Source: Chloroflexota bacterium (GTDB taxonomy: Bacteria; Chloroflexota; UBA6077; FW602-bin22; JACPRP01). Taken from it: 64,000 bases of DNA. Both the position numbers and the translations under genes were made by a program. Below are positions 1 through 64,000 of the stretch, piece by piece. The notes beneath the pieces are model-generated. The model had not been told where the DNA came from. It was given only the letters and a program-made list of their open reading frames with translations, and ran no database searches. Positions within the stretch are counted from its first letter, which is position 1, and every line of letters begins with the position of its first letter. The stretch is from contig JACPRP010000001.1 of NCBI GenBank assembly GCA_016189905.1, positions 62,001-126,000 of the forward strand, given 5' to 3'.

Positions 1-567
1 GTGGGCCGTCCACAGATAGCCTTCGTACTCGTCGAGACGGAAGAAAGCCGAGATGTCCTCCGGATAGCCAACGCCTTTGAAGACGCCCATATTCTTGCCA
101 CTGGAGAAAACGCATGCGGCAGAAAAAGTGGTGTTGATCTGCATGATCTTCTGTACGACCAAGTCGTCCTCCGTCAAGTCCCCTGGCCGCCGGTCGTTCA
201 GGCTCACGAAGTATCGCCAGACGACAGGAGGGTTCACGATGCCGCGCGCCGGCCGCGTAGGGACCTCTTCGGCATAGGCAATGTGAAAGCTATCGCGCAG
301 GAAGGCCTCCACGTCGCGCCGCGTCAAGCTGTCCTCGAACATTATGTGAAGAGCGTATTTGTCGGCGTGCTCAGGATAGATTCCGTAAACGCCGAAACCA
401 CCGCCAAGACCGTTGCCGCGGTCGTGCATATTGGCGATAGCCCTAGTGACATCGGCGCCGGAGAACCTGCGTCCCGACGTGTCCATCATGCCGAAAATGG
501 AGCATGCGGCGATCACCTTGTCATCGCCGTAGGGATTGTACGGATTAGCCATCGTTTTGCTCTGCAT
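1..567 (-). CDS. Class II glutamine amidotransferase domain protein (split glutamate synthase GATase subunit), truncated by window edge
   Basis: Minus-strand reading frame from ATG at 567: MQSKTMANPYNPYGDDKVIAACSIFGMMDTSGRRFSGADVTRAIANMHDRGNGLGGGFGVYG...; Ntn-type Cys region and the adjacent glutamate synthase genes. Confidence 0.75.
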   Translation of the reverse strand, partial: MQSKTMANPYNPYGDDKVIAACSIFGMMDTSGRRFSGADVTRAIANMHDRGNGLGGGFGVYGIYPEHADKYALHIMFEDSLTRRDVEAFLRDSFHIAYAEEVPTRPARGIVNPPVVWRYFVSLNDRRPGDLTEDDLVVQKIMQINTTFSAACVFSSGKNMGVFKGVGYPEDISAFFRLDEYEGYLWTAH

Positions 568-591
568 TTCCAACCCTCCGTATGAAGGCAT

Positions 592-1923
592 CTAATCGAC
601 GGCCAGCGCCCTGGCCTTTTCCTGCGGCGCCGCACCAGCGGAAGGCTGTGGCCTCGGGCCAAGCCGCGCCTTGCGTAGCGCTTTTGGCAGGGAAGTGAGA
701 TCGAAATCGTCGGCGATGAGATATTGCTTGAAGCCGCCGACATCCACCTTATCCCGCATCAGTCCACTGAGGATACCCGATTTCTCGATATCGTTGACGA
801 AGGTGAAGCCCATTATCACGTCGTCGCGGAGGATAACTTTCTTGTACACGCCTTCCTCGAGCCTGCGCTCGGTCAGCACCTCGTAGCCCTGCTGCCCATC
901 GGGCATCACCAGGCCGGCTGAAACGATGGCCAGACCGAAGTAGTTGAGGGAGTTCATGCCGGTGCCGCCGGGGTATATGGCGCTCCGCCCCGTCATGTTG
1001 TATCCGGCTATCCTGCCGCCGAGGTAAGCGTTGGGCCAGATCGGCGTCAGCCGATTGATGTCGAGCACATAGTCGTAAGCCTCGGCAACGTCACCACAGG
1101 CGTAGACATTCGGAGCGCTGGTAGCCATGTGGCGGTCGACCACGATACCGCGATTGCGCTGGATGGCGCTGTTGACGACAGCATCGACTCGCGGCACGAC
1201 GCCGATGGCGACCACGACGAGGTCGCACGGCAGCTCGTCCCCATTGGCGAGAACCGCGCTGTGAACCCCCGGGGCCCCGCCTGGCTTGCCGGTGATCTGG
1301 GTCACGGTGCTGTTCGCCATTATGGTGACGCCGGCGCGACGGACGGCCTCTTCCGCGATGCGCGAGCCCTCCTCGTCGAGGATGACGTTCAGAATACGAT
1401 CCTTCAGCTCGACCACGGTGACGACAATGCCCCGCTTGGTCAGCGCCTCGGTGACGCTGATGCCGATAAGGCCACCGCCGATCACGACCGCCCTGCGCAC
1501 CCCAGCTAGCCTACTGGCCATGCGCTCCGCGTCGCCTAACGTCGTAAAAGTGTATACTCCATGCCTATCCGAACCCTCCATTTTGGGGACGAAAGGGACG
1601 CCTCCCGTGGCGACCAGCAGCCTGCCGTATTCGATCTTCTCGCCATCGCTCAAGGTGACAAACGACCCATCGACGTCGACGCCGACAACTTTCTTGCCGA
1701 GAATCGCCTCGACCGCGTTCTCATGGTAGAAATCACGCGATCGATAGAGCATTCTCTCGAGCGAGGTTTCACCCGCGAGATACTCCGAGATAAGGGGGCG
1801 GGAATACGCCGGATAGGGCTCGTCGGAGATGATGGCGAGAGAGCCTTCTTTGTCAACTTCGCGAATCGCCTCCACGGCGCCGATGCCACCCGCAGAATTG
1901 CCGATAATGACGTACTCAGGCAT
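592..1923 (-). CDS. FAD-dependent NAD(P)H oxidoreductase (pyridine nucleotide-disulfide family)
   Basis: MPEYVIIGNSAGGIGAVEAIREV, VVIGGGLIGISVTEAL and YACGDVAEAYD motifs; start set at 1923 rather than 2037. Confidence 0.85.
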   Translation of the reverse strand: MPEYVIIGNSAGGIGAVEAIREVDKEGSLAIISDEPYPAYSRPLISEYLAGETSLERMLYRSRDFYHENAVEAILGKKVVGVDVDGSFVTLSDGEKIEYGRLLVATGGVPFVPKMEGSDRHGVYTFTTLGDAERMASRLAGVRRAVVIGGGLIGISVTEALTKRGIVVTVVELKDRILNVILDEEGSRIAEEAVRRAGVTIMANSTVTQITGKPGGAPGVHSAVLANGDELPCDLVVVAIGVVPRVDAVVNSAIQRNRGIVVDRHMATSAPNVYACGDVAEAYDYVLDINRLTPIWPNAYLGGRIAGYNMTGRSAIYPGGTGMNSLNYFGLAIVSAGLVMPDGQQGYEVLTERRLEEGVYKKVILRDDVIMGFTFVNDIEKSGILSGLMRDKVDVGGFKQYLIADDFDLTSLPKALRKARLGPRPQPSAGAAPQEKARALAVD

Positions 1924-2368
1924 AGCTCGCCTCCTCCGCGTAAACAAGCGCCTCGTTAGGGCAGGCGGCCACACAGGCTGGCGTGCTGCGCCCGGGGCAA
2001 AGATCGCACTTCGGCGCGATGCAGTGGTTGGCGACATCGCGCGTAAGGACGCCGAACGGACAGACCATCACGCACGTCCAGCACCCCACGCACCTTTCAG
2101 GATCGTGGTGCACGACGCCACCGTCCGGCTTTCGGTGCATCGCTCCGGTGAGGCAAGAATAAACGCAATACGGCTCGGGACAATGTCGGCACTGGACGGC
2201 AAAAGAAAGAGGTCCGTCTTCCCGAACGCGAACCCGCGGAACTGGACGGGGCGATTCCCTCTTGAAAGCCTTGAGGATATCCTTGGAGCGCGAGTGCTCG
2301 ACTACGCAGTGGACCTCACAGAGCCGGCATCCGATACAAACATCTTCCTTCGGATAGATTCTCTTCAT
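1916..2368 (-). CDS. 4Fe-4S ferredoxin-type electron transfer protein
   Basis: CIGCRLCEVHC, CRHCPEPYCVYSC, CVGCWTCVMVCP, CDLCPGRSTPACVAACP cysteine motifs; start MKRIYPKEDVC at 2368. Confidence 0.9.
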   Translation of the reverse strand: MKRIYPKEDVCIGCRLCEVHCVVEHSRSKDILKAFKRESPRPVPRVRVREDGPLSFAVQCRHCPEPYCVYSCLTGAMHRKPDGGVVHHDPERCVGCWTCVMVCPFGVLTRDVANHCIAPKCDLCPGRSTPACVAACPNEALVYAEEASYA

Positions 2369-2460
2369 CGGAAACTCCGTTGACGCGAGATAGGAACAAA
2401 GCTGAAGCGCTCTGTCCCGTTGAGGCGAATGCTGCACGGCTCGCGTGCATGACCCCAACG

Positions 2461-2508
2461 TCGGTAACCGTTTGCCGACATTGTAAGCGATAAGCAAGCA
2501 TTTGTCAA
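2461..2508 (-). promoter_or_regulatory. Sigma70-like promoter with overlapping/downstream palindromic operator (candidate NrpR site)
   Basis: Minus strand TTGACA (2503-2508) - 17 nt - TACAAT (2480-2485), then TCGGCAAACGGTTACCGA palindrome (2461-2478). Confidence 0.7.
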
Positions 2509-2610
2509 CTGTTACCAGGCTGTTTGTTCAAAACTCCCAAACAATCTGGACATCTGTTGCTGGGGATGGCGGGTCGCAATGTGGGGCGTTTGCGTCGACC
2601 GCGGGTGCAA

Positions 2611-2640
2611 AAGCGGCGAGGTATAATTGCCTCGCCGCTT
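2611..2640 (-). terminator. Rho-independent-like terminator after the glutamate synthase gene
   Basis: AAGCGGCGAGG-tataattg-CCTCGCCGCTT near-perfect inverted repeat; T-run on minus strand. Confidence 0.6.
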
Positions 2641-2686
2641 GCGTGTTCTCTCTTTACTTGATGATAGGTCCCAGTTGTTTGAAGCC

Positions 2687-4300
2687 CTACACCCTCACGG
2701 CAACGCCGTTGAGGATGCGGTCGATCTCGAGGGTATCCGATTCCATAACGTAGGGGATTCCGGTGACGTCGGCGCATTCGCGGGTGAGCGAGATGAGGTC
2801 GTCGCGGGTGAGGTGCTTCAACGCGAACTTCCTCGCGCCGGCCATCAGTTGCTGCAGGCCGGCTCCCAATCGGTCGCAGAAGGTGTACATGCCGATCGCG
2901 GCCGCCGGGATTCTCTCGTAGTCTTTGCCGTATTTTTCGCGCAGCGCAGCCGCGCCGACGAAGATCTGCTCGACGGTGCTGCCATATTTGGCGACGTCTT
3001 TCGGCAGCTTGCCTTCCACCATCCAATGAGCGATGTTCTTCCCGATCATTGCGGGAATCATCGTGGCGCGTCCCATGCAGACGGCTTTCACGTACGGTGC
3101 ACCCAGCGCGATCGCCTTGAAAATATGATCTTCGAGGGAGAAGCCGCCGGCCATCGCGATATCCGGAACGTAAGCGCCTTGCTCTTCGAGCCGCTTCGCG
3201 AAGCTATATACCATCGCTTCGAGGTAGATCGTTGGCACGCCCCATTCGTTCATCATGCGCCAGGGGCTCATGCCTGTACCGCCGCCGGCGCCGTCGATGG
3301 TGAGCAGGTCGATCTTGGCCGCCGAGGCAAACTTGATCGCGCGTGCCAGATCAGCCGGCCGGTAAGCGCCAGTTTTCAGCGTGACATATTTTGCGCCGAG
3401 CCGACGGAGACGCTCAACTTCCTGGTAGAACTCATCCTCGCCAACCATGCCCAGGCGCGAGTGGCGCTCGAACTCTTTGAACGCGCCCGCCTTGAAGGCC
3501 TGCTGGACCACCGGGTCCTCGGGATCGGGCAGAACGATGTAACCGCGGCTTTTCAACTGCAGCGCACGCTCGAGGCTGGGTAGCTTTACCTCACCGCCGA
3601 TATCCTTCGCGCCCTGGCCCCATTTTGGCTCGATTGCCTCGACGCCAAGGTCGATGGCGTATTCTGGCACGCCGAGACGGCCATCCTCCACGTTGTACTG
3701 TACGATGATGGTGCCGTAGCCGTTATACCAGTCTTTGTAGCTTTTCACGCGGCGCTCGAGCTCTGGCGACCTCACCACTCGCCCGTTGCGAATCTCCGAT
3801 TGCGGGTCCATCCCGCAGACGTTCTCACCGACGACGACCGAGATGCCGCTGATGGCCGCCCCTGCCGCCATGCCCTCCCAGTTCCTGCGCGCGATCTCCG
3901 TCGAGCCGAGCGCGCCCGTGAAGATCGGCAGCTTCTGCCTGACTTTGTTGGTGTAGCCAAACTCGGTTTCGATGCCGACCGCGGGGAAAATGGCGCTGTC
4001 GGAATCGGCATCAGCCCCGATGGCGCCCACGCAGGTGCCCATAATGTTGAGGTGAGAGTAATCCACGGGGTAGTCTTTTACCGCGCCGGCCGTGATCTTG
4101 CCGAACTGCTCGGGATAGAGAACCTCTCTACCACGAAAAGACGACTTGGCTACCTCGCAGGTGCCCGGGCAGCCATCGAGACAGGTGGCGCAGAGACCCG
4201 AATACGGCGCAACATCAGGGATCCGGTTCCGCGTGCCAGTCACGCCACTGGCGTTGATCCTGTTGCTTAAGCTCACTGATCTTCCTCCCTTGGGATTCAT
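2687..4300 (-). CDS. FMN-binding glutamate synthase family protein (GltB central/FMN domain)
   Basis: GAKYVTLKTGAYRPADLARAIKFASAAKIDLLTIDGAGGGTGMSPWRMMNEWGVPT is typical of the GOGAT FMN domain; N-terminal Cys cluster CATCLDGCPGTC. Confidence 0.85.
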   Translation of the reverse strand: MNPKGGRSVSLSNRINASGVTGTRNRIPDVAPYSGLCATCLDGCPGTCEVAKSSFRGREVLYPEQFGKITAGAVKDYPVDYSHLNIMGTCVGAIGADADSDSAIFPAVGIETEFGYTNKVRQKLPIFTGALGSTEIARRNWEGMAAGAAISGISVVVGENVCGMDPQSEIRNGRVVRSPELERRVKSYKDWYNGYGTIIVQYNVEDGRLGVPEYAIDLGVEAIEPKWGQGAKDIGGEVKLPSLERALQLKSRGYIVLPDPEDPVVQQAFKAGAFKEFERHSRLGMVGEDEFYQEVERLRRLGAKYVTLKTGAYRPADLARAIKFASAAKIDLLTIDGAGGGTGMSPWRMMNEWGVPTIYLEAMVYSFAKRLEEQGAYVPDIAMAGGFSLEDHIFKAIALGAPYVKAVCMGRATMIPAMIGKNIAHWMVEGKLPKDVAKYGSTVEQIFVGAAALREKYGKDYERIPAAAIGMYTFCDRLGAGLQQLMAGARKFALKHLTRDDLISLTRECADVTGIPYVMESDTLEIDRILNGVAVRV

Positions 4301-4419
4301 TCAACTATCCTCGGCCCAAAACGTTCGCATCTATAGCAACGGCTTCGCCCTACCGAAGCCAGAGCTACCCATTCAGCGCAGTGGCGCGAGGCGACGCGGA
4401 CAGAGAGCGTTATCTCATC

Positions 4420-5406
4420 TCAAAGCTCCCCAAAACTGCGTAACGCCTCGAAATCGTACATCGTGCTCATCGCCCTGTTTTCGCAAACGATTCCCGCTTC
4501 GTCGGCCGCCGCCAAAGGATTCAGCCCGCCGATGATAACAATCCCTACCCGATTAACGCCCACCGGCACGTCCAGCAGTTCGCCGCCCGGCTTGCCCACC
4601 GTGATCAGGCCGCGCAGCCCTATCTGATTGATCTTGTCGAGCATTGACTCTACGGCCGGCTGGCAAATCGCCGGGATTTCGCGGAAGCTGGCGAGAATCT
4701 TCCCTTCGCCAACCTTGGCGGCCTCACGAACGCTCGTCATTTTGCTACGAATGAAAATTTCCAGTGGATCCAACGAGGAGCCAGAATAGCTTATCAACTC
4801 CGTGAACCGCGAGGGCTTGTAGTCCTTAACCTGCAAGATGCCCCCAAACCGCGACTCGACGGGAACGCCGGCCCGCAGAAGAATTCCGTTGATCGTCACG
4901 CTGCAAATCGTGCCAAACCCCACGTAGCCTTTCGGAATGAGAATGTCGCCGAGCTTCTCCCCTTCCTCAGCCACCGCAACCAGGTCGCTGACGCAGTGCT
5001 GCGCCGCGAATACGTCGCGCATCACGGAGATCGCCTTTTTGAACCTGGCGGCGGGAAACAGGGTGGTGTTGAGGATGATCTGACCCTTGCGCGTAGCCAG
5101 ATCGAAGGTGGTGAGGTGAGACAGCGTGTCGATCTTGTTGATGATCAGGCCAACCTTGTCCGAGACCAACGCGTTCGACATCTCGTCGAGGCCCTTTTCG
5201 GTGATCACCCTTCCCTCCTTGCCGTTGTTCCGGGTGAGACCGCGCTCGTCGAGCAGTTGAAGATGATATCTAACTGCGCGCTCCGTGAGGTGGACGCCAT
5301 ACGGTTCCAACTGACGCGAGATCACCCTCGCTCCGAGCGGCTCACAAGCGCCGCTCAGAACCCTGAGTATGGCCAGCACTTTTCTCTCGACATCGTGATT
5401 AAGCAT
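4420..5406 (-). CDS. nrpR: NrpR-type transcriptional repressor (winged HTH plus DUF128/NrpR regulatory domain)
   Basis: N-terminal HTH (KVLAILRVLSGACEPLGARVISRQLEPYGVHLTERAVRYHLQLLDERGLTRNNGKEGRVITEKG) followed by a DUF128-like domain (KGYVGFGTICSVTINGILLRAGVPVESRFGGILQV; VGIVIIGGLNPLAAADEAGI). Confidence 0.8.
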   Translation of the reverse strand: MLNHDVERKVLAILRVLSGACEPLGARVISRQLEPYGVHLTERAVRYHLQLLDERGLTRNNGKEGRVITEKGLDEMSNALVSDKVGLIINKIDTLSHLTTFDLATRKGQIILNTTLFPAARFKKAISVMRDVFAAQHCVSDLVAVAEEGEKLGDILIPKGYVGFGTICSVTINGILLRAGVPVESRFGGILQVKDYKPSRFTELISYSGSSLDPLEIFIRSKMTSVREAAKVGEGKILASFREIPAICQPAVESMLDKINQIGLRGLITVGKPGGELLDVPVGVNRVGIVIIGGLNPLAAADEAGIVCENRAMSTMYDFEALRSFGEL

Positions 5407-5426
5407 CGACCACCTGCATCAACATC

Positions 5427-5476
5427 GGCAACCGTTTGCCTGCGGCATTATACTGCGCAACCGTTCCATTTGTCAA
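5427..5476 (-). promoter_or_regulatory. nrpR promoter with candidate autoregulatory operator
   Basis: Minus strand TTGACA (5471-5476) - 18 nt - TATAAT (5447-5452); operator GGCAAACGGTTGCC (5427-5440); second GCAACCGTT copy at 5457-5465. Confidence 0.75.
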
Positions 5477-5592
5477 GTAAGCACAAATAAGCTTAGATAA
5501 CTTGCACAACAGAGTACGGTCATTTATGCAGAATGAACAACAGACGGACGATTTGTCAGTAGCTGTGCGCTATATCCACCGATCCCTCGGGT

Positions 5593-6936
5593 TTATGCCA
5601 TTGGACGCGGCAAATCGCCGTCAAGGCTGTTGATCACCAGGCCCGTCAGCGGCTTGGGGTGGAAATACGTAGACTTCGGCGGCATCTTATCTCCCGCGAG
5701 TGCTACAGCACGAACCTCCGCAACTCTCGGCGCATTCAAGAAGAATGAAAGCGTGTAGCTGCCGTTTCTAACAGACTGGATGGCTTGCCTCTCGTCGCGT
5801 AGGAACGATATCTTGTTTCCGTCGGCGACGCTCATATCGCTGATGCCCAGCACGTGCTCTATCACCACACACTGCAAAACGGCAACGTCGAGATCTTTCC
5901 AGGGACGACTTCGCTCCGTTGGCAGAATTCCCTCCAGATCGACATTCGCCTTCAAGTGAAGCAGGCTGAAAGCATCTGGCCTCAGACCTAGCGCACCGAA
6001 GATCGTGCCCGCGCCATTGTTCTTCGATAGCCCGTCGATCAGAGCGAAGGCATCCTCGTCCGAAACACTCGGGCGATGCTCGATGTCGAAATACTTCTGC
6101 AGCTCGTGCTCGACCGCCGCGCGGTCCAGATCCATCGATCTGACCAGCCGGTGGGTGGGCAACACGACCAGTCCCGAGTCTTCCAAATCCACGAGCAGCA
6201 TGAGGACGAAGTTGAACGCCTCGTCGCCCGTGAAGTCTGGATGCTTCTCCCGCATCTGGTCGCGGTAGCGCAAAGCGGTCTGATAGCGATGATGGCCATC
6301 AGCAATGTAGATTCGCGCCCCCAGCATCGACCAGTGAAGCTCGTGGAGATGCTGAACATCGTCGATGACCCAGAGGCGGTGATCTTCCCCATCCTCGTCG
6401 CGCAACTCGAACGTCGGACGATCCTCCGTCCGCGACCGCAGAAGGCGTGCGATCACTCCGGTCTCGTCCTCATAGAGCCCAAAGGCCGGGCTGAAATTGG
6501 CGTGGCAGGCGCGCATCAAATGAAGTCGATCGGCCAGGGGTTTTGCCAGCGTCTCCTCGTGAGGGAAGATCACTCCAGCGTCCCACTCTTCCAGCCTCAC
6601 GCAGGCGAGATAGCCACGCCGCACCTTCCGCTGCCCCCTGTGATCGAACTCTTGCTCGTACAGATAGATCGATGGCTGTGGGTCCCGCGAGAGAACGTGC
6701 GCCTCCTGCCAGCGCACAAAGATCTCCGCTGCCCGCGTATACTTGTTGTTCTCGGCATTATCGCCCTTCTGGTCCAGCCCAAGCTCCAGGCGAATGACAT
6801 TGTATTCACTCTTCTCGTAATATGCCTTTTGGGCCTGAGGCGAGATCGTGTCATAAGGCGGCGTAGTCACCAGCGATTGCTCGCCAACCTTGCTCAGATT
6901 ATAGCGCAAACCACGAAATGCACGAACGTCTGCCAC
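5593..6936 (-). CDS. DUF1015 family protein
   Basis: MADVRAFRGLRYN...VTTPPYDTISPQAQKAYYEKSEYNVIRLELG and IADGHHRYQTALRYRD. Confidence 0.9.
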   Translation of the reverse strand: MADVRAFRGLRYNLSKVGEQSLVTTPPYDTISPQAQKAYYEKSEYNVIRLELGLDQKGDNAENNKYTRAAEIFVRWQEAHVLSRDPQPSIYLYEQEFDHRGQRKVRRGYLACVRLEEWDAGVIFPHEETLAKPLADRLHLMRACHANFSPAFGLYEDETGVIARLLRSRTEDRPTFELRDEDGEDHRLWVIDDVQHLHELHWSMLGARIYIADGHHRYQTALRYRDQMREKHPDFTGDEAFNFVLMLLVDLEDSGLVVLPTHRLVRSMDLDRAAVEHELQKYFDIEHRPSVSDEDAFALIDGLSKNNGAGTIFGALGLRPDAFSLLHLKANVDLEGILPTERSRPWKDLDVAVLQCVVIEHVLGISDMSVADGNKISFLRDERQAIQSVRNGSYTLSFFLNAPRVAEVRAVALAGDKMPPKSTYFHPKPLTGLVINSLDGDLPRPMA

Positions 6937-6949
6937 GTAACTCTCCTTA

Positions 6950-7450
6950 CTACGACAATGGAGTCAGGATGATCTCGGCGCGCTGCTTCAGCTTATCGAT
7001 CATCTCTTCGGCAACAGCCACCAGGTCTCCCACGCTTGAAGCGAACCCCTTGCTCTTATTTCGGACGGCAACGATTTCGGCGACCTTCTCGGCGACACGT
7101 TCCACGCCGGCCAACAGAAAAGCGTCAATCAAACGGAGTAACACCACATCTTCTTCCCGCAGCCTCGCCCGGCTTCCCCAGGGACTGCCGCTGGGATCGA
7201 AACCTTTAATTGCATCGATCAGCGATTGCAGCGACATCACAGCCATGTCGACCTCGGCAAACCTGCGATCACGTCTGGCCAGGAGATCCACTCCAACCTC
7301 TGCCAGCCGATCCCGCTGCGCTACCAGGCCATTGGCCACCTGCTGCCGCAGCAACTTATCATCAGCCAAGCGACTATCCACGCGTGCGTATCCGTGGAAC
7401 CCGGGGAGCATTTCGGAGATTCTGTTCGCCGCTGTGCCGTCTTCAGCCAT
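6950..7450 (-). CDS. Hypothetical protein, 166 aa
   Basis: ORF in tight array between DUF1015 and valS on the same strand; no family recognised. Confidence 0.55.
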   Translation of the reverse strand: MAEDGTAANRISEMLPGFHGYARVDSRLADDKLLRQQVANGLVAQRDRLAEVGVDLLARRDRRFAEVDMAVMSLQSLIDAIKGFDPSGSPWGSRARLREEDVVLLRLIDAFLLAGVERVAEKVAEIVAVRNKSKGFASSVGDLVAVAEEMIDKLKQRAEIILTPLS

Positions 7451-7573
7451 CCGAATCTAACCTGCCTACCGTTCACCCGGTAACTAGCCACACGGCGAGC
7501 CACCGGGCCATCGACAATTATAACGTGAGGGAAATTGGATGACAAGACTGGCAGGGCTACTTGGCTGAATTGG

Positions 7574-10240
7574 CTACTGCAGGCCCGTCATCCTTTCGCG
7601 AAGCTTCGTAAGGCGCTCGTTATAGCCAGCTAATTTAGCGCGCTCCTTCTCGACCACCACAGGAGGCGCCTTCGCGACGAAACCTGGATTCGCCAGGGTG
7701 GCTTCCGTTCTGGCGGCCAGGGCTTTAACGTCCTCGATCTCCTTGCGGATGCGTTCGATCTCGGCCGTCACGTCGATCATTCCGGCCAGCGGCAAATAGA
7801 CCTCGACCTCACCGACGATGACGTGAAGGGCCTGCGTGGGACGTCGATCGAGACGCTCGTGAATCTCGAGCGTCTCCACCCGCGCCAGGGTCTTGATGAT
7901 CGCCTGTTGCCGCTCGAACAACTGCGTTCTGGCCCCCGCGACGACGATGGCTTCTATGCGGCGGGCCGGCTCGATGCCGAACTCTGCTCGGGCATTCCTG
8001 ATTCCGCGAACGGCACCCATCAAAAGATCAAGATCAGTCTCAGCCTCGGGATAGACCGGGCCAGGGATCGGCCAGGAAGAGACCATCAAGCTATCGCCGA
8101 CGTGCGGCAAATGCTGCCAGATCTCTTCCGTGACGAACGGCATAAAAGGATGCAGCAGGTGTAACATCTTGTCCAACACGTCGCCCAGCACCGCCAGGGT
8201 GGTCATCTTCGCTCTATCGGAGCCTTTACCGTACAGAACGATCTTGGAGATCTCGATGTACCAATCACAGAATTCGTTCCAGAGGAACTCGTAGATTATT
8301 CGCCCAGCCTCGCCGAACTGGAACTGCTCGAGCAGGTTCGTGGCATCGGCGACGACGCGGCTGCACCGACTGATGATCCATTTGTCGGCTAGCTGATAAT
8401 CGCCTTCGTCCGGCTGGAAGTCGCCAACTCCGTCCGGCGGCAAGACACTCTGAACGTACCTGGCCGCGTTCCAGAGCTTGTTGGCGAAGTTCCGGCCCGC
8501 CTCGAGCTTCTCCTCGGACATCTTCATATCGTTGCCGGGCGTGCTTCCGGTGAGGATGGCAAAGCGGAGCGCGTCGGCACCGTATTTGGCGATCACGCCC
8601 AAGGGGTTGGCGACGTTGCCTTTAGACTTGCTCATCTTCTCGCCCTTGTCGTCCCGCATCAGGCCGTGCAGATAAACGTGCCGGAACGGCACATCGCCGG
8701 TGCATTCCAGCCCCATCATTATCATTCTGGCAACCCAGAAGAAAATGATATCGTAGCCCGTCTCCATCACGTCGGTAGGATAGAAATAGCGATAATCTTC
8801 GGTCTCGGTGGGCCAGCCCAGCGTGCTGAAAGGCCACAACCCGGAGCTAAACCAGGTATCCAGCACGTCAGGATCCTGCACTATCCGCGGGCTATTACAC
8901 TTGGCGCAGGTTGTCGGCGTCTCCACGCTGACGGTAAGCTCGCCGCAGTCCTCACAGTACCAGACCGGTATACGGTGGCCCCACCATAGCTGGCGGGAGA
9001 TGCACCAATCGCGGATGTTCTCCATCCAATTAAAGTAAACCTTGCCGAATCGCTCGGGGATGAAGCGAATCCGTCCATCCCGCACGGCATCGATCGCAGG
9101 TTCCGCGAGCGGCTTGATCCGGACAAACCACTGCCTGGAGACGATGGGCTCGACGACGCTGCCGCATTTCTCACAATGTCCGATGGAGTGGACGTGGTCC
9201 TCGATCTTGACCAACAAACCCTCGGCCTTCAAGTCCTCGAGAAGCTCTGTTCGGCAGGCGTAGCGATCAAGGCCCGCGTATTTGCCGGCGTTCTCGTTCA
9301 TGGTGGCGTCGAGGTTCAGGATATTGATCGACGGCAGGTTATGGCGTTTGCCAACCTCGTAGTCGGTCGGGTCGTGCGCCGGCGTCACCTTCACCGCGCC
9401 TGTGCCGAACGACGGATCGACCGCGGGATCGGCGATGATCGGGATGACCCTTTTGACCTCGGGCAGGACCGCCTTGCGACCGATAAGATCTTTATAGCGC
9501 GGATCATCGGGATTCACGGCGACGGCGGTGTCCCCAAGGATAGTCTCGGGCCGCGTCGTCGCCACGGTTATGTACTGCTCGGGTTTCCCTTTCTCGGCAA
9601 CCAGCGGATAGCGCACGTACCACAGCTTCGCCTGCGTCTCCTCGTGATCCACCTCGAGGTCTGACAGGGCGGTGGTGCAACGAGGACACCAGTTAATCAT
9701 GTATTCGCCACGGTAGATCAATCCTTTGTCGTACAGACGGACAAAGGTTTCTCGCACAGCCCGAGAAAGGCCCGGGTCCAGGGTAAACCTCTGGCGGGTC
9801 CAATCGCACGAGGCGCCCATTCGTCGCAGTTGTTCGGTGATGACGTTCCCGTATTTCTCCTTCCACCGCCACACGGCCTCGACGAACTTTTCGCGACCGA
9901 GATCGAAGCGGGTCAACCCCTGTTTCGCCAGCTCGCGCTCGACGACGTTCTGAGTGGCGATGCCGGCGTGATCGGTACCTGGCAGCCATAGCGCCTGCCG
10001 TCCCTGCATTCGCCGCCAGCGAATGATGATATCCTCAAAGGCGACGAACATCGCGTGGCCATAGTGCAGCTCGCCGGTCACGTTTGGTGGCGGCATAGAG
10101 ATGACAAAAGGCTGCTTGTCCCAATCTACTTTCGGCGTGAAGTAGCCCTCGCTTTCCCAGAAGGCGTATAGCCTCTCTTCAACCTTTCGGGGATCATACG
10201 CCTTGGCCATCTCTTCGCGTCGAGTTCCGGCTGGATCCAT
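7574..10240 (-). CDS. valS: Valyl-tRNA synthetase
   Basis: PPNVTGELHYGHAM (HIGH), GEKMSKSKGN (KMSKS), C-terminal coiled-coil; RBS AAGGAG upstream. Confidence 0.97.
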   Translation of the reverse strand: MDPAGTRREEMAKAYDPRKVEERLYAFWESEGYFTPKVDWDKQPFVISMPPPNVTGELHYGHAMFVAFEDIIIRWRRMQGRQALWLPGTDHAGIATQNVVERELAKQGLTRFDLGREKFVEAVWRWKEKYGNVITEQLRRMGASCDWTRQRFTLDPGLSRAVRETFVRLYDKGLIYRGEYMINWCPRCTTALSDLEVDHEETQAKLWYVRYPLVAEKGKPEQYITVATTRPETILGDTAVAVNPDDPRYKDLIGRKAVLPEVKRVIPIIADPAVDPSFGTGAVKVTPAHDPTDYEVGKRHNLPSINILNLDATMNENAGKYAGLDRYACRTELLEDLKAEGLLVKIEDHVHSIGHCEKCGSVVEPIVSRQWFVRIKPLAEPAIDAVRDGRIRFIPERFGKVYFNWMENIRDWCISRQLWWGHRIPVWYCEDCGELTVSVETPTTCAKCNSPRIVQDPDVLDTWFSSGLWPFSTLGWPTETEDYRYFYPTDVMETGYDIIFFWVARMIMMGLECTGDVPFRHVYLHGLMRDDKGEKMSKSKGNVANPLGVIAKYGADALRFAILTGSTPGNDMKMSEEKLEAGRNFANKLWNAARYVQSVLPPDGVGDFQPDEGDYQLADKWIISRCSRVVADATNLLEQFQFGEAGRIIYEFLWNEFCDWYIEISKIVLYGKGSDRAKMTTLAVLGDVLDKMLHLLHPFMPFVTEEIWQHLPHVGDSLMVSSWPIPGPVYPEAETDLDLLMGAVRGIRNARAEFGIEPARRIEAIVVAGARTQLFERQQAIIKTLARVETLEIHERLDRRPTQALHVIVGEVEVYLPLAGMIDVTAEIERIRKEIEDVKALAARTEATLANPGFVAKAPPVVVEKERAKLAGYNERLTKLRERMTGLQ

Positions 10241-10294
10241 GGGTATTGCTCCTTAACGGTCGATATGCCTTCGGGGCGAAATCAAGGTCAAACT

Positions 10295-10326
10295 AAAAAC
10301 TCCCTTCGTTCAACTGACGAAAGGAG
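10295..10326 (-). terminator. Intrinsic terminator-like hairpin in the valS leader (candidate attenuator)
   Basis: Minus strand CTCCTTTCGT-cagttga-ACGAAGGGAG followed by TTTTT, about 55 nt before the valS start. Confidence 0.65.
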
Positions 10327-10405
10327 CGCTTTCAGGTGCGGCATTAACAGACATGGGTCGGCACGTGCGGTGCCTTCCCGCCAGCCTCGACCTCACGCCC
10401 GTCAT

Positions 10406-10435
10406 ATTGTAACGTATGCGCGCAAGGCACGTCAA
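10406..10435 (-). promoter_or_regulatory. Putative valS promoter
   Basis: TTGACG - 18 nt - TACAAT on minus strand. Confidence 0.6.
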
Positions 10436-10551
10436 TGCCGAATGGCAGGAAAGTTTGCGTTGTGAGGAGTCCCAATTGATTGGACACGCTGATGCGCCCG
10501 ATACGGCCGCGCTGGCCATGGCATACAGGCACAAACACAGGCCTAAACTCC

Positions 10552-10580
10552 TTGACTTTTAGTACCCGCTTTGGTATATT
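10552..10580 (+). promoter_or_regulatory. Putative promoter of the guaB3 operon / leader RNA
   Basis: TTGACT - 17 nt - TATATT. Confidence 0.6.
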
Positions 10581-10705
10581 TTCCAAGAGCGTAAGCTGTG
10601 CTAGTTGCGGCATGCGCCGCCGAGGGGATCAGCTCTCATAGTTTCTCGTGCTGTGTATCCCGGTTATGATGGAATGCCAGGGTACAGCGCAGGCCAAAGG
10701 TTGGC

Positions 10706-10764
10706 AGCTCAGCCACGGTAGATCTCTCGCCCCGCGAGATGATCCGTCCGTCTGAGCTATTTTT
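10706..10764 (+). terminator. Intrinsic terminator-like structure in the guaB3 leader
   Basis: AGCTCAG (10706-10712) pairs with CTGAGCT (10752-10758), followed by ATTTTT; inner ATCTC/GAGAT hairpin. Confidence 0.55.
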
Positions 10765-10838
10765 CTAAGGAATGACATCCCCTGGTTTCCAGCTCAAAAG
10801 GAAAATGTGGTTGGAACGTGTTTGGCTGGAGGGAGTGA

Positions 10839-11990
10839 ATGGCAGAAATGGAATCAGGAACGCGGAAAGAACTGCGGCGTGCCTACGGATTCGACGAGGT
10901 GGCGCTGGTACCGGGCAACGTGACGATCAACCCGGTGGACATCGACCTTTCGTGGCGAATCGGCGGGTGCGAGTTCGCTATCCCTGTGTTGGCATCAGCT
11001 ATGGACGCAGTCGTTAATCCTGATTTTGCCGTTCGCTTTGGGCGATTCGGTGGCCTGGCGGTCTTGAATCTCGAGGGTTTGCAAACGCGATATGAGAATC
11101 CTGAGGAGCCACTGGCCGAGATCGCACAATCCTCACCAGCAGAAGTGACGTCACTGATCCAGCGGGTTTATCAGCAGCCGATTCGTCCTGCCCTCATTGG
11201 AGAGCGCATTCGCTCGATCAAGCAGGCAGGGGTTATCGCCGCTGTGGCTTGCACACCTCAGAATGCCCCCGAGTTTGCACCCCTGGCAGTTGAAGCAGGT
11301 GCAGAACTCTTCGTAGTGGCGTCAACTGTGACCACGGCCAGACACATCTCTGCCGGCAAACAGGAACTATCTTTCGAGAAGTTTTGCAGTTCTATGGAAG
11401 TTCCGGTGCTGGTGGGCAACTGCGTGAGCTACAGCGCCGCTCGCGAGCTGATGCAGACTGGTATAGCTGGCCTGCTCGTAGGAGTGGGGCCAGGCGCAGC
11501 CTGTACGAGTCGCGAGGTGCTGGGGGTTGGAGTTCCACAAGTTACGGCAACTATCGATTGCGCCGCAGCACGAGACGATCACTTTCGAGAAACTGGGCGC
11601 TACGTCCCCATCATCACCGATGGTGGGATGCGTACCGGCGGAGACATCAGCAAGGCAATAGCTGCTGGAGCCGACGCCGTGATGCTAGGGTCCCCGTTCG
11701 CGCAATCTGCGGAAGCTCCCGGACGCGGCTACCATTGGGGAATGGCGACGCCCCATCCGGGTCTGCCACGCGGCACACGCATACGCGTCGAAATTAACGG
11801 TTCGCTGCAACAAATTCTTTTCGGCCCGACGTCCAGGACGGACGGGACCCAAAACCTGATGGGGGCATTGCGCACGTCGATGGGCGTTTGTGGCGCGGCC
11901 AACATCAAGGAGATGCAACAAGCAGAGATGGTCATCGCACCCGCGATAGTGACCGAGGGCAAGATATGGCAGCTAACCGGCAGAAAGTAG
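10839..11990 (+). CDS. guaB3: GuaB3 family IMP dehydrogenase-related protein
   Basis: AYGFDEVALVPGNVTINPVDIDLSW, PVLASAMDAVVNPDFAVRFGRFGGLAVLNLEG, ITDGGMRTGGDISKAIAAGADAVMLGSPFA. Confidence 0.88.
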   Translation: MAEMESGTRKELRRAYGFDEVALVPGNVTINPVDIDLSWRIGGCEFAIPVLASAMDAVVNPDFAVRFGRFGGLAVLNLEGLQTRYENPEEPLAEIAQSSPAEVTSLIQRVYQQPIRPALIGERIRSIKQAGVIAAVACTPQNAPEFAPLAVEAGAELFVVASTVTTARHISAGKQELSFEKFCSSMEVPVLVGNCVSYSAARELMQTGIAGLLVGVGPGAACTSREVLGVGVPQVTATIDCAAARDDHFRETGRYVPIITDGGMRTGGDISKAIAAGADAVMLGSPFAQSAEAPGRGYHWGMATPHPGLPRGTRIRVEINGSLQQILFGPTSRTDGTQNLMGALRTSMGVCGAANIKEMQQAEMVIAPAIVTEGKIWQLTGRK

Positions 11991-12003
11991 GAGATAGTGC
12001 CAG

Positions 12004-14202
12004 ATGGCGGACAACAACGAGAATTTCGTTGCCCTCTTTATCGACTGGGACAACCTGGCTATCAGCATTGCCGCTGATCTGGGGGGAGCAACCCCAGATG
12101 TCAAGCGTATCGTACAGACGGCTCAGAAGTACGGAACAATCCTGATCGCTCGCGCCTATGCCGAGTGGAATGCAACAAGCGACCGACTCAACCTTTATCG
12201 CGCCGGTGTCGAGCCGGTGTATGCCCCGACCTTCCGTTTCGATGCAGACCCCATCACCCAGGCCGCCCGTGGGAAGAGCCTGGCAGACCCGTGTATGGTG
12301 GCGGATTGCGTAGATATCCTTCATTTACTTCCAAAAATCACTACCTTCGTCGTGGTGAGCGGCGATAAGGACCTTATCCCTGTGGTGCGATTGGCTCAGC
12401 TTCGGGGAAAACGCGTCGCCGTCATTGGGCCAGACTACGCAGCCGGCGTGCTGCGGGAGATAGCCGACGAATTCATCTCTTACAGAACCCTTGTAGAGGC
12501 CGGTAACGGCAGGATGGCTGAATCGTCGATGGCTGAGACAGCCAAGGGTAATCACCGCCGTCCCCCCGTCAGGGCGGTTCCAAGCCAGCAGCCTAGCAGG
12601 ATGACGCGTGACATCCGCCCGGCAGCCGTACCACAGCCCCCGGTGAAGGCAAGGCCACGAGACATTCTCCCCGATCAGCCGGAGCCGACCCCTCAGACAG
12701 TCGTATCCGAGATCTCAGAGTTACCGGCGATCGAGGCGGCTGCTCCCAAGGAGGTCGCATACGATCTCCCAACGGTCTTCGCTGCTTTGGTCGATATCGT
12801 GAAGCAGCGCACCGGCGAGGGCAAACACCGACTGCGAGCGACGAATCTCAAGGATTCCTTGATGATCAGACTTCCTGGCTTCAGCGAACGGAAATACGGT
12901 TTTGCCAAGTTCAAGGATTTCCTCCTATCGGCCGAGAAGGCCGGGTTCATCTCGGTGAGCGTGGCCGGACCTGTCCACTGGGTGTCGCTGCCTGAGAAGA
13001 TCGATGAGACGAGCGAGGCTCTTGCGCCTGCCGTCGTCGAGCAGCCTGTCGCCGCAGAAGCGCCAGACATTATCAGTATAGCCGACGACCACTACGCAGG
13101 TATCGTCAAGTTTCTCATCGACCTGCGAGGCCGCAGCAGGTGGCTTACCTACACCTACGTGCTCACCAATCTCATCAGCTTCCTCAACAGGCTGCTACCG
13201 CAGGCAGACGCGGAATCCGCTGCGCGAGCAACGCTCAACAGGCTGGTTCAAGAGGGCATCCTGCGCATAGACCGTGAGCCCCAGGAGGTGGAGGTCGGCG
13301 GCATCAAGCACCGGGTGAGAATGTGTCACATCGAAGAGAAGCACCCGCTGGTGGCAGAGATGCTTACGGCAATTAGGTCTGAAACACAGCAGGTAGAGGC
13401 CGAGCTGGCCACCATGCAGACAACCGAATTGGCTGAGGAATCGCCAGAGCCTGAGCCCGCCGCACTGATAGCTTCCGAAGGTGAGGACGGTCTCGCGGGG
13501 GTGGAGCCATTGGCCGACGAGGCGAACGTGGGGCCAGAAGACGTATCCGAATGCCCACCCGAAGCGGTGGAGCAGGTCGGCGCCCAGCCCACGGCGACGG
13601 GTGATGTCGAGCCCGCGGCAACGTCAGAAGAAGATGAAACGAGCCAGGCGCCCGCACCACAAGAGCCGCCAGTGGCTTCGTCGAAGGGCGACCGTCAGCC
13701 TGAAACCGAGCAGGTCAGGAACGGCGACGCTCAGACCACCGCGGCCGCCGAAGCCAAGGTCGACCATGGGTCGGCCCTCATTGGCATCGGCGTTCCGCTT
13801 CGCCTTGACGAGGCCTTTGCGGCAGTCGATAGAGTGATTCGGAAGTCGACCGCCGCTGGCAGAGCCGGTAAGATGGGCGTAAGACTGACCGGACTGAAGG
13901 CCAAGCTCACGGGCGAACTCGGACACTTCGACGAGCAAATCTACGGATTTAGCAAGTTCAAGGATTTTCTGGTTGCTGCCGAGCGGGCTGGATGGATCAA
14001 ACTGGAAGCCTCGGGGCCAGCGGTATGGGTGAAGCTTCCCGCTGCACCCGAAGATGAGCCCCCGACCGATTCCGCACCGCCGCCCATAGTGGAGCCAGAA
14101 ACGGAACTGAAGCAGGCTGACGTGAAAAGTGCTGGCAAGAGGCCACGTGGACCCCGGCGACGCTCGCAGGCCAAGGCGAAAGAGGTGCTAGTTGAAACAT
14201 AA
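12004..14202 (+). CDS. NYN-domain (PIN-like) putative RNase with two OST-HTH/LOTUS-like domains
   Basis: NYN motifs FIDWDNLA and [27 protein letters not shown]; two related C-terminal modules ending [22 protein letters not shown].. and [22 protein letters not shown].. Confidence 0.85.
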
Positions 14203-15877
14203 TAAAGAAGCGCCCGATCTGAGCCACAGAGTAGCGGCTACCGACGACCTGGAGATATCCGCGTATCTTCAGGTCGCGGAGACGCGAAAGGTTCTCGCCG
14301 ATCAAGAATCGGAAGTGCCTTCGTCCACAAACTCGCCGATCTCCCGTGAGGCTGTCGTAATCCTCGACTTCGGCTCGCAGTACAGTCAGTTGATCGCACG
14401 ACGCGTGCGCGAGTGCCACGTCTACTGTGAGATTCTGCCTCCGGATGCGCCCTACGAGCGAGTGCAGGCACTGCAGCCGCGTGGGTTCATCCTGTCTGGA
14501 GGACCCGCGAGCGTGTATGACACGGACGCGCCCAAACTGCCAGGCTACGTACTCGAAACCGGACTGCCCGTTCTGGGCGTTTGCTACGGAATGCAGCTCG
14601 TTGCCCAGGAACTCGGCGGCCTTGTGGCCCCGGCAACGAAGCGAGAATACGGCCACGCGGTGGCCTATGTCAATGACACCAGCAGCCGCATCTTCACGGG
14701 TCTGCCGTTTAGCTTTTCGGTCTGGATGAGCCACGGCGATCAGGTGTCGCAGTTGCCACCTGGCTTCCAGGTACTCGCCTACACCGATAACTCGCAGGTA
14801 GCCGCGATGGGCAAAGAGAAAATCTTTGGCCTTCAATTTCACCCCGAGGTCGTACACACGACCGAGGGCAAGAACATAATCAGAAATTTTCTCTATGAGG
14901 TCTGTGGCTGCGAAGGGAGTTGGACTCCGGGTTCGTTCGTCTCCGATACAATGCAACGAATACGTGAGCAAGTAGGCAGTGGCAAGGTCATTTGCGCGTT
15001 GAGCGGCGGCGTCGATTCCGCGATCACGGCCACGCTGGTCCATAAAGCGGTCGGCGATCAATTGACCTGTATCTTCGTCAACAACGGCTTGCTGCGGCGC
15101 GAGGAAGCGGAGAGAAACATCCACACGTTTCAAAAGAATCTTCAGATGAACCTTGTTTATGTGGACGCCACCGACAGGTTTCTGAGCAGGCTGATCGGAA
15201 TCATCGACCCCGAGCTCAAACGCCGCATAATCGGCGAGGAGTTCATTCGCGTGTTCGAGGAAGAAGCGCGCAAAATCGGCAATATCGACTTCCTCGCCCA
15301 GGGCACGCTTTATCCCGATGTGATCGAGAGCACGACGCCCGAGACGAAGGCGGCGGCCAAGATAAAGACACACCACAACGTCGGCGGCCTACCACCCAAC
15401 CTCAGATTCTCCCTGGTCGAGCCGCTGCGCTATCTCTTCAAAGACGAGGTACGCGCCGTCGGCATCGAGCTGGGTCTGCCTGAAGAGATGGTCTATCGTC
15501 AACCATTCCCTGGTCCAGGCCTGGCCATCAGGGTCATCGGAGAGGTGACTCGCGAGAGGCTCGAGGTACTACGAGCCGCAGACTGGATCGTCATGAATGA
15601 GGTGAAGAGGTCTGGGCTGTATCGCGAGCTATGGCAAAGCTTCGCCATTTTGACGCCGCTGCGCAGCGTCGGAGTGATGGGCGATGGTAGAACCTACGCC
15701 AACGTCGTGGCCGTAAGAGCGGTCACCAGTGAGGATGGGATGACGGCGGATTGGGCTCACCTGCCCTACGATGTGCTGGCCAGAATATCGAACCGCATCG
15801 TCAACGAGGTTCCCGGCGTCAATCGCGTCGTCTACGACATCAGCTCCAAGCCTCCATCTACTATCGAGTGGGAGTGA
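14192..15877 (+). CDS. guaA: GMP synthase (glutamine-hydrolysing)
   Basis: [55 protein letters not shown]; the true start may lie downstream of 14192. Confidence 0.96.
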
Positions 15878-15886
15878 ACTTGAACA

Positions 15887-17146
15887 GTGCGCGTATTAGT
15901 CGTAGGTAGCGGGGCGAGAGAGCATGCCATCATCTGGAAGCTTTCTCAAAGCCCACGCATCACACAGTTGTATTGTGCCCCGGGCAATGGTGGCACGAGA
16001 GCGATAGCGGAGAACCTGGCAATCTCGGCGACGGACGTCGCGGACCTGGTCGAGTGGGCGCAAGCTCACTCCATCGACCTCACAGTCATCGGGCCCGAAG
16101 ACCCTCTCGCAGCCGGCATCGCCGATCGTTTCAGGGAATTGAGCCTGCCGGTCTTCGGACCGAGCAAAGAGGGGGCCAGGATCGAGAGCAGCAAGGCCTG
16201 GGCAAAAGAGCTTATGCAGCGCTATCACGTGCCCACTGCCGCCAGCGCCACATTCACCGAGCCCTCCGAGGCGGAAGAATATTTACGCCACCAATCTCTG
16301 CCTATCGTCGTCAAAGCCGACGGTCTGGCCGCGGGCAAGGGCGTGATCGTCGCTCACACGCGCGAGGAAGCTCTGGCCGCCGTGGCGCACATTATGAAAG
16401 ATAGGGCGGTTGGCGAAGCCGGAAGTCGGATAATAATTGAGGAGTGCCTGACAGGGGTTGAGGTATCGGTGCTCGCCTTCACCGACGGAAAATCAATCCG
16501 TCCGATGGTTCCCGCCTGCGATTACAAGCGGGTGTTCGACAACGACAACGGCCCGAACACCGGAGGAATGGGCGCGTACTCTCCGCCGCGATTTGCCACG
16601 AAAGAGCTGCTTGCGCAAATAGAGGAAACCGTTCTTCAGCCGATCGTTGACGGAATGGCCGCCGAGGACGTCCCATATTCAGGCGTGCTCTACGCAGGGA
16701 TGATGGTCACCGAGAGCGGGCCCAAGGTGCTAGAGTTCAATTGCCGCTTCGGCGACCCCGAGACCCAGGTCATTCTGCCCCGGCTGAAGAGCGATCTGCT
16801 GGACGTCATGTTGCGCATCGTCGAAGGCAAGCTCGGAGAAGCCGATGTCCAGTGGTCAGAAGAGGCTTCCTGCGGCGTCGTGCTCGCCTCGGGGGGATAT
16901 CCAGGCCCGTTTGCCAAAGGATATCCCATCTCTGGCCTCGAGACGATCGATTCCGACGCTCTGGTCTTTCAAGCCGGCACGGCGAGGCAGGGAGGGGCGA
17001 CCATCACGTCGGGAGGACGCGTGCTCACGGTGGTCGGGCTCGACAAGGACCTGGCCGGAGCGAGGGCGAAGGCCTACGCCAACGCCACCAGAATATCTTT
17101 CGATGGGTGCCACTATCGTAAGGACGTTGCTTTAAGAGAGGTCTAG
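15887..17146 (+). CDS. purD: Phosphoribosylamine--glycine ligase
   Basis: [57 protein letters not shown]. Confidence 0.96.
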
Positions 17147-17148
17147 AA

Positions 17149-17613
17149 ATGCCGCTGGTCTCCGTGGTGATGGGTAGCGATTCCGACAAGCCATTTATGC
17201 AAGGCACGATCGACATACTATCCGAGATGGGAATAGAATGTGAGATGGTAGTGATGTCGGCACATCGCAATCCGGAGGCGGTGAGGGAGTTTGGCCAGAC
17301 GGCGCGCCAGCGAGGCATCGAAGTGATCGTCGCCGGCGCGGGTGCGGCGGCGCACTTGCCAGGGGTCCTGGCGTCGTGGACGACGATACCGGTCATCGGC
17401 GTGCCCTTGCCCACCAGCGATCTCAACGGGGTCGATTCGCTATACGCGATCGTGCAGATGCCAGCCGGCATTCCGGTGGCCACGGTAGCCATTGGCAAGG
17501 CTGGCGCCAAGAATGCCGCCTATCTCGCCGCCCAAATCCTGGGTCTCAAGTTCGATCGCATCCGACAGTCCTACGAAGATCACCGGAGGCGCCTCGCCCA
17601 GCCGATGAGTTGA
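17149..17613 (+). CDS. purE: 5-(carboxyamino)imidazole ribonucleotide mutase
   Basis: [52 protein letters not shown]. Confidence 0.96.
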
Positions 17614-17716
17614 TACGCATGCTGGGCAAGGGTTCCGCGTTTTGTCGTGTTGTAATGAGCGTGGCGAGGATAGGGTAAGGGTGCTCGACTGTTCGAACAG
17701 GCGAACTCTCACCCAG

Positions 17717-17742
17717 CCTCTCCCTCTTGCGAAATGGAGAGG
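17717..17742. repeat. Intergenic palindrome of the CTCACCC..CCTCTCCC/GGAGAGG type
   Basis: CCTCTCC-ctcttgcgaaat-GGAGAGG preceded by CTCTCACCCAG. Confidence 0.5.
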
Positions 17743-17841
17743 GGAAATTGTCGTCAGCCTGCCATGCAGCCAAATACAGTGGAAGAATGCCGTCGATACA
17801 CGGAAACGTGGAAGAAACGGAGGACGTGGCGGTGCGCCTGT

Positions 17842-18960
17842 CTAGGCGGAAAGCCGCTCCTTCGATTTGAGGAACTGTAGCACCCCGCTTCTGCTCAGGA
17901 GACCGATGATCCGGCCGCCGTCGACCACGGGCACCTGGGAGATTTCTCGCTCGCCCATTTCCTCCAGAGCCTGATCGGCGCGTTCCGACGGATGAATCGT
18001 CTTGATATTCTCGATGCCGGTCATCACCTCGGCGACAAATGTTTGCTCCCAGTCTTGCTGCGGCACCTCCCTGAGGCTGTCCAAGGTAACCATTCCTACG
18101 AGCCGCCGCCCGTGTACGACGGGGAAAGCCACCATATTGTATTTCGAGACGTAGCTTTCGACAAGCTCTTTCACTGAAAGGTATTCCTCAACCGTCGGAC
18201 AATCCGTGGTCATCACTTCTTTCACGGATACGTCCTTCAGTAGGCTGTAAGCCAACGAGTTTTGATAGCTGGATTCCGCCGCGTTTTGCAGAAACCAGCC
18301 GATGACGATGAGCCAGATCCCATTGAGCCAACTGCCAATGAGCGCCGCACCTACACCTGTCAGAATGAACAGATATCCGATAACACGGCCGGACGTCGAT
18401 GCGACGCGTGTGGCACGACGAAAATCATCGCTCAAACGCCAGAGCGTCGCTCGCAGGAGTCTTCCGCCATCCAGGGGGAGTCCAGGAATCACGTTGAACA
18501 GAGCGAGCATACCGTTGGTGGTGGCAAGATAAAACGATAGCGCCGCAATCTGTTCGCTGAACCCAGCGGAGAAGTACCAGGTCCCACCGAACAGCACAGC
18601 CAGACCCACGCTCGCAGCCGGCCCGGCCGCGGCGACAGCCAGCTCTGTTGTTGGCGAGTCAGCCTCTTTCCTGATATTGGCGACCCCACCTAGAATGAAA
18701 AGGGTAATGTCTCTGACCGGGATCCCCAGACGAATCGCTACCAGCGAATGCGCGAGCTCGTGCAGCAGCACTGAGGCAAAGAACAGCGTGGCTGTAGCTG
18801 TGCCAACCAGCCAGTAGGTTGTCTCGGACCAGTCAGGATGGTAATTAGGAAAATACATCTTGGCCAGGGTCACGAGGATTCCGCCGAATATCACAAACCA
18901 GCTATAATGAATGGCGATTACAATTCCGCATATTCTCCCTACGCGCCATGATCCCTTCAT
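17842..18960 (-). CDS. Site-2 protease family (M50) zinc metalloprotease with C-terminal CBS pair
   Basis: VLLHELAHSLVAIRLG (HExxH), NVIPGLPLDGGRLLRA, followed by two CBS modules (VKEVMTTDCPTVEEYLSV; VAEVMTGIENIKTIHPSERADQALEEM). Confidence 0.9.
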   Translation of the reverse strand: MKGSWRVGRICGIVIAIHYSWFVIFGGILVTLAKMYFPNYHPDWSETTYWLVGTATATLFFASVLLHELAHSLVAIRLGIPVRDITLFILGGVANIRKEADSPTTELAVAAAGPAASVGLAVLFGGTWYFSAGFSEQIAALSFYLATTNGMLALFNVIPGLPLDGGRLLRATLWRLSDDFRRATRVASTSGRVIGYLFILTGVGAALIGSWLNGIWLIVIGWFLQNAAESSYQNSLAYSLLKDVSVKEVMTTDCPTVEEYLSVKELVESYVSKYNMVAFPVVHGRRLVGMVTLDSLREVPQQDWEQTFVAEVMTGIENIKTIHPSERADQALEEMGEREISQVPVVDGGRIIGLLSRSGVLQFLKSKERLSA

Positions 18961-19063
18961 CGATGCCACTCCAGACTGTGTCACATCGATTAGCTGCAAG
19001 AACCGTGCCAGCAGGCTGGCTCTCAACCAGAACTTGATTATTTCAAGCTTTTCAAGCATAATA

Positions 19064-19092
19064 TTGACAATCGTGGCTGGCATCACTATTAT
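19064..19092 (+). promoter_or_regulatory. Putative cooS promoter
   Basis: TTGACA - 17 nt - TATTAT upstream of RBS AAGGAGG and ATG at 19135. Confidence 0.6.
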
Positions 19093-19134
19093 CAACACAT
19101 AGAGTGGCATCTGTTTCTGTTGAAGGAGGGGAAA

Positions 19135-21093
19135 ATGCCAAATAGCAAGACGTGGGACCCTATCGCTCAATCGATGATCGAGAAAGCCAACGAGCAAGGG
19201 TTCTCCACCGCGTTCAGCCGTGCTGAGGCGATGAAGCCTTGTCCGATAGGGAGGGGTGGTAGTTGCTGTTCGTTCTGCTTTATGGGGCCTTGCCGAATGG
19301 TCGGCAAGAATCGCGAGGAATTAGCAGGCATCTGTGGCGCGAGGCCGGCCACGATCGCCGCGCGGAATCTTGCGCGCTGGATAGCCGCGGGCGCGGCGTC
19401 GCACTCTGATCATGGCCGCGACATGGCCATCGCTCTGCGTGAGACGGCAAAGGGAAAGGCACAGGGCTACGAGATCAAGGACGTCAAGAAGCTCTATGCC
19501 ACGGCGAAGTACCTTGGCGTCAAGGTGGAGGACAGAACAAAAGAGGAGATAGCGATCGACGTTGCCAACGCAGCGCTCGAGGTTTGGAAAGGGCAAGAAG
19601 GAGAAATAGTTTGCCTCTCGAGGGCACCTAAGCGACGCCAGGAAATCTGGCGAAGTCTTGGCATCGCGCCTCGTGGTGTCGATAGAGAGATCGTCGAGAC
19701 CCTCCACCGCACAGGGATGGGCACCGATCAGGATCCCGAGCACATTCTGATGCACGCGCTGCGAGCCTCGATGACAGACGGTTGGGGCGGCTCGATGATC
19801 GCCACCGACATCGGCGATATCCTGTTCGGAACCCCCAAGCCCGTGCGGTCCAAGGTCAACCTTGGGGTGTTGAAAGAGGACGAGGTGAACATCGTCGTCC
19901 ACGGCCACGAGCCGCTGCTCTCTGAGATGATCGTGCTCGCCGCGAGCGATCCAGAGTCCATTGAATACGCGAAGTCCAAGGGGGCCAATGGCATCAACCT
20001 GGCAGGCATCTGCTGCACGGCCAACGAGGTCCTGATGCGCCAGGGAGTGCCTTCGGCAGGGAACTTCCTGAATCAGGAGCTGTCGATCCTCACGGGAGCT
20101 GTCGACGCGATGGTCGTGGACGTGCAGTGTGTGATGCAGGCGCTCCAGGGGTTGAGCACCAAGTTCCATACAAAGCTAATCACGACCTCGAAGAAGGCCA
20201 AGATAACCGGTGCCACGCACATTCAGTTTGACGAGCACAAGGCTCTGTCCATCGCCAAGCTGATCGTCAAAACGGCGATCGATAATTACCCCAACCGAGG
20301 TAAGAGTGAGATACCTGAGGGGCTCGACGATCTAGTCGCCGGGTTCTCGCACGAGTACATTAGCTATATGCTCGGTGGCATCTATCGGGCCTCTTTCAGA
20401 GCCCTTAACGACGCGATCATCGAGGGCCGCATCAAGGGCGTGGCCGGCATCGTCGGCTGCAACAACCCGAGAACGGTTCAAGATCAGGGACACAATTACC
20501 TGACCCGCGAGTTTATCAGCCGCGATGTGCTTGTCGTACAAACAGGCTGTGGCGCCATCGCCTCGGCCAAGGCTGGGCTCCTTACCCCCGAGGCGCTCCA
20601 GTACGCCGGGCCCGGCTTACGCGAGGTGTGCGAAGCGGTCGGCATCCCGCCGGTGATCCACCTCGGGTCCTGCGTGGACAACTCGCGGATTCTGACGATT
20701 GCCACGAACATGGTGACCGAGGGCGGCCTTGGAGACGACATAGCGGACCTACCGGCGGTGGGCATCGCCCCCGAATGGATGCACGAGAAGGCTCTATCCA
20801 TCGGCGCCTACTTCGTCGCCTCCGGCGTTTACGTGCTCTTCGGCGGCGGCGAATCGCCTGTGGGGGACAGCGCCGAGGTCACAGAGATCATCACCAAAGG
20901 ATGGGAGGAGAAGGTAGGAGGTAAGCTGGAGTTCGAGCCAGACTTCGACGAGATACTGCGGAAATCTATGGACCACATAGAGTTGAAGCGTAAGGCGCTC
21001 AAGCTCGGCAGTTGGGCTCCTGGCAAGTACACTCGAACCTACGTCACCCCTCAGGAACTGGCACGCAGAGGCCAGGCCGCGCTGGAGGAGTAA
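19135..21093 (+). CDS. cooS: Anaerobic Ni-carbon monoxide dehydrogenase catalytic subunit
   Basis: CPIGRGGSCCSFCFMGPCRM, VVHGHEPLLSEM, GICCTANEVLMRQG, GCNNPR, QTGCGAIASAKAG, GSCVDNSR. Confidence 0.93.
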   Translation: MPNSKTWDPIAQSMIEKANEQGFSTAFSRAEAMKPCPIGRGGSCCSFCFMGPCRMVGKNREELAGICGARPATIAARNLARWIAAGAASHSDHGRDMAIALRETAKGKAQGYEIKDVKKLYATAKYLGVKVEDRTKEEIAIDVANAALEVWKGQEGEIVCLSRAPKRRQEIWRSLGIAPRGVDREIVETLHRTGMGTDQDPEHILMHALRASMTDGWGGSMIATDIGDILFGTPKPVRSKVNLGVLKEDEVNIVVHGHEPLLSEMIVLAASDPESIEYAKSKGANGINLAGICCTANEVLMRQGVPSAGNFLNQELSILTGAVDAMVVDVQCVMQALQGLSTKFHTKLITTSKKAKITGATHIQFDEHKALSIAKLIVKTAIDNYPNRGKSEIPEGLDDLVAGFSHEYISYMLGGIYRASFRALNDAIIEGRIKGVAGIVGCNNPRTVQDQGHNYLTREFISRDVLVVQTGCGAIASAKAGLLTPEALQYAGPGLREVCEAVGIPPVIHLGSCVDNSRILTIATNMVTEGGLGDDIADLPAVGIAPEWMHEKALSIGAYFVASGVYVLFGGGESPVGDSAEVTEIITKGWEEKVGGKLEFEPDFDEILRKSMDHIELKRKALKLGSWAPGKYTRTYVTPQELARRGQAALEE

Positions 21094-21129
21094 TAACAGC
21101 GGGTTATCCTCGTTTTTGATCAGTCGGAC

Positions 21130-21166
21130 CCCCGTAGGGGCAGGCTTGAAACCTGCCCCTACGGGG
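21130..21166. repeat. Intergenic palindromic element (GTAGGGGCAGG...CCTGCCCCTAC type)
   Basis: CCCCGTAGGGGCAGG-cttgaaa-CCTGCCCCTACGGGG, perfect 15-bp stem. Confidence 0.8.
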
Positions 21167-21182
21167 ATGGTTGCCAGCTCAA

Positions 21183-21218
21183 TTCCAGTGTAGATTGCTG
21201 TTCCAGTGTAGATTGCTG
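21183..21218. repeat. Exact 18-bp tandem duplication
   Basis: TTCCAGTGTAGATTGCTG x2. Confidence 0.9.
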
Positions 21219-21237
21219 TAAGGATCGAGGAATAAGA

Positions 21238-21275
21238 AGAAAGCCCTGATGCGTCGCACGTATCGGGGCTTTATA
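21238..21275. terminator. Bidirectional-type terminator hairpin
   Basis: AAAGCCCtGAT..ATCgGGGCTTT with A/T flanks. Confidence 0.55.
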
Positions 21276-21295
21276 TTATATAATCAGAGTTAAAA

Positions 21296-21320
21296 CGACG
21301 CGGTCTGCGAGACCGCGTCG
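21296..21320 (-). terminator. Terminator of the DegT/epimerase operon
   Basis: CGACGCGGTC-tgcga-GACCGCGTCG perfect inverted repeat; TTTTAA follows on minus strand. Confidence 0.65.
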
Positions 21321-21363
21321 GTCTGGTCCCGAAGCCGCTCGCCCTTTATGGCGTGAAGCGTCA

Positions 21364-22479
21364 TCAATCAGTGCGTCCTATTCCCCCCTCGAACCCGCGA
21401 ATCACCTCGGCCACTCGCTCGACGCTTTCCAGTGGCAGCTCCGGGTACATCGGTAAGGATAGCACCTCTCGGGCGTGCCGCTCGGCAACCGGATAGGCGC
21501 CTGCACTGTAGCCGAGATCACGATAGGCCTCCTGCAGGTGGATAGGCACCGGATAATGAATGACCGTCCCAACCCCGCTGGCCTCCAGGTACCGCTGTAG
21601 CTCATCACGCCTCTGGCTACGAATCGCGTACAGATGGTACACGTGCCGCCCGTAACCCAGTTCTGTCGGGGTCCTCACGGATGTGTCAGCCAGCAACCGA
21701 TCGTATAAGGCCGCCCGCTCCCGACGGGCTTCATTCCACCCATCGAGATACCGCAGCTTGACCCGCAGAATCGCCGCCTGCATCTCGTCCAGTCGGCTGT
21801 TGAACCCTTTGATCGAGTGATAGTAGCGCACCTTTTGCCCATAGTTCCGCAGTAATTGAACCTTGCGCGCCACTTCCTCGTCATCGGTGACGACCATGCC
21901 TCCATCGCCATAGCCACCCAGGTTTTTACTGGGATAGAAGCTGAAGCAGCCCGCGTCTCCCAGCGCGCCCACCCGTCGTCCACGATACTCCGTTCCGTGC
22001 GCCTGGGCCGCGTCCTCGACCACACTGATGTTGCGCCGGCGCGCGATGTCCAGAATCGGACCCATATCCGCCGCCTGTCCGTACAGGTGCACCGGAACTA
22101 TCGCCCGGGTCTTGCTGGTGATCGCGGATTCAAGCCAGTTCGGATCCATGTTGCAGCTAGCAGGATCGATGTCGGCCAGCGACGGAATCGCTCCGGCGAA
22201 CGAGATGGCGGAAGCGGTCGGCACGGCAGTGTTGGGCACGGTGATCACTTCGTCGCCAGGCTGAACGCCGCACGCAAGCAGCGCCAGGTGCAGGGCTTCG
22301 GTCCCCGAGCCCACACCCACCGCGTACTTCGCACCACAGTAGTCCGCGAACTCCATCTCGAGTCGCTCCACGTTCTCACCGAGGACGAACCAGCCCCCCT
22401 CGAGAACCGTTTGAATGGCCTCATCTATCTCGCTCTTTATCGCGGCATACTGCGATTTCAACTCACCAAATGGGATCAT
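21364..22479 (-). CDS. DegT/DnrJ/EryC1/StrS family aminotransferase
   Basis: VGSGTEALHLALLACGVQPGDEVITVPNTAVPTASAI, EDAAQAHGTEYRGRRVGALGDAGCFSFYPSKNLGGYGDGG. Confidence 0.95.
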   Translation of the reverse strand: MIPFGELKSQYAAIKSEIDEAIQTVLEGGWFVLGENVERLEMEFADYCGAKYAVGVGSGTEALHLALLACGVQPGDEVITVPNTAVPTASAISFAGAIPSLADIDPASCNMDPNWLESAITSKTRAIVPVHLYGQAADMGPILDIARRRNISVVEDAAQAHGTEYRGRRVGALGDAGCFSFYPSKNLGGYGDGGMVVTDDEEVARKVQLLRNYGQKVRYYHSIKGFNSRLDEMQAAILRVKLRYLDGWNEARRERAALYDRLLADTSVRTPTELGYGRHVYHLYAIRSQRRDELQRYLEASGVGTVIHYPVPIHLQEAYRDLGYSAGAYPVAERHAREVLSLPMYPELPLESVERVAEVIRGFEGGIGRTD

Positions 22480-23474
22480 GTCCAGTATCGCTCCTTATTG
22501 GCCAGCAAATACTCCACGGTCCGACTCAGCCCCTCGCGCAAGCCCACCACCGGCTCCCATCCCAACGTCTCCTTGATCTTCTCGAACGAGCCGTAGTAGT
22601 CCCCAATGTCTATCCGCTTGCGGTCTTCCGGGAACGGAACGACCCGATAGCTGGCCTGAGGGCAGAGATCAATCAGCATCTCGACGAATTGGAGCAAGCT
22701 CACTATCTCTGGCCCCCCCAGGTTATAGACCTGTCCGTTCACGTCATCGCTAGACGCCGCCAATAGAAAAGCCAGCACAGCATCGTCGACGTATGTAAAA
22801 TCCCGACGCTGCTGGCCGGTGCCAAAGATCTTTATCTCCTCGCCGTCGATGGCCTGCCGAATCAACCAGCCCACGAACCCCTGCCGGTTGTGCTTCACCA
22901 GTTGGCGTGGGCCGTAGGTATTTGTGAGCCTCAGCGACGTCGCCTTTATGCCGTACACGTTGTTGTACACAATGTGGTACCACTCGCCGGCCATCTTGTT
23001 GATGCCGTTGACATCCGTGGGACGGAGCAGGTGACGCTCATCCACAGGCAGATATTCGGGGACGCCGTAGATCTGACGTGTGCTGGCAAAGACGACCTTG
23101 ACCGTGGGATTGTTGTTCCGACATGCCTCGAGGATCGAAAGCTGGCTGTGGCAGTTGATCTCCAGATCCGTGTAAGGATCCGCCATACTATCGATGTGAC
23201 TGACCTGGCCCGCGAGATTGAAAATGTAGTCCTGGCCCTGCACCAGATGGTTCATCGTCGAGCGGGTGCGAACGTCGGCAATGTTTATCCGCACCACGTC
23301 CTTGATGTCTTCGACGTTGGCCATGTTGCCGCCGTAGTCGGGAATAAGTGAGTCTACTAGCAGAACGTTCGCACCATATTCGACAAGATAGCGAGCCAGG
23401 TTGCTGCCAATGAATCCCAGCCCGCCGGTGACCATCACGTTCTTGTTTCGGAAGACGTTGCGCAAATCCACCAT
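22476..23474 (-). CDS. NAD-dependent epimerase/dehydratase (extended SDR)
   Basis: VMVTGGLGFIGSNLARYLVEYGANV; YNLGGPEIVSLL; 4-bp overlap with the DegT gene. Confidence 0.93.
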   Translation of the reverse strand: MVDLRNVFRNKNVMVTGGLGFIGSNLARYLVEYGANVLLVDSLIPDYGGNMANVEDIKDVVRINIADVRTRSTMNHLVQGQDYIFNLAGQVSHIDSMADPYTDLEINCHSQLSILEACRNNNPTVKVVFASTRQIYGVPEYLPVDERHLLRPTDVNGINKMAGEWYHIVYNNVYGIKATSLRLTNTYGPRQLVKHNRQGFVGWLIRQAIDGEEIKIFGTGQQRRDFTYVDDAVLAFLLAASSDDVNGQVYNLGGPEIVSLLQFVEMLIDLCPQASYRVVPFPEDRKRIDIGDYYGSFEKIKETLGWEPVVGLREGLSRTVEYLLANKERYWT

Positions 23475-23508
23475 GCTTTGCCTCGACTCCACCATGCTTT
23501 GCCTCGAC
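23468..23508. repeat. Tandem duplication (period 21 bp) over the epimerase start codon
   Basis: CCACCATGCTTTGCCTCGAC at 23468 and again at 23489. Confidence 0.85.
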
Positions 23509-23694
23509 AAGGAAAAGGAACTGTGTTGGTAGGGTAGCATAGGGGACCGCAGGTGTCAAGAAAACGGGCTGGCACCCGAAAAACGGGTAATCCGCTTCAA
23601 GAATGGCACGCAGTTTAACCGCAGAGAGCGCAAAGAGCGCAAAGAAATTAATGGGAGTCTTCACCCTTCTGCGGAACGGTGGCGAAAGATGATG

Positions 23695-23716
23695 AGGGCG
23701 GGATTGAAATCCGCCC
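23695..23716. repeat. Second GGGCGGATTTC-type palindrome
   Basis: GGGCGGGATTgaAATCCGCCC followed by CTAC; resembles the 21130 element. Confidence 0.6.
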
Positions 23717-23790
23717 CTACCTGGTTTAGACACCCGTGCAGGAATCAATAATAACAGCCAGTAACCGAGCTGTATTGGGTCGTGTCGGAA

Positions 23791-25842
23791 CTACTGCGTC
23801 AGGACCCCCGTGGCGTAGTCCACCCGTCCGTCAGACGCCACCACTTTGATAACGTAGTAGTAGGATCCGGGGCCCACCCCCTGGCCCGCGTTATCAGCTC
23901 CGTCCCAGACGAGTGTCACACGTCCCGCCGGGGCCGCGTCCGTGGTAATCGAACGCTTCAGCGCTGACTGGACCCTGTTCCATTCGTGGATATCGAGTTT
24001 CATGCTGCTCGCCGCAACCGGAATCGAGAACGTGAAAAATACGGCCGGATACTTCGGCTTCAGCTTGAACACGAGAGGCATAAAAAGCCTGAAATCGGGC
24101 GAAGGAGATGCTGGCGACGATGCCGCCTGCGGTGTGGACTGCAGTGTCGCGGCCGCCGTGCCAACCGAACGCACGTTCCAGGATAGGCCAGAGATGAGCG
24201 GGCCGGTGGACGGCGCCAGGCCCCGATACGTATAGATTGAGCGGTTTTCGTTCGCCATCGAGTTGAGGAACCCCAGATATGGCCTGTCGGAGTTGTCCAC
24301 CAGGCCCAGATTGCAGTTCTCGTTGCCCCATTTGTTGCCGTTCAGTGGGGGATCGACATAGTTCCACCAGAAATCCCCGACTATATATGGAGAATCGACG
24401 CTGGCGCGGCGATAGCTCGCGTAGAGCTGAGCGCGTTCCGCTTGCGTGCCGACGACAGCGCCGTTGGGAACGGTACACGGCATGCCGCTATCCGTTGCCC
24501 CGAAGCTGTATTCGGTCGCCAACAACGGCTTGTTACGGTATACAGTGCCGAATACGCCGTCCATTTCCGCCTTCATTTGATCGTAGGTCATGCTTTCCCA
24601 GATGTAATGATTGACGCTGACGACGTCGGCGTTTGCGGCGACAGAATCGAACAGCTCGGGCGGGTTGCCCGCGACGCTCGGCGGAACGACGAAGCGCGAG
24701 CCAAGATACATATGGTTAGGGTCCGCCGCCCGGATAGCGTCTCTTATCGTACTGAAGTACTTGTCGAAGATGGCACGCAGAAAGCGGCTCTTGTCGCCCG
24801 CCGCGTCCGGCGGCACGGTCGTAGCATTCGCCAACTCTTCGAACGACCCGTAGCCGCTCCCCCACGCCCGGTTCAATTCCTGGAAGTTGTTGTGATATCT
24901 TTCTCGCAGCTCTCTGATCCATTCTTGCTTCCCGTAAGCGGTTGAAGGGAGGGCGATGAAAACATCGGCCATGGTGTTCCCCGATTGCCACGGGCCCCCA
25001 GAGTGTCGTCCGTACCAGAACGGCAGCTCGTTATCGACGAGATACCCGATCAGCCATCGATCCGCGGCGTAGCCATAGTAGGCAATCTCGTCGGCGATGT
25101 AGTCTCTCACCTCCGTGCGGAACTCAGGATGAAAAACGTCGATAAAGTAGCGGCGATAATCTTTATCCCACTGGCTTTCTTCCCATAGCATAGGATAGTT
25201 ATCGCGATACTTTGGCTGCAGGCGTCCCCTCATGGGCTCCAAATTAGCCGTGTAAGGGATCTTGCCAAACAGGCTCTCTGCGGCGTATGGGCCGGCGGTG
25301 TTGTAGCCCCACGATTTCAGCCGATCGATCGCGTCGGTCGACCAGGCGGCCGAATTCATCGGATTGCCATATTTCGCGTACATCACCGATTTGTAGGGGT
25401 TGGTTCCCGACACCGATTCATACCCCCAGGGATTGACGTACGAGACCCCGGCCGAGTAAAAGGCATTGCCATCGGGATCGACCAGCCACCATTTCCCTGA
25501 TGGGTCCTGGGCCTTGGAGAAATAGCCGGTCCTCGCCTCCGGAGGAATTGGCACGCCCGGGTGGCCGCCGTACTTGCTGAGTGCGACCGTGGAGTCAGGA
25601 ACCACACCCAGCGTTTCGAGGGTTGAGGGTTGATGGTTGATAGTTGAAGTGAGCGCGGCTGAGGGTTCGAGATTCGCGCCCGTCCGAACGGGCGTTCCGC
25701 TTTGAGGGGCGGCGGATGCCTGCCGGATGCCCCATAGCAGGGCGCGGGAGAGGGTTGGTTCCAACAACAAGACACCGAGGCCAGCCGTGCAGATCGCAAG
25801 CACAAAGCCGATGAATGGTAGTCTGGTTCTCCTTCTCAGCAC
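23791..25842 (-). CDS. Secreted/anchored glycoside hydrolase-like protein (TIM barrel, agarase/GH42-like)
   Basis: N-terminal hydrophobic segment; GKWWLVDPDGNAFYSAGVSYVNPWG, YLVDNELPFW, LLATEYSFGATDSG. Confidence 0.6.
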   Translation of the reverse strand: MLRRRTRLPFIGFVLAICTAGLGVLLLEPTLSRALLWGIRQASAAPQSGTPVRTGANLEPSAALTSTINHQPSTLETLGVVPDSTVALSKYGGHPGVPIPPEARTGYFSKAQDPSGKWWLVDPDGNAFYSAGVSYVNPWGYESVSGTNPYKSVMYAKYGNPMNSAAWSTDAIDRLKSWGYNTAGPYAAESLFGKIPYTANLEPMRGRLQPKYRDNYPMLWEESQWDKDYRRYFIDVFHPEFRTEVRDYIADEIAYYGYAADRWLIGYLVDNELPFWYGRHSGGPWQSGNTMADVFIALPSTAYGKQEWIRELRERYHNNFQELNRAWGSGYGSFEELANATTVPPDAAGDKSRFLRAIFDKYFSTIRDAIRAADPNHMYLGSRFVVPPSVAGNPPELFDSVAANADVVSVNHYIWESMTYDQMKAEMDGVFGTVYRNKPLLATEYSFGATDSGMPCTVPNGAVVGTQAERAQLYASYRRASVDSPYIVGDFWWNYVDPPLNGNKWGNENCNLGLVDNSDRPYLGFLNSMANENRSIYTYRGLAPSTGPLISGLSWNVRSVGTAAATLQSTPQAASSPASPSPDFRLFMPLVFKLKPKYPAVFFTFSIPVAASSMKLDIHEWNRVQSALKRSITTDAAPAGRVTLVWDGADNAGQGVGPGSYYYVIKVVASDGRVDYATGVLTQ

Positions 25843-25956
25843 CGAATCACCTCATTACGTAGCCTAGCGTGTCCTCCCAGCCCAGGATGCCTATTATAGC
25901 ATATTGACTGCCAGCGTTGAATAGGCAAATAATCGCAAATTCTACCGAATCCTTAA

Positions 25957-26706
25957 TCAGTCATGATCATGCAGCCAGGCGGCAACCTGATATAGGCTCG
26001 CGGCAAGGAGAAAGCCCCCTAAAATATCACTCGGCCAGTGGTAGCCATAGAACAACGCACTGTAACTGACGAGCACGGCCATCGCGAACAAGATGCCGAG
26101 CGGCAGCCAGTAACTCAACAGATCGCGACGGCTCCTCAACCGGTGAATCTCGCCGGCTAGCAGGAGGGCAAGTAAGAGGCTCCGGGCAGCGTGGCCGCTA
26201 GGGAATGCGCCCCGGCTTTTGGGCGACGCTGAAGGTGTCGCCGGTGTGGTTGCGGCGGCGACAAACGTTTCGCGCACGACAGCATCAGCACGATCGAGCA
26301 CCGCGCTGATCGACTGCGCGGCAATCTCTCGATGCAGCGCATATGCGCTTCCAGGCACAGGCTGATCGACCGCCAGTTGTATGACCGCCTGCGTGCCTAC
26401 GGCGGCGAAAACGACTAGCGGGGAAAGGGCGGCGAGCACAGAGCGATATCGAAACCACATCAGCGCGGCGAGGACCAGCGCTATCACCGCGTTCACCTGG
26501 GCGAAGCCCAGGCGGAATACCCAGTTCAGCACCGGTTCGAGGGCCAGCGGTCGGAGGCCAGCGACAAGCTTCATCGTCGCCGCGTCCCCGTCGGCAAGAA
26601 GGCGCGCGTGAACCGCAACGGCCAGCCCGATGAATAGAAAGCTCCAGATGATCAGCCATCTCACGCGACGAGCAATGATCCCTTGCGACAACACACCCTC
26701 CGCCAC
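25957..26706 (-). CDS. PAP2 family phosphatase
   Basis: KSRGAFPSGHAARSLLLALLLAGE and SYSALFYGYHWPSDILGGFLLA; multiple hydrophobic helices. Confidence 0.88.
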   Translation of the reverse strand: MAEGVLSQGIIARRVRWLIIWSFLFIGLAVAVHARLLADGDAATMKLVAGLRPLALEPVLNWVFRLGFAQVNAVIALVLAALMWFRYRSVLAALSPLVVFAAVGTQAVIQLAVDQPVPGSAYALHREIAAQSISAVLDRADAVVRETFVAAATTPATPSASPKSRGAFPSGHAARSLLLALLLAGEIHRLRSRRDLLSYWLPLGILFAMAVLVSYSALFYGYHWPSDILGGFLLAASLYQVAAWLHDHD

Positions 26707-26712
26707 ATTTTG

Positions 26713-27480
26713 TCACCAAAGGATCCAGCTCTTCTTCCGTCGGGGAACCGTCGGTTCAGGAAGATCAGGGACCTCATCGTTGATAAGCGCCTCGGGGATG
26801 GATGTCACCATCGCCAGCGCCAGGTCCTCGCCAACGATCCGTCTCGCGTACTCGACTGCCTCCGAGAGAACAGGTGGCCTCGAACTGGCGGAGTGAGCAT
26901 CAGACGCGATGACGTGTGCGAGGTTGTGCTCGAGCATTACCTTTGCCGTGTTCTGGGCGCTCCGCCCGAAGACGCCGAGTATGCTGCCCGCCGTCACCTG
27001 AGTGAGAATTCCTCGTTCGACCATCCTCAGCAGAATCCCGATGTCTTCTTGAAACGCCTTACAGCGCTCAGGATGGGCGAGCAACGGCACATAGCCCTGT
27101 AGCTGAAGCTCATAGAGCACCTGTTCGGTATAACGCGGGAGTGAATGCGACACCAGCTCGACCAGAAGGTAGCGGCTGCCGTTGAGAGGAAAGACCATCC
27201 CGTTTTTGGCCAGCGCGGGCGTCATCGGCGTCAAGAGGACTTCAAGTCCTGGCAGCACGCGAAGCTCGACCCCGTGATCGCCGAGAGCTTGACGCAGATC
27301 TTCGACCCCGTCCCTCACCAGCTTCTGGGACAATTCAGTATCCCCCATACTGTTGTGCGGGGTGGCAACCACACACCTAACCCTATCCAGAAGGGCTCTT
27401 TCAGCCATAGCCAGGGCCTCGTCGATGCTTGATGCACCATCATCCAGACCGGGCAAGATGTGGACGTGAATATCGATCAT
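26713..27480 (-). CDS. CpsB/YwqE-type PHP protein-tyrosine phosphatase
   Basis: MIDIHVHILPGLDDGASSIDEALAMAERA, VATPHN, LAHPERCKAFQEDIG, ASDAHSASSRPP. Confidence 0.9.
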   Translation of the reverse strand: MIDIHVHILPGLDDGASSIDEALAMAERALLDRVRCVVATPHNSMGDTELSQKLVRDGVEDLRQALGDHGVELRVLPGLEVLLTPMTPALAKNGMVFPLNGSRYLLVELVSHSLPRYTEQVLYELQLQGYVPLLAHPERCKAFQEDIGILLRMVERGILTQVTAGSILGVFGRSAQNTAKVMLEHNLAHVIASDAHSASSRPPVLSEAVEYARRIVGEDLALAMVTSIPEALINDEVPDLPEPTVPRRKKSWILW

Positions 27481-27532
27481 TCGCTCATCTTGAGGCATTC
27501 ATGTTACCGCGTCTGCGGCCCTGACACGCCAA

Positions 27533-28072
27533 TCATCCTCTGGCCTTCGTCAGGTGTTCGGCTCCTACCTGGACGCGCGTGAGCCGCCCAAGGATTTCCA
27601 GCAGAACCAGGCAACGCCCCCGCGGTGTCAGGGCACGATCGAAAATCGCCTCTACACCACGGAAAACTCCCGACGTGACCACCACCCGATCACCTGGCGT
27701 GAACCTGGCCGCTGGACGTTTGGTATTCTCGAGAGCCAATCGCTGCCTGATTTCTTCGATGAGTCTGCTTTCCACAGGTAAAGGGGCACCATCGCCACTC
27801 AGGATGTAGCTGACCCCGGGGGCGGAGCGGCTGCGAAGATACTCGTCGGATTCACAGTCGATCTTGAGAAACAGGTAGCCGGGGAAGAGCGGCTCGACAA
27901 CACGCCGCTTCAGTAACGGTAGATACACGATGATGCGCCGGGCATCGAGCACATTGGCCGTCTGACGCTCGGCGTGGGGCTTGGTCTTGAGAACGTACCA
28001 CCGGCGGTTATCGCCTTGCTCGCCAATTACAACGCTTGTAACGCCGATCGTTTCTGTTTGATACAATGACAC
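27533..28072 (-). CDS. NusG-family transcription antiterminator paralog
   Basis: NGN (RRWYVLKTKPHAERQTANVL..LFPGYLFLKID) and KOW (FTPGDRVVVTSGVFRGVEAIFD). Confidence 0.88.
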   Translation of the reverse strand: MSLYQTETIGVTSVVIGEQGDNRRWYVLKTKPHAERQTANVLDARRIIVYLPLLKRRVVEPLFPGYLFLKIDCESDEYLRSRSAPGVSYILSGDGAPLPVESRLIEEIRQRLALENTKRPAARFTPGDRVVVTSGVFRGVEAIFDRALTPRGRCLVLLEILGRLTRVQVGAEHLTKARG

Positions 28073-28108
28073 ATCCCTCTGAGCCTCTGGCTCTAGTCCG
28101 ATGCACGC

Positions 28109-28137
28109 ATTATATCAAAGCCAAATGCCCCGTGCAA
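28109..28137 (-). promoter_or_regulatory. Promoter of the NusG-paralog operon
   Basis: Minus strand TTGCAC - 17 nt - TATAAT. Confidence 0.55.
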
Positions 28138-28236
28138 CAGTTTTCATCCGAAATCGAGGAACCATAGCTTTGAAGGGTTTCCCCACCACATATCGAATCC
28201 GTTCGGCGGTTCCCTCACATCCTAACCCGCCTGACT

Positions 28237-28986
28237 TCACTCACCAGAAGAATTCCAGATATACTCGACCAGTATATCGATCTCCGCGGCAGTGCCGATT
28301 TTTCCCCACGCTGGCATGTAGACAACTCCTGGTCGGCCTTGATCGACCAGTCTGCCGTGCAAGACAACGCTTCTAACCATCTCCCGCGAGCCGAACTTCT
28401 GTTTGAAACCTGGTCCGCCTATTTTCGGGATGATCTGGTGCGATGGGGAGGATGCCGCTTGGTTGCGGATCCCACCAGTTCCCAATGGGCCGTGGCATTT
28501 TGTACAGGCGAAAGATGTGTAGATCTCCTGGCCGGTCCTGGTGCCCGATACTGGCACGTTCAGATTCGGCAATCCGGCCCTGATGTAGGCAACGATATCG
28601 CCGATCTCCTCATCGGAGAGGATGCTATTCCAGGCTGGCATCGAAGCCACGCCATCTTTTTCGATGATCGCGCCATTCTTGATCATCTGGAGGAGCGCGC
28701 CGTCGAATTCGGCACCTTTCGGAAAAGTCTTCTTAAACTCGGCGGAGACGAGGGATGGTCCGGAGGCGGGGAGCAGATCCCGTCCTCGACCTCCAAGTCC
28801 GTGGCATCGCACGCAGCCAAAATCCACGTAGAGCCACGCCCCGTTCTTTACCTCTGGCGAATACTGCCCGCGCGCCGCCTCCAACTCTCCATCGGGGACG
28901 GCCCGTTGCGCACACGCGGCGACGATGATGACGAAAAGCAGCAGAAGCGATACCTGTAATCCTCGCCGTAGCTTCACTTTGTGCAC
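28237..28986 (-). CDS. Diheme cytochrome c lipoprotein
   Basis: Lipobox VIIVAAC; CVRCHG and CTKCHG. Confidence 0.9.
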   Translation of the reverse strand: MHKVKLRRGLQVSLLLLFVIIVAACAQRAVPDGELEAARGQYSPEVKNGAWLYVDFGCVRCHGLGGRGRDLLPASGPSLVSAEFKKTFPKGAEFDGALLQMIKNGAIIEKDGVASMPAWNSILSDEEIGDIVAYIRAGLPNLNVPVSGTRTGQEIYTSFACTKCHGPLGTGGIRNQAASSPSHQIIPKIGGPGFKQKFGSREMVRSVVLHGRLVDQGRPGVVYMPAWGKIGTAAEIDILVEYIWNSSGE

Positions 28987-29137
28987 CCCTTTGCTTAACT
29001 TTCGATCCTCGATCCTTAGTTTCGAAGACCCAACAGATGGCGAGAATGCAATTGCTATGCATCAGGTCCACATTACAGTGTGGCTGCAACGACATCAGCG
29101 TCGCCGGGTTCATGAACTTTAACTATTTGTGATGATC

Positions 29138-31258
29138 TTAACGGCCACCGGCCATTGCCTTGAAGAACTCGAGCAGAGCCGCGATGTCATCCTTGCTGAT
29201 TGGCCCTCCTTTCTCCTCTCCCCACGATGGCATCGCGCCCTTGCCGTTTGCGATGCTCATTCCCAACGCTGCATCTCCACGCTCCTGTAACCAGGCAGCG
29301 TCAGCCAGCTTCGCCTCCGAGACTCTGTCACGGCTCTGGCCGTGGCAGGCCTGGCAGTTCTTGGCATACAGGTCTCGTCCGCGCGCGGCGTCACCGCTGA
29401 GCTTCACTTCGACGCGCTGGCCAGACCCCGAGCCCGACGCGGCCTGTCCGCCGCGAGCCGCTTCATTCAAATAGGCGAGAACCGCGGCAATATCGTCCGG
29501 GCTCAGCGGTCCACCTTTCTCTTTACCCCACGCCGGCATGAGCTCCTTGCCATTGGCGATGCTCTGACTCAAAGCATTATCGCCGCGCTGCTGGAGCCAA
29601 TCCGCATCGCCCAGCTTCGCCGTTGGCATCGTACTTCGATTCTCGCCATGGCACGTCCCGCAGTACTTGGCGTAGATCTCCTTGCCCTTTGCCGTGATGC
29701 CACCCGGCCCCGCGGCGCTATTGTTGCCAGGCACCGCTGGCGGGTTGTTCGTCGTCGACGCTGATACGCCGGCCGCCGACTTCAAGTACGCGAGCACCGC
29801 CGCGATGTCGTCCTGGCTGAGCTGGCCACCCTTCTCCTTGCCCCAGGCAGGCATCGCACCTTTGCCGTTAGCGATACTTTGAGCCATGGCGGCGTCGCCG
29901 CGCTGCTGAAGCCAGCTAGCATCCGCAAGCTTTGCAGAGGGCAGCAGGTCACGGGCTGCGCCATGGCAAACCGTGCAACTCTTGGTGAAGATATCCTTCC
30001 CACGAGCGACCACAGAGTCACCGGCCTGGGCCGGCGGCGCAGGGGGAGCGTCTCCGGCCGGCGGCGAGGTCTCAGCGACACCCCGCAGATAATCGACCAG
30101 GCTCTTGATTTCAGCCGGCGATAGCGGTCCACCAGATGCCTGGCCCCATGCGGGCATGCCCCGGGTATTGCCCTGACTGATCTGGCGCTGGAGCGCTTCG
30201 TCCGAGCGGGCCCCGAGGAACTCAGGAGATCTAAGGTTGGCGCCAGCGACCTTATTGCCGCCTTCGCCGTGACACCCCGCGCAGCTATTAATATAGAGAT
30301 CGCGACCCTGGCTGGCCTTCTCTGGACCGATCAGCGCCGTATCGGCTGGGAGCCCTGCCGAAGACTTTAGATAGGCAAGGATAGCGCCGATCTGCGATGC
30401 CTGAAACGTGCCGCCCTTTGACGGCCCGAAGCCAGGCATTACCCCACTCCCTTCTGAGACCACCGAGGTGAGCCTGCCATCGCCAAGTCGACGAAGCAAC
30501 TCTGGGGTCGTGAGGGCGACATTCGGCACCAGGTTGCCGCGCTCGCCGTGGCAGTGGAGACAACTGGCCATATAGAGGTCACGCCCCTGGCGTACTTCCT
30601 CGGCCGTTGCCGCCTCAGCATTATAGCGCAAGTAAGAGACGAGCGCTTGCACCTGCTCCTCGCTGAGTGGATTCGGCACCCCTGAACGGAAAGCTGGCAT
30701 CGGACTCTTCCCATCGCTGATGACATCGATCAACTGAGCATCGGTTCGCGAATTAAGGAAGCTCTTCTCGGCCAGCGGCACCGCCGGGATGCGGTCGCCC
30801 CTGTCGCCGTGACAGCGGGCGCACTCTTGCTGGAAGACGGTCCGGCCAGAGCTGGCGAGGATAGTCGGGCTCGTACGCCCGGCGGAGGCATTCAGATAGG
30901 CCACCACGGCGCTGATCTGATCGCGCGTGAGCGGGCCACCGCGCTCATCACCCCACGCCGGCATCACCCCCTTACCTCCGCTGATCGCGCTAAACAGGGT
31001 GGCATCGCCACGCAGGTCGAGAAATTCCTTGATGTTCAATGGGGCGACCGGCACACGGTCACCCTTCTCACCGTGGCACGCAACGCAGTTGGCTACATAA
31101 ACCTGCCGGCCTGCCGAAATGGCATCGTCACGCGTCTCAGGTGCCGAACCCTGTAGCGCTGTGCAACCGGCAAAGGCGAGTGCGGCAAAGATGAGTAGGA
31201 TCATCAGCCGGGCCGGACTCGACGGCCACGTCGCAACTTGGGACTGCTGCTCTGTCAT
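29138..31258 (-). CDS. Seven-domain (heptaheme) cytochrome c lipoprotein
   Basis: Seven CxxCH motifs: CVACH, CARCH, CLHCH, CAGCH, CTVCH, CGTCH, CQACH, each followed by ...MPxW/F...AxLxY; lipobox LAFAGC. Confidence 0.93.
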   Translation of the reverse strand: MTEQQSQVATWPSSPARLMILLIFAALAFAGCTALQGSAPETRDDAISAGRQVYVANCVACHGEKGDRVPVAPLNIKEFLDLRGDATLFSAISGGKGVMPAWGDERGGPLTRDQISAVVAYLNASAGRTSPTILASSGRTVFQQECARCHGDRGDRIPAVPLAEKSFLNSRTDAQLIDVISDGKSPMPAFRSGVPNPLSEEQVQALVSYLRYNAEAATAEEVRQGRDLYMASCLHCHGERGNLVPNVALTTPELLRRLGDGRLTSVVSEGSGVMPGFGPSKGGTFQASQIGAILAYLKSSAGLPADTALIGPEKASQGRDLYINSCAGCHGEGGNKVAGANLRSPEFLGARSDEALQRQISQGNTRGMPAWGQASGGPLSPAEIKSLVDYLRGVAETSPPAGDAPPAPPAQAGDSVVARGKDIFTKSCTVCHGAARDLLPSAKLADASWLQQRGDAAMAQSIANGKGAMPAWGKEKGGQLSQDDIAAVLAYLKSAAGVSASTTNNPPAVPGNNSAAGPGGITAKGKEIYAKYCGTCHGENRSTMPTAKLGDADWLQQRGDNALSQSIANGKELMPAWGKEKGGPLSPDDIAAVLAYLNEAARGGQAASGSGSGQRVEVKLSGDAARGRDLYAKNCQACHGQSRDRVSEAKLADAAWLQERGDAALGMSIANGKGAMPSWGEEKGGPISKDDIAALLEFFKAMAGGR

Positions 31259-31279
31259 CCCGTTGTACCCCCCCTGTCC

Positions 31280-31720
31280 TTACTTGTTCATCGACTTTAG
31301 ATAGGCGGTGATCGCCGTCAGGTCGTAATCGCTAACATCCCGCTCCGCAAAAACCGGCATGCCACCCGGGCCCCGACGGACGTTCTCACGCAGCACCTCG
31401 AGGTCTGGTATAGGGCGCGGACCGACAGCGCCGCCTTCTCCATTTACACCGTGGCATCCGGCGCAGCCGTACGCAACATATAGGGCCTTGCCGCGCTCCT
31501 CCATCGGCGCAGTGGCGTCGACCTGGATGGAGAGTGACGCGGGTCGGTAGAGCCGGGGTGGGCCAACCTCCGCCTGCTCGGTGCGGGTGTAACCTGAATC
31601 GAAACGCGATACCAAGTTCGCGTGGGTATATGGGCTGCGCAGGGCCACCCCAATCAAAGTGGCGGGTAACACCACGACAACGATCGTGGCGATGATTGGC
31701 ACGGCGAAACGATGGTTCAT
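31280..31720 (-). CDS. Membrane-anchored monoheme cytochrome c
   Basis: N-terminal TM; CAGCHGVNGEGG; start MNHRF at 31720. Confidence 0.88.
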   Translation of the reverse strand: MNHRFAVPIIATIVVVVLPATLIGVALRSPYTHANLVSRFDSGYTRTEQAEVGPPRLYRPASLSIQVDATAPMEERGKALYVAYGCAGCHGVNGEGGAVGPRPIPDLEVLRENVRRGPGGMPVFAERDVSDYDLTAITAYLKSMNK

Positions 31721-32448
31721 TGGCCCTCTCCTTTCCGTCGCACACCAGACGCACCGGCATGCACGGACTGGGACGACAGAGTACCGCTGCCGCCTGCCGA
31801 AGCAATCCGAAATATCTGGCTCACCGCGACACCATATAACGACCAGATAGTCAGCAGCACCAGGACTATTGGCCACACGCTAAGCGTAGGCCAGAGCGCC
31901 CCCAGCCCTGTCGCTGGAGACCCAGATCCATGCGCATTCATTTCTGCATTCGATTGTTGACCGCCCGGCGCCGTGTTCAAGCCAGGGATCTGCACTCCTG
32001 CGTGCTGGACATACAGTTGCTGCGCAGGCTCGTCGACCAGAAACCGGTCCGTAGCTCTCGCCGATGTATAGCGGTCATTACCACGAAACTCGGCGCGAAC
32101 ATCGAGCCAACCCGGGTTCCGTACCGAATACTCCGTCTCGGCCACCCCTTCCTTATCGGTCTGAACCTCGGCGATCAAGACATCGGCGGTGGAGCCGAGG
32201 AAAAAAGTGTTGGGCACGACGAAAGCGACCTTGACGCCGGCGAGTGGCGCGCCAGCGGCGTCGACCAGTTTCGCGCCAAGCTTCACGTTCTCTCCCACCT
32301 TCGGCGTCTTCCCGATCGAAAGGCTGATTTTCGTGGCGTTTGCGTGCGTCTCAGCGAAAGCTACTCCCGCCCACGCCGGAGCGAGCAAAGCGAGCAAAGC
32401 ACACAACAAGGCGGCCGACCGGATTCCCTTGACTGTCCTGCAGTTCAT
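31717..32448 (-). CDS. Signal-peptide protein with Ig-like domain and C-terminal TM helix, unknown function
   Basis: Signal peptide ...AWAGVAFAE; beta-rich VGENVKLGAKLVDAAGAPLAGVKVAFVV..; TM VWPIVLVLLTIWSLYGVAV; 4-bp overlaps with both neighbours. Confidence 0.7.
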   Translation of the reverse strand: MNCRTVKGIRSAALLCALLALLAPAWAGVAFAETHANATKISLSIGKTPKVGENVKLGAKLVDAAGAPLAGVKVAFVVPNTFFLGSTADVLIAEVQTDKEGVAETEYSVRNPGWLDVRAEFRGNDRYTSARATDRFLVDEPAQQLYVQHAGVQIPGLNTAPGGQQSNAEMNAHGSGSPATGLGALWPTLSVWPIVLVLLTIWSLYGVAVSQIFRIASAGGSGTLSSQSVHAGASGVRRKGEGQ

Positions 32449-33866
32449 ACCCCACTCCTTTCCGGGAGACTACGTGGTTCGGGCGCGCGCTGAGGTTCCA
32501 GATCTGCCATAGGCACCGATCCAGGCTCGGGCCCCCTATGCTCGACGACCTCCCATACCGATACCATTGGGAAAAGCTTTACTGCCACCGAGATAATCAG
32601 GGCGAATTGCGCAAAGGCGCCGGCGAGGATCGACCATTCTACCCATGTCGGTGAGTAGCTCGCCGGCTCGTAGGGCATCAGTGGAACGCGAAAGCCCGCG
32701 GCGACGATGAGGTAGCGCTCGATCCACATCGCGATCAGCACCAGAACGGCGGCGACGCAGATCCCTTTTACGTTGCGTGTTTGCGGGAACAGAATAATCA
32801 GACCGGGCACGATCATGCCACCGATGATATAGAACCAGAACTGGACGGAAAACATTCCAACCATCAACTGCTCGAAGTGAAAGCCCGCCTCGCCGGCCAT
32901 CTTGTAGCCGACGGTAACATACTCGTTGAGGTTCGCGTAGGCCATGATCAACGCGAAAGCCCCGAGCATATAGCCCAGACATAGGAACTGCGTCCTGGTG
33001 ACATATTCTTCGAGGCGCAGGAGACGCCTGAGCACCGCCATCAGCAGAATGATGGCGGCAATGCCGGAGTAGATCGCCCCCGCGACGAAGTAGGGGCCAA
33101 AAATGGTACTGTTCATCCCCTCGCGCAGCGTCATAGCAAAGATCCACGAGACCACCGTGTGCACGGAGACTGCCACAGGGATGATGACGATCATCATTAT
33201 CGTCAACGCTCGATCGAGCGCCTTGCGCTGTGCCTCCGTGCCAGTCCACCCCACCGCTGCGACGGTAAAGAAGAGGCGCTTCCAGCGCGGCGCCGTCGGT
33301 CCCAGACGGTCACGACAGAGCGCAAAATCCGGTATAAGCGGCAGGACCAGATAAATCGCGCTGCCCGTAAGATAGGTGCAGATCGCCAACACGTCCCAAA
33401 GCAGGGGCGACTGCCAGCGACCATAAAAGATCATGTTAAGAACTCGGTCGGGACGACCCAAGTCGATCAGTGGGAAAAGGGCACCCACCATCAGCGCGAC
33501 GACGGTGATGAACTCCGCCATGCGCGTGATCGAGAGCTGCCAGCGTGCTTTGGTGACACGCAGAATCGCAGATAAGAGCGTGCCGGCGTGGCTTATACCG
33601 ATGAAGAACACGAAGCTAATAATATAGACGCCCCAGGAGATGCGATCGCGCATGCCCGTCACAATCAGGCCACGATCCCATTGTTGGCTGTAGGCATAGA
33701 ACGCCCAAAGCAGGACCGCCACGAGGAAACCCACCCAAGCGAAATAGGCCGGGCTGCTGCCCGCCAATGGTCGCAAGACACGCCTTTCGAGGCGCTCGCG
33801 CCATTCAGGCGTCACGCCGGGGTGGGCGTGATTGGCGTGCTCACCTTGCATCCTTACCGTGTCCAT
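32445..33866 (-). CDS. NrfD/PsrC/ActC-like polytopic quinone-interacting membrane subunit
   Basis: ISWGVYIISFVFFIGISHAGTLLSAILRVTKARWQLSITRMAEFITV; about 10 hydrophobic segments. Confidence 0.9.
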   Translation of the reverse strand: MDTVRMQGEHANHAHPGVTPEWRERLERRVLRPLAGSSPAYFAWVGFLVAVLLWAFYAYSQQWDRGLIVTGMRDRISWGVYIISFVFFIGISHAGTLLSAILRVTKARWQLSITRMAEFITVVALMVGALFPLIDLGRPDRVLNMIFYGRWQSPLLWDVLAICTYLTGSAIYLVLPLIPDFALCRDRLGPTAPRWKRLFFTVAAVGWTGTEAQRKALDRALTIMMIVIIPVAVSVHTVVSWIFAMTLREGMNSTIFGPYFVAGAIYSGIAAIILLMAVLRRLLRLEEYVTRTQFLCLGYMLGAFALIMAYANLNEYVTVGYKMAGEAGFHFEQLMVGMFSVQFWFYIIGGMIVPGLIILFPQTRNVKGICVAAVLVLIAMWIERYLIVAAGFRVPLMPYEPASYSPTWVEWSILAGAFAQFALIISVAVKLFPMVSVWEVVEHRGPEPGSVPMADLEPQRAPEPRSLPERSGV

Positions 33867-34804
33867 GTCTCACCTCCATCGGAACTCCTCTGCCACGACC
33901 AGACAGTCGGCTTGCGTCCCTTTTTGTATGGGTTACGCCCCACATTCTGGCCGTAGCCCGGGATGTAGTAGACGCGCGGTTCGGTGCCGAGGTCCTCCTT
34001 CAAGTGATAGCTGGAGTTGTAACTGGCGAAGCGCGAAAACTGGACCACCTGAACGCCATTTGTCGCGAGATCCTCTTCCAGGTCGCCGTAGTAGATCGCG
34101 TTGTTCGGGCAGGCCTGCGCGCAATAGGGGAGACGACCTGAGCGCGCCATATGGGGGCAGAAGTTGCACTTCATCACCGTCCCCTTGTAAGCCGGCGACT
34201 GATTCTCGGGATTGTACGTCTGGAAGATCGTCTCGGGCGGCTGCGTTGGCTGGCCCCAGTTGAAGAAGCGGCGGTCATAGGGGCAGGCTTCCATGCAGAT
34301 CCGGCAGCCGATGCAGCGCTCCTGGTCAATCAGCACGATGCCCTCGGGACTATGGAAAGTCGCGCCGACCGGACATACGTTGGTGCAGGGAGAGTTTTGA
34401 CACTGCTGGCACGGTGTCGGAATGAACTGCGTTCCCCCGCCGGGGAGCTCCGCCTCGTACGTCTCAATCCATTCCATCGGTTCTGGGGCGTAATGGCCCT
34501 GGACGCATGCCTGTGTGCACTGTGGTGGCTTGCCCACTGATTGGCAGCCATCACAGGAGCGCAGGTCGATGATCATCGCCCAGCGGCGCACTCGCTTCTC
34601 AGTATCGCCAATCGCTTGGGCTACAGTGTGCTGATGTGCTTTATCCTCAGGCGATTGGCGCGCCGCGCCGAGGACCGGCTTCGCTAGCGCTCCCATTGCG
34701 CCGCTTGCCGCGGCTATGAAAGCCCATTTTAGAATGGAGCGTCGGCCCAGACGCAGCCTCTCTGATCGCCGCCCGTCAGCAGAACCTCCAATCTGTTCGG
34801 TCAT
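33854..34804 (-). CDS. Tat-exported 4Fe-4S ferredoxin subunit (PsrB/NrfC/ActB2-like)
   Basis: LGRRSILKWAFIAAASGAMG; CDGCQSVGKPPQCTQAC, CQQCQNSPCTNVCP, CIGCRICMEACP, CNFCPHMARSGRLPYCAQACP. Confidence 0.92.
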   Translation of the reverse strand: MTEQIGGSADGRRSERLRLGRRSILKWAFIAAASGAMGALAKPVLGAARQSPEDKAHQHTVAQAIGDTEKRVRRWAMIIDLRSCDGCQSVGKPPQCTQACVQGHYAPEPMEWIETYEAELPGGGTQFIPTPCQQCQNSPCTNVCPVGATFHSPEGIVLIDQERCIGCRICMEACPYDRRFFNWGQPTQPPETIFQTYNPENQSPAYKGTVMKCNFCPHMARSGRLPYCAQACPNNAIYYGDLEEDLATNGVQVVQFSRFASYNSSYHLKEDLGTEPRVYYIPGYGQNVGRNPYKKGRKPTVWSWQRSSDGGETWTR

Positions 34805-34869
34805 GCAATCTCTCCTTCCTTTGGTCCAAACGGTGTTGCCTGAACAGTGTGACCCGTAGGACAGTGTTT

Positions 34870-35613
34870 TCAGTCGAAGTTCCAGATATAGTCGACGATC
34901 CGGTCGATCTCTTCGGCCGTACCGATTCTGCCCCACGCGGGCATATAGACCACTCCTGGTCGACCTTGATCCACCAGACTGCCGTGCAGTATCACCGCTC
35001 TAACATTGGCGGGCGAGCCGAACTTTCCGCGAAAATCCGCTCCGCCAAGCTTCGGGATGGTCCTCTGTTCTGGATTAGAAGCGGCGATGTTGCGGATTCC
35101 CCCGACGCCCAGCTCGCCGTGACACTTGCTGCAGGCAAATGAACTGTAAATCTCTTGGCCCGTCCTTGTACCTGGGATCGGTAGGCCCAGGTCCGGCAGT
35201 CCGGCCCTGATATATGCGACGATGTCCCCCATATTTTCGTCGGTGAGAATGCCATTCCAGGCTGGCATGGACGCGACCCCATCTTTCTCGATAATTGCGC
35301 CGTTCTTGATCATTTGGACGAGTGCGCTGTCGAATTGCGGACCTTTGGGAAAGGCTTTCTTGAAGTCGGTTGACACGAGAGACGGCCCGGCAGCGGGCAT
35401 CAGATCGCGTCCTCGCCCTCCCAGGCCGTGGCATTGGACACAGCCATAGTTGACGTAGAACCATCCTCCGTTTGTGACCTCAGCCGAATACTGCACGCCC
35501 TCACCTGACGACGAAGTGCCAGAAACCGTTCCTCGCGAGCATGCGACGATGACGATGGCAGATAAGAACAGTATTAATAACAGTGATCCTCGCCAAACTT
35601 TCAATTCACGCAC
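34870..35613 (-). CDS. Diheme cytochrome c lipoprotein, paralog of 28237-28986
   Basis: Lipobox AIVIVAC; CVQCHG, CSKCHG; near collinear with the other copy. Confidence 0.9.
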   Translation of the reverse strand: MRELKVWRGSLLLILFLSAIVIVACSRGTVSGTSSSGEGVQYSAEVTNGGWFYVNYGCVQCHGLGGRGRDLMPAAGPSLVSTDFKKAFPKGPQFDSALVQMIKNGAIIEKDGVASMPAWNGILTDENMGDIVAYIRAGLPDLGLPIPGTRTGQEIYSSFACSKCHGELGVGGIRNIAASNPEQRTIPKLGGADFRGKFGSPANVRAVILHGSLVDQGRPGVVYMPAWGRIGTAEEIDRIVDYIWNFD

Positions 35614-35883
35614 CTCTTTTTGCCGGTTATCGATCCTCGATGTTTCGTTCCTGATCCATGATCTGCAGAACTCAATGAGTGGCGAGAGTGCAACGCTGCA
35701 GCAAGTCCAGCGCAGGCAATCGCAGCAGCGATATCTGTGCAGTTGTATTCTATTTCCGGATTAGTTGGATGCCTATCACCGCAATGAGACTCTTTTGATT
35801 CAGAGAAGGCTGATCTTGAGGCCGAGGAAGTGTGTACTTAGCGCCATACTTGAGGACTAAGATCCTGGTCGTCTTTCTATGAC

Positions 35884-35911
35884 CTCATGTGTAGTGAATA
35901 AGCGACATGAG
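35884..35911. promoter_or_regulatory. Inverted repeat between cytochrome operon and two-component genes (possible regulator site)
   Basis: CTCATGT - 14 nt - ACATGAG, plus nearby TATGACATCAGGTGACC. Confidence 0.35.
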
Positions 35912-36041
35912 TTGTCGTGAATTTATGACATCAGGTGACCTGACTGGGTGAAATGGATTAGGCAACATTTAAAGGAAGCACTAACCTTCACGGTGACAAA
36001 GAGACGGGTCTGATGGTCGAATTGAATCCCTAATTGAAGTC

Positions 36042-36698
36042 CTAAAGGTTCAACTGGATTACGCCGCGTCGAATAGCGTACTTGATCAAATCCGCGCGGC
36101 TGCGAAGGTTCAGCTTTTCCATTATTCGACTGCGATACGTCTGAATGGTGCTGACGCTGAGCGTCAGCTTGGTGGCGATGTCCTGGTTCGTGAAACCTTC
36201 CGCTATCAGACGAAGGACTTCACGCTCTCGCGTCGTAAGCGACTCGTAGGTGTCCTTTTCCTCCCCGAATCTCAAGCGCCGCAAGTATTCGGTTACCAGT
36301 CGCTTGCCGAGCGAGGGAGGAAAGTAGATCTCACCGCGACATACGGCCCTAATGGCGAGCGGTATCTCGGCCGATGCGGCCCCCTTGAGGACATACCCGG
36401 CCGCGCCGGCGTTTAGGCTGCGAAAGAAGTAGTCGTCGCCATCGTGGACGGTCAGCGTGACCACTTTGGCCGATGGGCAAAGCTTTTGCAGTTGGCGCGT
36501 TGCCTCAATCCCATTCATTCCAGGAATGCCCAGATCCATCACGACCACGTCTGGCTGCAGCTCCACCGTTTTCTTGACGGCCGAATCTCCATCCGATGCC
36601 TCGCCAATAACCTCGATATCCGGCTCGCACTGAAGCAGCAAGCGAATCCCGTCGCGTACAATACCGTGATCGTCAACCACGAGAACTCGAATCTTCAT
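36042..36698 (-). CDS. NarL/FixJ (LuxR-type) response regulator
   Basis: VLVVDDHGIVRDGIRLLL...DVVVMDLGIPGMNGIEA; LTTREREVLRLIAEGFTNQDIATKLTLSVSTIQTYRSRIMEKL. Confidence 0.95.
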   Translation of the reverse strand: MKIRVLVVDDHGIVRDGIRLLLQCEPDIEVIGEASDGDSAVKKTVELQPDVVVMDLGIPGMNGIEATRQLQKLCPSAKVVTLTVHDGDDYFFRSLNAGAAGYVLKGAASAEIPLAIRAVCRGEIYFPPSLGKRLVTEYLRRLRFGEEKDTYESLTTREREVLRLIAEGFTNQDIATKLTLSVSTIQTYRSRIMEKLNLRSRADLIKYAIRRGVIQLNL

Positions 36699-36703
36699 TC
36701 CCG

Positions 36704-39025
36704 CTACCCTCCCTCTGCTATCGGAACCTTAATCGTTAACTGGGTTCCCTTTCCTGGTAATGAACGAATGACGAGCGAGCCTCCGAGAAGCTCAACCCGC
36801 TCGCGCATCCCCAGTAAGCCTAGCTGCCTGCCATCGGCAGCGTGTCCCACATCTTCCAGTTGGAATCCCCGCCCATTATCTTCGACAGACGCCATCAGCA
36901 ACCCGTCGGAGCAGCGTAATCTGATCCAGGCCTTTGTAGCACCCGCGTGCTTGGCGATGTTCGTGATGGCCTCCTGCAAGATGCGGTATACCTCAGTTTC
37001 TACTTGAGTGGCCATGCGTTCTTGAAGCCCCAGAATAGATACGTTAACGCGGATATCCTCCACTTCTAAGCGTTGCTGCGCGTATGATCGGATGGCTGCG
37101 CCAAGGCCGATGTCGTCGAGGACGGTGGGGCGAAGGTCCAGGATCATCTGTCGAACGTCGGTCAAGGCGCGCTCGCTCAAAGCTTTCGCCTGTCCCAACC
37201 GCTCGCGCTGGGCGTCAGGAATGTCGGATCGGCCGGCTTCGATAGCTTCCAAGGACATTCTCACAACGGCCAGCGCTTGCGCGAACCCGTCGTGGAGCTC
37301 TCGTGCGATGCGCCGCCTCTCCTCTTCCTGAGCGGTAATGACCTTCATCAACAGTCTGCCGCGCAGCTCCTCTTTCTGCTGAACCTCTTCATAGAGTTGG
37401 GCATTGTCCAGGGCAATCGCCGCCTGGTAGGCGATTGCCTGAAGGGCTTTCAACCCCGCCTGGGAGAAGGAAGAAGGCTCTTTGAAGTCATAAACGATGA
37501 GAATGCCGAGCGTTCCTCGCTTGGCGACCAGGGGAACGCACATGGCGTATTGAGAACCATCCACCGTGAGCCCGGCGGCCTTAAACGTACGGCTGTTTTC
37601 GGGGGTCAGATTCAGGTTTTCGTCCGTCAAGACGCGATCTGGCAGACAAACTGGCCGGCCGCTTTCGAAAACCCTTCCGATCACGCCCTCGCCGGGCCTC
37701 AAACGAGCTTCACGTAAAGCCTCGATGTCGCACCCAAAGCTGGCAACGGGAACGAGCCTGCCGAGGTGCGGCTCAAGCATTACCATCACGCCGGCATCGG
37801 CGTCCGGGCACACGCGCCTGGACTCGGTTAGGATTATGTTCAGCAGTACGGAAAGATCAAGGGTCGAGGTGAATGCCTCTGACGCAGCCAGCAAAGCGGT
37901 TACCTCGCCGGCCCGTTGCTCGGCCTCCTTCTCTAAATCAGCCTCGTACTGTTCCCTCTTATCGATCAGGTCTCGCAGCCTCTGGCGCATAGTCTCCACG
38001 GACTCCGTCAGCGTGCCTATCTCGTCTACCCGCTGCGACCGTGGGATCGGGCTCGCGAGGTCTCCTGATCCAATTCGGGCGGCGGCCAGCGTCAGCGCAT
38101 TTATAGGTTTGACCACGCGGCGGATGTCGACCCAGGCGACGGTGACGGCAACGATGAGCGAAATGGCACCAAAGGCAAACAACTGCCTCTCCAGGTCCTG
38201 GGCCAGGTCTAGCGTTGTGTACAGCGGTTGCTCCATAAGAACTCCCCAGCCAGGTACGCTAACCATTGGCGCATATGCAACGGTGTGCCGTGGCAAGCCT
38301 GGGACGTCGTGCACAACCACACCGGCTCTGCGCTCTCGAAGGAACTGGGCTATTATGTTGGCGTGTACGTTACGCCGATACCTGATACCCGTCTCGCTCG
38401 AGCTCGCCAGCACCAGGTTCTGATTCACGAGCTCCACCGCCACGGCACCCTGGTCAGCCGAGTGAAGCGTGATATGGAAGCCTGTCGCATCAGGATCCAG
38501 TTCTGCCATCAGCACACCGATGATGGCACGGGACTGATTTCGCACGGGGACTGATAAGCAGGCTAACGTTTTCCCCCCGTCTATCTGTGAGCGCCATTCG
38601 GCCACCTGCGGCTCGCCAGTGATTAAAGCTGCCCCGGCCGCCGGATGGGTCAAAAAGAAATCAGTATCATCCGTGGCTAGCTTTGGTGGCTCGCCAGCCA
38701 CGACCTTACCAGACATATCCAACAACCTGATTTCGGCAAAACCCCCAAGGCGTATTGCAGTATCGCGCAGAATTTCCCTTTTTAGCCCCAAGTCGGCATC
38801 CTCTCGCATAATGCCGGGGAACTCGGCGGTTTTCTTGAGGACCCCGATCGAATGATCCATCATGCCATCCAGGTGGCTGGCGATGGCCTCGGCAAGGACG
38901 AGGCGGGCCTCGGCGTCGGCATCGTTGCTCTTGCCGAGCGCCCATCTACCCAGATAGCCAAAAATGAGCATTACCACGAACAGACTCAAAACTACAGTCA
39001 GGATCATCCGGTACTGCAGCTTCAT
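36704..39025 (-). CDS. Sensor histidine kinase: periplasmic sensor, HAMP, GAF, HisKA_3-HATPase (NarX-like)
   Basis: RRIARELHDGFAQALAVVRMSLE; VYRILQEAITNIAKHAGATKAWI; VEDNGRGFQ; HAMP and GAF-like segments. Confidence 0.92.
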   Translation of the reverse strand: MKLQYRMILTVVLSLFVVMLIFGYLGRWALGKSNDADAEARLVLAEAIASHLDGMMDHSIGVLKKTAEFPGIMREDADLGLKREILRDTAIRLGGFAEIRLLDMSGKVVAGEPPKLATDDTDFFLTHPAAGAALITGEPQVAEWRSQIDGGKTLACLSVPVRNQSRAIIGVLMAELDPDATGFHITLHSADQGAVAVELVNQNLVLASSSETGIRYRRNVHANIIAQFLRERRAGVVVHDVPGLPRHTVAYAPMVSVPGWGVLMEQPLYTTLDLAQDLERQLFAFGAISLIVAVTVAWVDIRRVVKPINALTLAAARIGSGDLASPIPRSQRVDEIGTLTESVETMRQRLRDLIDKREQYEADLEKEAEQRAGEVTALLAASEAFTSTLDLSVLLNIILTESRRVCPDADAGVMVMLEPHLGRLVPVASFGCDIEALREARLRPGEGVIGRVFESGRPVCLPDRVLTDENLNLTPENSRTFKAAGLTVDGSQYAMCVPLVAKRGTLGILIVYDFKEPSSFSQAGLKALQAIAYQAAIALDNAQLYEEVQQKEELRGRLLMKVITAQEEERRRIARELHDGFAQALAVVRMSLEAIEAGRSDIPDAQRERLGQAKALSERALTDVRQMILDLRPTVLDDIGLGAAIRSYAQQRLEVEDIRVNVSILGLQERMATQVETEVYRILQEAITNIAKHAGATKAWIRLRCSDGLLMASVEDNGRGFQLEDVGHAADGRQLGLLGMRERVELLGGSLVIRSLPGKGTQLTIKVPIAEGG

Positions 39026-39231
39026 TTCAGCCTCGCAATCCAGATCAAAGAGCTGTACCTCTCCCGGAACGTCGACGGAGATGTGTCACCTTACACATTA
39101 TCGATAGACCATTATATCCTTAAAAGCGCCGGATGAGAAGTCTTTATGTCAATTCAGTGTGTTTTCAAATCGGCGCCACAGGCTTCGTCTGCCCTTGCTT
39201 GACTTGGGCCGGCGGATAATTTACTATACCA

Positions 39232-40380
39232 TTGCCGATACGGTTGAGGAATAAGGTGCGTTATTCAAAGAGCGAAGGCATCAAACTCGCGGCCGGCACG
39301 GCCTTGAGCCTGACGGCTATCGCGCTCGTGCTGCGCGACGTCGATATCTCGACGATGGCCAGAGCCGTCGCTAACGTGGACTACGGTCTCGCCCTTACGT
39401 CCTTTCTCACCTTCGTCTTGGCCCTTGGCGCGAAGGCCGTCCGGTGGAGCCTGCTGCTTGGCAGTTCTCAGAGTCTTCGCTACTCCAGGGCACTGACCTT
39501 TCTGATCATCGGCCAGATGATCAACGCTGCCTTTCCACTGCGTTTCGGCGAGCTAGGAAGAATCTATCTGGCTGCCGAGAAGGAAGAGGTTTCCGGCGCG
39601 GTGGCCGCCGGGAGCATCGTTCTCGAGAAAACAATCGATGCCGCGATTCTCGTCGTCAGCCTGACAATCATCATGCCGTTGATCCTGACGCCAGCCTGGA
39701 TCATTCAACCCGCGCTGCTTAGCGCAGCCAGCACAGGCACAATGCTGATAGCTGTCGTCCTGGTCCTGCGAAACAGGCGCCGGGCATCGTCGGCGTTGGT
39801 TAGGATACGGCGAGCGGTGAGCGCGCTCGCACGGCGTGCTAGTGTGCCCTCGCAGGCATCAACGCACGACGGCGATCCGAGTGTCATCAGGACTGAAGGA
39901 GAGGCTGCCGCTCTGGATCAGCAGATTAGCGCCCTGTTGTTGGCGATGCGCGAGATCGGCGATCTGCGTCCGGCCGCGGTGATACTGGCCTGGTCGGCGA
40001 TCATCTGGCTGCTATCCGTAGCCACCAACTACCTGGCCTTTCTGGCGATGGGCCTCAACCTACCGCTTCTGGCCGCTATCTTTCTTTTGATCGTTATTCA
40101 GGTGGGGGTGATGGTGCCATCGGCACCCGGTCGCGTCGGCCTCTTTCAGGCCGCGACAGTGCTCGCGCTTGCCCCTTTCTCGCTGGACGCGACCCGGGCG
40201 CTGGGCTACAGTATGCTCCTTTACGCGATCGTCTTCCTACCCGTCGTCGTCGCGGGCCCGCCCCTTCTGTGGCGGGAGCACATAAGCCTGTCCCGTTACA
40301 TCGCTCGAAACGACATTGGCAAGGCGCTGCGTCAATTGGCGACCGCCGCCCGGGGGTCCGGCTCGGAGCAGAAACTATGA
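39232..40380 (+). CDS. Lysylphosphatidylglycerol synthase TM-family (UPF0104, flippase-like) membrane protein
   Basis: Polytopic; LRFGELGRIYLAAEKEEVSGAVAAGSIVLEKTIDA; VMVPSAPGRVGLFQAATVLAL. Confidence 0.82.
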   Translation: MPIRLRNKVRYSKSEGIKLAAGTALSLTAIALVLRDVDISTMARAVANVDYGLALTSFLTFVLALGAKAVRWSLLLGSSQSLRYSRALTFLIIGQMINAAFPLRFGELGRIYLAAEKEEVSGAVAAGSIVLEKTIDAAILVVSLTIIMPLILTPAWIIQPALLSAASTGTMLIAVVLVLRNRRRASSALVRIRRAVSALARRASVPSQASTHDGDPSVIRTEGEAAALDQQISALLLAMREIGDLRPAAVILAWSAIIWLLSVATNYLAFLAMGLNLPLLAAIFLLIVIQVGVMVPSAPGRVGLFQAATVLALAPFSLDATRALGYSMLLYAIVFLPVVVAGPPLLWREHISLSRYIARNDIGKALRQLATAARGSGSEQKL

Positions 40381-41345
40381 TCTCCATCATCGTGCCGGCC
40401 CATAACGCCAGGGATCATATCGGAAACTGCTTAAGTGCTCTGTTGCAGCAGGATGGGCTGCAGGATGACTACGAAGTGATCGTCGTGGATGACGGCTCGA
40501 CGGACGGCACTGAAGACCTGGCCCGAGGCTACGGGGTACGTATTCTCTCCCAGGCCCATCGCGGCCCCGGCGCCGCGCGCAACTATGGCGCCAGCCAGGC
40601 GAAGGGATCGCTGCTCCTCTTCACCGACGCCGATTGCGAGCCCGCCGTCGATTGGGCAACCAGGATGGCTAAGGCTTTCGCTCAGCCAGAGGTCATAGGC
40701 GCTAAAGGCGCTTACAGGTGCCGCCAGAAGGGCCTTGTCGCCAGGTTCGTCCAGGTCGAGTTCGAAGACAAGTACGATCATCTACGCAAGAGCGAGTACA
40801 TCGACTTTGTCGACACCTATTCAGCGGGCTACCGACGGGAGGTCTTGCTCGCTGGTGGAGGTTTCGACCCGAGGTTCCTGCGTGCGAGCGTCGAAGACAT
40901 CGATCTGTCCTTCAGACTGGCAAAGAACGGGTGCAAGATGGTCTTCGTTCAGGATGCGATCGTCTATCATCGGCATCCGGCGACGTTGCGTGAGTACGCT
41001 CGTCGCAAATTCTGGTTCGGATACTGGCGCGTGGTTATCTACCGGCGCTTCCCTGGCAAAGCGCTGGCCGATTCACGGACACCTCTTTCTCTGCGCGTCC
41101 AGGTTACGCTCGCTGGTCTGTTGGTTCCCGCGATCCTCGCCTCCATCGCAACGACGTGGCTACTGGCGCCAGCCATCTTCATGCTCTTCATGGTTTCGAC
41201 CGTACCTTTCACGATCAAGGCCCTCTGTAAGGACCGAGCGATAGGATTGATCGCTCCCTTTATGCTTCTCACACGTGCCCTGGCTCTCGGCGTCGGCCTC
41301 GCCGCCGGTACCATCGGAACGCTCAAACGCGGAGGCAACGTCTAA
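40377..41345 (+). CDS. Glycosyltransferase family 2
   Basis: ISIIVPAHNARDHIGNCLSALLQQ, VVDDGSTDGTEDLA, FTDADCEP; 4-bp overlap with upstream gene. Confidence 0.93.
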   Translation: MISIIVPAHNARDHIGNCLSALLQQDGLQDDYEVIVVDDGSTDGTEDLARGYGVRILSQAHRGPGAARNYGASQAKGSLLLFTDADCEPAVDWATRMAKAFAQPEVIGAKGAYRCRQKGLVARFVQVEFEDKYDHLRKSEYIDFVDTYSAGYRREVLLAGGGFDPRFLRASVEDIDLSFRLAKNGCKMVFVQDAIVYHRHPATLREYARRKFWFGYWRVVIYRRFPGKALADSRTPLSLRVQVTLAGLLVPAILASIATTWLLAPAIFMLFMVSTVPFTIKALCKDRAIGLIAPFMLLTRALALGVGLAAGTIGTLKRGGNV

Positions 41346-41354
41346 ATCGCGTCC

Positions 41355-42560
41355 CTACCTATCAGACGCGATAAACCGCACCAGCGGATAGATCGCTCGC
41401 TCCCAGGTCAGTAGGCTGCGAATGGCCCGGAAGCGCGGGCGATGCGCTGCCTTGAGGTCAGGCTCGTCGAGCATGGAGTTCAACGCGGCAGCGAGCGCGT
41501 CGGCATCGCCAACTGGAGCAACCTTGCCCAGGCCGTGCGCTTCGACGAACTCGCTCCACGTGTCACCGCTCGACGTGACGATGGGTAGCTCACACCACAC
41601 ATAGTCGAGCAATCGCGTGCGCTGTGCGTAGCGCGTCTCGATAGAGCGCTGGTGGCAACTCACCCCGATGTCTGCCTCAAGGAGATAATTCTGCCGCTCA
41701 TCGTACTCTACCCAACGATCGTTGAAGAAAACGGAACGGCCCAACAAACCTAGCTTTCGGGCAAGATCGACCGCCTGGGAGTACAGACTGAGGTTGGAAG
41801 ACGCCAAGCTCGGGTCTGGATGCTCCTTGCCCATAAAGAACAGCCTGGCCTCGGGGTACGCCGCCGCGACTGTTGTCATAGCTCTGACCAGGACCAGAGG
41901 GTCGAGCCAGGCCCAGATGCCCCCGCCCCAGACGATCACACGATCCCCTTCGCCAATGCCGGGCACCACCCCCTTCAGCACCTGTCTCGTATGCGATGGC
42001 GAAATTTCCGGCAGCCCGAAAGGCACGACGTCGACCAGGTCCCGCAATCCAACCTCGCGCCCATCGCAGTGACCAATCCTGCCAGCAGCGGCCAGCATTC
42101 CCAGCCAGTAATCCCTCTGTCTCTCGTTCGAGCACACAAAGAAATCGCCCCGCCTCAACTGTTCGAGCACCACCACGAGATCTCTGGCGTGGATCACCTG
42201 ACGGTGCGCCGCCCTGCGGAAACGGTGCGCCTCGAAGTTCTCGAACAGGAATGGATCATAGAGATCCACGACCAGCGGCTGAGATACATTCTTCAGAAAT
42301 GGGAACGTCTGCAAGACGTAGCCCTGGACGAGGACGACGTCGGCGGAGGCGAGACATTCGCGAATCACGGTGCCCCTGCCATCGTACGCGACGAGCTGGA
42401 TCTGCGGGTCCGCCAGCATGGTGGCGCGTGGTGTGGCCAGAGTAACATCGGCGTGCCTGGAGAGCGCGCAGGCTATCTCCCAGCACCTGATGCCAGATCC
42501 GGCCATCCGCACGTCCACCATGTGGGACGAGACTATAAGAACCCTGGCCAACCGCTTCAC
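41355..42560 (-). CDS. Glycosyltransferase (GT4-like)
   Basis: VVDLYDPFLFENFE, RGDFFVCSNERQRDYWLGML, VIVWGGGIWAWLDPLVLVRAM. Confidence 0.78.
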   Translation of the reverse strand: MKRLARVLIVSSHMVDVRMAGSGIRCWEIACALSRHADVTLATPRATMLADPQIQLVAYDGRGTVIRECLASADVVLVQGYVLQTFPFLKNVSQPLVVDLYDPFLFENFEAHRFRRAAHRQVIHARDLVVVLEQLRRGDFFVCSNERQRDYWLGMLAAAGRIGHCDGREVGLRDLVDVVPFGLPEISPSHTRQVLKGVVPGIGEGDRVIVWGGGIWAWLDPLVLVRAMTTVAAAYPEARLFFMGKEHPDPSLASSNLSLYSQAVDLARKLGLLGRSVFFNDRWVEYDERQNYLLEADIGVSCHQRSIETRYAQRTRLLDYVWCELPIVTSSGDTWSEFVEAHGLGKVAPVGDADALAAALNSMLDEPDLKAAHRPRFRAIRSLLTWERAIYPLVRFIASDR

Positions 42561-43984
42561 CTCCGAAGCTCAGGCAACTTCCCCCGCAGGTACGAACGCA
42601 TCTCTGCGGCAAGGCCCGCTACCCCACCTACCTTCAGATAGTACAGCGCCCGCCCTGGCATCGCCCAAAACGACGGCAGTGTGGGATCAATCGTGACGCG
42701 AGGGAGGTCATGCTTCGAACCAGCAGGTCGATCTGGCGCTCTTCTTGGGAGCTCGCACCATCGGACCAATGGTAGTGAGGTGACTTCCCAGGAGAGCTCA
42801 CTGGCCGCTTTCTGAGCCTTGTCGTCGAGCGCTTTGCGCAAGTCGGGCGCGGCAAGGAATTCCCGCAGGCTTCGAACTACTTGCTCTACCGTGCTTTCGG
42901 AAACGACCCACCCCAGCGGGAAACGAGAGATCACTTGCGCGTTATTCGGCGTGGCAAGCACTGGCAACCCCGCCCCTACGTAAGCCTCGATTTCAGGGCG
43001 CACCGCGAACCGGGCTGCAAAGCAGTCTTTTTGCAGGCTGATCCCCAGATCGGCCTGTCGCAAATAGCGATTCAAGTCGCCTGTCGCGCAATTTATGAAG
43101 AACGCGTGCCGATCAGTCAACTGCCGCAGATCGCTGGCGTTCTTCGCTGCCGCAACGATGCCAGTCCGTGTCCAATCAGAGCGAGGGGACACGAGAAAGA
43201 GAATCTTCAAAGCAACGGTGCTCTGAACCAGATCGGCCACCGCATGGACCAGGGTAACCGGATCGAGCCACGGCAAGTCGTCGAGAGCCCAAGCCACCAC
43301 CATGTCACCTTCCCGGATTCCGAGGGGGAGATCTGCAAGCGAGCAACTATCAGCTTCAGAGAGCCATCGCTCGATCCCCCACGGCACCACCGCCAGCAGG
43401 TTGCCCAGCGTTTTATCGTCGGCGTAGACGAGCGGATTAACGCGGCCATAGACCGTGAGCATCCCCAGCCAGTAATCGCGCTGAGCCTCGTTAGCACAGA
43501 GAAAGAAATCGCCCACCAGCAGTTGCTCGCGAATCATTGTCTCACGCTCGGCTGCTCGCGCTGCCGGATCGATCGGGCCAGGCCATTGCGATGGATCATC
43601 GGCAATAAGCGGGTCGTAGAGATCCACGACAATAGGCGCAGTGACAGCTATCAAAGATGGCACCTGTCGCAGGACCCTGCCGTCGACGAAGACCGCATCC
43701 ACAGCGCCTCCAAAGCCTGCGTCAGGGGCAACGCTCCTGGCAGCCTCGCTATCGCGCACGCCGTCGTCGATAGAAAACTCTAGTCCCTCTGGTGTGGCGA
43801 AAGCTAAAGCGAAGGATCGGCTGAGGACTTTGCTTAGATGAGCGAGCCGCTGACCGGCGAACAGGCCTCTGTGATGCTGTCGGTTATGGCCGGGGTCAGT
43901 TATCACCAGAATGCTGCCCCTCCCGTCTCGGTGCACAGCCCAAGCTCCTTCACAGGATTGAGGAATCAGCAGCAATGTTAGCAC
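42557..43984 (-). CDS. Glycosyltransferase-like protein, divergent paralog of 41355-42560
   Basis: VVDLYDPLIADDPS, VGDFFLCANEAQRDYWLGML, MVVAWALDDLPWLDPVTLVHAV. Confidence 0.72.
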   Translation of the reverse strand: MLTLLLIPQSCEGAWAVHRDGRGSILVITDPGHNRQHHRGLFAGQRLAHLSKVLSRSFALAFATPEGLEFSIDDGVRDSEAARSVAPDAGFGGAVDAVFVDGRVLRQVPSLIAVTAPIVVDLYDPLIADDPSQWPGPIDPAARAAERETMIREQLLVGDFFLCANEAQRDYWLGMLTVYGRVNPLVYADDKTLGNLLAVVPWGIERWLSEADSCSLADLPLGIREGDMVVAWALDDLPWLDPVTLVHAVADLVQSTVALKILFLVSPRSDWTRTGIVAAAKNASDLRQLTDRHAFFINCATGDLNRYLRQADLGISLQKDCFAARFAVRPEIEAYVGAGLPVLATPNNAQVISRFPLGWVVSESTVEQVVRSLREFLAAPDLRKALDDKAQKAASELSWEVTSLPLVRWCELPRRAPDRPAGSKHDLPRVTIDPTLPSFWAMPGRALYYLKVGGVAGLAAEMRSYLRGKLPELRR

Positions 43985-44032
43985 AGCATTGCTGACCTTG
44001 TAAACGCGTCGGCATTATGGCACAATGCGTGT

Positions 44033-46015
44033 ATGGTCTTCACCCACGCTCGTCAGATAAAGGCGATTTCATTGGCGCGACCGCCCAAGGCTTGGGTCAT
44101 AATCTTCCTGGTGGCGCTGGCAATAACGATAGGCGCTTACGGGTACTGGAAGTACACCGTGGCTAGAGGCGCTCTCCAACGTGTGGAGGCTCACGTTAGG
44201 AACGCCGAGGCAGTGTGGCGGGACGCCAATGCCCAGCAAGCAGGCATCGACATCGATCGCATCCAAACGATGATGGCAGAAATCAACGCGACGCGGCAAG
44301 ATGTCGGACTTATCGTCGCCGAGACCAGAATCCTGGACCCGATCCTGTTGGTCGCGTCCTATCTGCCAGGGGTTGGGGGGGACGCGAGAGCTATTCGTCA
44401 TCTCTTACGAATGGCTGATCCTGGGTTGCAGGCGTGGGACGGCGCTAATGAAGCACAGAAAGCGGTGTTCGACGCACTGACCAAGCCCGGCGACACGCAG
44501 AGCACCCAGAGAATGCTCGCCGCAGCCCAGGCTGCATACCCAGGACTGGAGAAGATATCCCGTGCGCTCAGGGCTGTGCAGGATGAATATTCGCAGATTC
44601 CGCGGGACGGGCTACACCCCGGGCTGGCCAGGCCCATTGCCCTACTGGGCGAGCGATTGCTACAACTCGCCGAAGAGCTCGACGGCGCCCGTGAGGGCGC
44701 CAGGTTGCTCCCTGTTCTGCTTGGTGTGGGAGAGGAGAAAACCTACCTTGTTCTCCTGCAAGACTCTGGCGAGATTCGCCCCACTGGTGGCTTCATTGGC
44801 AACTATGGCATAATTGGCGTCTCCAACGGGCACATTTCGCGCCAGCAGTTTGCCGACGTCTATACGCTCGATTGGCCCTACTACTACTCGGGTAAGTCGT
44901 CGCCACCGGCGTCGATGTTCGCTCGCTACATGCCCGAGTCCACGTTTTGGGCGTTGAGGGATTCCAATATCTGGCCCGACTTCCCCACCTCGGCAAAACA
45001 GGCAGCGCAATTCGCAGTCGAAGAAGGCGCAACAGATCGAATCGACGGCGTGATCGCGATTACCCCGGCGCTGGCCAGCAGGCTGCTGCGAGTGCTGGGC
45101 CCCCTAACGGTGCCCCAGTTCGGCGAGATGATTACCGCCGACAACCTGGAAGAGCGGATAAGGTATTTCGAGACCGATGTGTCCCAGGACGAGTTGCGGC
45201 GAATCATCGGCACTGACGAGAATGTAAGCCGCAAGGTGATCACGTCGTTGTTGGTAAGCGCGCTCATCGAGCAAATCGAACACCTGGATTTAAATAAGGC
45301 TCTAGCCCTCGGGCCCGCCCTGCGGGACGCCGTACGCGCCAAAGATCTGCTGGTATACCTTGCCGAGCCTCAGGCCCAGCGAACGGTCGAGCGATTCGGC
45401 GCCGGTGGGGAGGCGAAGCCTTCACCGGGAGATTACCTGTGGATCGTGGACATGAACCTTAGCGTCGGGAAAGACAATCTTTATGTCCAGCAAGCAGTTC
45501 AGTACAGCGTCACTGTCGGGACGGACGGAGGGGCTATCGCCGATCTGTCGATCACCTATGATTACCGCAACGCGGGGGACTTGTATCTGTGGAGCATCAT
45601 GCGCGGCTATTACGGAGACTTTCTCAGGGTGTACGTCCCCCCGGGCAGCAGGTTGATAGGGAGCGAAGGTTCCGACGAGCCGGTCGCGACTACTGGCGAG
45701 CACGGCAAGACCGTGTTCGAGACGTTCCTCAAGGTCTACCCGAAGACCATGAAAACCATGAGGCTGCGCTATTGGATTCCCTTAAGGGTCTGGCGGGATG
45801 ATCCGGTGACCAAGTATCAATTGCTGATACAAAGACAGCCGGCCACCAATATCAAGTCTCTGGACGTACAGGTTATTCTGCCCGATGGCTCGACAGTCAA
45901 GCGCGCACAAAGATTGAGCGGGGAAAGCAAAGAGCTGCGCTATCGTGGCACAATCGACAACGATCTCAGTTTCGAGGTAGACTTCAAGTTGCCTGGAGCC
46001 CCTGGGGTTCCTTAA
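44033..46015 (+). CDS. DUF4012 domain-containing protein
   Basis: N-terminal TM; VGEEKTYLVLLQDSGEIRPTGGFIGNYGIIGVSNGHIS. Confidence 0.85.
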   Translation: MVFTHARQIKAISLARPPKAWVIIFLVALAITIGAYGYWKYTVARGALQRVEAHVRNAEAVWRDANAQQAGIDIDRIQTMMAEINATRQDVGLIVAETRILDPILLVASYLPGVGGDARAIRHLLRMADPGLQAWDGANEAQKAVFDALTKPGDTQSTQRMLAAAQAAYPGLEKISRALRAVQDEYSQIPRDGLHPGLARPIALLGERLLQLAEELDGAREGARLLPVLLGVGEEKTYLVLLQDSGEIRPTGGFIGNYGIIGVSNGHISRQQFADVYTLDWPYYYSGKSSPPASMFARYMPESTFWALRDSNIWPDFPTSAKQAAQFAVEEGATDRIDGVIAITPALASRLLRVLGPLTVPQFGEMITADNLEERIRYFETDVSQDELRRIIGTDENVSRKVITSLLVSALIEQIEHLDLNKALALGPALRDAVRAKDLLVYLAEPQAQRTVERFGAGGEAKPSPGDYLWIVDMNLSVGKDNLYVQQAVQYSVTVGTDGGAIADLSITYDYRNAGDLYLWSIMRGYYGDFLRVYVPPGSRLIGSEGSDEPVATTGEHGKTVFETFLKVYPKTMKTMRLRYWIPLRVWRDDPVTKYQLLIQRQPATNIKSLDVQVILPDGSTVKRAQRLSGESKELRYRGTIDNDLSFEVDFKLPGAPGVP

Positions 46016-47934
46016 ACCCATTCAGGCCTGATGTTGGAGTTCCAAAGACGAATGGTCGTCGGAGCCACGGTCCGTCGAAACTGAATCGACGTGACAGGTG
46101 CCGGCGGTCGGCGGTTAGCCTCTGGCTCAATAATAGCGAGGAAAGCCTCAACCACTTCCGCATCGAACTGGCTGCCTGCCCCTGTCTTCAATTGAGCAAT
46201 AGCGTATTCCTTTTCCATCGCCTTCCGATAGGGCCGGTCTGACATCATAGCGTCATAAGCATCGGCAACGCCGATTATCGCCGAAAGCCTCGGTATTTCG
46301 CCATCCAGCCCATCAGGATAGCCCTTGCCATCACAGCGCTCGTGGTGCGACCGAATTATCGGGATCGTCTCGGCCAGCGTCGGCACGTGCTTCAGTATGC
46401 TCTCCGCAACCACCGGATGGCGCTTAATGAGCTGCCATTCGTCATCGGTGAGGCTGCCATTCTTGCCCAGGACGTTTTCTGGAATGCCAATCTTCCCTAT
46501 ATCGTGGAAGAGCGCGGCCAGCTCCAGGCAATCGAGATCCTCTTGCCCCAGGTTCATTTGCAGCCCAGTAGCCAGGGTATAATCTCTCACCCGTTCGGAA
46601 TGACCTCTTGTATACGGGTCCTTCGCCTCGACAGTAGCAACCAAAGCGGCGATGGTGCTAAGGTAGCTCTCGTGGACCTGCTGGTAAAGCCGCGCGCTAT
46701 GAATTCCTGCCGCAGCCTGCTCGGCGAACGTCTCGAGCACCGTGAACTCGTTATCCGAAAACACGTGAGGCTCTTTGAAGCTCACATCCAGGGCGCCCAC
46801 AACCTCGTTGCCCACGGCGAGTGGCAGACAGGCCGAAGCGACGATGCCCTCTTCAGCCGCTGGCAGACTCAAGAAGTCAGAATTGCCTGAATCACCCTGC
46901 AGTACAATGCGCCTTCTCTCGCCAATGGCCCGCGAAGCTGAGCCGTTCAACGATAGCTCTGGCTTCGCCAGATAAGCAGCGCTCAGGCCAACCTGGCTCT
47001 CCAACTTCAAAGTATTGTGTTCCTTATCATACAGGTATATGGCAACGCCGTGCGCTCGCGTCAACTCGCGCACGCTACTCGCAATGTAGCCCAAAACATG
47101 TTGAGTTTCGAGTGAACGGTTCAGCGCCATGCCGACGCGATAGAAGGCACCCATTTCCTCAACCCGTCGCTGCAAACTTGCGTTTGCCTCCGCGAGCTTG
47201 GCATTTACCTGGATCAAATCGGCGTTGCGAGCGATCACCGTCTTAGTCTGAGCCACATACATTCGGGTGGAGACCCAGGGCATCAGCAGCGGCAGGGAGA
47301 AAGCCAGCAGGCCTGCCCACCCCATCGATCTGAAGCCGAGCGCGGCCATCAAGCTGATGGCCGCTATTGTCAAATAGTGAAGGATAAGCCAGCGATGGCT
47401 CTCGTTGAAGACTGTACGAAAGTTGGCATCCGTCGTCAGGCTTACCGCCAGGGAGACGAGAGCTGAATTAGCCAGGAAATAGACAACTGCCGCGGTTCCC
47501 GCAGGGACAGCGGCTGAAATGAGATCGCGCGCGGGCCAGTGGCCACCAACCAGCGCATAGGTTGCGCCCGCCGATGCCGCGGAAATAGTCAACACCCCAG
47601 TGTTGAAGACTATCTTGTACCACGCCCTCCGTTTCGGGTAGAACGCGTAGACAGCCGCACCACCTAGATTCGCCAGAATGGCGCCGGCTGGGCCAAAAAG
47701 GAGGAGCGAGATGAACGATATCGCGAAGGCAAGGGATACGCTGCTGCCAGAGAAAAGGGGCACTGACACGACCTGGGCCAATCCGCACATCGCGACGAGA
47801 ATGATCAGCGCAAGGGTATCGTCATCACCGGGCAGGCTCATCAAGCCATAAGCCAACGCAGCCAGACCACCTAGTGCAACGATTGCTATATAAGACCTGG
47901 CTCGGTCATTCAATGCCCCACCCCCAGAACACAC
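46012..47934 (-). CDS. Membrane GAF/HD-GYP domain protein (putative c-di-GMP phosphodiesterase)
   Basis: TM region, GAF, HSERVRDYTL..LELAALFHDIGKIGIPENVL..SHHERCDGKGYPDGLDGEIPRLSAIIGVADAYDAM. Confidence 0.92.
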   Translation of the reverse strand: MCSGGGALNDRARSYIAIVALGGLAALAYGLMSLPGDDDTLALIILVAMCGLAQVVSVPLFSGSSVSLAFAISFISLLLFGPAGAILANLGGAAVYAFYPKRRAWYKIVFNTGVLTISAASAGATYALVGGHWPARDLISAAVPAGTAAVVYFLANSALVSLAVSLTTDANFRTVFNESHRWLILHYLTIAAISLMAALGFRSMGWAGLLAFSLPLLMPWVSTRMYVAQTKTVIARNADLIQVNAKLAEANASLQRRVEEMGAFYRVGMALNRSLETQHVLGYIASSVRELTRAHGVAIYLYDKEHNTLKLESQVGLSAAYLAKPELSLNGSASRAIGERRRIVLQGDSGNSDFLSLPAAEEGIVASACLPLAVGNEVVGALDVSFKEPHVFSDNEFTVLETFAEQAAAGIHSARLYQQVHESYLSTIAALVATVEAKDPYTRGHSERVRDYTLATGLQMNLGQEDLDCLELAALFHDIGKIGIPENVLGKNGSLTDDEWQLIKRHPVVAESILKHVPTLAETIPIIRSHHERCDGKGYPDGLDGEIPRLSAIIGVADAYDAMMSDRPYRKAMEKEYAIAQLKTGAGSQFDAEVVEAFLAIIEPEANRRPPAPVTSIQFRRTVAPTTIRLWNSNIRPEWV

Positions 47935-47944
47935 AATCGATGCA

Positions 47945-49729
47945 TTAGTCTAGTCGGCCAACGGTATCCCAGGTTATGTTATCCCAGGTGACGTTGTCCC
48001 AGGTGACATTGTCCCAGGTGACGTTATCCCAGGTGATGTTATCCCAGGTGATGTTGTCCCAGGTGACGTTGTCCCACGTAATGTTGTCCCACGTAATGTT
48101 GTCCCAGGTGATATTATCCCACGTAATGTTGTCCCAGGTGATATTACCCCACCGAATCCCCCGCGAGTCGACGCCACCGTTGAAGCTCAGATCCTTCCAC
48201 ACCAGAGGCGATTTGCCTTTGATCCAGGGCAACACCAGTACCGCCAGCGAATCTGCTGGTCTGGCCGATTGTTTTCGCTTCGCGATATCGCCTTCCACGG
48301 CTCTGGAGGCGTCCACATAGCCAGCCCCCGCCGAGTTGGCGTCGAAGCCGGTTATGCTGGTCGCCGATGACATCAAGCGTGCCTTAACGTCATCTGGAGT
48401 CAGACGAGGGTTCTTGTCGAGCAAGAGTGCGGCCACGCCCGAGACCACAGCCGCGGCCTGGGATGTGCCAGTCAGTCGAAAATAGCTCTTATCGACGACG
48501 CGGTCAGGAAGGAGCCGGTCCAGATAGCTCTTGGGCACTCGGGTTGAAACCATCTTTCGTCCCGGCGCCACCACATCTGGCTTCGCCAAGCCATCGTTCG
48601 TCGGCCCGCGAGATGAGAACCAGCTAATGACGTCATCACCACGTTTTTCCGTGGCGTTCATATCCACCGCGCCAACGGTGACGACATAAGGATCGTAGCC
48701 AGGGGTCGAAACTGTTCCGGCAGCAGGTCCCTGATTGCCTGCCGAAACCACCACTACGAGGCCGGCGTGCCAGGCTATCTCGACCGCGGCGGCTAGCGGA
48801 TCATTCTTATATGAGCCGGTTGCCGGCGCGCCAAGTGAAATGTTGACGATATCGATACCGTAGGTCTTGCGGTTCTGAACGACCCATTGAATCCCTTTGA
48901 TAACCGTGGACATGCGGGCTATGCCCTTATCGTTGACGACGCGCACGGATACGATGTTGGCTTCAGGAGCAATCCCGCTCCAGTCGTCGCCTTGTCCGGC
49001 GATAATGCCGGCCACATGTGTGCCATGTCCACCTGGATCGTCCAGTTTTCTGGAGCCCTTGACCAGATCGATAGACGCCACCAGCCGATTCGGGTCCACT
49101 CCGTGAGGGAGAGGCTCAACTCCTGAATCTATTACTGCTACAGTAACCCCTGACCCGTCAACGCCCTTATCCCATACCGCCTCGGCGTTCACGGCCCTGG
49201 TGAAATCCACCATGTCACCGCTGAACGGGCTTCCTCCGTCTCCCTTCGGTGATTTTTGCCGGCCAGCCATTCTAGTGGTTGAATCCACCATGTCACTGAT
49301 GAACGGGCTTCCAGCGGGAGTCAGCAACACATCACGGGTAATATACCGAACACCTGGCTCGCGGCTCAGGACGGAGAGGCGATCGATGCTAATCCTACCA
49401 CTGGCACCTCTGACAATCCCCAGACTCTCCGTGGCCGCACCGCCGTGCTTTTCGAGCGCACCTTTCGCTTTATGTTCGGGCTTGTCCCCGACCTGCAGTG
49501 CTGCGGTGGAATCTGTTGCGTCCATCTGTACGATAACAGGCACTGTACCGTGTTTGTTCGAAGCAAGCATGGACCGCAAATCGGGCGAGAGTTTCTCCCA
49601 AGCGGGATCCTGGCCGGAGCCATTCCCGCCGGCTTGCACGGCCAACGTGAACGGCCCGAGAAGAATTCCTATCGCCACGAGGATTGTGACTATCAGCCTA
49701 ACGCATCTCTCAATCGTCATAGCCCCCAT
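47945..49729 (-). CDS. S8 family serine protease (subtilase) with C-terminal WDN[I/V]T repeat tail
   Basis: VTVAVIDSGVEPLPHG, HGTHVAGIIAGQG, TGTSQAAAVVSGVAALLL; 13-unit tail. Confidence 0.94.
   Translation of the reverse strand: MGAMTIERCVRLIVTILVAIGILLGPFTLAVQAGGNGSGQDPAWEKLSPDLRSMLASNKHGTVPVIVQMDATDSTAALQVGDKPEHKAKGALEKHGGAATESLGIVRGASGRISIDRLSVLSREPGVRYITRDVLLTPAGSPFISDMVDSTTRMAGRQKSPKGDGGSPFSGDMVDFTRAVNAEAVWDKGVDGSGVTVAVIDSGVEPLPHGVDPNRLVASIDLVKGSRKLDDPGGHGTHVAGIIAGQGDDWSGIAPEANIVSVRVVNDKGIARMSTVIKGIQWVVQNRKTYGIDIVNISLGAPATGSYKNDPLAAAVEIAWHAGLVVVVSAGNQGPAAGTVSTPGYDPYVVTVGAVDMNATEKRGDDVISWFSSRGPTNDGLAKPDVVAPGRKMVSTRVPKSYLDRLLPDRVVDKSYFRLTGTSQAAAVVSGVAALLLDKNPRLTPDDVKARLMSSATSITGFDANSAGAGYVDASRAVEGDIAKRKQSARPADSLAVLVLPWIKGKSPLVWKDLSFNGGVDSRGIRWGNITWDNITWDNITWDNITWDNITWDNVTWDNITWDNITWDNVTWDNVTWDNVTWDNITWDTVGRLD
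47957..48151 (-). repeat. 15-bp coding tandem repeat, 13 units (WDN[I/V]T)
   Basis: Repeated ..GTTGTCCCAGGTGAC.. on plus strand; WGNIT-(WDN[IV]T)x11-WDTVG. Confidence 0.95.
49199..49312 (-). repeat. 36-bp imperfect direct repeat (78-bp offset) inside the subtilase gene
   Basis: GGTGAAATCCACCATGTCACCGCTGAACGGGCTTCC and GGTTGAATCCACCATGTCACTGATGAACGGGCTTCC. Confidence 0.85.
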
Positions 49730-50356
49730 CCTTTCCTGTCACGCTCAGACTGAACGCGTGCGCCGCAAACACCTCCTCCCTCCCCCGTTTCTTAACCAAG
49801 TGCCAGAAGCGCTCGCTAATCAATAAACCGAGAAATCCAACCAATCCTTCTCTGCTGATGGAGCACAAACATCGAATCGCCCACGGCGAACCTGGAGGCA
49901 CAGCCTTGCCTCTCAGCCCGACCGTGAGTAGATATCCATCTTCCTGGGATGCCCGAGGTCCGCAAGTTAGGCGAGCATCCCCCTGCTAGCGTTCATTCTA
50001 GGGTTGCCAGTCTGCACCGTCAATAGGAAATAAGTCCTAGCCGTTCTGGCCCGTGCTGCGCAGATTGCTATCCTGATGCTGAGGGCCCTCGGCTCTATTT
50101 GAAGAAGGTCGAGCCGTGATTCAAGGTCCTTGGGGTCCATGATCCAACGAACGGTTGGCAGACCTGACAATGATGGGGACAGGTTCAGGAACACGCCTGA
50201 GAGCAATCTACCAGAAAAAGGCAGTTTTCGCAACCCCTGGTGGGCAAATCGCTTGAGATTTGGGTATGGGAGCATAAATTAAGCGAGAATACCAGGCTGG
50301 TGAAGACATTTTTCACTTTGCCCCGGGTGACATTCTTTTTATGACATTCTTTTTAT

Positions 50357-50385
50357 TGACAAACGGGAGACGAGGTGCTAAATTG
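50357..50385 (+). promoter_or_regulatory. Putative promoter far upstream of the substrate-binding lipoprotein gene
   Basis: TTGACA - 17 nt - TAAATT; leads into about 320 nt of non-coding leader. Confidence 0.5.
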
Positions 50386-50715
50386 TCGCTGAAGTAAACA
50401 GTCCCCGCTCCCGTGAACCACAACGGCAGGCCGGCGTTGATACTACGTCGGTAGGCACGGGATCTCTCAGGATGAACTGGCTTTCAGCAACCACCAGGAC
50501 GGTGCAGCGCCACACGTCGACCTCGATTGTAAGATGCTCCGAGCTACGAAGTAATTTAGGAGGAAGCTGTGTTCAACGGGGATGAGAACATGGCAAGTCC
50601 GTCTTAATGGCAATCTCCCGTACGTATAGACAAGCGAGCGACTTAGTGCTATATTGCGCACGGACCGTTTATCCTCTCTGTTGGGACACGTCTAATAATG
50701 AGGAGGTTAGTGATA

Positions 50716-51873
50716 ATGAAGCGCCACACCAGATCGGCTAGCAGAATGCTAGTTCTCGTGCTCGTCTTCCTAATGGCTGCGTCGGCCTTAGCCTGCAGCC
50801 AGCCGGCCCCGACACCCACGCCATCCCCGACCTCGGCGCCAAAGTCCGCGCCGACCAAAGAGGCCAAGCCTGAGGCCAAAGATGTGAAACAGGCGACACC
50901 ACAGGCTAGCGCCGCTAAGCCCGCAAAGGAACCGGCAAAAGAAGAAAAGAAGCTCGTCAAACTGACCGTGCCATTCAGCGCAATCTCAGGGTCACAGGCG
51001 GCGTTGTGGATAACGAAGGAAGCCAAGCTTTTCGAGAAATACGGCCTCGACGTGGAAATACCCTATATAACATCGAGCACGACGCTAACCCAGTCCCTGC
51101 TCTCGGGCGAGGTAAAGCTGGCCCAGGGATCCGGCAGCGCGGTGGTCAACGCCAATCTGGCCGGCGCCGACCTCGTCATCCTCTCGATTTCCAACAGCGT
51201 GCTGACCTACTCGATGTACGCGCGTCCTGAAATCAAGACCTTCGCTGACCTGAAAGGGAAGGCGGTAGGCGTGGGCGGACTTGGTGCAACCCTGGACTTT
51301 GCGGCTCGCGCCGCGCTCAAGAAGAACGGGCTGGAGCCAGATAAGGATGTGGCAATCCTCTCGGTGGGTAGCTCGCCCGATATAATGGCTGCCATCGTGG
51401 CGGGCGGAGTGCAGGCAGGTGTTTTCGGCCCTCCCACTACCCTCCAGGCGCGCAAAGCTGGCTTACACGAACTTTTGAATATCTCTGAGCTAGGCATCCC
51501 ATACCTCGCGGGGGCCATCGGCGGCAGCAAACGGTATATCGCCAGCGACCGGGCGACCACAATGAACTTCATGAAAGCTATGGTCGAGGGCATCTCTGTG
51601 GCCAAGAAAGACAAGAACTTCGCGATGGACGTGATTGGCAAATATAGCAAGACGGATGACAGAGAGGTCCTGGACGAGACCTACGAATACTATCTGACGA
51701 AGTTCCTTCCCAAGGTGCCGTACGCCACTGTGGAAGGGGTGCAGAGCATCCTCGACGACGTCGCGCGGCGAGACCCCAAAGCGAAAGATGTGAAGGCGGA
51801 GAGCTACATAGATAGCAACTTTTTGAAGGAACTAGAGGATAGCGGGTTCGTCAAGAAGCTTTACGGTGAATAA
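50716..51873 (+). CDS. ABC transporter substrate-binding lipoprotein (NMT1/SsuA-like)
   Basis: Lipobox AASALAC; LWITKEAKLFEKYGLDVEIPYITSSTTLTQSLLSGEVKLAQGSGSAVVNANLAGAD. Confidence 0.85.
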   Translation: MKRHTRSASRMLVLVLVFLMAASALACSQPAPTPTPSPTSAPKSAPTKEAKPEAKDVKQATPQASAAKPAKEPAKEEKKLVKLTVPFSAISGSQAALWITKEAKLFEKYGLDVEIPYITSSTTLTQSLLSGEVKLAQGSGSAVVNANLAGADLVILSISNSVLTYSMYARPEIKTFADLKGKAVGVGGLGATLDFAARAALKKNGLEPDKDVAILSVGSSPDIMAAIVAGGVQAGVFGPPTTLQARKAGLHELLNISELGIPYLAGAIGGSKRYIASDRATTMNFMKAMVEGISVAKKDKNFAMDVIGKYSKTDDREVLDETYEYYLTKFLPKVPYATVEGVQSILDDVARRDPKAKDVKAESYIDSNFLKELEDSGFVKKLYGE

Positions 51874-51887
51874 GCGCCTATCCGACA

Positions 51888-52186
51888 GCGTAGCACGGGG
51901 CTTGTCCCCCTTACCGGCTTCAAGTATGCCAAAGACGTGATATTGGGCCTTGCTCGGGGGATGTGCCTGAGGAGAGAGTGGAGTATCTGAGAAGTATCTT
52001 CCAGAAGCTCGCCAACAACGAGGACCTTCAGAGTGAACTGGAGAAGGTGTCCGGACCAGGAGAGCCATTCATGTCGGGCAAAGACCTTCAGCAAAACTTC
52101 AGCAAAAGATAGGCATTATGAAGGCCAACAAAGCATTGGCGGGCCAACTGGACTCGATATTCGCAAAGTATAGCGCCGTCAAGTAG
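51888..52186 (+). pseudogene. Decayed C-terminus of a TctC/Bug-type tripartite tricarboxylate receptor
   Basis: Three frames in order: TGFKYAKDVILGLARG / GDVPEERVEYLRSIFQKLANNEDLQSELEKVSGPGEPFMSGKDLQQNFSK / KIGIMKANKALAGQLDSIFAKYSAVK*. Confidence 0.6.
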
Positions 52187-52202
52187 CCCCCTCGCCAACA
52201 AC

Positions 52203-52218
52203 TGGTACGTTCCTTGCA
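52203..52218 (+). promoter_or_regulatory. Sigma54-like promoter upstream of MFS gene
   Basis: TGGTACGTTCCTTGCA (GG-N10-GC), 33 bp before ATG at 52251. Confidence 0.6.
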
Positions 52219-52250
52219 AGCCGATTAAGGAACATCAGGCTGAGGCGAGG

Positions 52251-53675
52251 ATGTCCATGTTGAACAAGCCACATACAGGGAAGGAACGAGATAGCCGCCA
52301 ACCGACGAAGTTCACTCCGATCAAGCCAAAGACCGGAGAACGCCGCGCCGAGGAGGGCGCTGTTTCGCGCTGGACAGATAAGAGAGCCGATGCCGTCGTC
52401 GATACAAACGTCGTCGCCGGCCGGGGGCCAGGGAGCACGCTCCAGTTCCAACCGCGCCCCGTCGGACTAGCTCGTGGTCTCACGGCACTCAGCCACCGGG
52501 ATTTCCGGCTGTTCTGGATCAGCCAATTGATTTCTCTTACCGGGACGTGGATGCAGGTGCTGGCGCAGGGGTGGCTCGTCCTGCAAATAGGCGGAACACC
52601 CTTCGACCTCGGCGTCGTCAGCGCCCTACAGTTTCTGCCCACGCTGGCATTGTCCATTTTCGGTGGGGTGCTCGCCGACAAGTTCCCGAAGCGCTACTTG
52701 CTGCTGGGCACTCAATCAGCCGCGATGTTCCTCGCATTTGCCCTGGCGGCGCTATCCTGGGCCGGAATCGTGAATCTTGTCCACGTGATGATACTCGCCA
52801 CTCTTCTCGGCTTCAGCAATGCCGTGGACATGCCGACGCGACAGGCGTACGTGATCGAGCTCGTAGGTCGGCGAGACCTCCCCAACGCGATAACATTGAA
52901 CGCCGCCGCCTTTAACGGAGCACGTTTGATCGGCCCAGCGCTGGGGGGCCTGGCCATCGCGCTGGTCGGCCTCGACGCGGCGTTCTTCTTAAACGGCGTC
53001 AGCTTCCTCCCAGTGCTCGCTGCGCTCCTACTGATGAAAGCGGGGGCTGAGGCCCGGGCCGAAGAGCTGAGGCCCCACGAGGTTCTGGCGCATGTCCAGG
53101 AGGGACTGAGCTTCGTTCAGCAGTCGCGACTCGTTCTGCTGACGATCCTGCTGGCCGGGCTGGTGGCAACGTTTGGCATGAACTTCAATGTCATCGCGCC
53201 GGTGTTCGCTAGAGACGTTCTTCACGCGGGGGCAGATGGGCTTGGAGCGCTCATGGCGGCCATGGGGGTGGGCGCCCTCACGGCTTCTTTGCTGCTCGCC
53301 TTCTTCGAATGGGAACCGCATCCGATGGTGCTCTCCGCAGGAGCGGTGGGATTAGGTGCGTTCGAGATTCTGCTTTCGCAGATCGCTACTTTGCCGGTCG
53401 CGCTAGTGTTGATGAGCGCCATCGGGTTTGCGATGATCATTCTCACAACTATGGCCAACATCACTTTACAGACATCCACTCCCGACGCTCTTCGCGGTCG
53501 AGTGATGGCCGTATACACGACCGTCTTCGTGGGCTCGGTCCCGGCCGGGAGCCTGTTCACTGGCGCACTGGCATACGTTGGTGGCGCCGAAATGCCCCTT
53601 TTGATCGGCGGCACCATCAGCGTCGGCGTGGCCGTCTGGGTATGGTGGCAAGTCTCCAGGCCTGCCGTGGTGTAG
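52251..53675 (+). CDS. MFS transporter (EntS/MFS_3-like)
   Basis: LSHRDFRLFWISQLISLTGTWMQVLAQGWLVLQ; GGVLADKFPKRYLLLGTQ; multiple TM. Confidence 0.9.
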   Translation: MSMLNKPHTGKERDSRQPTKFTPIKPKTGERRAEEGAVSRWTDKRADAVVDTNVVAGRGPGSTLQFQPRPVGLARGLTALSHRDFRLFWISQLISLTGTWMQVLAQGWLVLQIGGTPFDLGVVSALQFLPTLALSIFGGVLADKFPKRYLLLGTQSAAMFLAFALAALSWAGIVNLVHVMILATLLGFSNAVDMPTRQAYVIELVGRRDLPNAITLNAAAFNGARLIGPALGGLAIALVGLDAAFFLNGVSFLPVLAALLLMKAGAEARAEELRPHEVLAHVQEGLSFVQQSRLVLLTILLAGLVATFGMNFNVIAPVFARDVLHAGADGLGALMAAMGVGALTASLLLAFFEWEPHPMVLSAGAVGLGAFEILLSQIATLPVALVLMSAIGFAMIILTTMANITLQTSTPDALRGRVMAVYTTVFVGSVPAGSLFTGALAYVGGAEMPLLIGGTISVGVAVWVWWQVSRPAVV

Positions 53676-53728
53676 AAGGAGATCGCTAACTGCCCTTCGC
53701 GAGCGTGACTCATCGCTTCTGAAGCGTC

Positions 53729-53744
53729 TGGCACAACTTTTGCA
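53729..53744 (+). promoter_or_regulatory. Sigma54-like promoter upstream of GT9 gene
   Basis: TGGCACAACTTTTGCA (GG-N10-GC). Confidence 0.7.
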
Positions 53745-53781
53745 CTTCTCCATGGCGAAGCGTTGCGATAAGGAGGTGTGG

Positions 53782-55056
53782 ATGACGATGTCTGGCGCGA
53801 TACGCAACGTCCTCGGCGAGATGGGACCATCACCGAAGATCGCTATCCTTCGAGGCGGAGGAATCGGAGATTTTTTGTCCATCACGGCGGCTCTCCGCGC
53901 GTTGAAGAAGTCGGTCCCCGGAGCTCATACCACGCTCATCACTACCCCGGGTCTGAGCGAGTTCTGCCAGCGATACCCATCCATAGATAGGATAATCCTC
54001 GCTCCGCGTTACCAGGGCGTGAACGATGGCCCAGTGGACCCAGCAAAAGTGAACCAGTTTTTCGCTCAAATGCGGCGCGAGAAACTCGATCTAGCGCTCC
54101 AATGGCACGGCGGAGGAAGGAACTCCAATCCGTTCGTCAGCAGCCTCGGCGCACGCGTGACCGCCGGATTCCGCAGCGACGATGCCGCCGCGTTAGACAT
54201 CTGGCTGCCCTACGATCACCATCATCACGAGGTTTTACGCTATCTGGACCTCGTGACCCTCCTGGGTAGCAGGACCGACGGCGTTCATACTGAATTGCCA
54301 CTGGTTCCAGATGATTATGCGGATCTAGGGCATCTGGCCCATTCCATCGATCTCGACGCCCTGCGCGAGGGGAGATACATCGGATTCCACGTCAGCGCCG
54401 GAGCACCTTCACGCCGCTGGCCTCCCGAGCGCTTTGCGGCCGTGGCGAACGCATTGTTGGCAGAACACGATCTCGCGGGAATCATCGTTACGGCTGGACA
54501 GGGGCAGGATTCTGACGCGGCGGCTGTGATTTCGCGTATCGAGGACCGGCGCCGCGCCATCAACCTGGCCGGGCGCACCTCTCTCGGCGGGTTGGCAGCC
54601 CTCATCAGCCAACTGCGACTCTACGTGAGCAACGATTCCGGTCCAGCCCACATGGCCGTCGCCCTGGGCACACCGTGCGTCGTCGTTTTCGGCTCAGGCA
54701 ACCCTATCAACTGGGCGCCCCTCGAGCGAGCGTGGCATCGGCCGGTGGCCGATCTAAGCTCACCGTGCCGCTGGATGGTTCACGATGGCTGCAAAGATGA
54801 GCCGACCGTTCCTTGCCTTCAGGGCGTCCAGGTCGAGGCGGTGCTGCGAGAGACACATAGTCTGCTGGGCTTGAAGAACATAATGTCTTGGCCAGCGTCG
54901 TGTGAGGAATGCTCTCCAAACCTCCTCAGCGAGGGCTACGTGTCAAACAGCGAGTACAAGAGATCAGGAAGGGTGATATTAAGTGGTCAAGAGAAAAGCT
55001 TACCCATTACCGAAGGAGGAAAAAGAGGTCTTCGTAAAAGCGCTGCGAGGCCTTAA
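53782..55056 (+). CDS. Glycosyltransferase family 9 (heptosyltransferase-like)
   Basis: IAILRGGGIGDFLSITAALRALKK; IGFHVSAGAPSRRWPPERFAAVANAL; YVSNDSGPAHMAVALGTPCVVVFG; RBS AAGGAGG. Confidence 0.9.
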   Translation: MTMSGAIRNVLGEMGPSPKIAILRGGGIGDFLSITAALRALKKSVPGAHTTLITTPGLSEFCQRYPSIDRIILAPRYQGVNDGPVDPAKVNQFFAQMRREKLDLALQWHGGGRNSNPFVSSLGARVTAGFRSDDAAALDIWLPYDHHHHEVLRYLDLVTLLGSRTDGVHTELPLVPDDYADLGHLAHSIDLDALREGRYIGFHVSAGAPSRRWPPERFAAVANALLAEHDLAGIIVTAGQGQDSDAAAVISRIEDRRRAINLAGRTSLGGLAALISQLRLYVSNDSGPAHMAVALGTPCVVVFGSGNPINWAPLERAWHRPVADLSSPCRWMVHDGCKDEPTVPCLQGVQVEAVLRETHSLLGLKNIMSWPASCEECSPNLLSEGYVSNSEYKRSGRVILSGQEKSLPITEGGKRGLRKSAARP

Positions 55057-55783
55057 CGCGGCCCAGGTGCCGTACGTCATCGGCGGAGCTTTCGCGGTTT
55101 TCCACTACTCTGGCGTGTGGCGGAACACGAAGGACCTCGACGTCTTCGTTACGCCAAGTCGCAGGCAGGAGGCGATGGACGCGCTAGCGAAACTCGGATT
55201 CAACACGTGGATCAAGCACGAGCCCTGGCTAGCCAAGGCGACGATGGACCCATACTACGTAGATGTCGTGTACGGCATGGGCAACTGGCTCGCCCCGGTG
55301 GACGATGTGTGGATCGACAAGGCTGCTCCGGGCACGTTTCTAAACGTGCCGGTGCACTTTGCCCCTCCTGAGGAGATAATCTGGGCCAAGGCGTTCATCG
55401 CAACCCGTGAGAGATACGATGGCGGCGACGTAAACCACATCATTCAAGGCACAAAAGGCAACCTCGATTGGCGTCGGATCGTGGATCGCTTCGACGGCCA
55501 CTGGGAGGTGCTGCTCGCCAGCCTCATAATGTTCCGCTACGTCTACCCCTCCCATCGAGACTACGTCCCCAACTGGGTCTTGCGCGACCTGCTCGCTCAT
55601 CTGCGCGAAAGCATGATCGAGCCGTGGCGGGGAGGCAAGCTATGTCGCGGTCCGATCATCGACGGCATCGGAACCTACTCGATGGACATCCAAGAGTTTG
55701 GCTATCGCGACGCCCGCCAGGAGCTGTGGGAAGCGAGCCAAGCCGCAGCCGGTCAAGGGTCTAAGACAGCGCGGAGCGCGTAA
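54983..55783 (+). CDS. Nucleotidyltransferase-fold (NTase) family protein
   Basis: VPYVIGGAFAVFHYSGVWRNTKDLDVFV; overlaps GT9 by about 74 bp in another frame. Confidence 0.78.
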   Translation: MVKRKAYPLPKEEKEVFVKALRGLNAAQVPYVIGGAFAVFHYSGVWRNTKDLDVFVTPSRRQEAMDALAKLGFNTWIKHEPWLAKATMDPYYVDVVYGMGNWLAPVDDVWIDKAAPGTFLNVPVHFAPPEEIIWAKAFIATRERYDGGDVNHIIQGTKGNLDWRRIVDRFDGHWEVLLASLIMFRYVYPSHRDYVPNWVLRDLLAHLRESMIEPWRGGKLCRGPIIDGIGTYSMDIQEFGYRDARQELWEASQAAAGQGSKTARSA

Positions 55784-55804
55784 TCGGGCAAGTACAGACC
55801 GAGC

Positions 55805-57649
55805 CTAGAATGAGCTTGAGTTAAGTATGGTTTCCCCGTTATTCCCGTTATTCCCTGACCTATTTTCCCGCGCCCGCCTCACCAGCAGGTCGATGAACAG
55901 CGCGGCTGACCAGCCGAAGGCTGGTGCGGCCTTGGCGGGCACTTCGCCTGTGATCGAATTGAAGTACTCGGCGGCGCCCCGGCGCATCACCAGGTCGATC
56001 GTCCGATCAGCCAGCGTTGTCGCCAGACCTCGATAGCCAGCACGCGTGAGGGCTTCGACCAGCATATAGTTCACGTTGACCCAGGTCGGACCCCGCCACA
56101 TCGTGTCAGGATCGTAGTTACTATCGGTTCGCGCCACCGTCGGAACCCCAAACTCTGTCCAGAAAATGTCCGGGTTGCCCAGATTGGCGATGGCGGCGCG
56201 CACCTGCGAAGGTCTCAGGCTCCCGGTCCAGATGGGCAAGATGTTAAACGGCGTGAGGACGCGGAGGGGCTGATGGTCCTTGGTGGCCCAAAAGATGCCC
56301 GACGCCTCGTCGTAGAAATGCGCCACCGTGCGTCGCGCTAGCGCTCTGGAACTGCGCTCCCAGCGCTCGATGTCGCCGGAGCGCCCGATTATGCGCGCGA
56401 TTGCCGCCAGCGATTGCATGTGGACGCAGAGATACGTGTTCAAGTCCGGCGACTCGACCGGCATGCCCGCGTCCCACAGGGGGCTGTCGTCGAGCCCCGA
56501 AGAAAAAGGGTGGTTGTACTGGGCCACTCCATCGCCGTCGTCGTCGCAGCGCTCCAGCCACCAGTTGTTCCAGCGCACTAGCGGCTCGTAAATCTCCCGC
56601 AAGAAGTCACTTCCGCCGCCGCTCTCGAAGATCTTCAGAGCCGCCCAGGCCATCAGCGGTGGCTTGGTCAGCTCCCTGCAGCGCGGGCCATCCTCACACA
56701 CGATGAGCCCTTCGTCGTGTACCATGTCCGGGATCAAGCCGCTGTCTAGCTGGTGATCGAGCAAAGTCCGCAGTTGATCTTGCGCCAGCCGCACATCAGC
56801 GTGGCGATAGGCCAGCGCGTGGAAATACGCGTCCCAGTGCCAGACGCCCAGGTAGTGGGTTTTCGACGGCGCCATGGCCTCACGCTTGAGGTAGCCTTTC
56901 GGGCTAAGGAGTCCGTTTCTGAGCAGCATCCAGGCGAAGTAGTACTCTCTCCAGTAGCCCTCGCTCACCCTCGGAACGGCGTCGAACCAGGTGCGCCACG
57001 CTTTCTCCGCTCGGCGCTTAACGGTCTCGCCGGGCTCTACGCTCCTGGATAGACTATCGGATTCGGGGATGTGGATCGCCAAGACTGTCGCGTGACCATC
57101 CGGGCTATCCACAAAACACGAACGATGCCCCTCCGTCCTCGGGCCAACACGCAGGCTTGTCACATAACTATCAGCGGTGATGGCCAGGAGGCGTGGGGTA
57201 TCGAACGTGCCGCCGAGATCGTCGGCCACGAAGCGCTCCGCCATGATCGAGCACGAGAGGCCGCACCCACGGGACGGCAAGCAAATGTAAAGCGTCTCTC
57301 TGTCGCCAAAGAAGACCTCGAAGCTCCCCACCGAGGTCTCCAGGCGCAGCAAGTGTGGCCAGGTCACAAGCCTGAACGGCAGCGCCCTCCCCGCGTCGTC
57401 GGCGGGCTCGATCCTTGCTATCAGAGGCGAGCGATCACGATGACCACCCAACTTCTTTTCGAGGTGTGGCCACCGCTCCGCCATCCGCACAGCAAGACCG
57501 CCATCTCGGTCTGTACCGACCAGTATGCGCGACCCACGCTCTGAGAAAGGCACCGCCGAAATGTCGAGTCTGTCCCTTAGAATATCGAAATAGTGAATTT
57601 GACAATCTCCGGGCGCTTCGGCCACGTCGAGGTGATCGATGGAAATCAT
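55805..57649 (-). CDS. GH63-like (alpha/alpha)6 glycoside hydrolase
   Basis: GVWHWDAYFHALAYRH, WNNWWLERCDDDGDGVAQYNHPFSSGLDDSPLWD, DTMWRGPTWVNVNYMLVEAL. Confidence 0.82.
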   Translation of the reverse strand: MISIDHLDVAEAPGDCQIHYFDILRDRLDISAVPFSERGSRILVGTDRDGGLAVRMAERWPHLEKKLGGHRDRSPLIARIEPADDAGRALPFRLVTWPHLLRLETSVGSFEVFFGDRETLYICLPSRGCGLSCSIMAERFVADDLGGTFDTPRLLAITADSYVTSLRVGPRTEGHRSCFVDSPDGHATVLAIHIPESDSLSRSVEPGETVKRRAEKAWRTWFDAVPRVSEGYWREYYFAWMLLRNGLLSPKGYLKREAMAPSKTHYLGVWHWDAYFHALAYRHADVRLAQDQLRTLLDHQLDSGLIPDMVHDEGLIVCEDGPRCRELTKPPLMAWAALKIFESGGGSDFLREIYEPLVRWNNWWLERCDDDGDGVAQYNHPFSSGLDDSPLWDAGMPVESPDLNTYLCVHMQSLAAIARIIGRSGDIERWERSSRALARRTVAHFYDEASGIFWATKDHQPLRVLTPFNILPIWTGSLRPSQVRAAIANLGNPDIFWTEFGVPTVARTDSNYDPDTMWRGPTWVNVNYMLVEALTRAGYRGLATTLADRTIDLVMRRGAAEYFNSITGEVPAKAAPAFGWSAALFIDLLVRRARENRSGNNGNNGETILNSSSF

Positions 57650-57809
57650 TTCGAGACCCTTTCTTGCTACGCGTAGTCCTCGCGACAATCAGCCGGGCAT
57701 GCAGCCAGACGAAGTGGCATGGGTCTTTCGGGTGGCGGCCAGCCTTCGGAGGTTGTGGGCTATCAATATAAGGCAGTCATCAGGCGCTGTCAACAAGCGC
57801 GCCACCTTC

Positions 57810-57826
57810 CGGCACGCTTCTTGCAA
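57810..57826 (+). promoter_or_regulatory. Sigma54-like promoter upstream of GT4 gene
   Basis: CGGCACGCTTCTTGCAA (GG-N10-GC). Confidence 0.65.
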
Positions 57827-57861
57827 CGTTGATCCTGACCGAGCTAGTGCGTGGAGCGCCG

Positions 57862-58866
57862 ATGCGAATTGCGCAGATATCTACACCCCACATTCCAACG
57901 CCGCCGCCAGCTTACGGGGGGTCTGAGCTGGTGGCAAGCTACATCACGGAAGAGCTGGTCAGGCAGGGCCATCAGGTCACCCTCTTCGCGGCTCCGGGAT
58001 CTCGCACGGCGGCAACACTCATCTCGTTTCCTGAGGTCAACCAGGCATCCACCTTCGATGCTCGTGAGTTGGTGCACGTCGCGCGCGCTTTTCGATACTC
58101 CCATGATTTCGACATCGTTCACAATCACTGCCTCTCCGCTGGCCCCGCGCTGGCGCACGTCTCACCTGTGCCTGTGATGAGCACGCTTCATTACATTCAC
58201 CACATTCTCGGTTGCTTCCCCGATCACAACTACGCAGCGGTGAGCCAGCGCCAGAAGCAACTGGCGAGCAACCTGAGAATTCGCGATGTCGTTTACAACG
58301 GAATCGACGTCAACCTGTTTCGTCTCGGAGAGGACAAAGACGACTTCATACTGTTCCTCGGCCGATTCCATCCTAACAAGGGGGCACATCTGGCTATCCA
58401 GGTGGCACTTCGCGCCGAGCGCGCCCTCGTCATAGCGGCGCCGCTTCCGCCGCCCGATCAGCAGGATTACTTTGACGCTTTGATAAAGCCACATCTGCAC
58501 GGAAGGATCACTTATGTTGGGGAGGTCAGGGGCCAGACTAAGACAGAGTTGCTGGCGAAAGCCAAAGCAATCGTCTCACCGCTGACGTGGGACGAGCCCT
58601 TCGGGCTGGTCCTGCTGGAGGCGATGGCGTCAGGTACGCCGGTCATCGCCACCAACAGGGGGTCGGTTCCCGAGCTAGTCCTTGACGGTAAGACCGGCTT
58701 CGTCGTCGCCGATGTGGACGAGATGGTGCAGGCGATCGAGCGCGTTGGGGAGATCGACTCATCAAGCTGCCGCGCACACGTGGAGCAAAACTTCAGCATC
58801 CAGGCGATGGTCGACAAATACCTCGCCCTGTATCGCCTGCTCCTTGGAAACCAGTGGATCCCATAG
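57862..58866 (+). CDS. Glycosyltransferase family 4
   Basis: MRIAQISTPHIPTPPPAYGGSELVASYITEELVRQGHQVTLFA; PFGLVLLEAMASGTPVIATNRGSVPELV. Confidence 0.94.
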   Translation: MRIAQISTPHIPTPPPAYGGSELVASYITEELVRQGHQVTLFAAPGSRTAATLISFPEVNQASTFDARELVHVARAFRYSHDFDIVHNHCLSAGPALAHVSPVPVMSTLHYIHHILGCFPDHNYAAVSQRQKQLASNLRIRDVVYNGIDVNLFRLGEDKDDFILFLGRFHPNKGAHLAIQVALRAERALVIAAPLPPPDQQDYFDALIKPHLHGRITYVGEVRGQTKTELLAKAKAIVSPLTWDEPFGLVLLEAMASGTPVIATNRGSVPELVLDGKTGFVVADVDEMVQAIERVGEIDSSSCRAHVEQNFSIQAMVDKYLALYRLLLGNQWIP

Positions 58867-59075
58867 GTCAGGTCTCACGACGGAGGCACAGAGACACGTA
58901 GGAATCGAGATCAGGGCGTCTGTGGCGTCCTTCCGCAGAAGGACATACGCTTTGCGAAGAGCGGACGATCTATACAGCGCAGGGACGATTGGCCAGTCGC
59001 CCCATGCGCATCAAGCTGAAACGGGCTCGCTCGGGAAACAGCAGTTCAGGTGGTGGAAGAGAGGCGTGGCTCCCA

Positions 59076-60044
59076 TCATGAGTCCAACAAACTGCTGGCA
59101 AAAAGCTCCTCTGGGTCCAGCGATCTATCGATGAGGCCCTGGCGGAACGAGTAACCGATGAAGCGCTCCAGGTTCACACGGTTGCGAGACAATCCGTTTG
59201 GCCAGGGGTCTGACCCCATGAGTTGGCGCTGCGCTCGGAACTCCTGATATCCCCAGGCGAGGTGCCCCCAGTTGGGGTCCCTGGCGTACTCACCGTAGCA
59301 GACCTGTTTCGCCGCTTCAAAGGCGTCGTAGAGCGCCCTGGCCACCCAGAGGTTTGATTCCAGGACATCGTTTGCGATCGCCACCACGTGCATAATAGGA
59401 TAGAATCCATTGCGCCGGTAGTAAGCCTGTTCCTCGGACTTGCCGTCGGGGAACAGATAGCCCACGTTCGGAGAGCCCTCGCGTACGGGTCGGGGCACCG
59501 AGGGCAGCACCAGGGCGTCGACCCCACCGCTTTCCAGCATGGCTTCGATGTTCTCCCGATCTGGCACACGCTCTATCCTGACGCCCGCGGGTGGGTCGAA
59601 CGAAATGGTCTCGTGCCTGCCAACCACCCAGGTGACCTTCTCCAGAGGCACGGCGTATTCAGATTGCAGGTCGCCCTTCGCCAAAACGGATAGGGTCGTC
59701 TGGTAGGTATTCAGTCCGACGCGCTTGCCGATCAGGTCCTTCGGGCTGCCGATGCCCGCTTGCTTATTGACGTAGATGTTGGACTGGCTGAAGAGGCGTC
59801 TGGGGAATACGGGGATGGCCGTGAAAGGCGCTCCACGGCTTCTCGCCATCAGGTAAGACGACAGCGAAACCTCAGAAGCGTCAAACTCGCGGTGGTGTAG
59901 CATGCGCTGATGTCGGTCTCCTGGATGCTGGGAGACGGCCAGAGCCACCAGTTCTATCCCTTCGGGACACACCCGCCCATCCAACAAGGGCTGCGTACGA
60001 TCATACCGTTCCATGGCTAACGACAATCTCAATCTAAACGCCAT
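59076..60044 (-). CDS. 4,5-dihydroxyphthalate decarboxylase-like / NMT1-like periplasmic-binding-fold protein
   Basis: LSLAMERYDRTQPLLDGRVCPEGIELVAL; FDASEVSLSSYLMARSRG; PFTAIPVFPRRLFSQSNIYVN; no clear signal peptide. Confidence 0.75.
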   Translation of the reverse strand: MAFRLRLSLAMERYDRTQPLLDGRVCPEGIELVALAVSQHPGDRHQRMLHHREFDASEVSLSSYLMARSRGAPFTAIPVFPRRLFSQSNIYVNKQAGIGSPKDLIGKRVGLNTYQTTLSVLAKGDLQSEYAVPLEKVTWVVGRHETISFDPPAGVRIERVPDRENIEAMLESGGVDALVLPSVPRPVREGSPNVGYLFPDGKSEEQAYYRRNGFYPIMHVVAIANDVLESNLWVARALYDAFEAAKQVCYGEYARDPNWGHLAWGYQEFRAQRQLMGSDPWPNGLSRNRVNLERFIGYSFRQGLIDRSLDPEELFASSLLDS

Positions 60045-60296
60045 CTTACCCCTCCTATATCGCAGTTTGGATATTAGCAGGCAGCCGGCCATGAAGTCAA
60101 GAGCCCTGACTGGCATGTATAGCAGTTTGCGTTTGGGTTTGGCTACGTCGATGCGCTCGACCTATCGAATGTTGCTTCTCTCGCTGAATCTTCTCGAAAA
60201 CCGCCGTAGCTTACACGAGATTGCGGAAACTTGCTGGGAGGTTTGTTAGGGCGTCAACGGACAAAAACGGATATATGGAACGCAGAAGGGGTCACA

Positions 60297-62297
60297 TCAA
60301 GGTGACTGCACGGCCGCTTCAGCCTCGGCTCTGGGCTCAGCGATCAGGGGCGTTTGGAGTTCCTTCGCGTGGGCCTTGCGATCTAGGACGTCGCGCACCG
60401 CCCGCGCGAGCTTCTCCAGCGTCACCGGCTTGCGGAGGTATGGTCCGGCGCCAAGCATTTGCGCCTCCCGCACGCGCTCCCGCTCGGCAAAGCCCGAAAC
60501 GATGATCGCCTGCTGCCCGGGTCGGACAGCCAGAATTCGTCGGTACGTCTCCGCACCGTCTATTCCCGACGGCATCACCATATCAAGCACCACCAGGTCC
60601 ACGTGACGCTCTTTCAGATAGGAGACTGCCTGCTCGCCGCTGCACACAGAATCGACGCGATAGCCCAGCGTTCCCAACATCTCCCGTTCGACCTCCCGCT
60701 GAACCTCGTCGTCGTCCACCACTAAAATAGCCTCGTTTCCACCGACAACCTCCTGACTCGGCTGCTCTTCCATCTTCCCACGATAGACAGGTAAGTACAC
60801 GGTGAACATCGCACCCTTTCCCGGTTCAGTTTCCACATCCAGATAGCCGCGATGATCGCTCACGATCCCCTGCACGATGCTCAGCCCCAATCCGGTGCCA
60901 CGGCGCTTGCTGAACTGCTTCGTCGTGAAGAAGGGATCGAAGATTCTATCGATGATCTCAGGGGCGATGCCCCGCCCCGAGTCCTTCACCTGAAGGGCCA
61001 CGTACTCCCCGACCTCAACGCGAGTGAAGTGGCCAAACGGCTTGTCGACGTAGACGTTTCTCGTACTCACCGAGAGAATACCGTTGTCGTTCATCGCGTC
61101 GCGCGCGTTGCCGATAAGGTTGGAGACCACCCGCAGGAGCTGCGCATCGCAGCCGCCAACCGGTAACAGGTCCGGGGCGAGGTCGGTCTCGACGGTCAGA
61201 GTGGTCGGCTGAGCAGGCATTTGCGCGATGGATTGCTCAACTATCGGATTCAGAACGGTTATCTCCTGATTGAAATGGCCCCTTCGACCCAAAGCCATCA
61301 GATCGTCGGTGATAGCGGACATCTGCTGGGCGGCCTTCAGCATCGTATCACAATACCTGATGGCTGGATGGTCCGCGGACAGATGCTTCTTGATAAGCTG
61401 CGGATACGCGGCCAGCGGCGACAGAAGATTGTTGAAGTCGTGGGCGACCTGAGCCACTACCGTTCCTGCCATCTCCAGCCGCTGGGCGCGCAGCAGTTGT
61501 TCCTCCAGCTTTTTGCGCTCGGAAATGTCACGCGCGATGCCCTCGACGGCCACCAGATTACCAGCTTCGTCCTGGATGGGAACGTTGCGCAGCTCCGTCC
61601 AGACCGTGTGTCCTTCCTTGTGCCGCCATCTCACGGTCACCGCCAGAGGCGGCTCACTACCCAGCATCGCGTCCAGCAGGTGTCGATCATCAGGATGAAT
61701 AATCCTGCGCACCAGGCCAGGATCCGCGAGATACTCTTCTGGAGCAAAGCCGATCACCCTTGTGATAGCCGGGCTCAGGTAACTGAGTGTCTTGCGCGGC
61801 TGAAGCTCATACCGATAGATGATATCGTGAGCGTTCTCCGCCATACGAAGGAACCGGGCCTCGCTTTCGCGCAGCGCCACCTCCGTCTTGCGGCGTTCCC
61901 GCCGGTTCGCCACCTCGCGCAGCTCCCGCTGTATCGCCGGAACCAATCGCGTGAGATTGCCCTTCACGATATAGTCGTGGGCGCCGGCTCTCATGGCCTC
62001 GACAGCGGTTTCCTCGCCAATCTTGCCGGAAACGACGATGAATGGGAGATCGAGCCCCTTCTCCTGCAAAAGCTGCAACGCCGCCAGCCCACTGAACTGG
62101 GGCAACACGTAGTCCGCAATGACGACCTCCCAGGCTTGCTTCATCAGGACGTTACTCATACCTGACGGCGTTTCGACCCGCTCGAATTTCGGGTCGTAGC
62201 CACCGCGCCCTAGCTCGCGCAGCAGGAGACGGGCATCTTCTTCTGAATCCTCGACAATCAGCACGTGTAGTGGTGTGCACATTCGATCACTCCACAT
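60297..62297 (-). CDS. Hybrid histidine kinase: receiver - PAS - HisKA/HATPase - receiver
   Basis: VLIVEDSEEDARLLLREL; AQVAHDFNNLLSPLAAYPQLI; GRGIAPEIIDRIFDPFFTTKQFSKRRGTGLGLSIV; VVLDMVMPSGIDGAETYRRIL. Confidence 0.94.
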   Translation of the reverse strand: MWSDRMCTPLHVLIVEDSEEDARLLLRELGRGGYDPKFERVETPSGMSNVLMKQAWEVVIADYVLPQFSGLAALQLLQEKGLDLPFIVVSGKIGEETAVEAMRAGAHDYIVKGNLTRLVPAIQRELREVANRRERRKTEVALRESEARFLRMAENAHDIIYRYELQPRKTLSYLSPAITRVIGFAPEEYLADPGLVRRIIHPDDRHLLDAMLGSEPPLAVTVRWRHKEGHTVWTELRNVPIQDEAGNLVAVEGIARDISERKKLEEQLLRAQRLEMAGTVVAQVAHDFNNLLSPLAAYPQLIKKHLSADHPAIRYCDTMLKAAQQMSAITDDLMALGRRGHFNQEITVLNPIVEQSIAQMPAQPTTLTVETDLAPDLLPVGGCDAQLLRVVSNLIGNARDAMNDNGILSVSTRNVYVDKPFGHFTRVEVGEYVALQVKDSGRGIAPEIIDRIFDPFFTTKQFSKRRGTGLGLSIVQGIVSDHRGYLDVETEPGKGAMFTVYLPVYRGKMEEQPSQEVVGGNEAILVVDDDEVQREVEREMLGTLGYRVDSVCSGEQAVSYLKERHVDLVVLDMVMPSGIDGAETYRRILAVRPGQQAIIVSGFAERERVREAQMLGAGPYLRKPVTLEKLARAVRDVLDRKAHAKELQTPLIAEPRAEAEAAVQSP

Positions 62298-62465
62298 AGC
62301 AAGAGATGCACCCCACCGGCGGACATCCCCTCAACACTCCGAACACTACCCTCTCAATGGCCGAACCGAACAAGGCTTCCGACGATTGTTCCGTGCAAGA
62401 ACGATGCCACGTCGCCAACAATACCTTGACCGTTCAACGCAATAGAACCCTGCATGGTGTGGTAA

Positions 62466-62481
62466 TGGAACACTTCTTGCT
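62466..62481 (+). promoter_or_regulatory. Sigma54-like promoter upstream of 62521 gene
   Basis: TGGAACACTTCTTGCT (GG-N10-GC), 40 bp before ATG. Confidence 0.6.
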
Positions 62482-62520
62482 GAAACACGTGGAACGGCCG
62501 CGGCAGAATGGAGGGGATAG

Positions 62521-63411
62521 ATGATTCACAGAAAATCACCGCGAATGGCACTTTGCCTCGCGTTCTTGTTGTCTTTGACGATGTGGGTAACGCCTGCGAA
62601 GGTGGAAGCCGATCCGACCATCGTAGTGCAGTCAGAAGAGACGGCCACGGTCCTCGAGAACCGCCGTCTGCTCACGTACTATGGCAACCCCTACGATGGG
62701 CGGATGGGCATTATGGGGGCCTTAAGCCCGGAGGAGCTCGTCGCTGCCTTACAGCAGCGGGCGGCGATGTATGAGGCGCTAAGCGACAGACCGGTCCAGC
62801 CAGCCATACATTTCATCGCCACGGTGGCTCAAGCGAGCGCCGGCGCCGACGGTATGTACCGGGCGCGAATGCCGGTATCCCTGGTGCAGGAATACGCGGA
62901 CCTCGCGGCGCAAAACGGGATGCTGCTGTTCATCGACATTCAGGTAGGGCGCAGCACGGTGCAGGAGGAGCTCGCTCCGTGGATTCCACTGCTATCACAA
63001 CCCAACGTCCACCTTGCGCTCGACCCCGAGTTCGATATGTGGGGCGGACAGGTTCCTGGCGTACAGTTGGGACATATGACAGCCGACGAGATCAATTATG
63101 CCCAGGAGCTGTTGACCAGCATAATTGAGCAGAACGGGCTGCCCAACAAGGTGCTGATCGTTCACCAGTTCGCCGCGAGCATGCTTCCGGATAAGGGACG
63201 CATTGGCAGCTATCCTCGCGTCGAGATAGTCACCGACATGGACGGGTTTGGCTCCCAGCCGTTGAAGCTGAAGCACTACGAGTGGTACGTAAGGGATGAG
63301 CTGATCGAGTACGCGGGAATCAAGCTCTTCTTCGATCAGGACACACCGCTTTTCACTGCCGAGGAAATCATGAGCCTGGATCCGGTGCCCGATGTCATAA
63401 TCTACCAGTAA
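62521..63411 (+). CDS. Secreted protein of unknown function
   Basis: Signal-peptide-like N-terminus MIHRKSPRMALCLAFLLSLTMWVTPAKVEA; internal LALDPEFDMWGGQVPG. Confidence 0.75.
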   Translation: MIHRKSPRMALCLAFLLSLTMWVTPAKVEADPTIVVQSEETATVLENRRLLTYYGNPYDGRMGIMGALSPEELVAALQQRAAMYEALSDRPVQPAIHFIATVAQASAGADGMYRARMPVSLVQEYADLAAQNGMLLFIDIQVGRSTVQEELAPWIPLLSQPNVHLALDPEFDMWGGQVPGVQLGHMTADEINYAQELLTSIIEQNGLPNKVLIVHQFAASMLPDKGRIGSYPRVEIVTDMDGFGSQPLKLKHYEWYVRDELIEYAGIKLFFDQDTPLFTAEEIMSLDPVPDVIIYQ

Positions 63412-63451
63412 GTGATTATCTCAAGGTGATGCAGATGAGAAAGATCATAAG

Positions 63452-64000
63452 TCAGCGGTTCCCGGACTTCCGTCGTTTGCCTCTGGGTCTCCGCTGCTTT
63501 AGCTCATTTTCCAGGCGGTCTTCGTAAACGGCAAGATCTTCGGGTATGGCAGGCGCCTGGCTCGGCGTGGATGCCTGGTCTCGGCTCGACCAACGACGCA
63601 TCGTGTAACCGAGGAACCATACCCCGAAGATCAGGCCCAGAACCGGCAGCCCCCATAGGATCTGATTGAATCCCTGCTTCGGTGGATCACGAAGTATGGC
63701 CTCACCATAGCGATCGACGAAGTACTGTAGAATCTGGTCCCGCGTCTCCCCTTGCGCCAGCTTCCTTCGGATCACGGATTTCATATCCTGCGCAAGCGGG
63801 GCTGAGGAATCGGCCACGGACTGGCCGTCGCAGACCGGACATTCAAGCGATTGCGCGATCTCACGCACCTGTCTATCTTGCTCGGCATCCGCCAGCGCGG
63901 TCCCACCCAGACTCATAACCATTAATGCCGCCAGGGAGACGATCAGAAGGCTTTTGCCCAGGCGATTGGAGCCCGCCTTCGAGTTCATCTTCGAGTTCAT
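63452..64000 (-). CDS. ccmH: Cytochrome c-type biogenesis protein CcmH (may extend past window edge)
   Basis: VREIAQSLECPVCDGQSVADSSAPLAQDMKSVIRRKLAQGETRDQILQYFVDRYGEAIL. Confidence 0.93.
   Translation of the reverse strand: MNSKMNSKAGSNRLGKSLLIVSLAALMVMSLGGTALADAEQDRQVREIAQSLECPVCDGQSVADSSAPLAQDMKSVIRRKLAQGETRDQILQYFVDRYGEAILRDPPKQGFNQILWGLPVLGLIFGVWFLGYTMRRWSSRDQASTPSQAPAIPEDLAVYEDRLENELKQRRPRGKRRKSGNR

Follow-up and report, generated by a model that had tools for sequence, protein, structure and literature searches.

Among the closest described systems to the operon studied here is Alternative Complex III (ACIII; ActABCDEF, e.g. PDB entries 6f0k, 6btm, 6lod and 8k9e), which oxidises quinol and passes the electrons to cytochrome c. 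ACIII contains the 10-TM NrfD-type protein ActC, a molybdopterin-like subunit without cofactor and an Fe-S subunit for which one [3Fe-4S] and three [4Fe-4S] clusters are listed (PMC8076601 Table 1). NrfD complexes that lack a molybdopterin (Mo) subunit altogether, called Mo-free below, are already known, namely Nrf, Mcc, Nhc, Dsr and Hyb (PMC8076601). In NrfABCD, Mcc and Nhc, a Mo-free FeS-NrfD quinone module is coupled to the multiheme c-type cytochromes NrfA, MccA and NhcA, and 8 TM helices are predicted for NrfD and MccD (PMC8076601). The DsrJOP part of DsrMKJOP is likewise Mo-free and combines a Tat-exported Fe-S protein carrying four [4Fe-4S] clusters with a 10-TM NrfD protein and a c-type cytochrome. 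Qrc also has a 10-TM NrfD protein, QrcD; its further subunits are QrcA with 6 hemes, QrcB, and QrcC, which contains a [3Fe-4S] cluster (PMC8076601).

Here, we analysed an operon on a 64,000-nucleotide stretch of Chloroflexota DNA, the whole of which is referred to as the window. As proposed in the original prediction, the operon has parts in common with ACIII, namely an ActC-homologous NrfD protein, an Fe-S protein with homology to the B2 domain and a monoheme cytochrome c; it lacks ActA, ActB1, ActD and ActF. In our best reading of the sequences, it belongs to a separate lineage of ActC-like NrfD modules that have no Mo subunit, and represents a new variant of the FeS-NrfD redox module. A literature search covering titles, abstracts and partial full text returned no description of the cluster, and a Mo-free ActC-like lineage with an Ig/TM subunit and single-heme cytochromes, which we did not find described there, is apparently new to the literature.

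Gene content and layout of the operon

Seven ORFs, all on the minus strand, lie between positions 28237 and 35613 and encode, in 5' to 3' order, a diheme cytochrome c (c2a), a Tat-exported Fe-S protein (FeS), a NrfD-like protein, a protein with an Ig-like domain and a TM helix (Ig/TM), a monoheme cytochrome c (c1), a seven-domain cytochrome c (c7) and a second diheme cytochrome c (c2b; Table 1). ORF reading and Pfam searches confirmed this predicted order as well as the absence of an ActA-type pentaheme and of an ActB1/Mo-domain gene: no molybdopterin-type or pentaheme gene was found in the operon, including a five-heme gene that could code for the nitrite reductase NrfA. The range given in the original prediction covers the seven genes, but it missed an upstream pair of the same neighbourhood, a LuxR-type regulator gene approximately 430 bp upstream of c2a and a histidine kinase gene 5 bp before the regulator. 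The window is one of 13 loci, among the 32 Mo-free loci described below, in which a pair of this kind is found directly upstream of the core.

Table 1. Genes of the operon and of the adjoining two-component system
Feature	Position	Strand	Basis
Sensor histidine kinase	36704..39025	-	Weak dCache match, HAMP, GAF, HisKA_3, HATPase (Pfam)
LuxR/GerE-type response regulator	36042..36698	-	Pfam Response_reg and GerE; 5 bp after kinase
c2a, diheme class-I cytochrome c lipoprotein	34870..35613	-	Two CxxCH, lipobox-like VACS, Pfam
Tat-exported FeS subunit	33854..34804	-	16 cluster cysteines (four [4Fe-4S], predicted); ORF open from 34936
NrfD-like 10-TM quinone-binding subunit (predicted)	32445..33866	-	PF03916; nearest solved structure ActC; trees
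Ig/TM subunit	31717..32448	-	Weak Big_1, AlphaFold2 model; homologues after NrfD in most loci
c1, TM-anchored monoheme class-I cytochrome c	31280..31720	-	Pfam; ORF open from 31876
c7, lipoprotein with seven tandem class-I cytochrome c domains	29138..31258	-	Seven CxxCH
c2b, diheme class-I cytochrome c lipoprotein, c2a paralogue	28237..28986	-	Pfam, comparison with c2a

Pfam searches identified NrfD (118.9 bits), four Fer4-type cluster motifs in the FeS protein and class-I cytochrome c domains with 2, 1, 7 and 2 hemes in c2a, c1, c7 and c2b, respectively. As in NrfD/PsrC-FeS modules, NrfD adjoins a four-cluster Fe-S protein. The genes for FeS, NrfD, Ig/TM and c1 overlap by 4-13 bp and c7 begins 21 bp further on, and these five genes therefore look like a single transcription unit. 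FeS translation probably starts at the ATG at 34804 instead of at 34936, which would place the Tat motif near the N-terminus, and c1 probably starts at 31720, with a 4-bp overlap with the Ig/TM stop codon. Promoter and terminator scans gave signals near the shuffled expectation.

The two diheme proteins c2a and c2b are paralogues (67% identity), and no close homologue of c2a was found at 1e-20 among 60 relatives. In c7, each of the seven CxxCH motifs is followed downstream by a conserved MP motif, and the last three domains are 56-60% identical. A single other close c7 homologue was found in 151 genomes; it is approximately 50-55% identical and has no NrfD gene nearby. As homologues are absent or nearly absent among the relatives, c7 and the two diheme proteins are, judging by this distribution, local and lineage-specific additions. 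The locus of the c7 homologue, L138 (G023:C188, 7203-13176), adjoins a hexaheme gene.

For the Ig/TM protein, the AlphaFold2 model (pLDDT 61) predicts a signal helix, a 7-strand Ig-like sandwich and a C-terminal TM helix at residues 192-218, and a fold search with this model returned generic Ig-like matches only. The gene is located at the position of actD, and the ActD reference is not the best BLAST match of its product.

Conserved core and position in the NrfD family

We sampled 399 genomes, all of the window's own phylum, of which 25 had a NrfD match at 1e-85, and annotated the neighbourhoods from same-strand ORFs and by BLAST against window and reference proteins. FeS-NrfD pairs with which no gene for a Mo subunit, a pentaheme protein or ActD is associated were found at 32 loci in 20 of the 399 genomes, the window included; several of these loci end at contig edges, where the absence of a gene carries less weight. 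When both strands were checked at the 31 non-window loci, one Mo-family gene was found within the flanks covered (L047), on the opposite strand and accompanied by Fe-S and Rieske genes of its own. Genes for ActD or a pentaheme protein are absent next to all Mo-free loci on either strand. Seventeen of the 32 loci are of the window's type (type 1), in which Ig/TM is followed by c1; a c1 homologue is present in all the others of this type except one, which a contig edge cuts before these genes. In 14 loci (type 2), Ig/TM is followed by a protein that we call x241 and an IPT/TIG protein, and no cytochrome gene was spotted nearby on the same strand. A single locus, L098, is unlike both types. The recurrence of FeS-NrfD-Ig/TM in 20 genomes places the gene cluster beyond chance. 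From this gene content, the conserved core is FeS-NrfD-Ig/TM, with c1 added in one sub-branch, and not the set of seven genes that had been regarded as a minimal complex. The sole genome of the same family that was searched (G001) gave no match to the window NrfD at 1e-30, and presence of the module is therefore patchy.

Several of the related loci have features of their own. The genes for x241 and the IPT/TIG protein end the operons at L048, L051, L052, L055, L086, L092, L097, L100-L103 and L106-L110. x241 has no Pfam match, and its residues Cys129 and His180 are invariant in 17/17 aligned sequences; the IPT/TIG protein of type-2 operons has several near-invariant His residues and one Cys. 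We speculate that the two proteins are possibly metal-binding partners. No match to x241 was found in the window's genome. At L043, L048 and L097, the Ig/TM protein is extended at its N-terminus by a cupredoxin-like part containing a CxxxCxxH motif (L043:7145-8620, L048:7170-8087), which is missing in the window. FeS and NrfD apparently form one 766-aa open frame at L091 (G247:C25), a possible fusion or lost stop. At L098 (G095:C9), a c1-like segment and the Ig part are joined in a single long frame; the segment shows FRRRAGPH at the expected CxxCH, the heme motif apparently having been lost. At L053 (G038:C544), two multiheme genes that encode MtrC/F-like domains come after NrfD, and the contig ends before the FeS gene; a role of this locus in extracellular electron transfer is possible.

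Phylogenetic trees separate the window NrfD from ActC. In the trees that included DsrP, ActC formed its own clade (98/100, 100/100 and 100/100) with the window NrfD outside. The 32 Mo-free NrfD rows formed one clade in two trees (100/98) and were paraphyletic (89/65) in one tree, which held a mistranslated outgroup row (L006) that was then removed; in a further tree, a single Mo-free clade was not rejected (p-AU 0.40). The Mo-free rows lie on one side of a branch (100/100) in the FeS trees, and FeS and NrfD trees agree in placing the window lineage outside ActC. A position of NrfD firmly inside a characterised complex, the outcome named as counting against the original prediction, was sought in these trees and not found, with ActC and DsrP forming separate clades.

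The closest PDB match of the window NrfD is ActC (190 bits to 6f0k_C), with which it shares the 10-TM NrfD/ActC homology; its match to QrcD is 61 bits only (cut-off 570). In two genomes of the same phylum, ActC is nearly the same protein as chain 8k9e_C, from Chloroflexus, which makes Chloroflexota the probable phylum of the sampled genomes. In the alignment, the window FeS protein has 16/16 cluster cysteines, whereas all five canonical ActB2 sequences tested have Thr at window position Cys211 and thus one cysteine fewer, which fits the [3Fe-4S] cluster listed for ACIII (PMC8076601). All 16 cysteines are also present in the other Mo-free FeS proteins, except for alignment gaps in L100 and L101. 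The quinone sites differ as well: in the numbering of R. marinus ActC (PMC8076601, PMC5928083), every ActC tested has H139, S164, D169, D253 and R395, and the window NrfD has D135, S153, D158, I242 and R384 at these positions. His139 is kept in four type-2 members, D253 is not. H139 and D253 are missing from the Mo-containing sister clusters too, which likewise have 16 cysteines, and these changes are therefore independent of whether Mo is lacking. Based on the cysteine, quinone-site and tree tests, we conclude that the window operon is not an ACIII.

Rooted with ActF, the NrfD tree pointed to a single loss of the Mo gene, and the root became unstable when DsrP and group-D outgroups were added; whether the Mo gene was lost or never gained therefore depends on the root. 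We tentatively put forward, as an idea short of an even chance, that Chloroflexota have a widespread, undescribed Mo-free NrfD class in which Ig/TM replaces ActD. This class would be either a pre-ACIII state, from before the recruitment of a cofactor-less molybdoprotein, or an ACIII-like complex that shed the molybdoprotein and the multihemes yet passes quinol electrons to single-heme cytochromes.

Proposed route and direction of electron flow

On balance, we favour the view that the operon encodes a Mo-free menaquinol:cytochrome c oxidoreductase, which would share its reaction with ACIII. The earlier interpretation is thus partly supported: a new variant of a quinol:cytochrome c oxidoreductase is still the best functional guess, but the absence of Mo alone does not make it new, given the Mo-free complexes listed above. 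The residues S153, D158 and D135 of the window NrfD fit quinone binding. S153 and D158 are shared with ActC (residues from PMC5928083, PMC8076601), together with the gate arginine (R384) and the N-side proton path except for R114, which is replaced by Q110. With quinone-site and N-side residues largely kept, NrfD probably binds menaquinol near the outer membrane face, as in ActC. The P-side half-channel is partly kept, with Y323 changed to N312 and E338 to A327 in the window, and pumping by the ActC route is therefore uncertain.

If the proteins assemble into a complex, the Tat-exported FeS protein would carry the electrons via its four [4Fe-4S] clusters to the TM-anchored c1, which is a candidate for the first acceptor because of its constant position after the Ig/TM gene. 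The Ig/TM protein might act as a membrane-anchored scaffold, in the place that ActD has in ACIII. In the window lineage, c7 and the paired diheme lipoproteins could relay electrons onward, to a terminal oxidase (a caa3-like oxidase adjoins the genome's ACIII) or to an extracellular acceptor, and the two-component system may control expression of the operon. Such tandem single-heme class-I domains differ from the multiheme partners of the Nrf, Mcc and Nhc modules. As no cytochrome gene was seen beside the type-2 core, cytochrome c cannot be a co-encoded partner throughout. Should the Mo-free complex oxidise menaquinol, the B1 domain would not be needed for that step, and the complex would be a possible additional point of entry into respiration in a group of which few members have been cultured, as well as a plausible electron source for the seven-domain cytochromes.

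We infer the direction from quinol to cytochrome from the relation to ActC and from the class-I cytochromes. Asp135 is also present in the quinone reductases QrcD and HybB, and electron flow could therefore be reversed: the cytochromes would be reduced by a donor in the periplasm or outside the cell and FeS-NrfD would reduce menaquinone, as in Qrc or Nhc. The Asp in place of His139, which QrcD, HybB and NhcC share (PMC8076601), would be in line with this, as would four [4Fe-4S] clusters and no [3Fe-4S] cluster, like in NhcB, seven tandem hemes that could bring electrons inward, and the MtrC/F-like multihemes beside NrfD at L053, an apparently Mo-free relative whose FeS gene was not seen. However, Asp is also found in PsrC of W. 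succinogenes and in DsrP, so the residue does not set the direction, and the nearest solved relatives are quinol oxidisers. In addition, class-I His/Met cytochromes usually have potentials too positive for the reduction of menaquinone. We consider reversed flow unlikely and retain menaquinol oxidation as the preferred reading.

Relation to DsrMKJOP and to the ACIII of the same genome

One might also suspect a DsrJOP-like module, in which the Tat-exported FeS protein, NrfD and cytochrome c serve a sulfur-type pathway with a cytoplasmic partner. The best family match of the FeS protein is indeed DsrO (166.7 bits, cut-off 200), for which a type-2 homologue scores above the cut-off (211.7), and D and I/L residues of the window NrfD are like those of DsrP. 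By comparison, QrcC is the family that the tested canonical ActB2 and Mo-sister FeS protein resemble most. However, the operon has no DsrM, DsrK or triheme DsrJ, and the score of its NrfD for DsrP is 144, where the cut-off is 350. DsrP above this cut-off was found in four phylum relatives, three of them with M-K-J-O-P order, and these proteins form their own clade (100/100) and have Lys at window Arg384. With the DsrO and DsrP scores of the window proteins below the cut-offs and three Dsr components absent, membership in DsrMKJOP was rejected, and we regard a DsrJOP-like function as improbable. Genuine DsrP genes in DsrMKJOP order are located at L132, L133 and L135 in the same phylum.

Searches of the window's own genome (3.53 Mb, with a completeness of 86%) gave 20 matches to the molybdopterin family and eight to NrfD. 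A cluster on contig C116 encodes a pentaheme protein, a molybdopterin-family protein, an Fe-S protein, an ActC-like protein that shares approximately 45% identity with the window NrfD, a two-TM protein at the ActD position and a monoheme protein, with caa3-type-oxidase-like genes just upstream. By its gene content, this cluster is a complete-looking ACIII, separate from the window operon, and the Mo-free operon therefore coexists with ACIII. The genome search for a Mo subunit suggested in the original prediction thus found one elsewhere, but it belongs to this separate ACIII, which has its own Fe-S and ActC-like proteins. That the window FeS and NrfD are parts of a degenerate or auxiliary ACIII, assembled with ActA and ActB1 from this other locus, might be suggested by the similarity of the two NrfD proteins, but is highly improbable, as the C116 locus has its own B2 and C components, cluster cysteines and quinone-site residues differ between the two sets and the Mo-free loci lack neighbouring ActD and pentaheme genes. 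A pairing in trans of the operon with one of the 20 molybdopterin-family proteins is conceivable. The Mo-free lineage and an ACIII with its cofactor-less subunit in one genome provide a natural comparison.

An Rfam scan of the 64-kb window gave no matches. Elsewhere in the window, a 15-bp unit is repeated approximately 11.7 times at 47967-48142, within a subtilase gene (47945-49729) in the part for the C-terminal end, and NrpR-type regulatory domains (PF01995), which are better known from archaeal nitrogen control, are encoded at 4420-5406.
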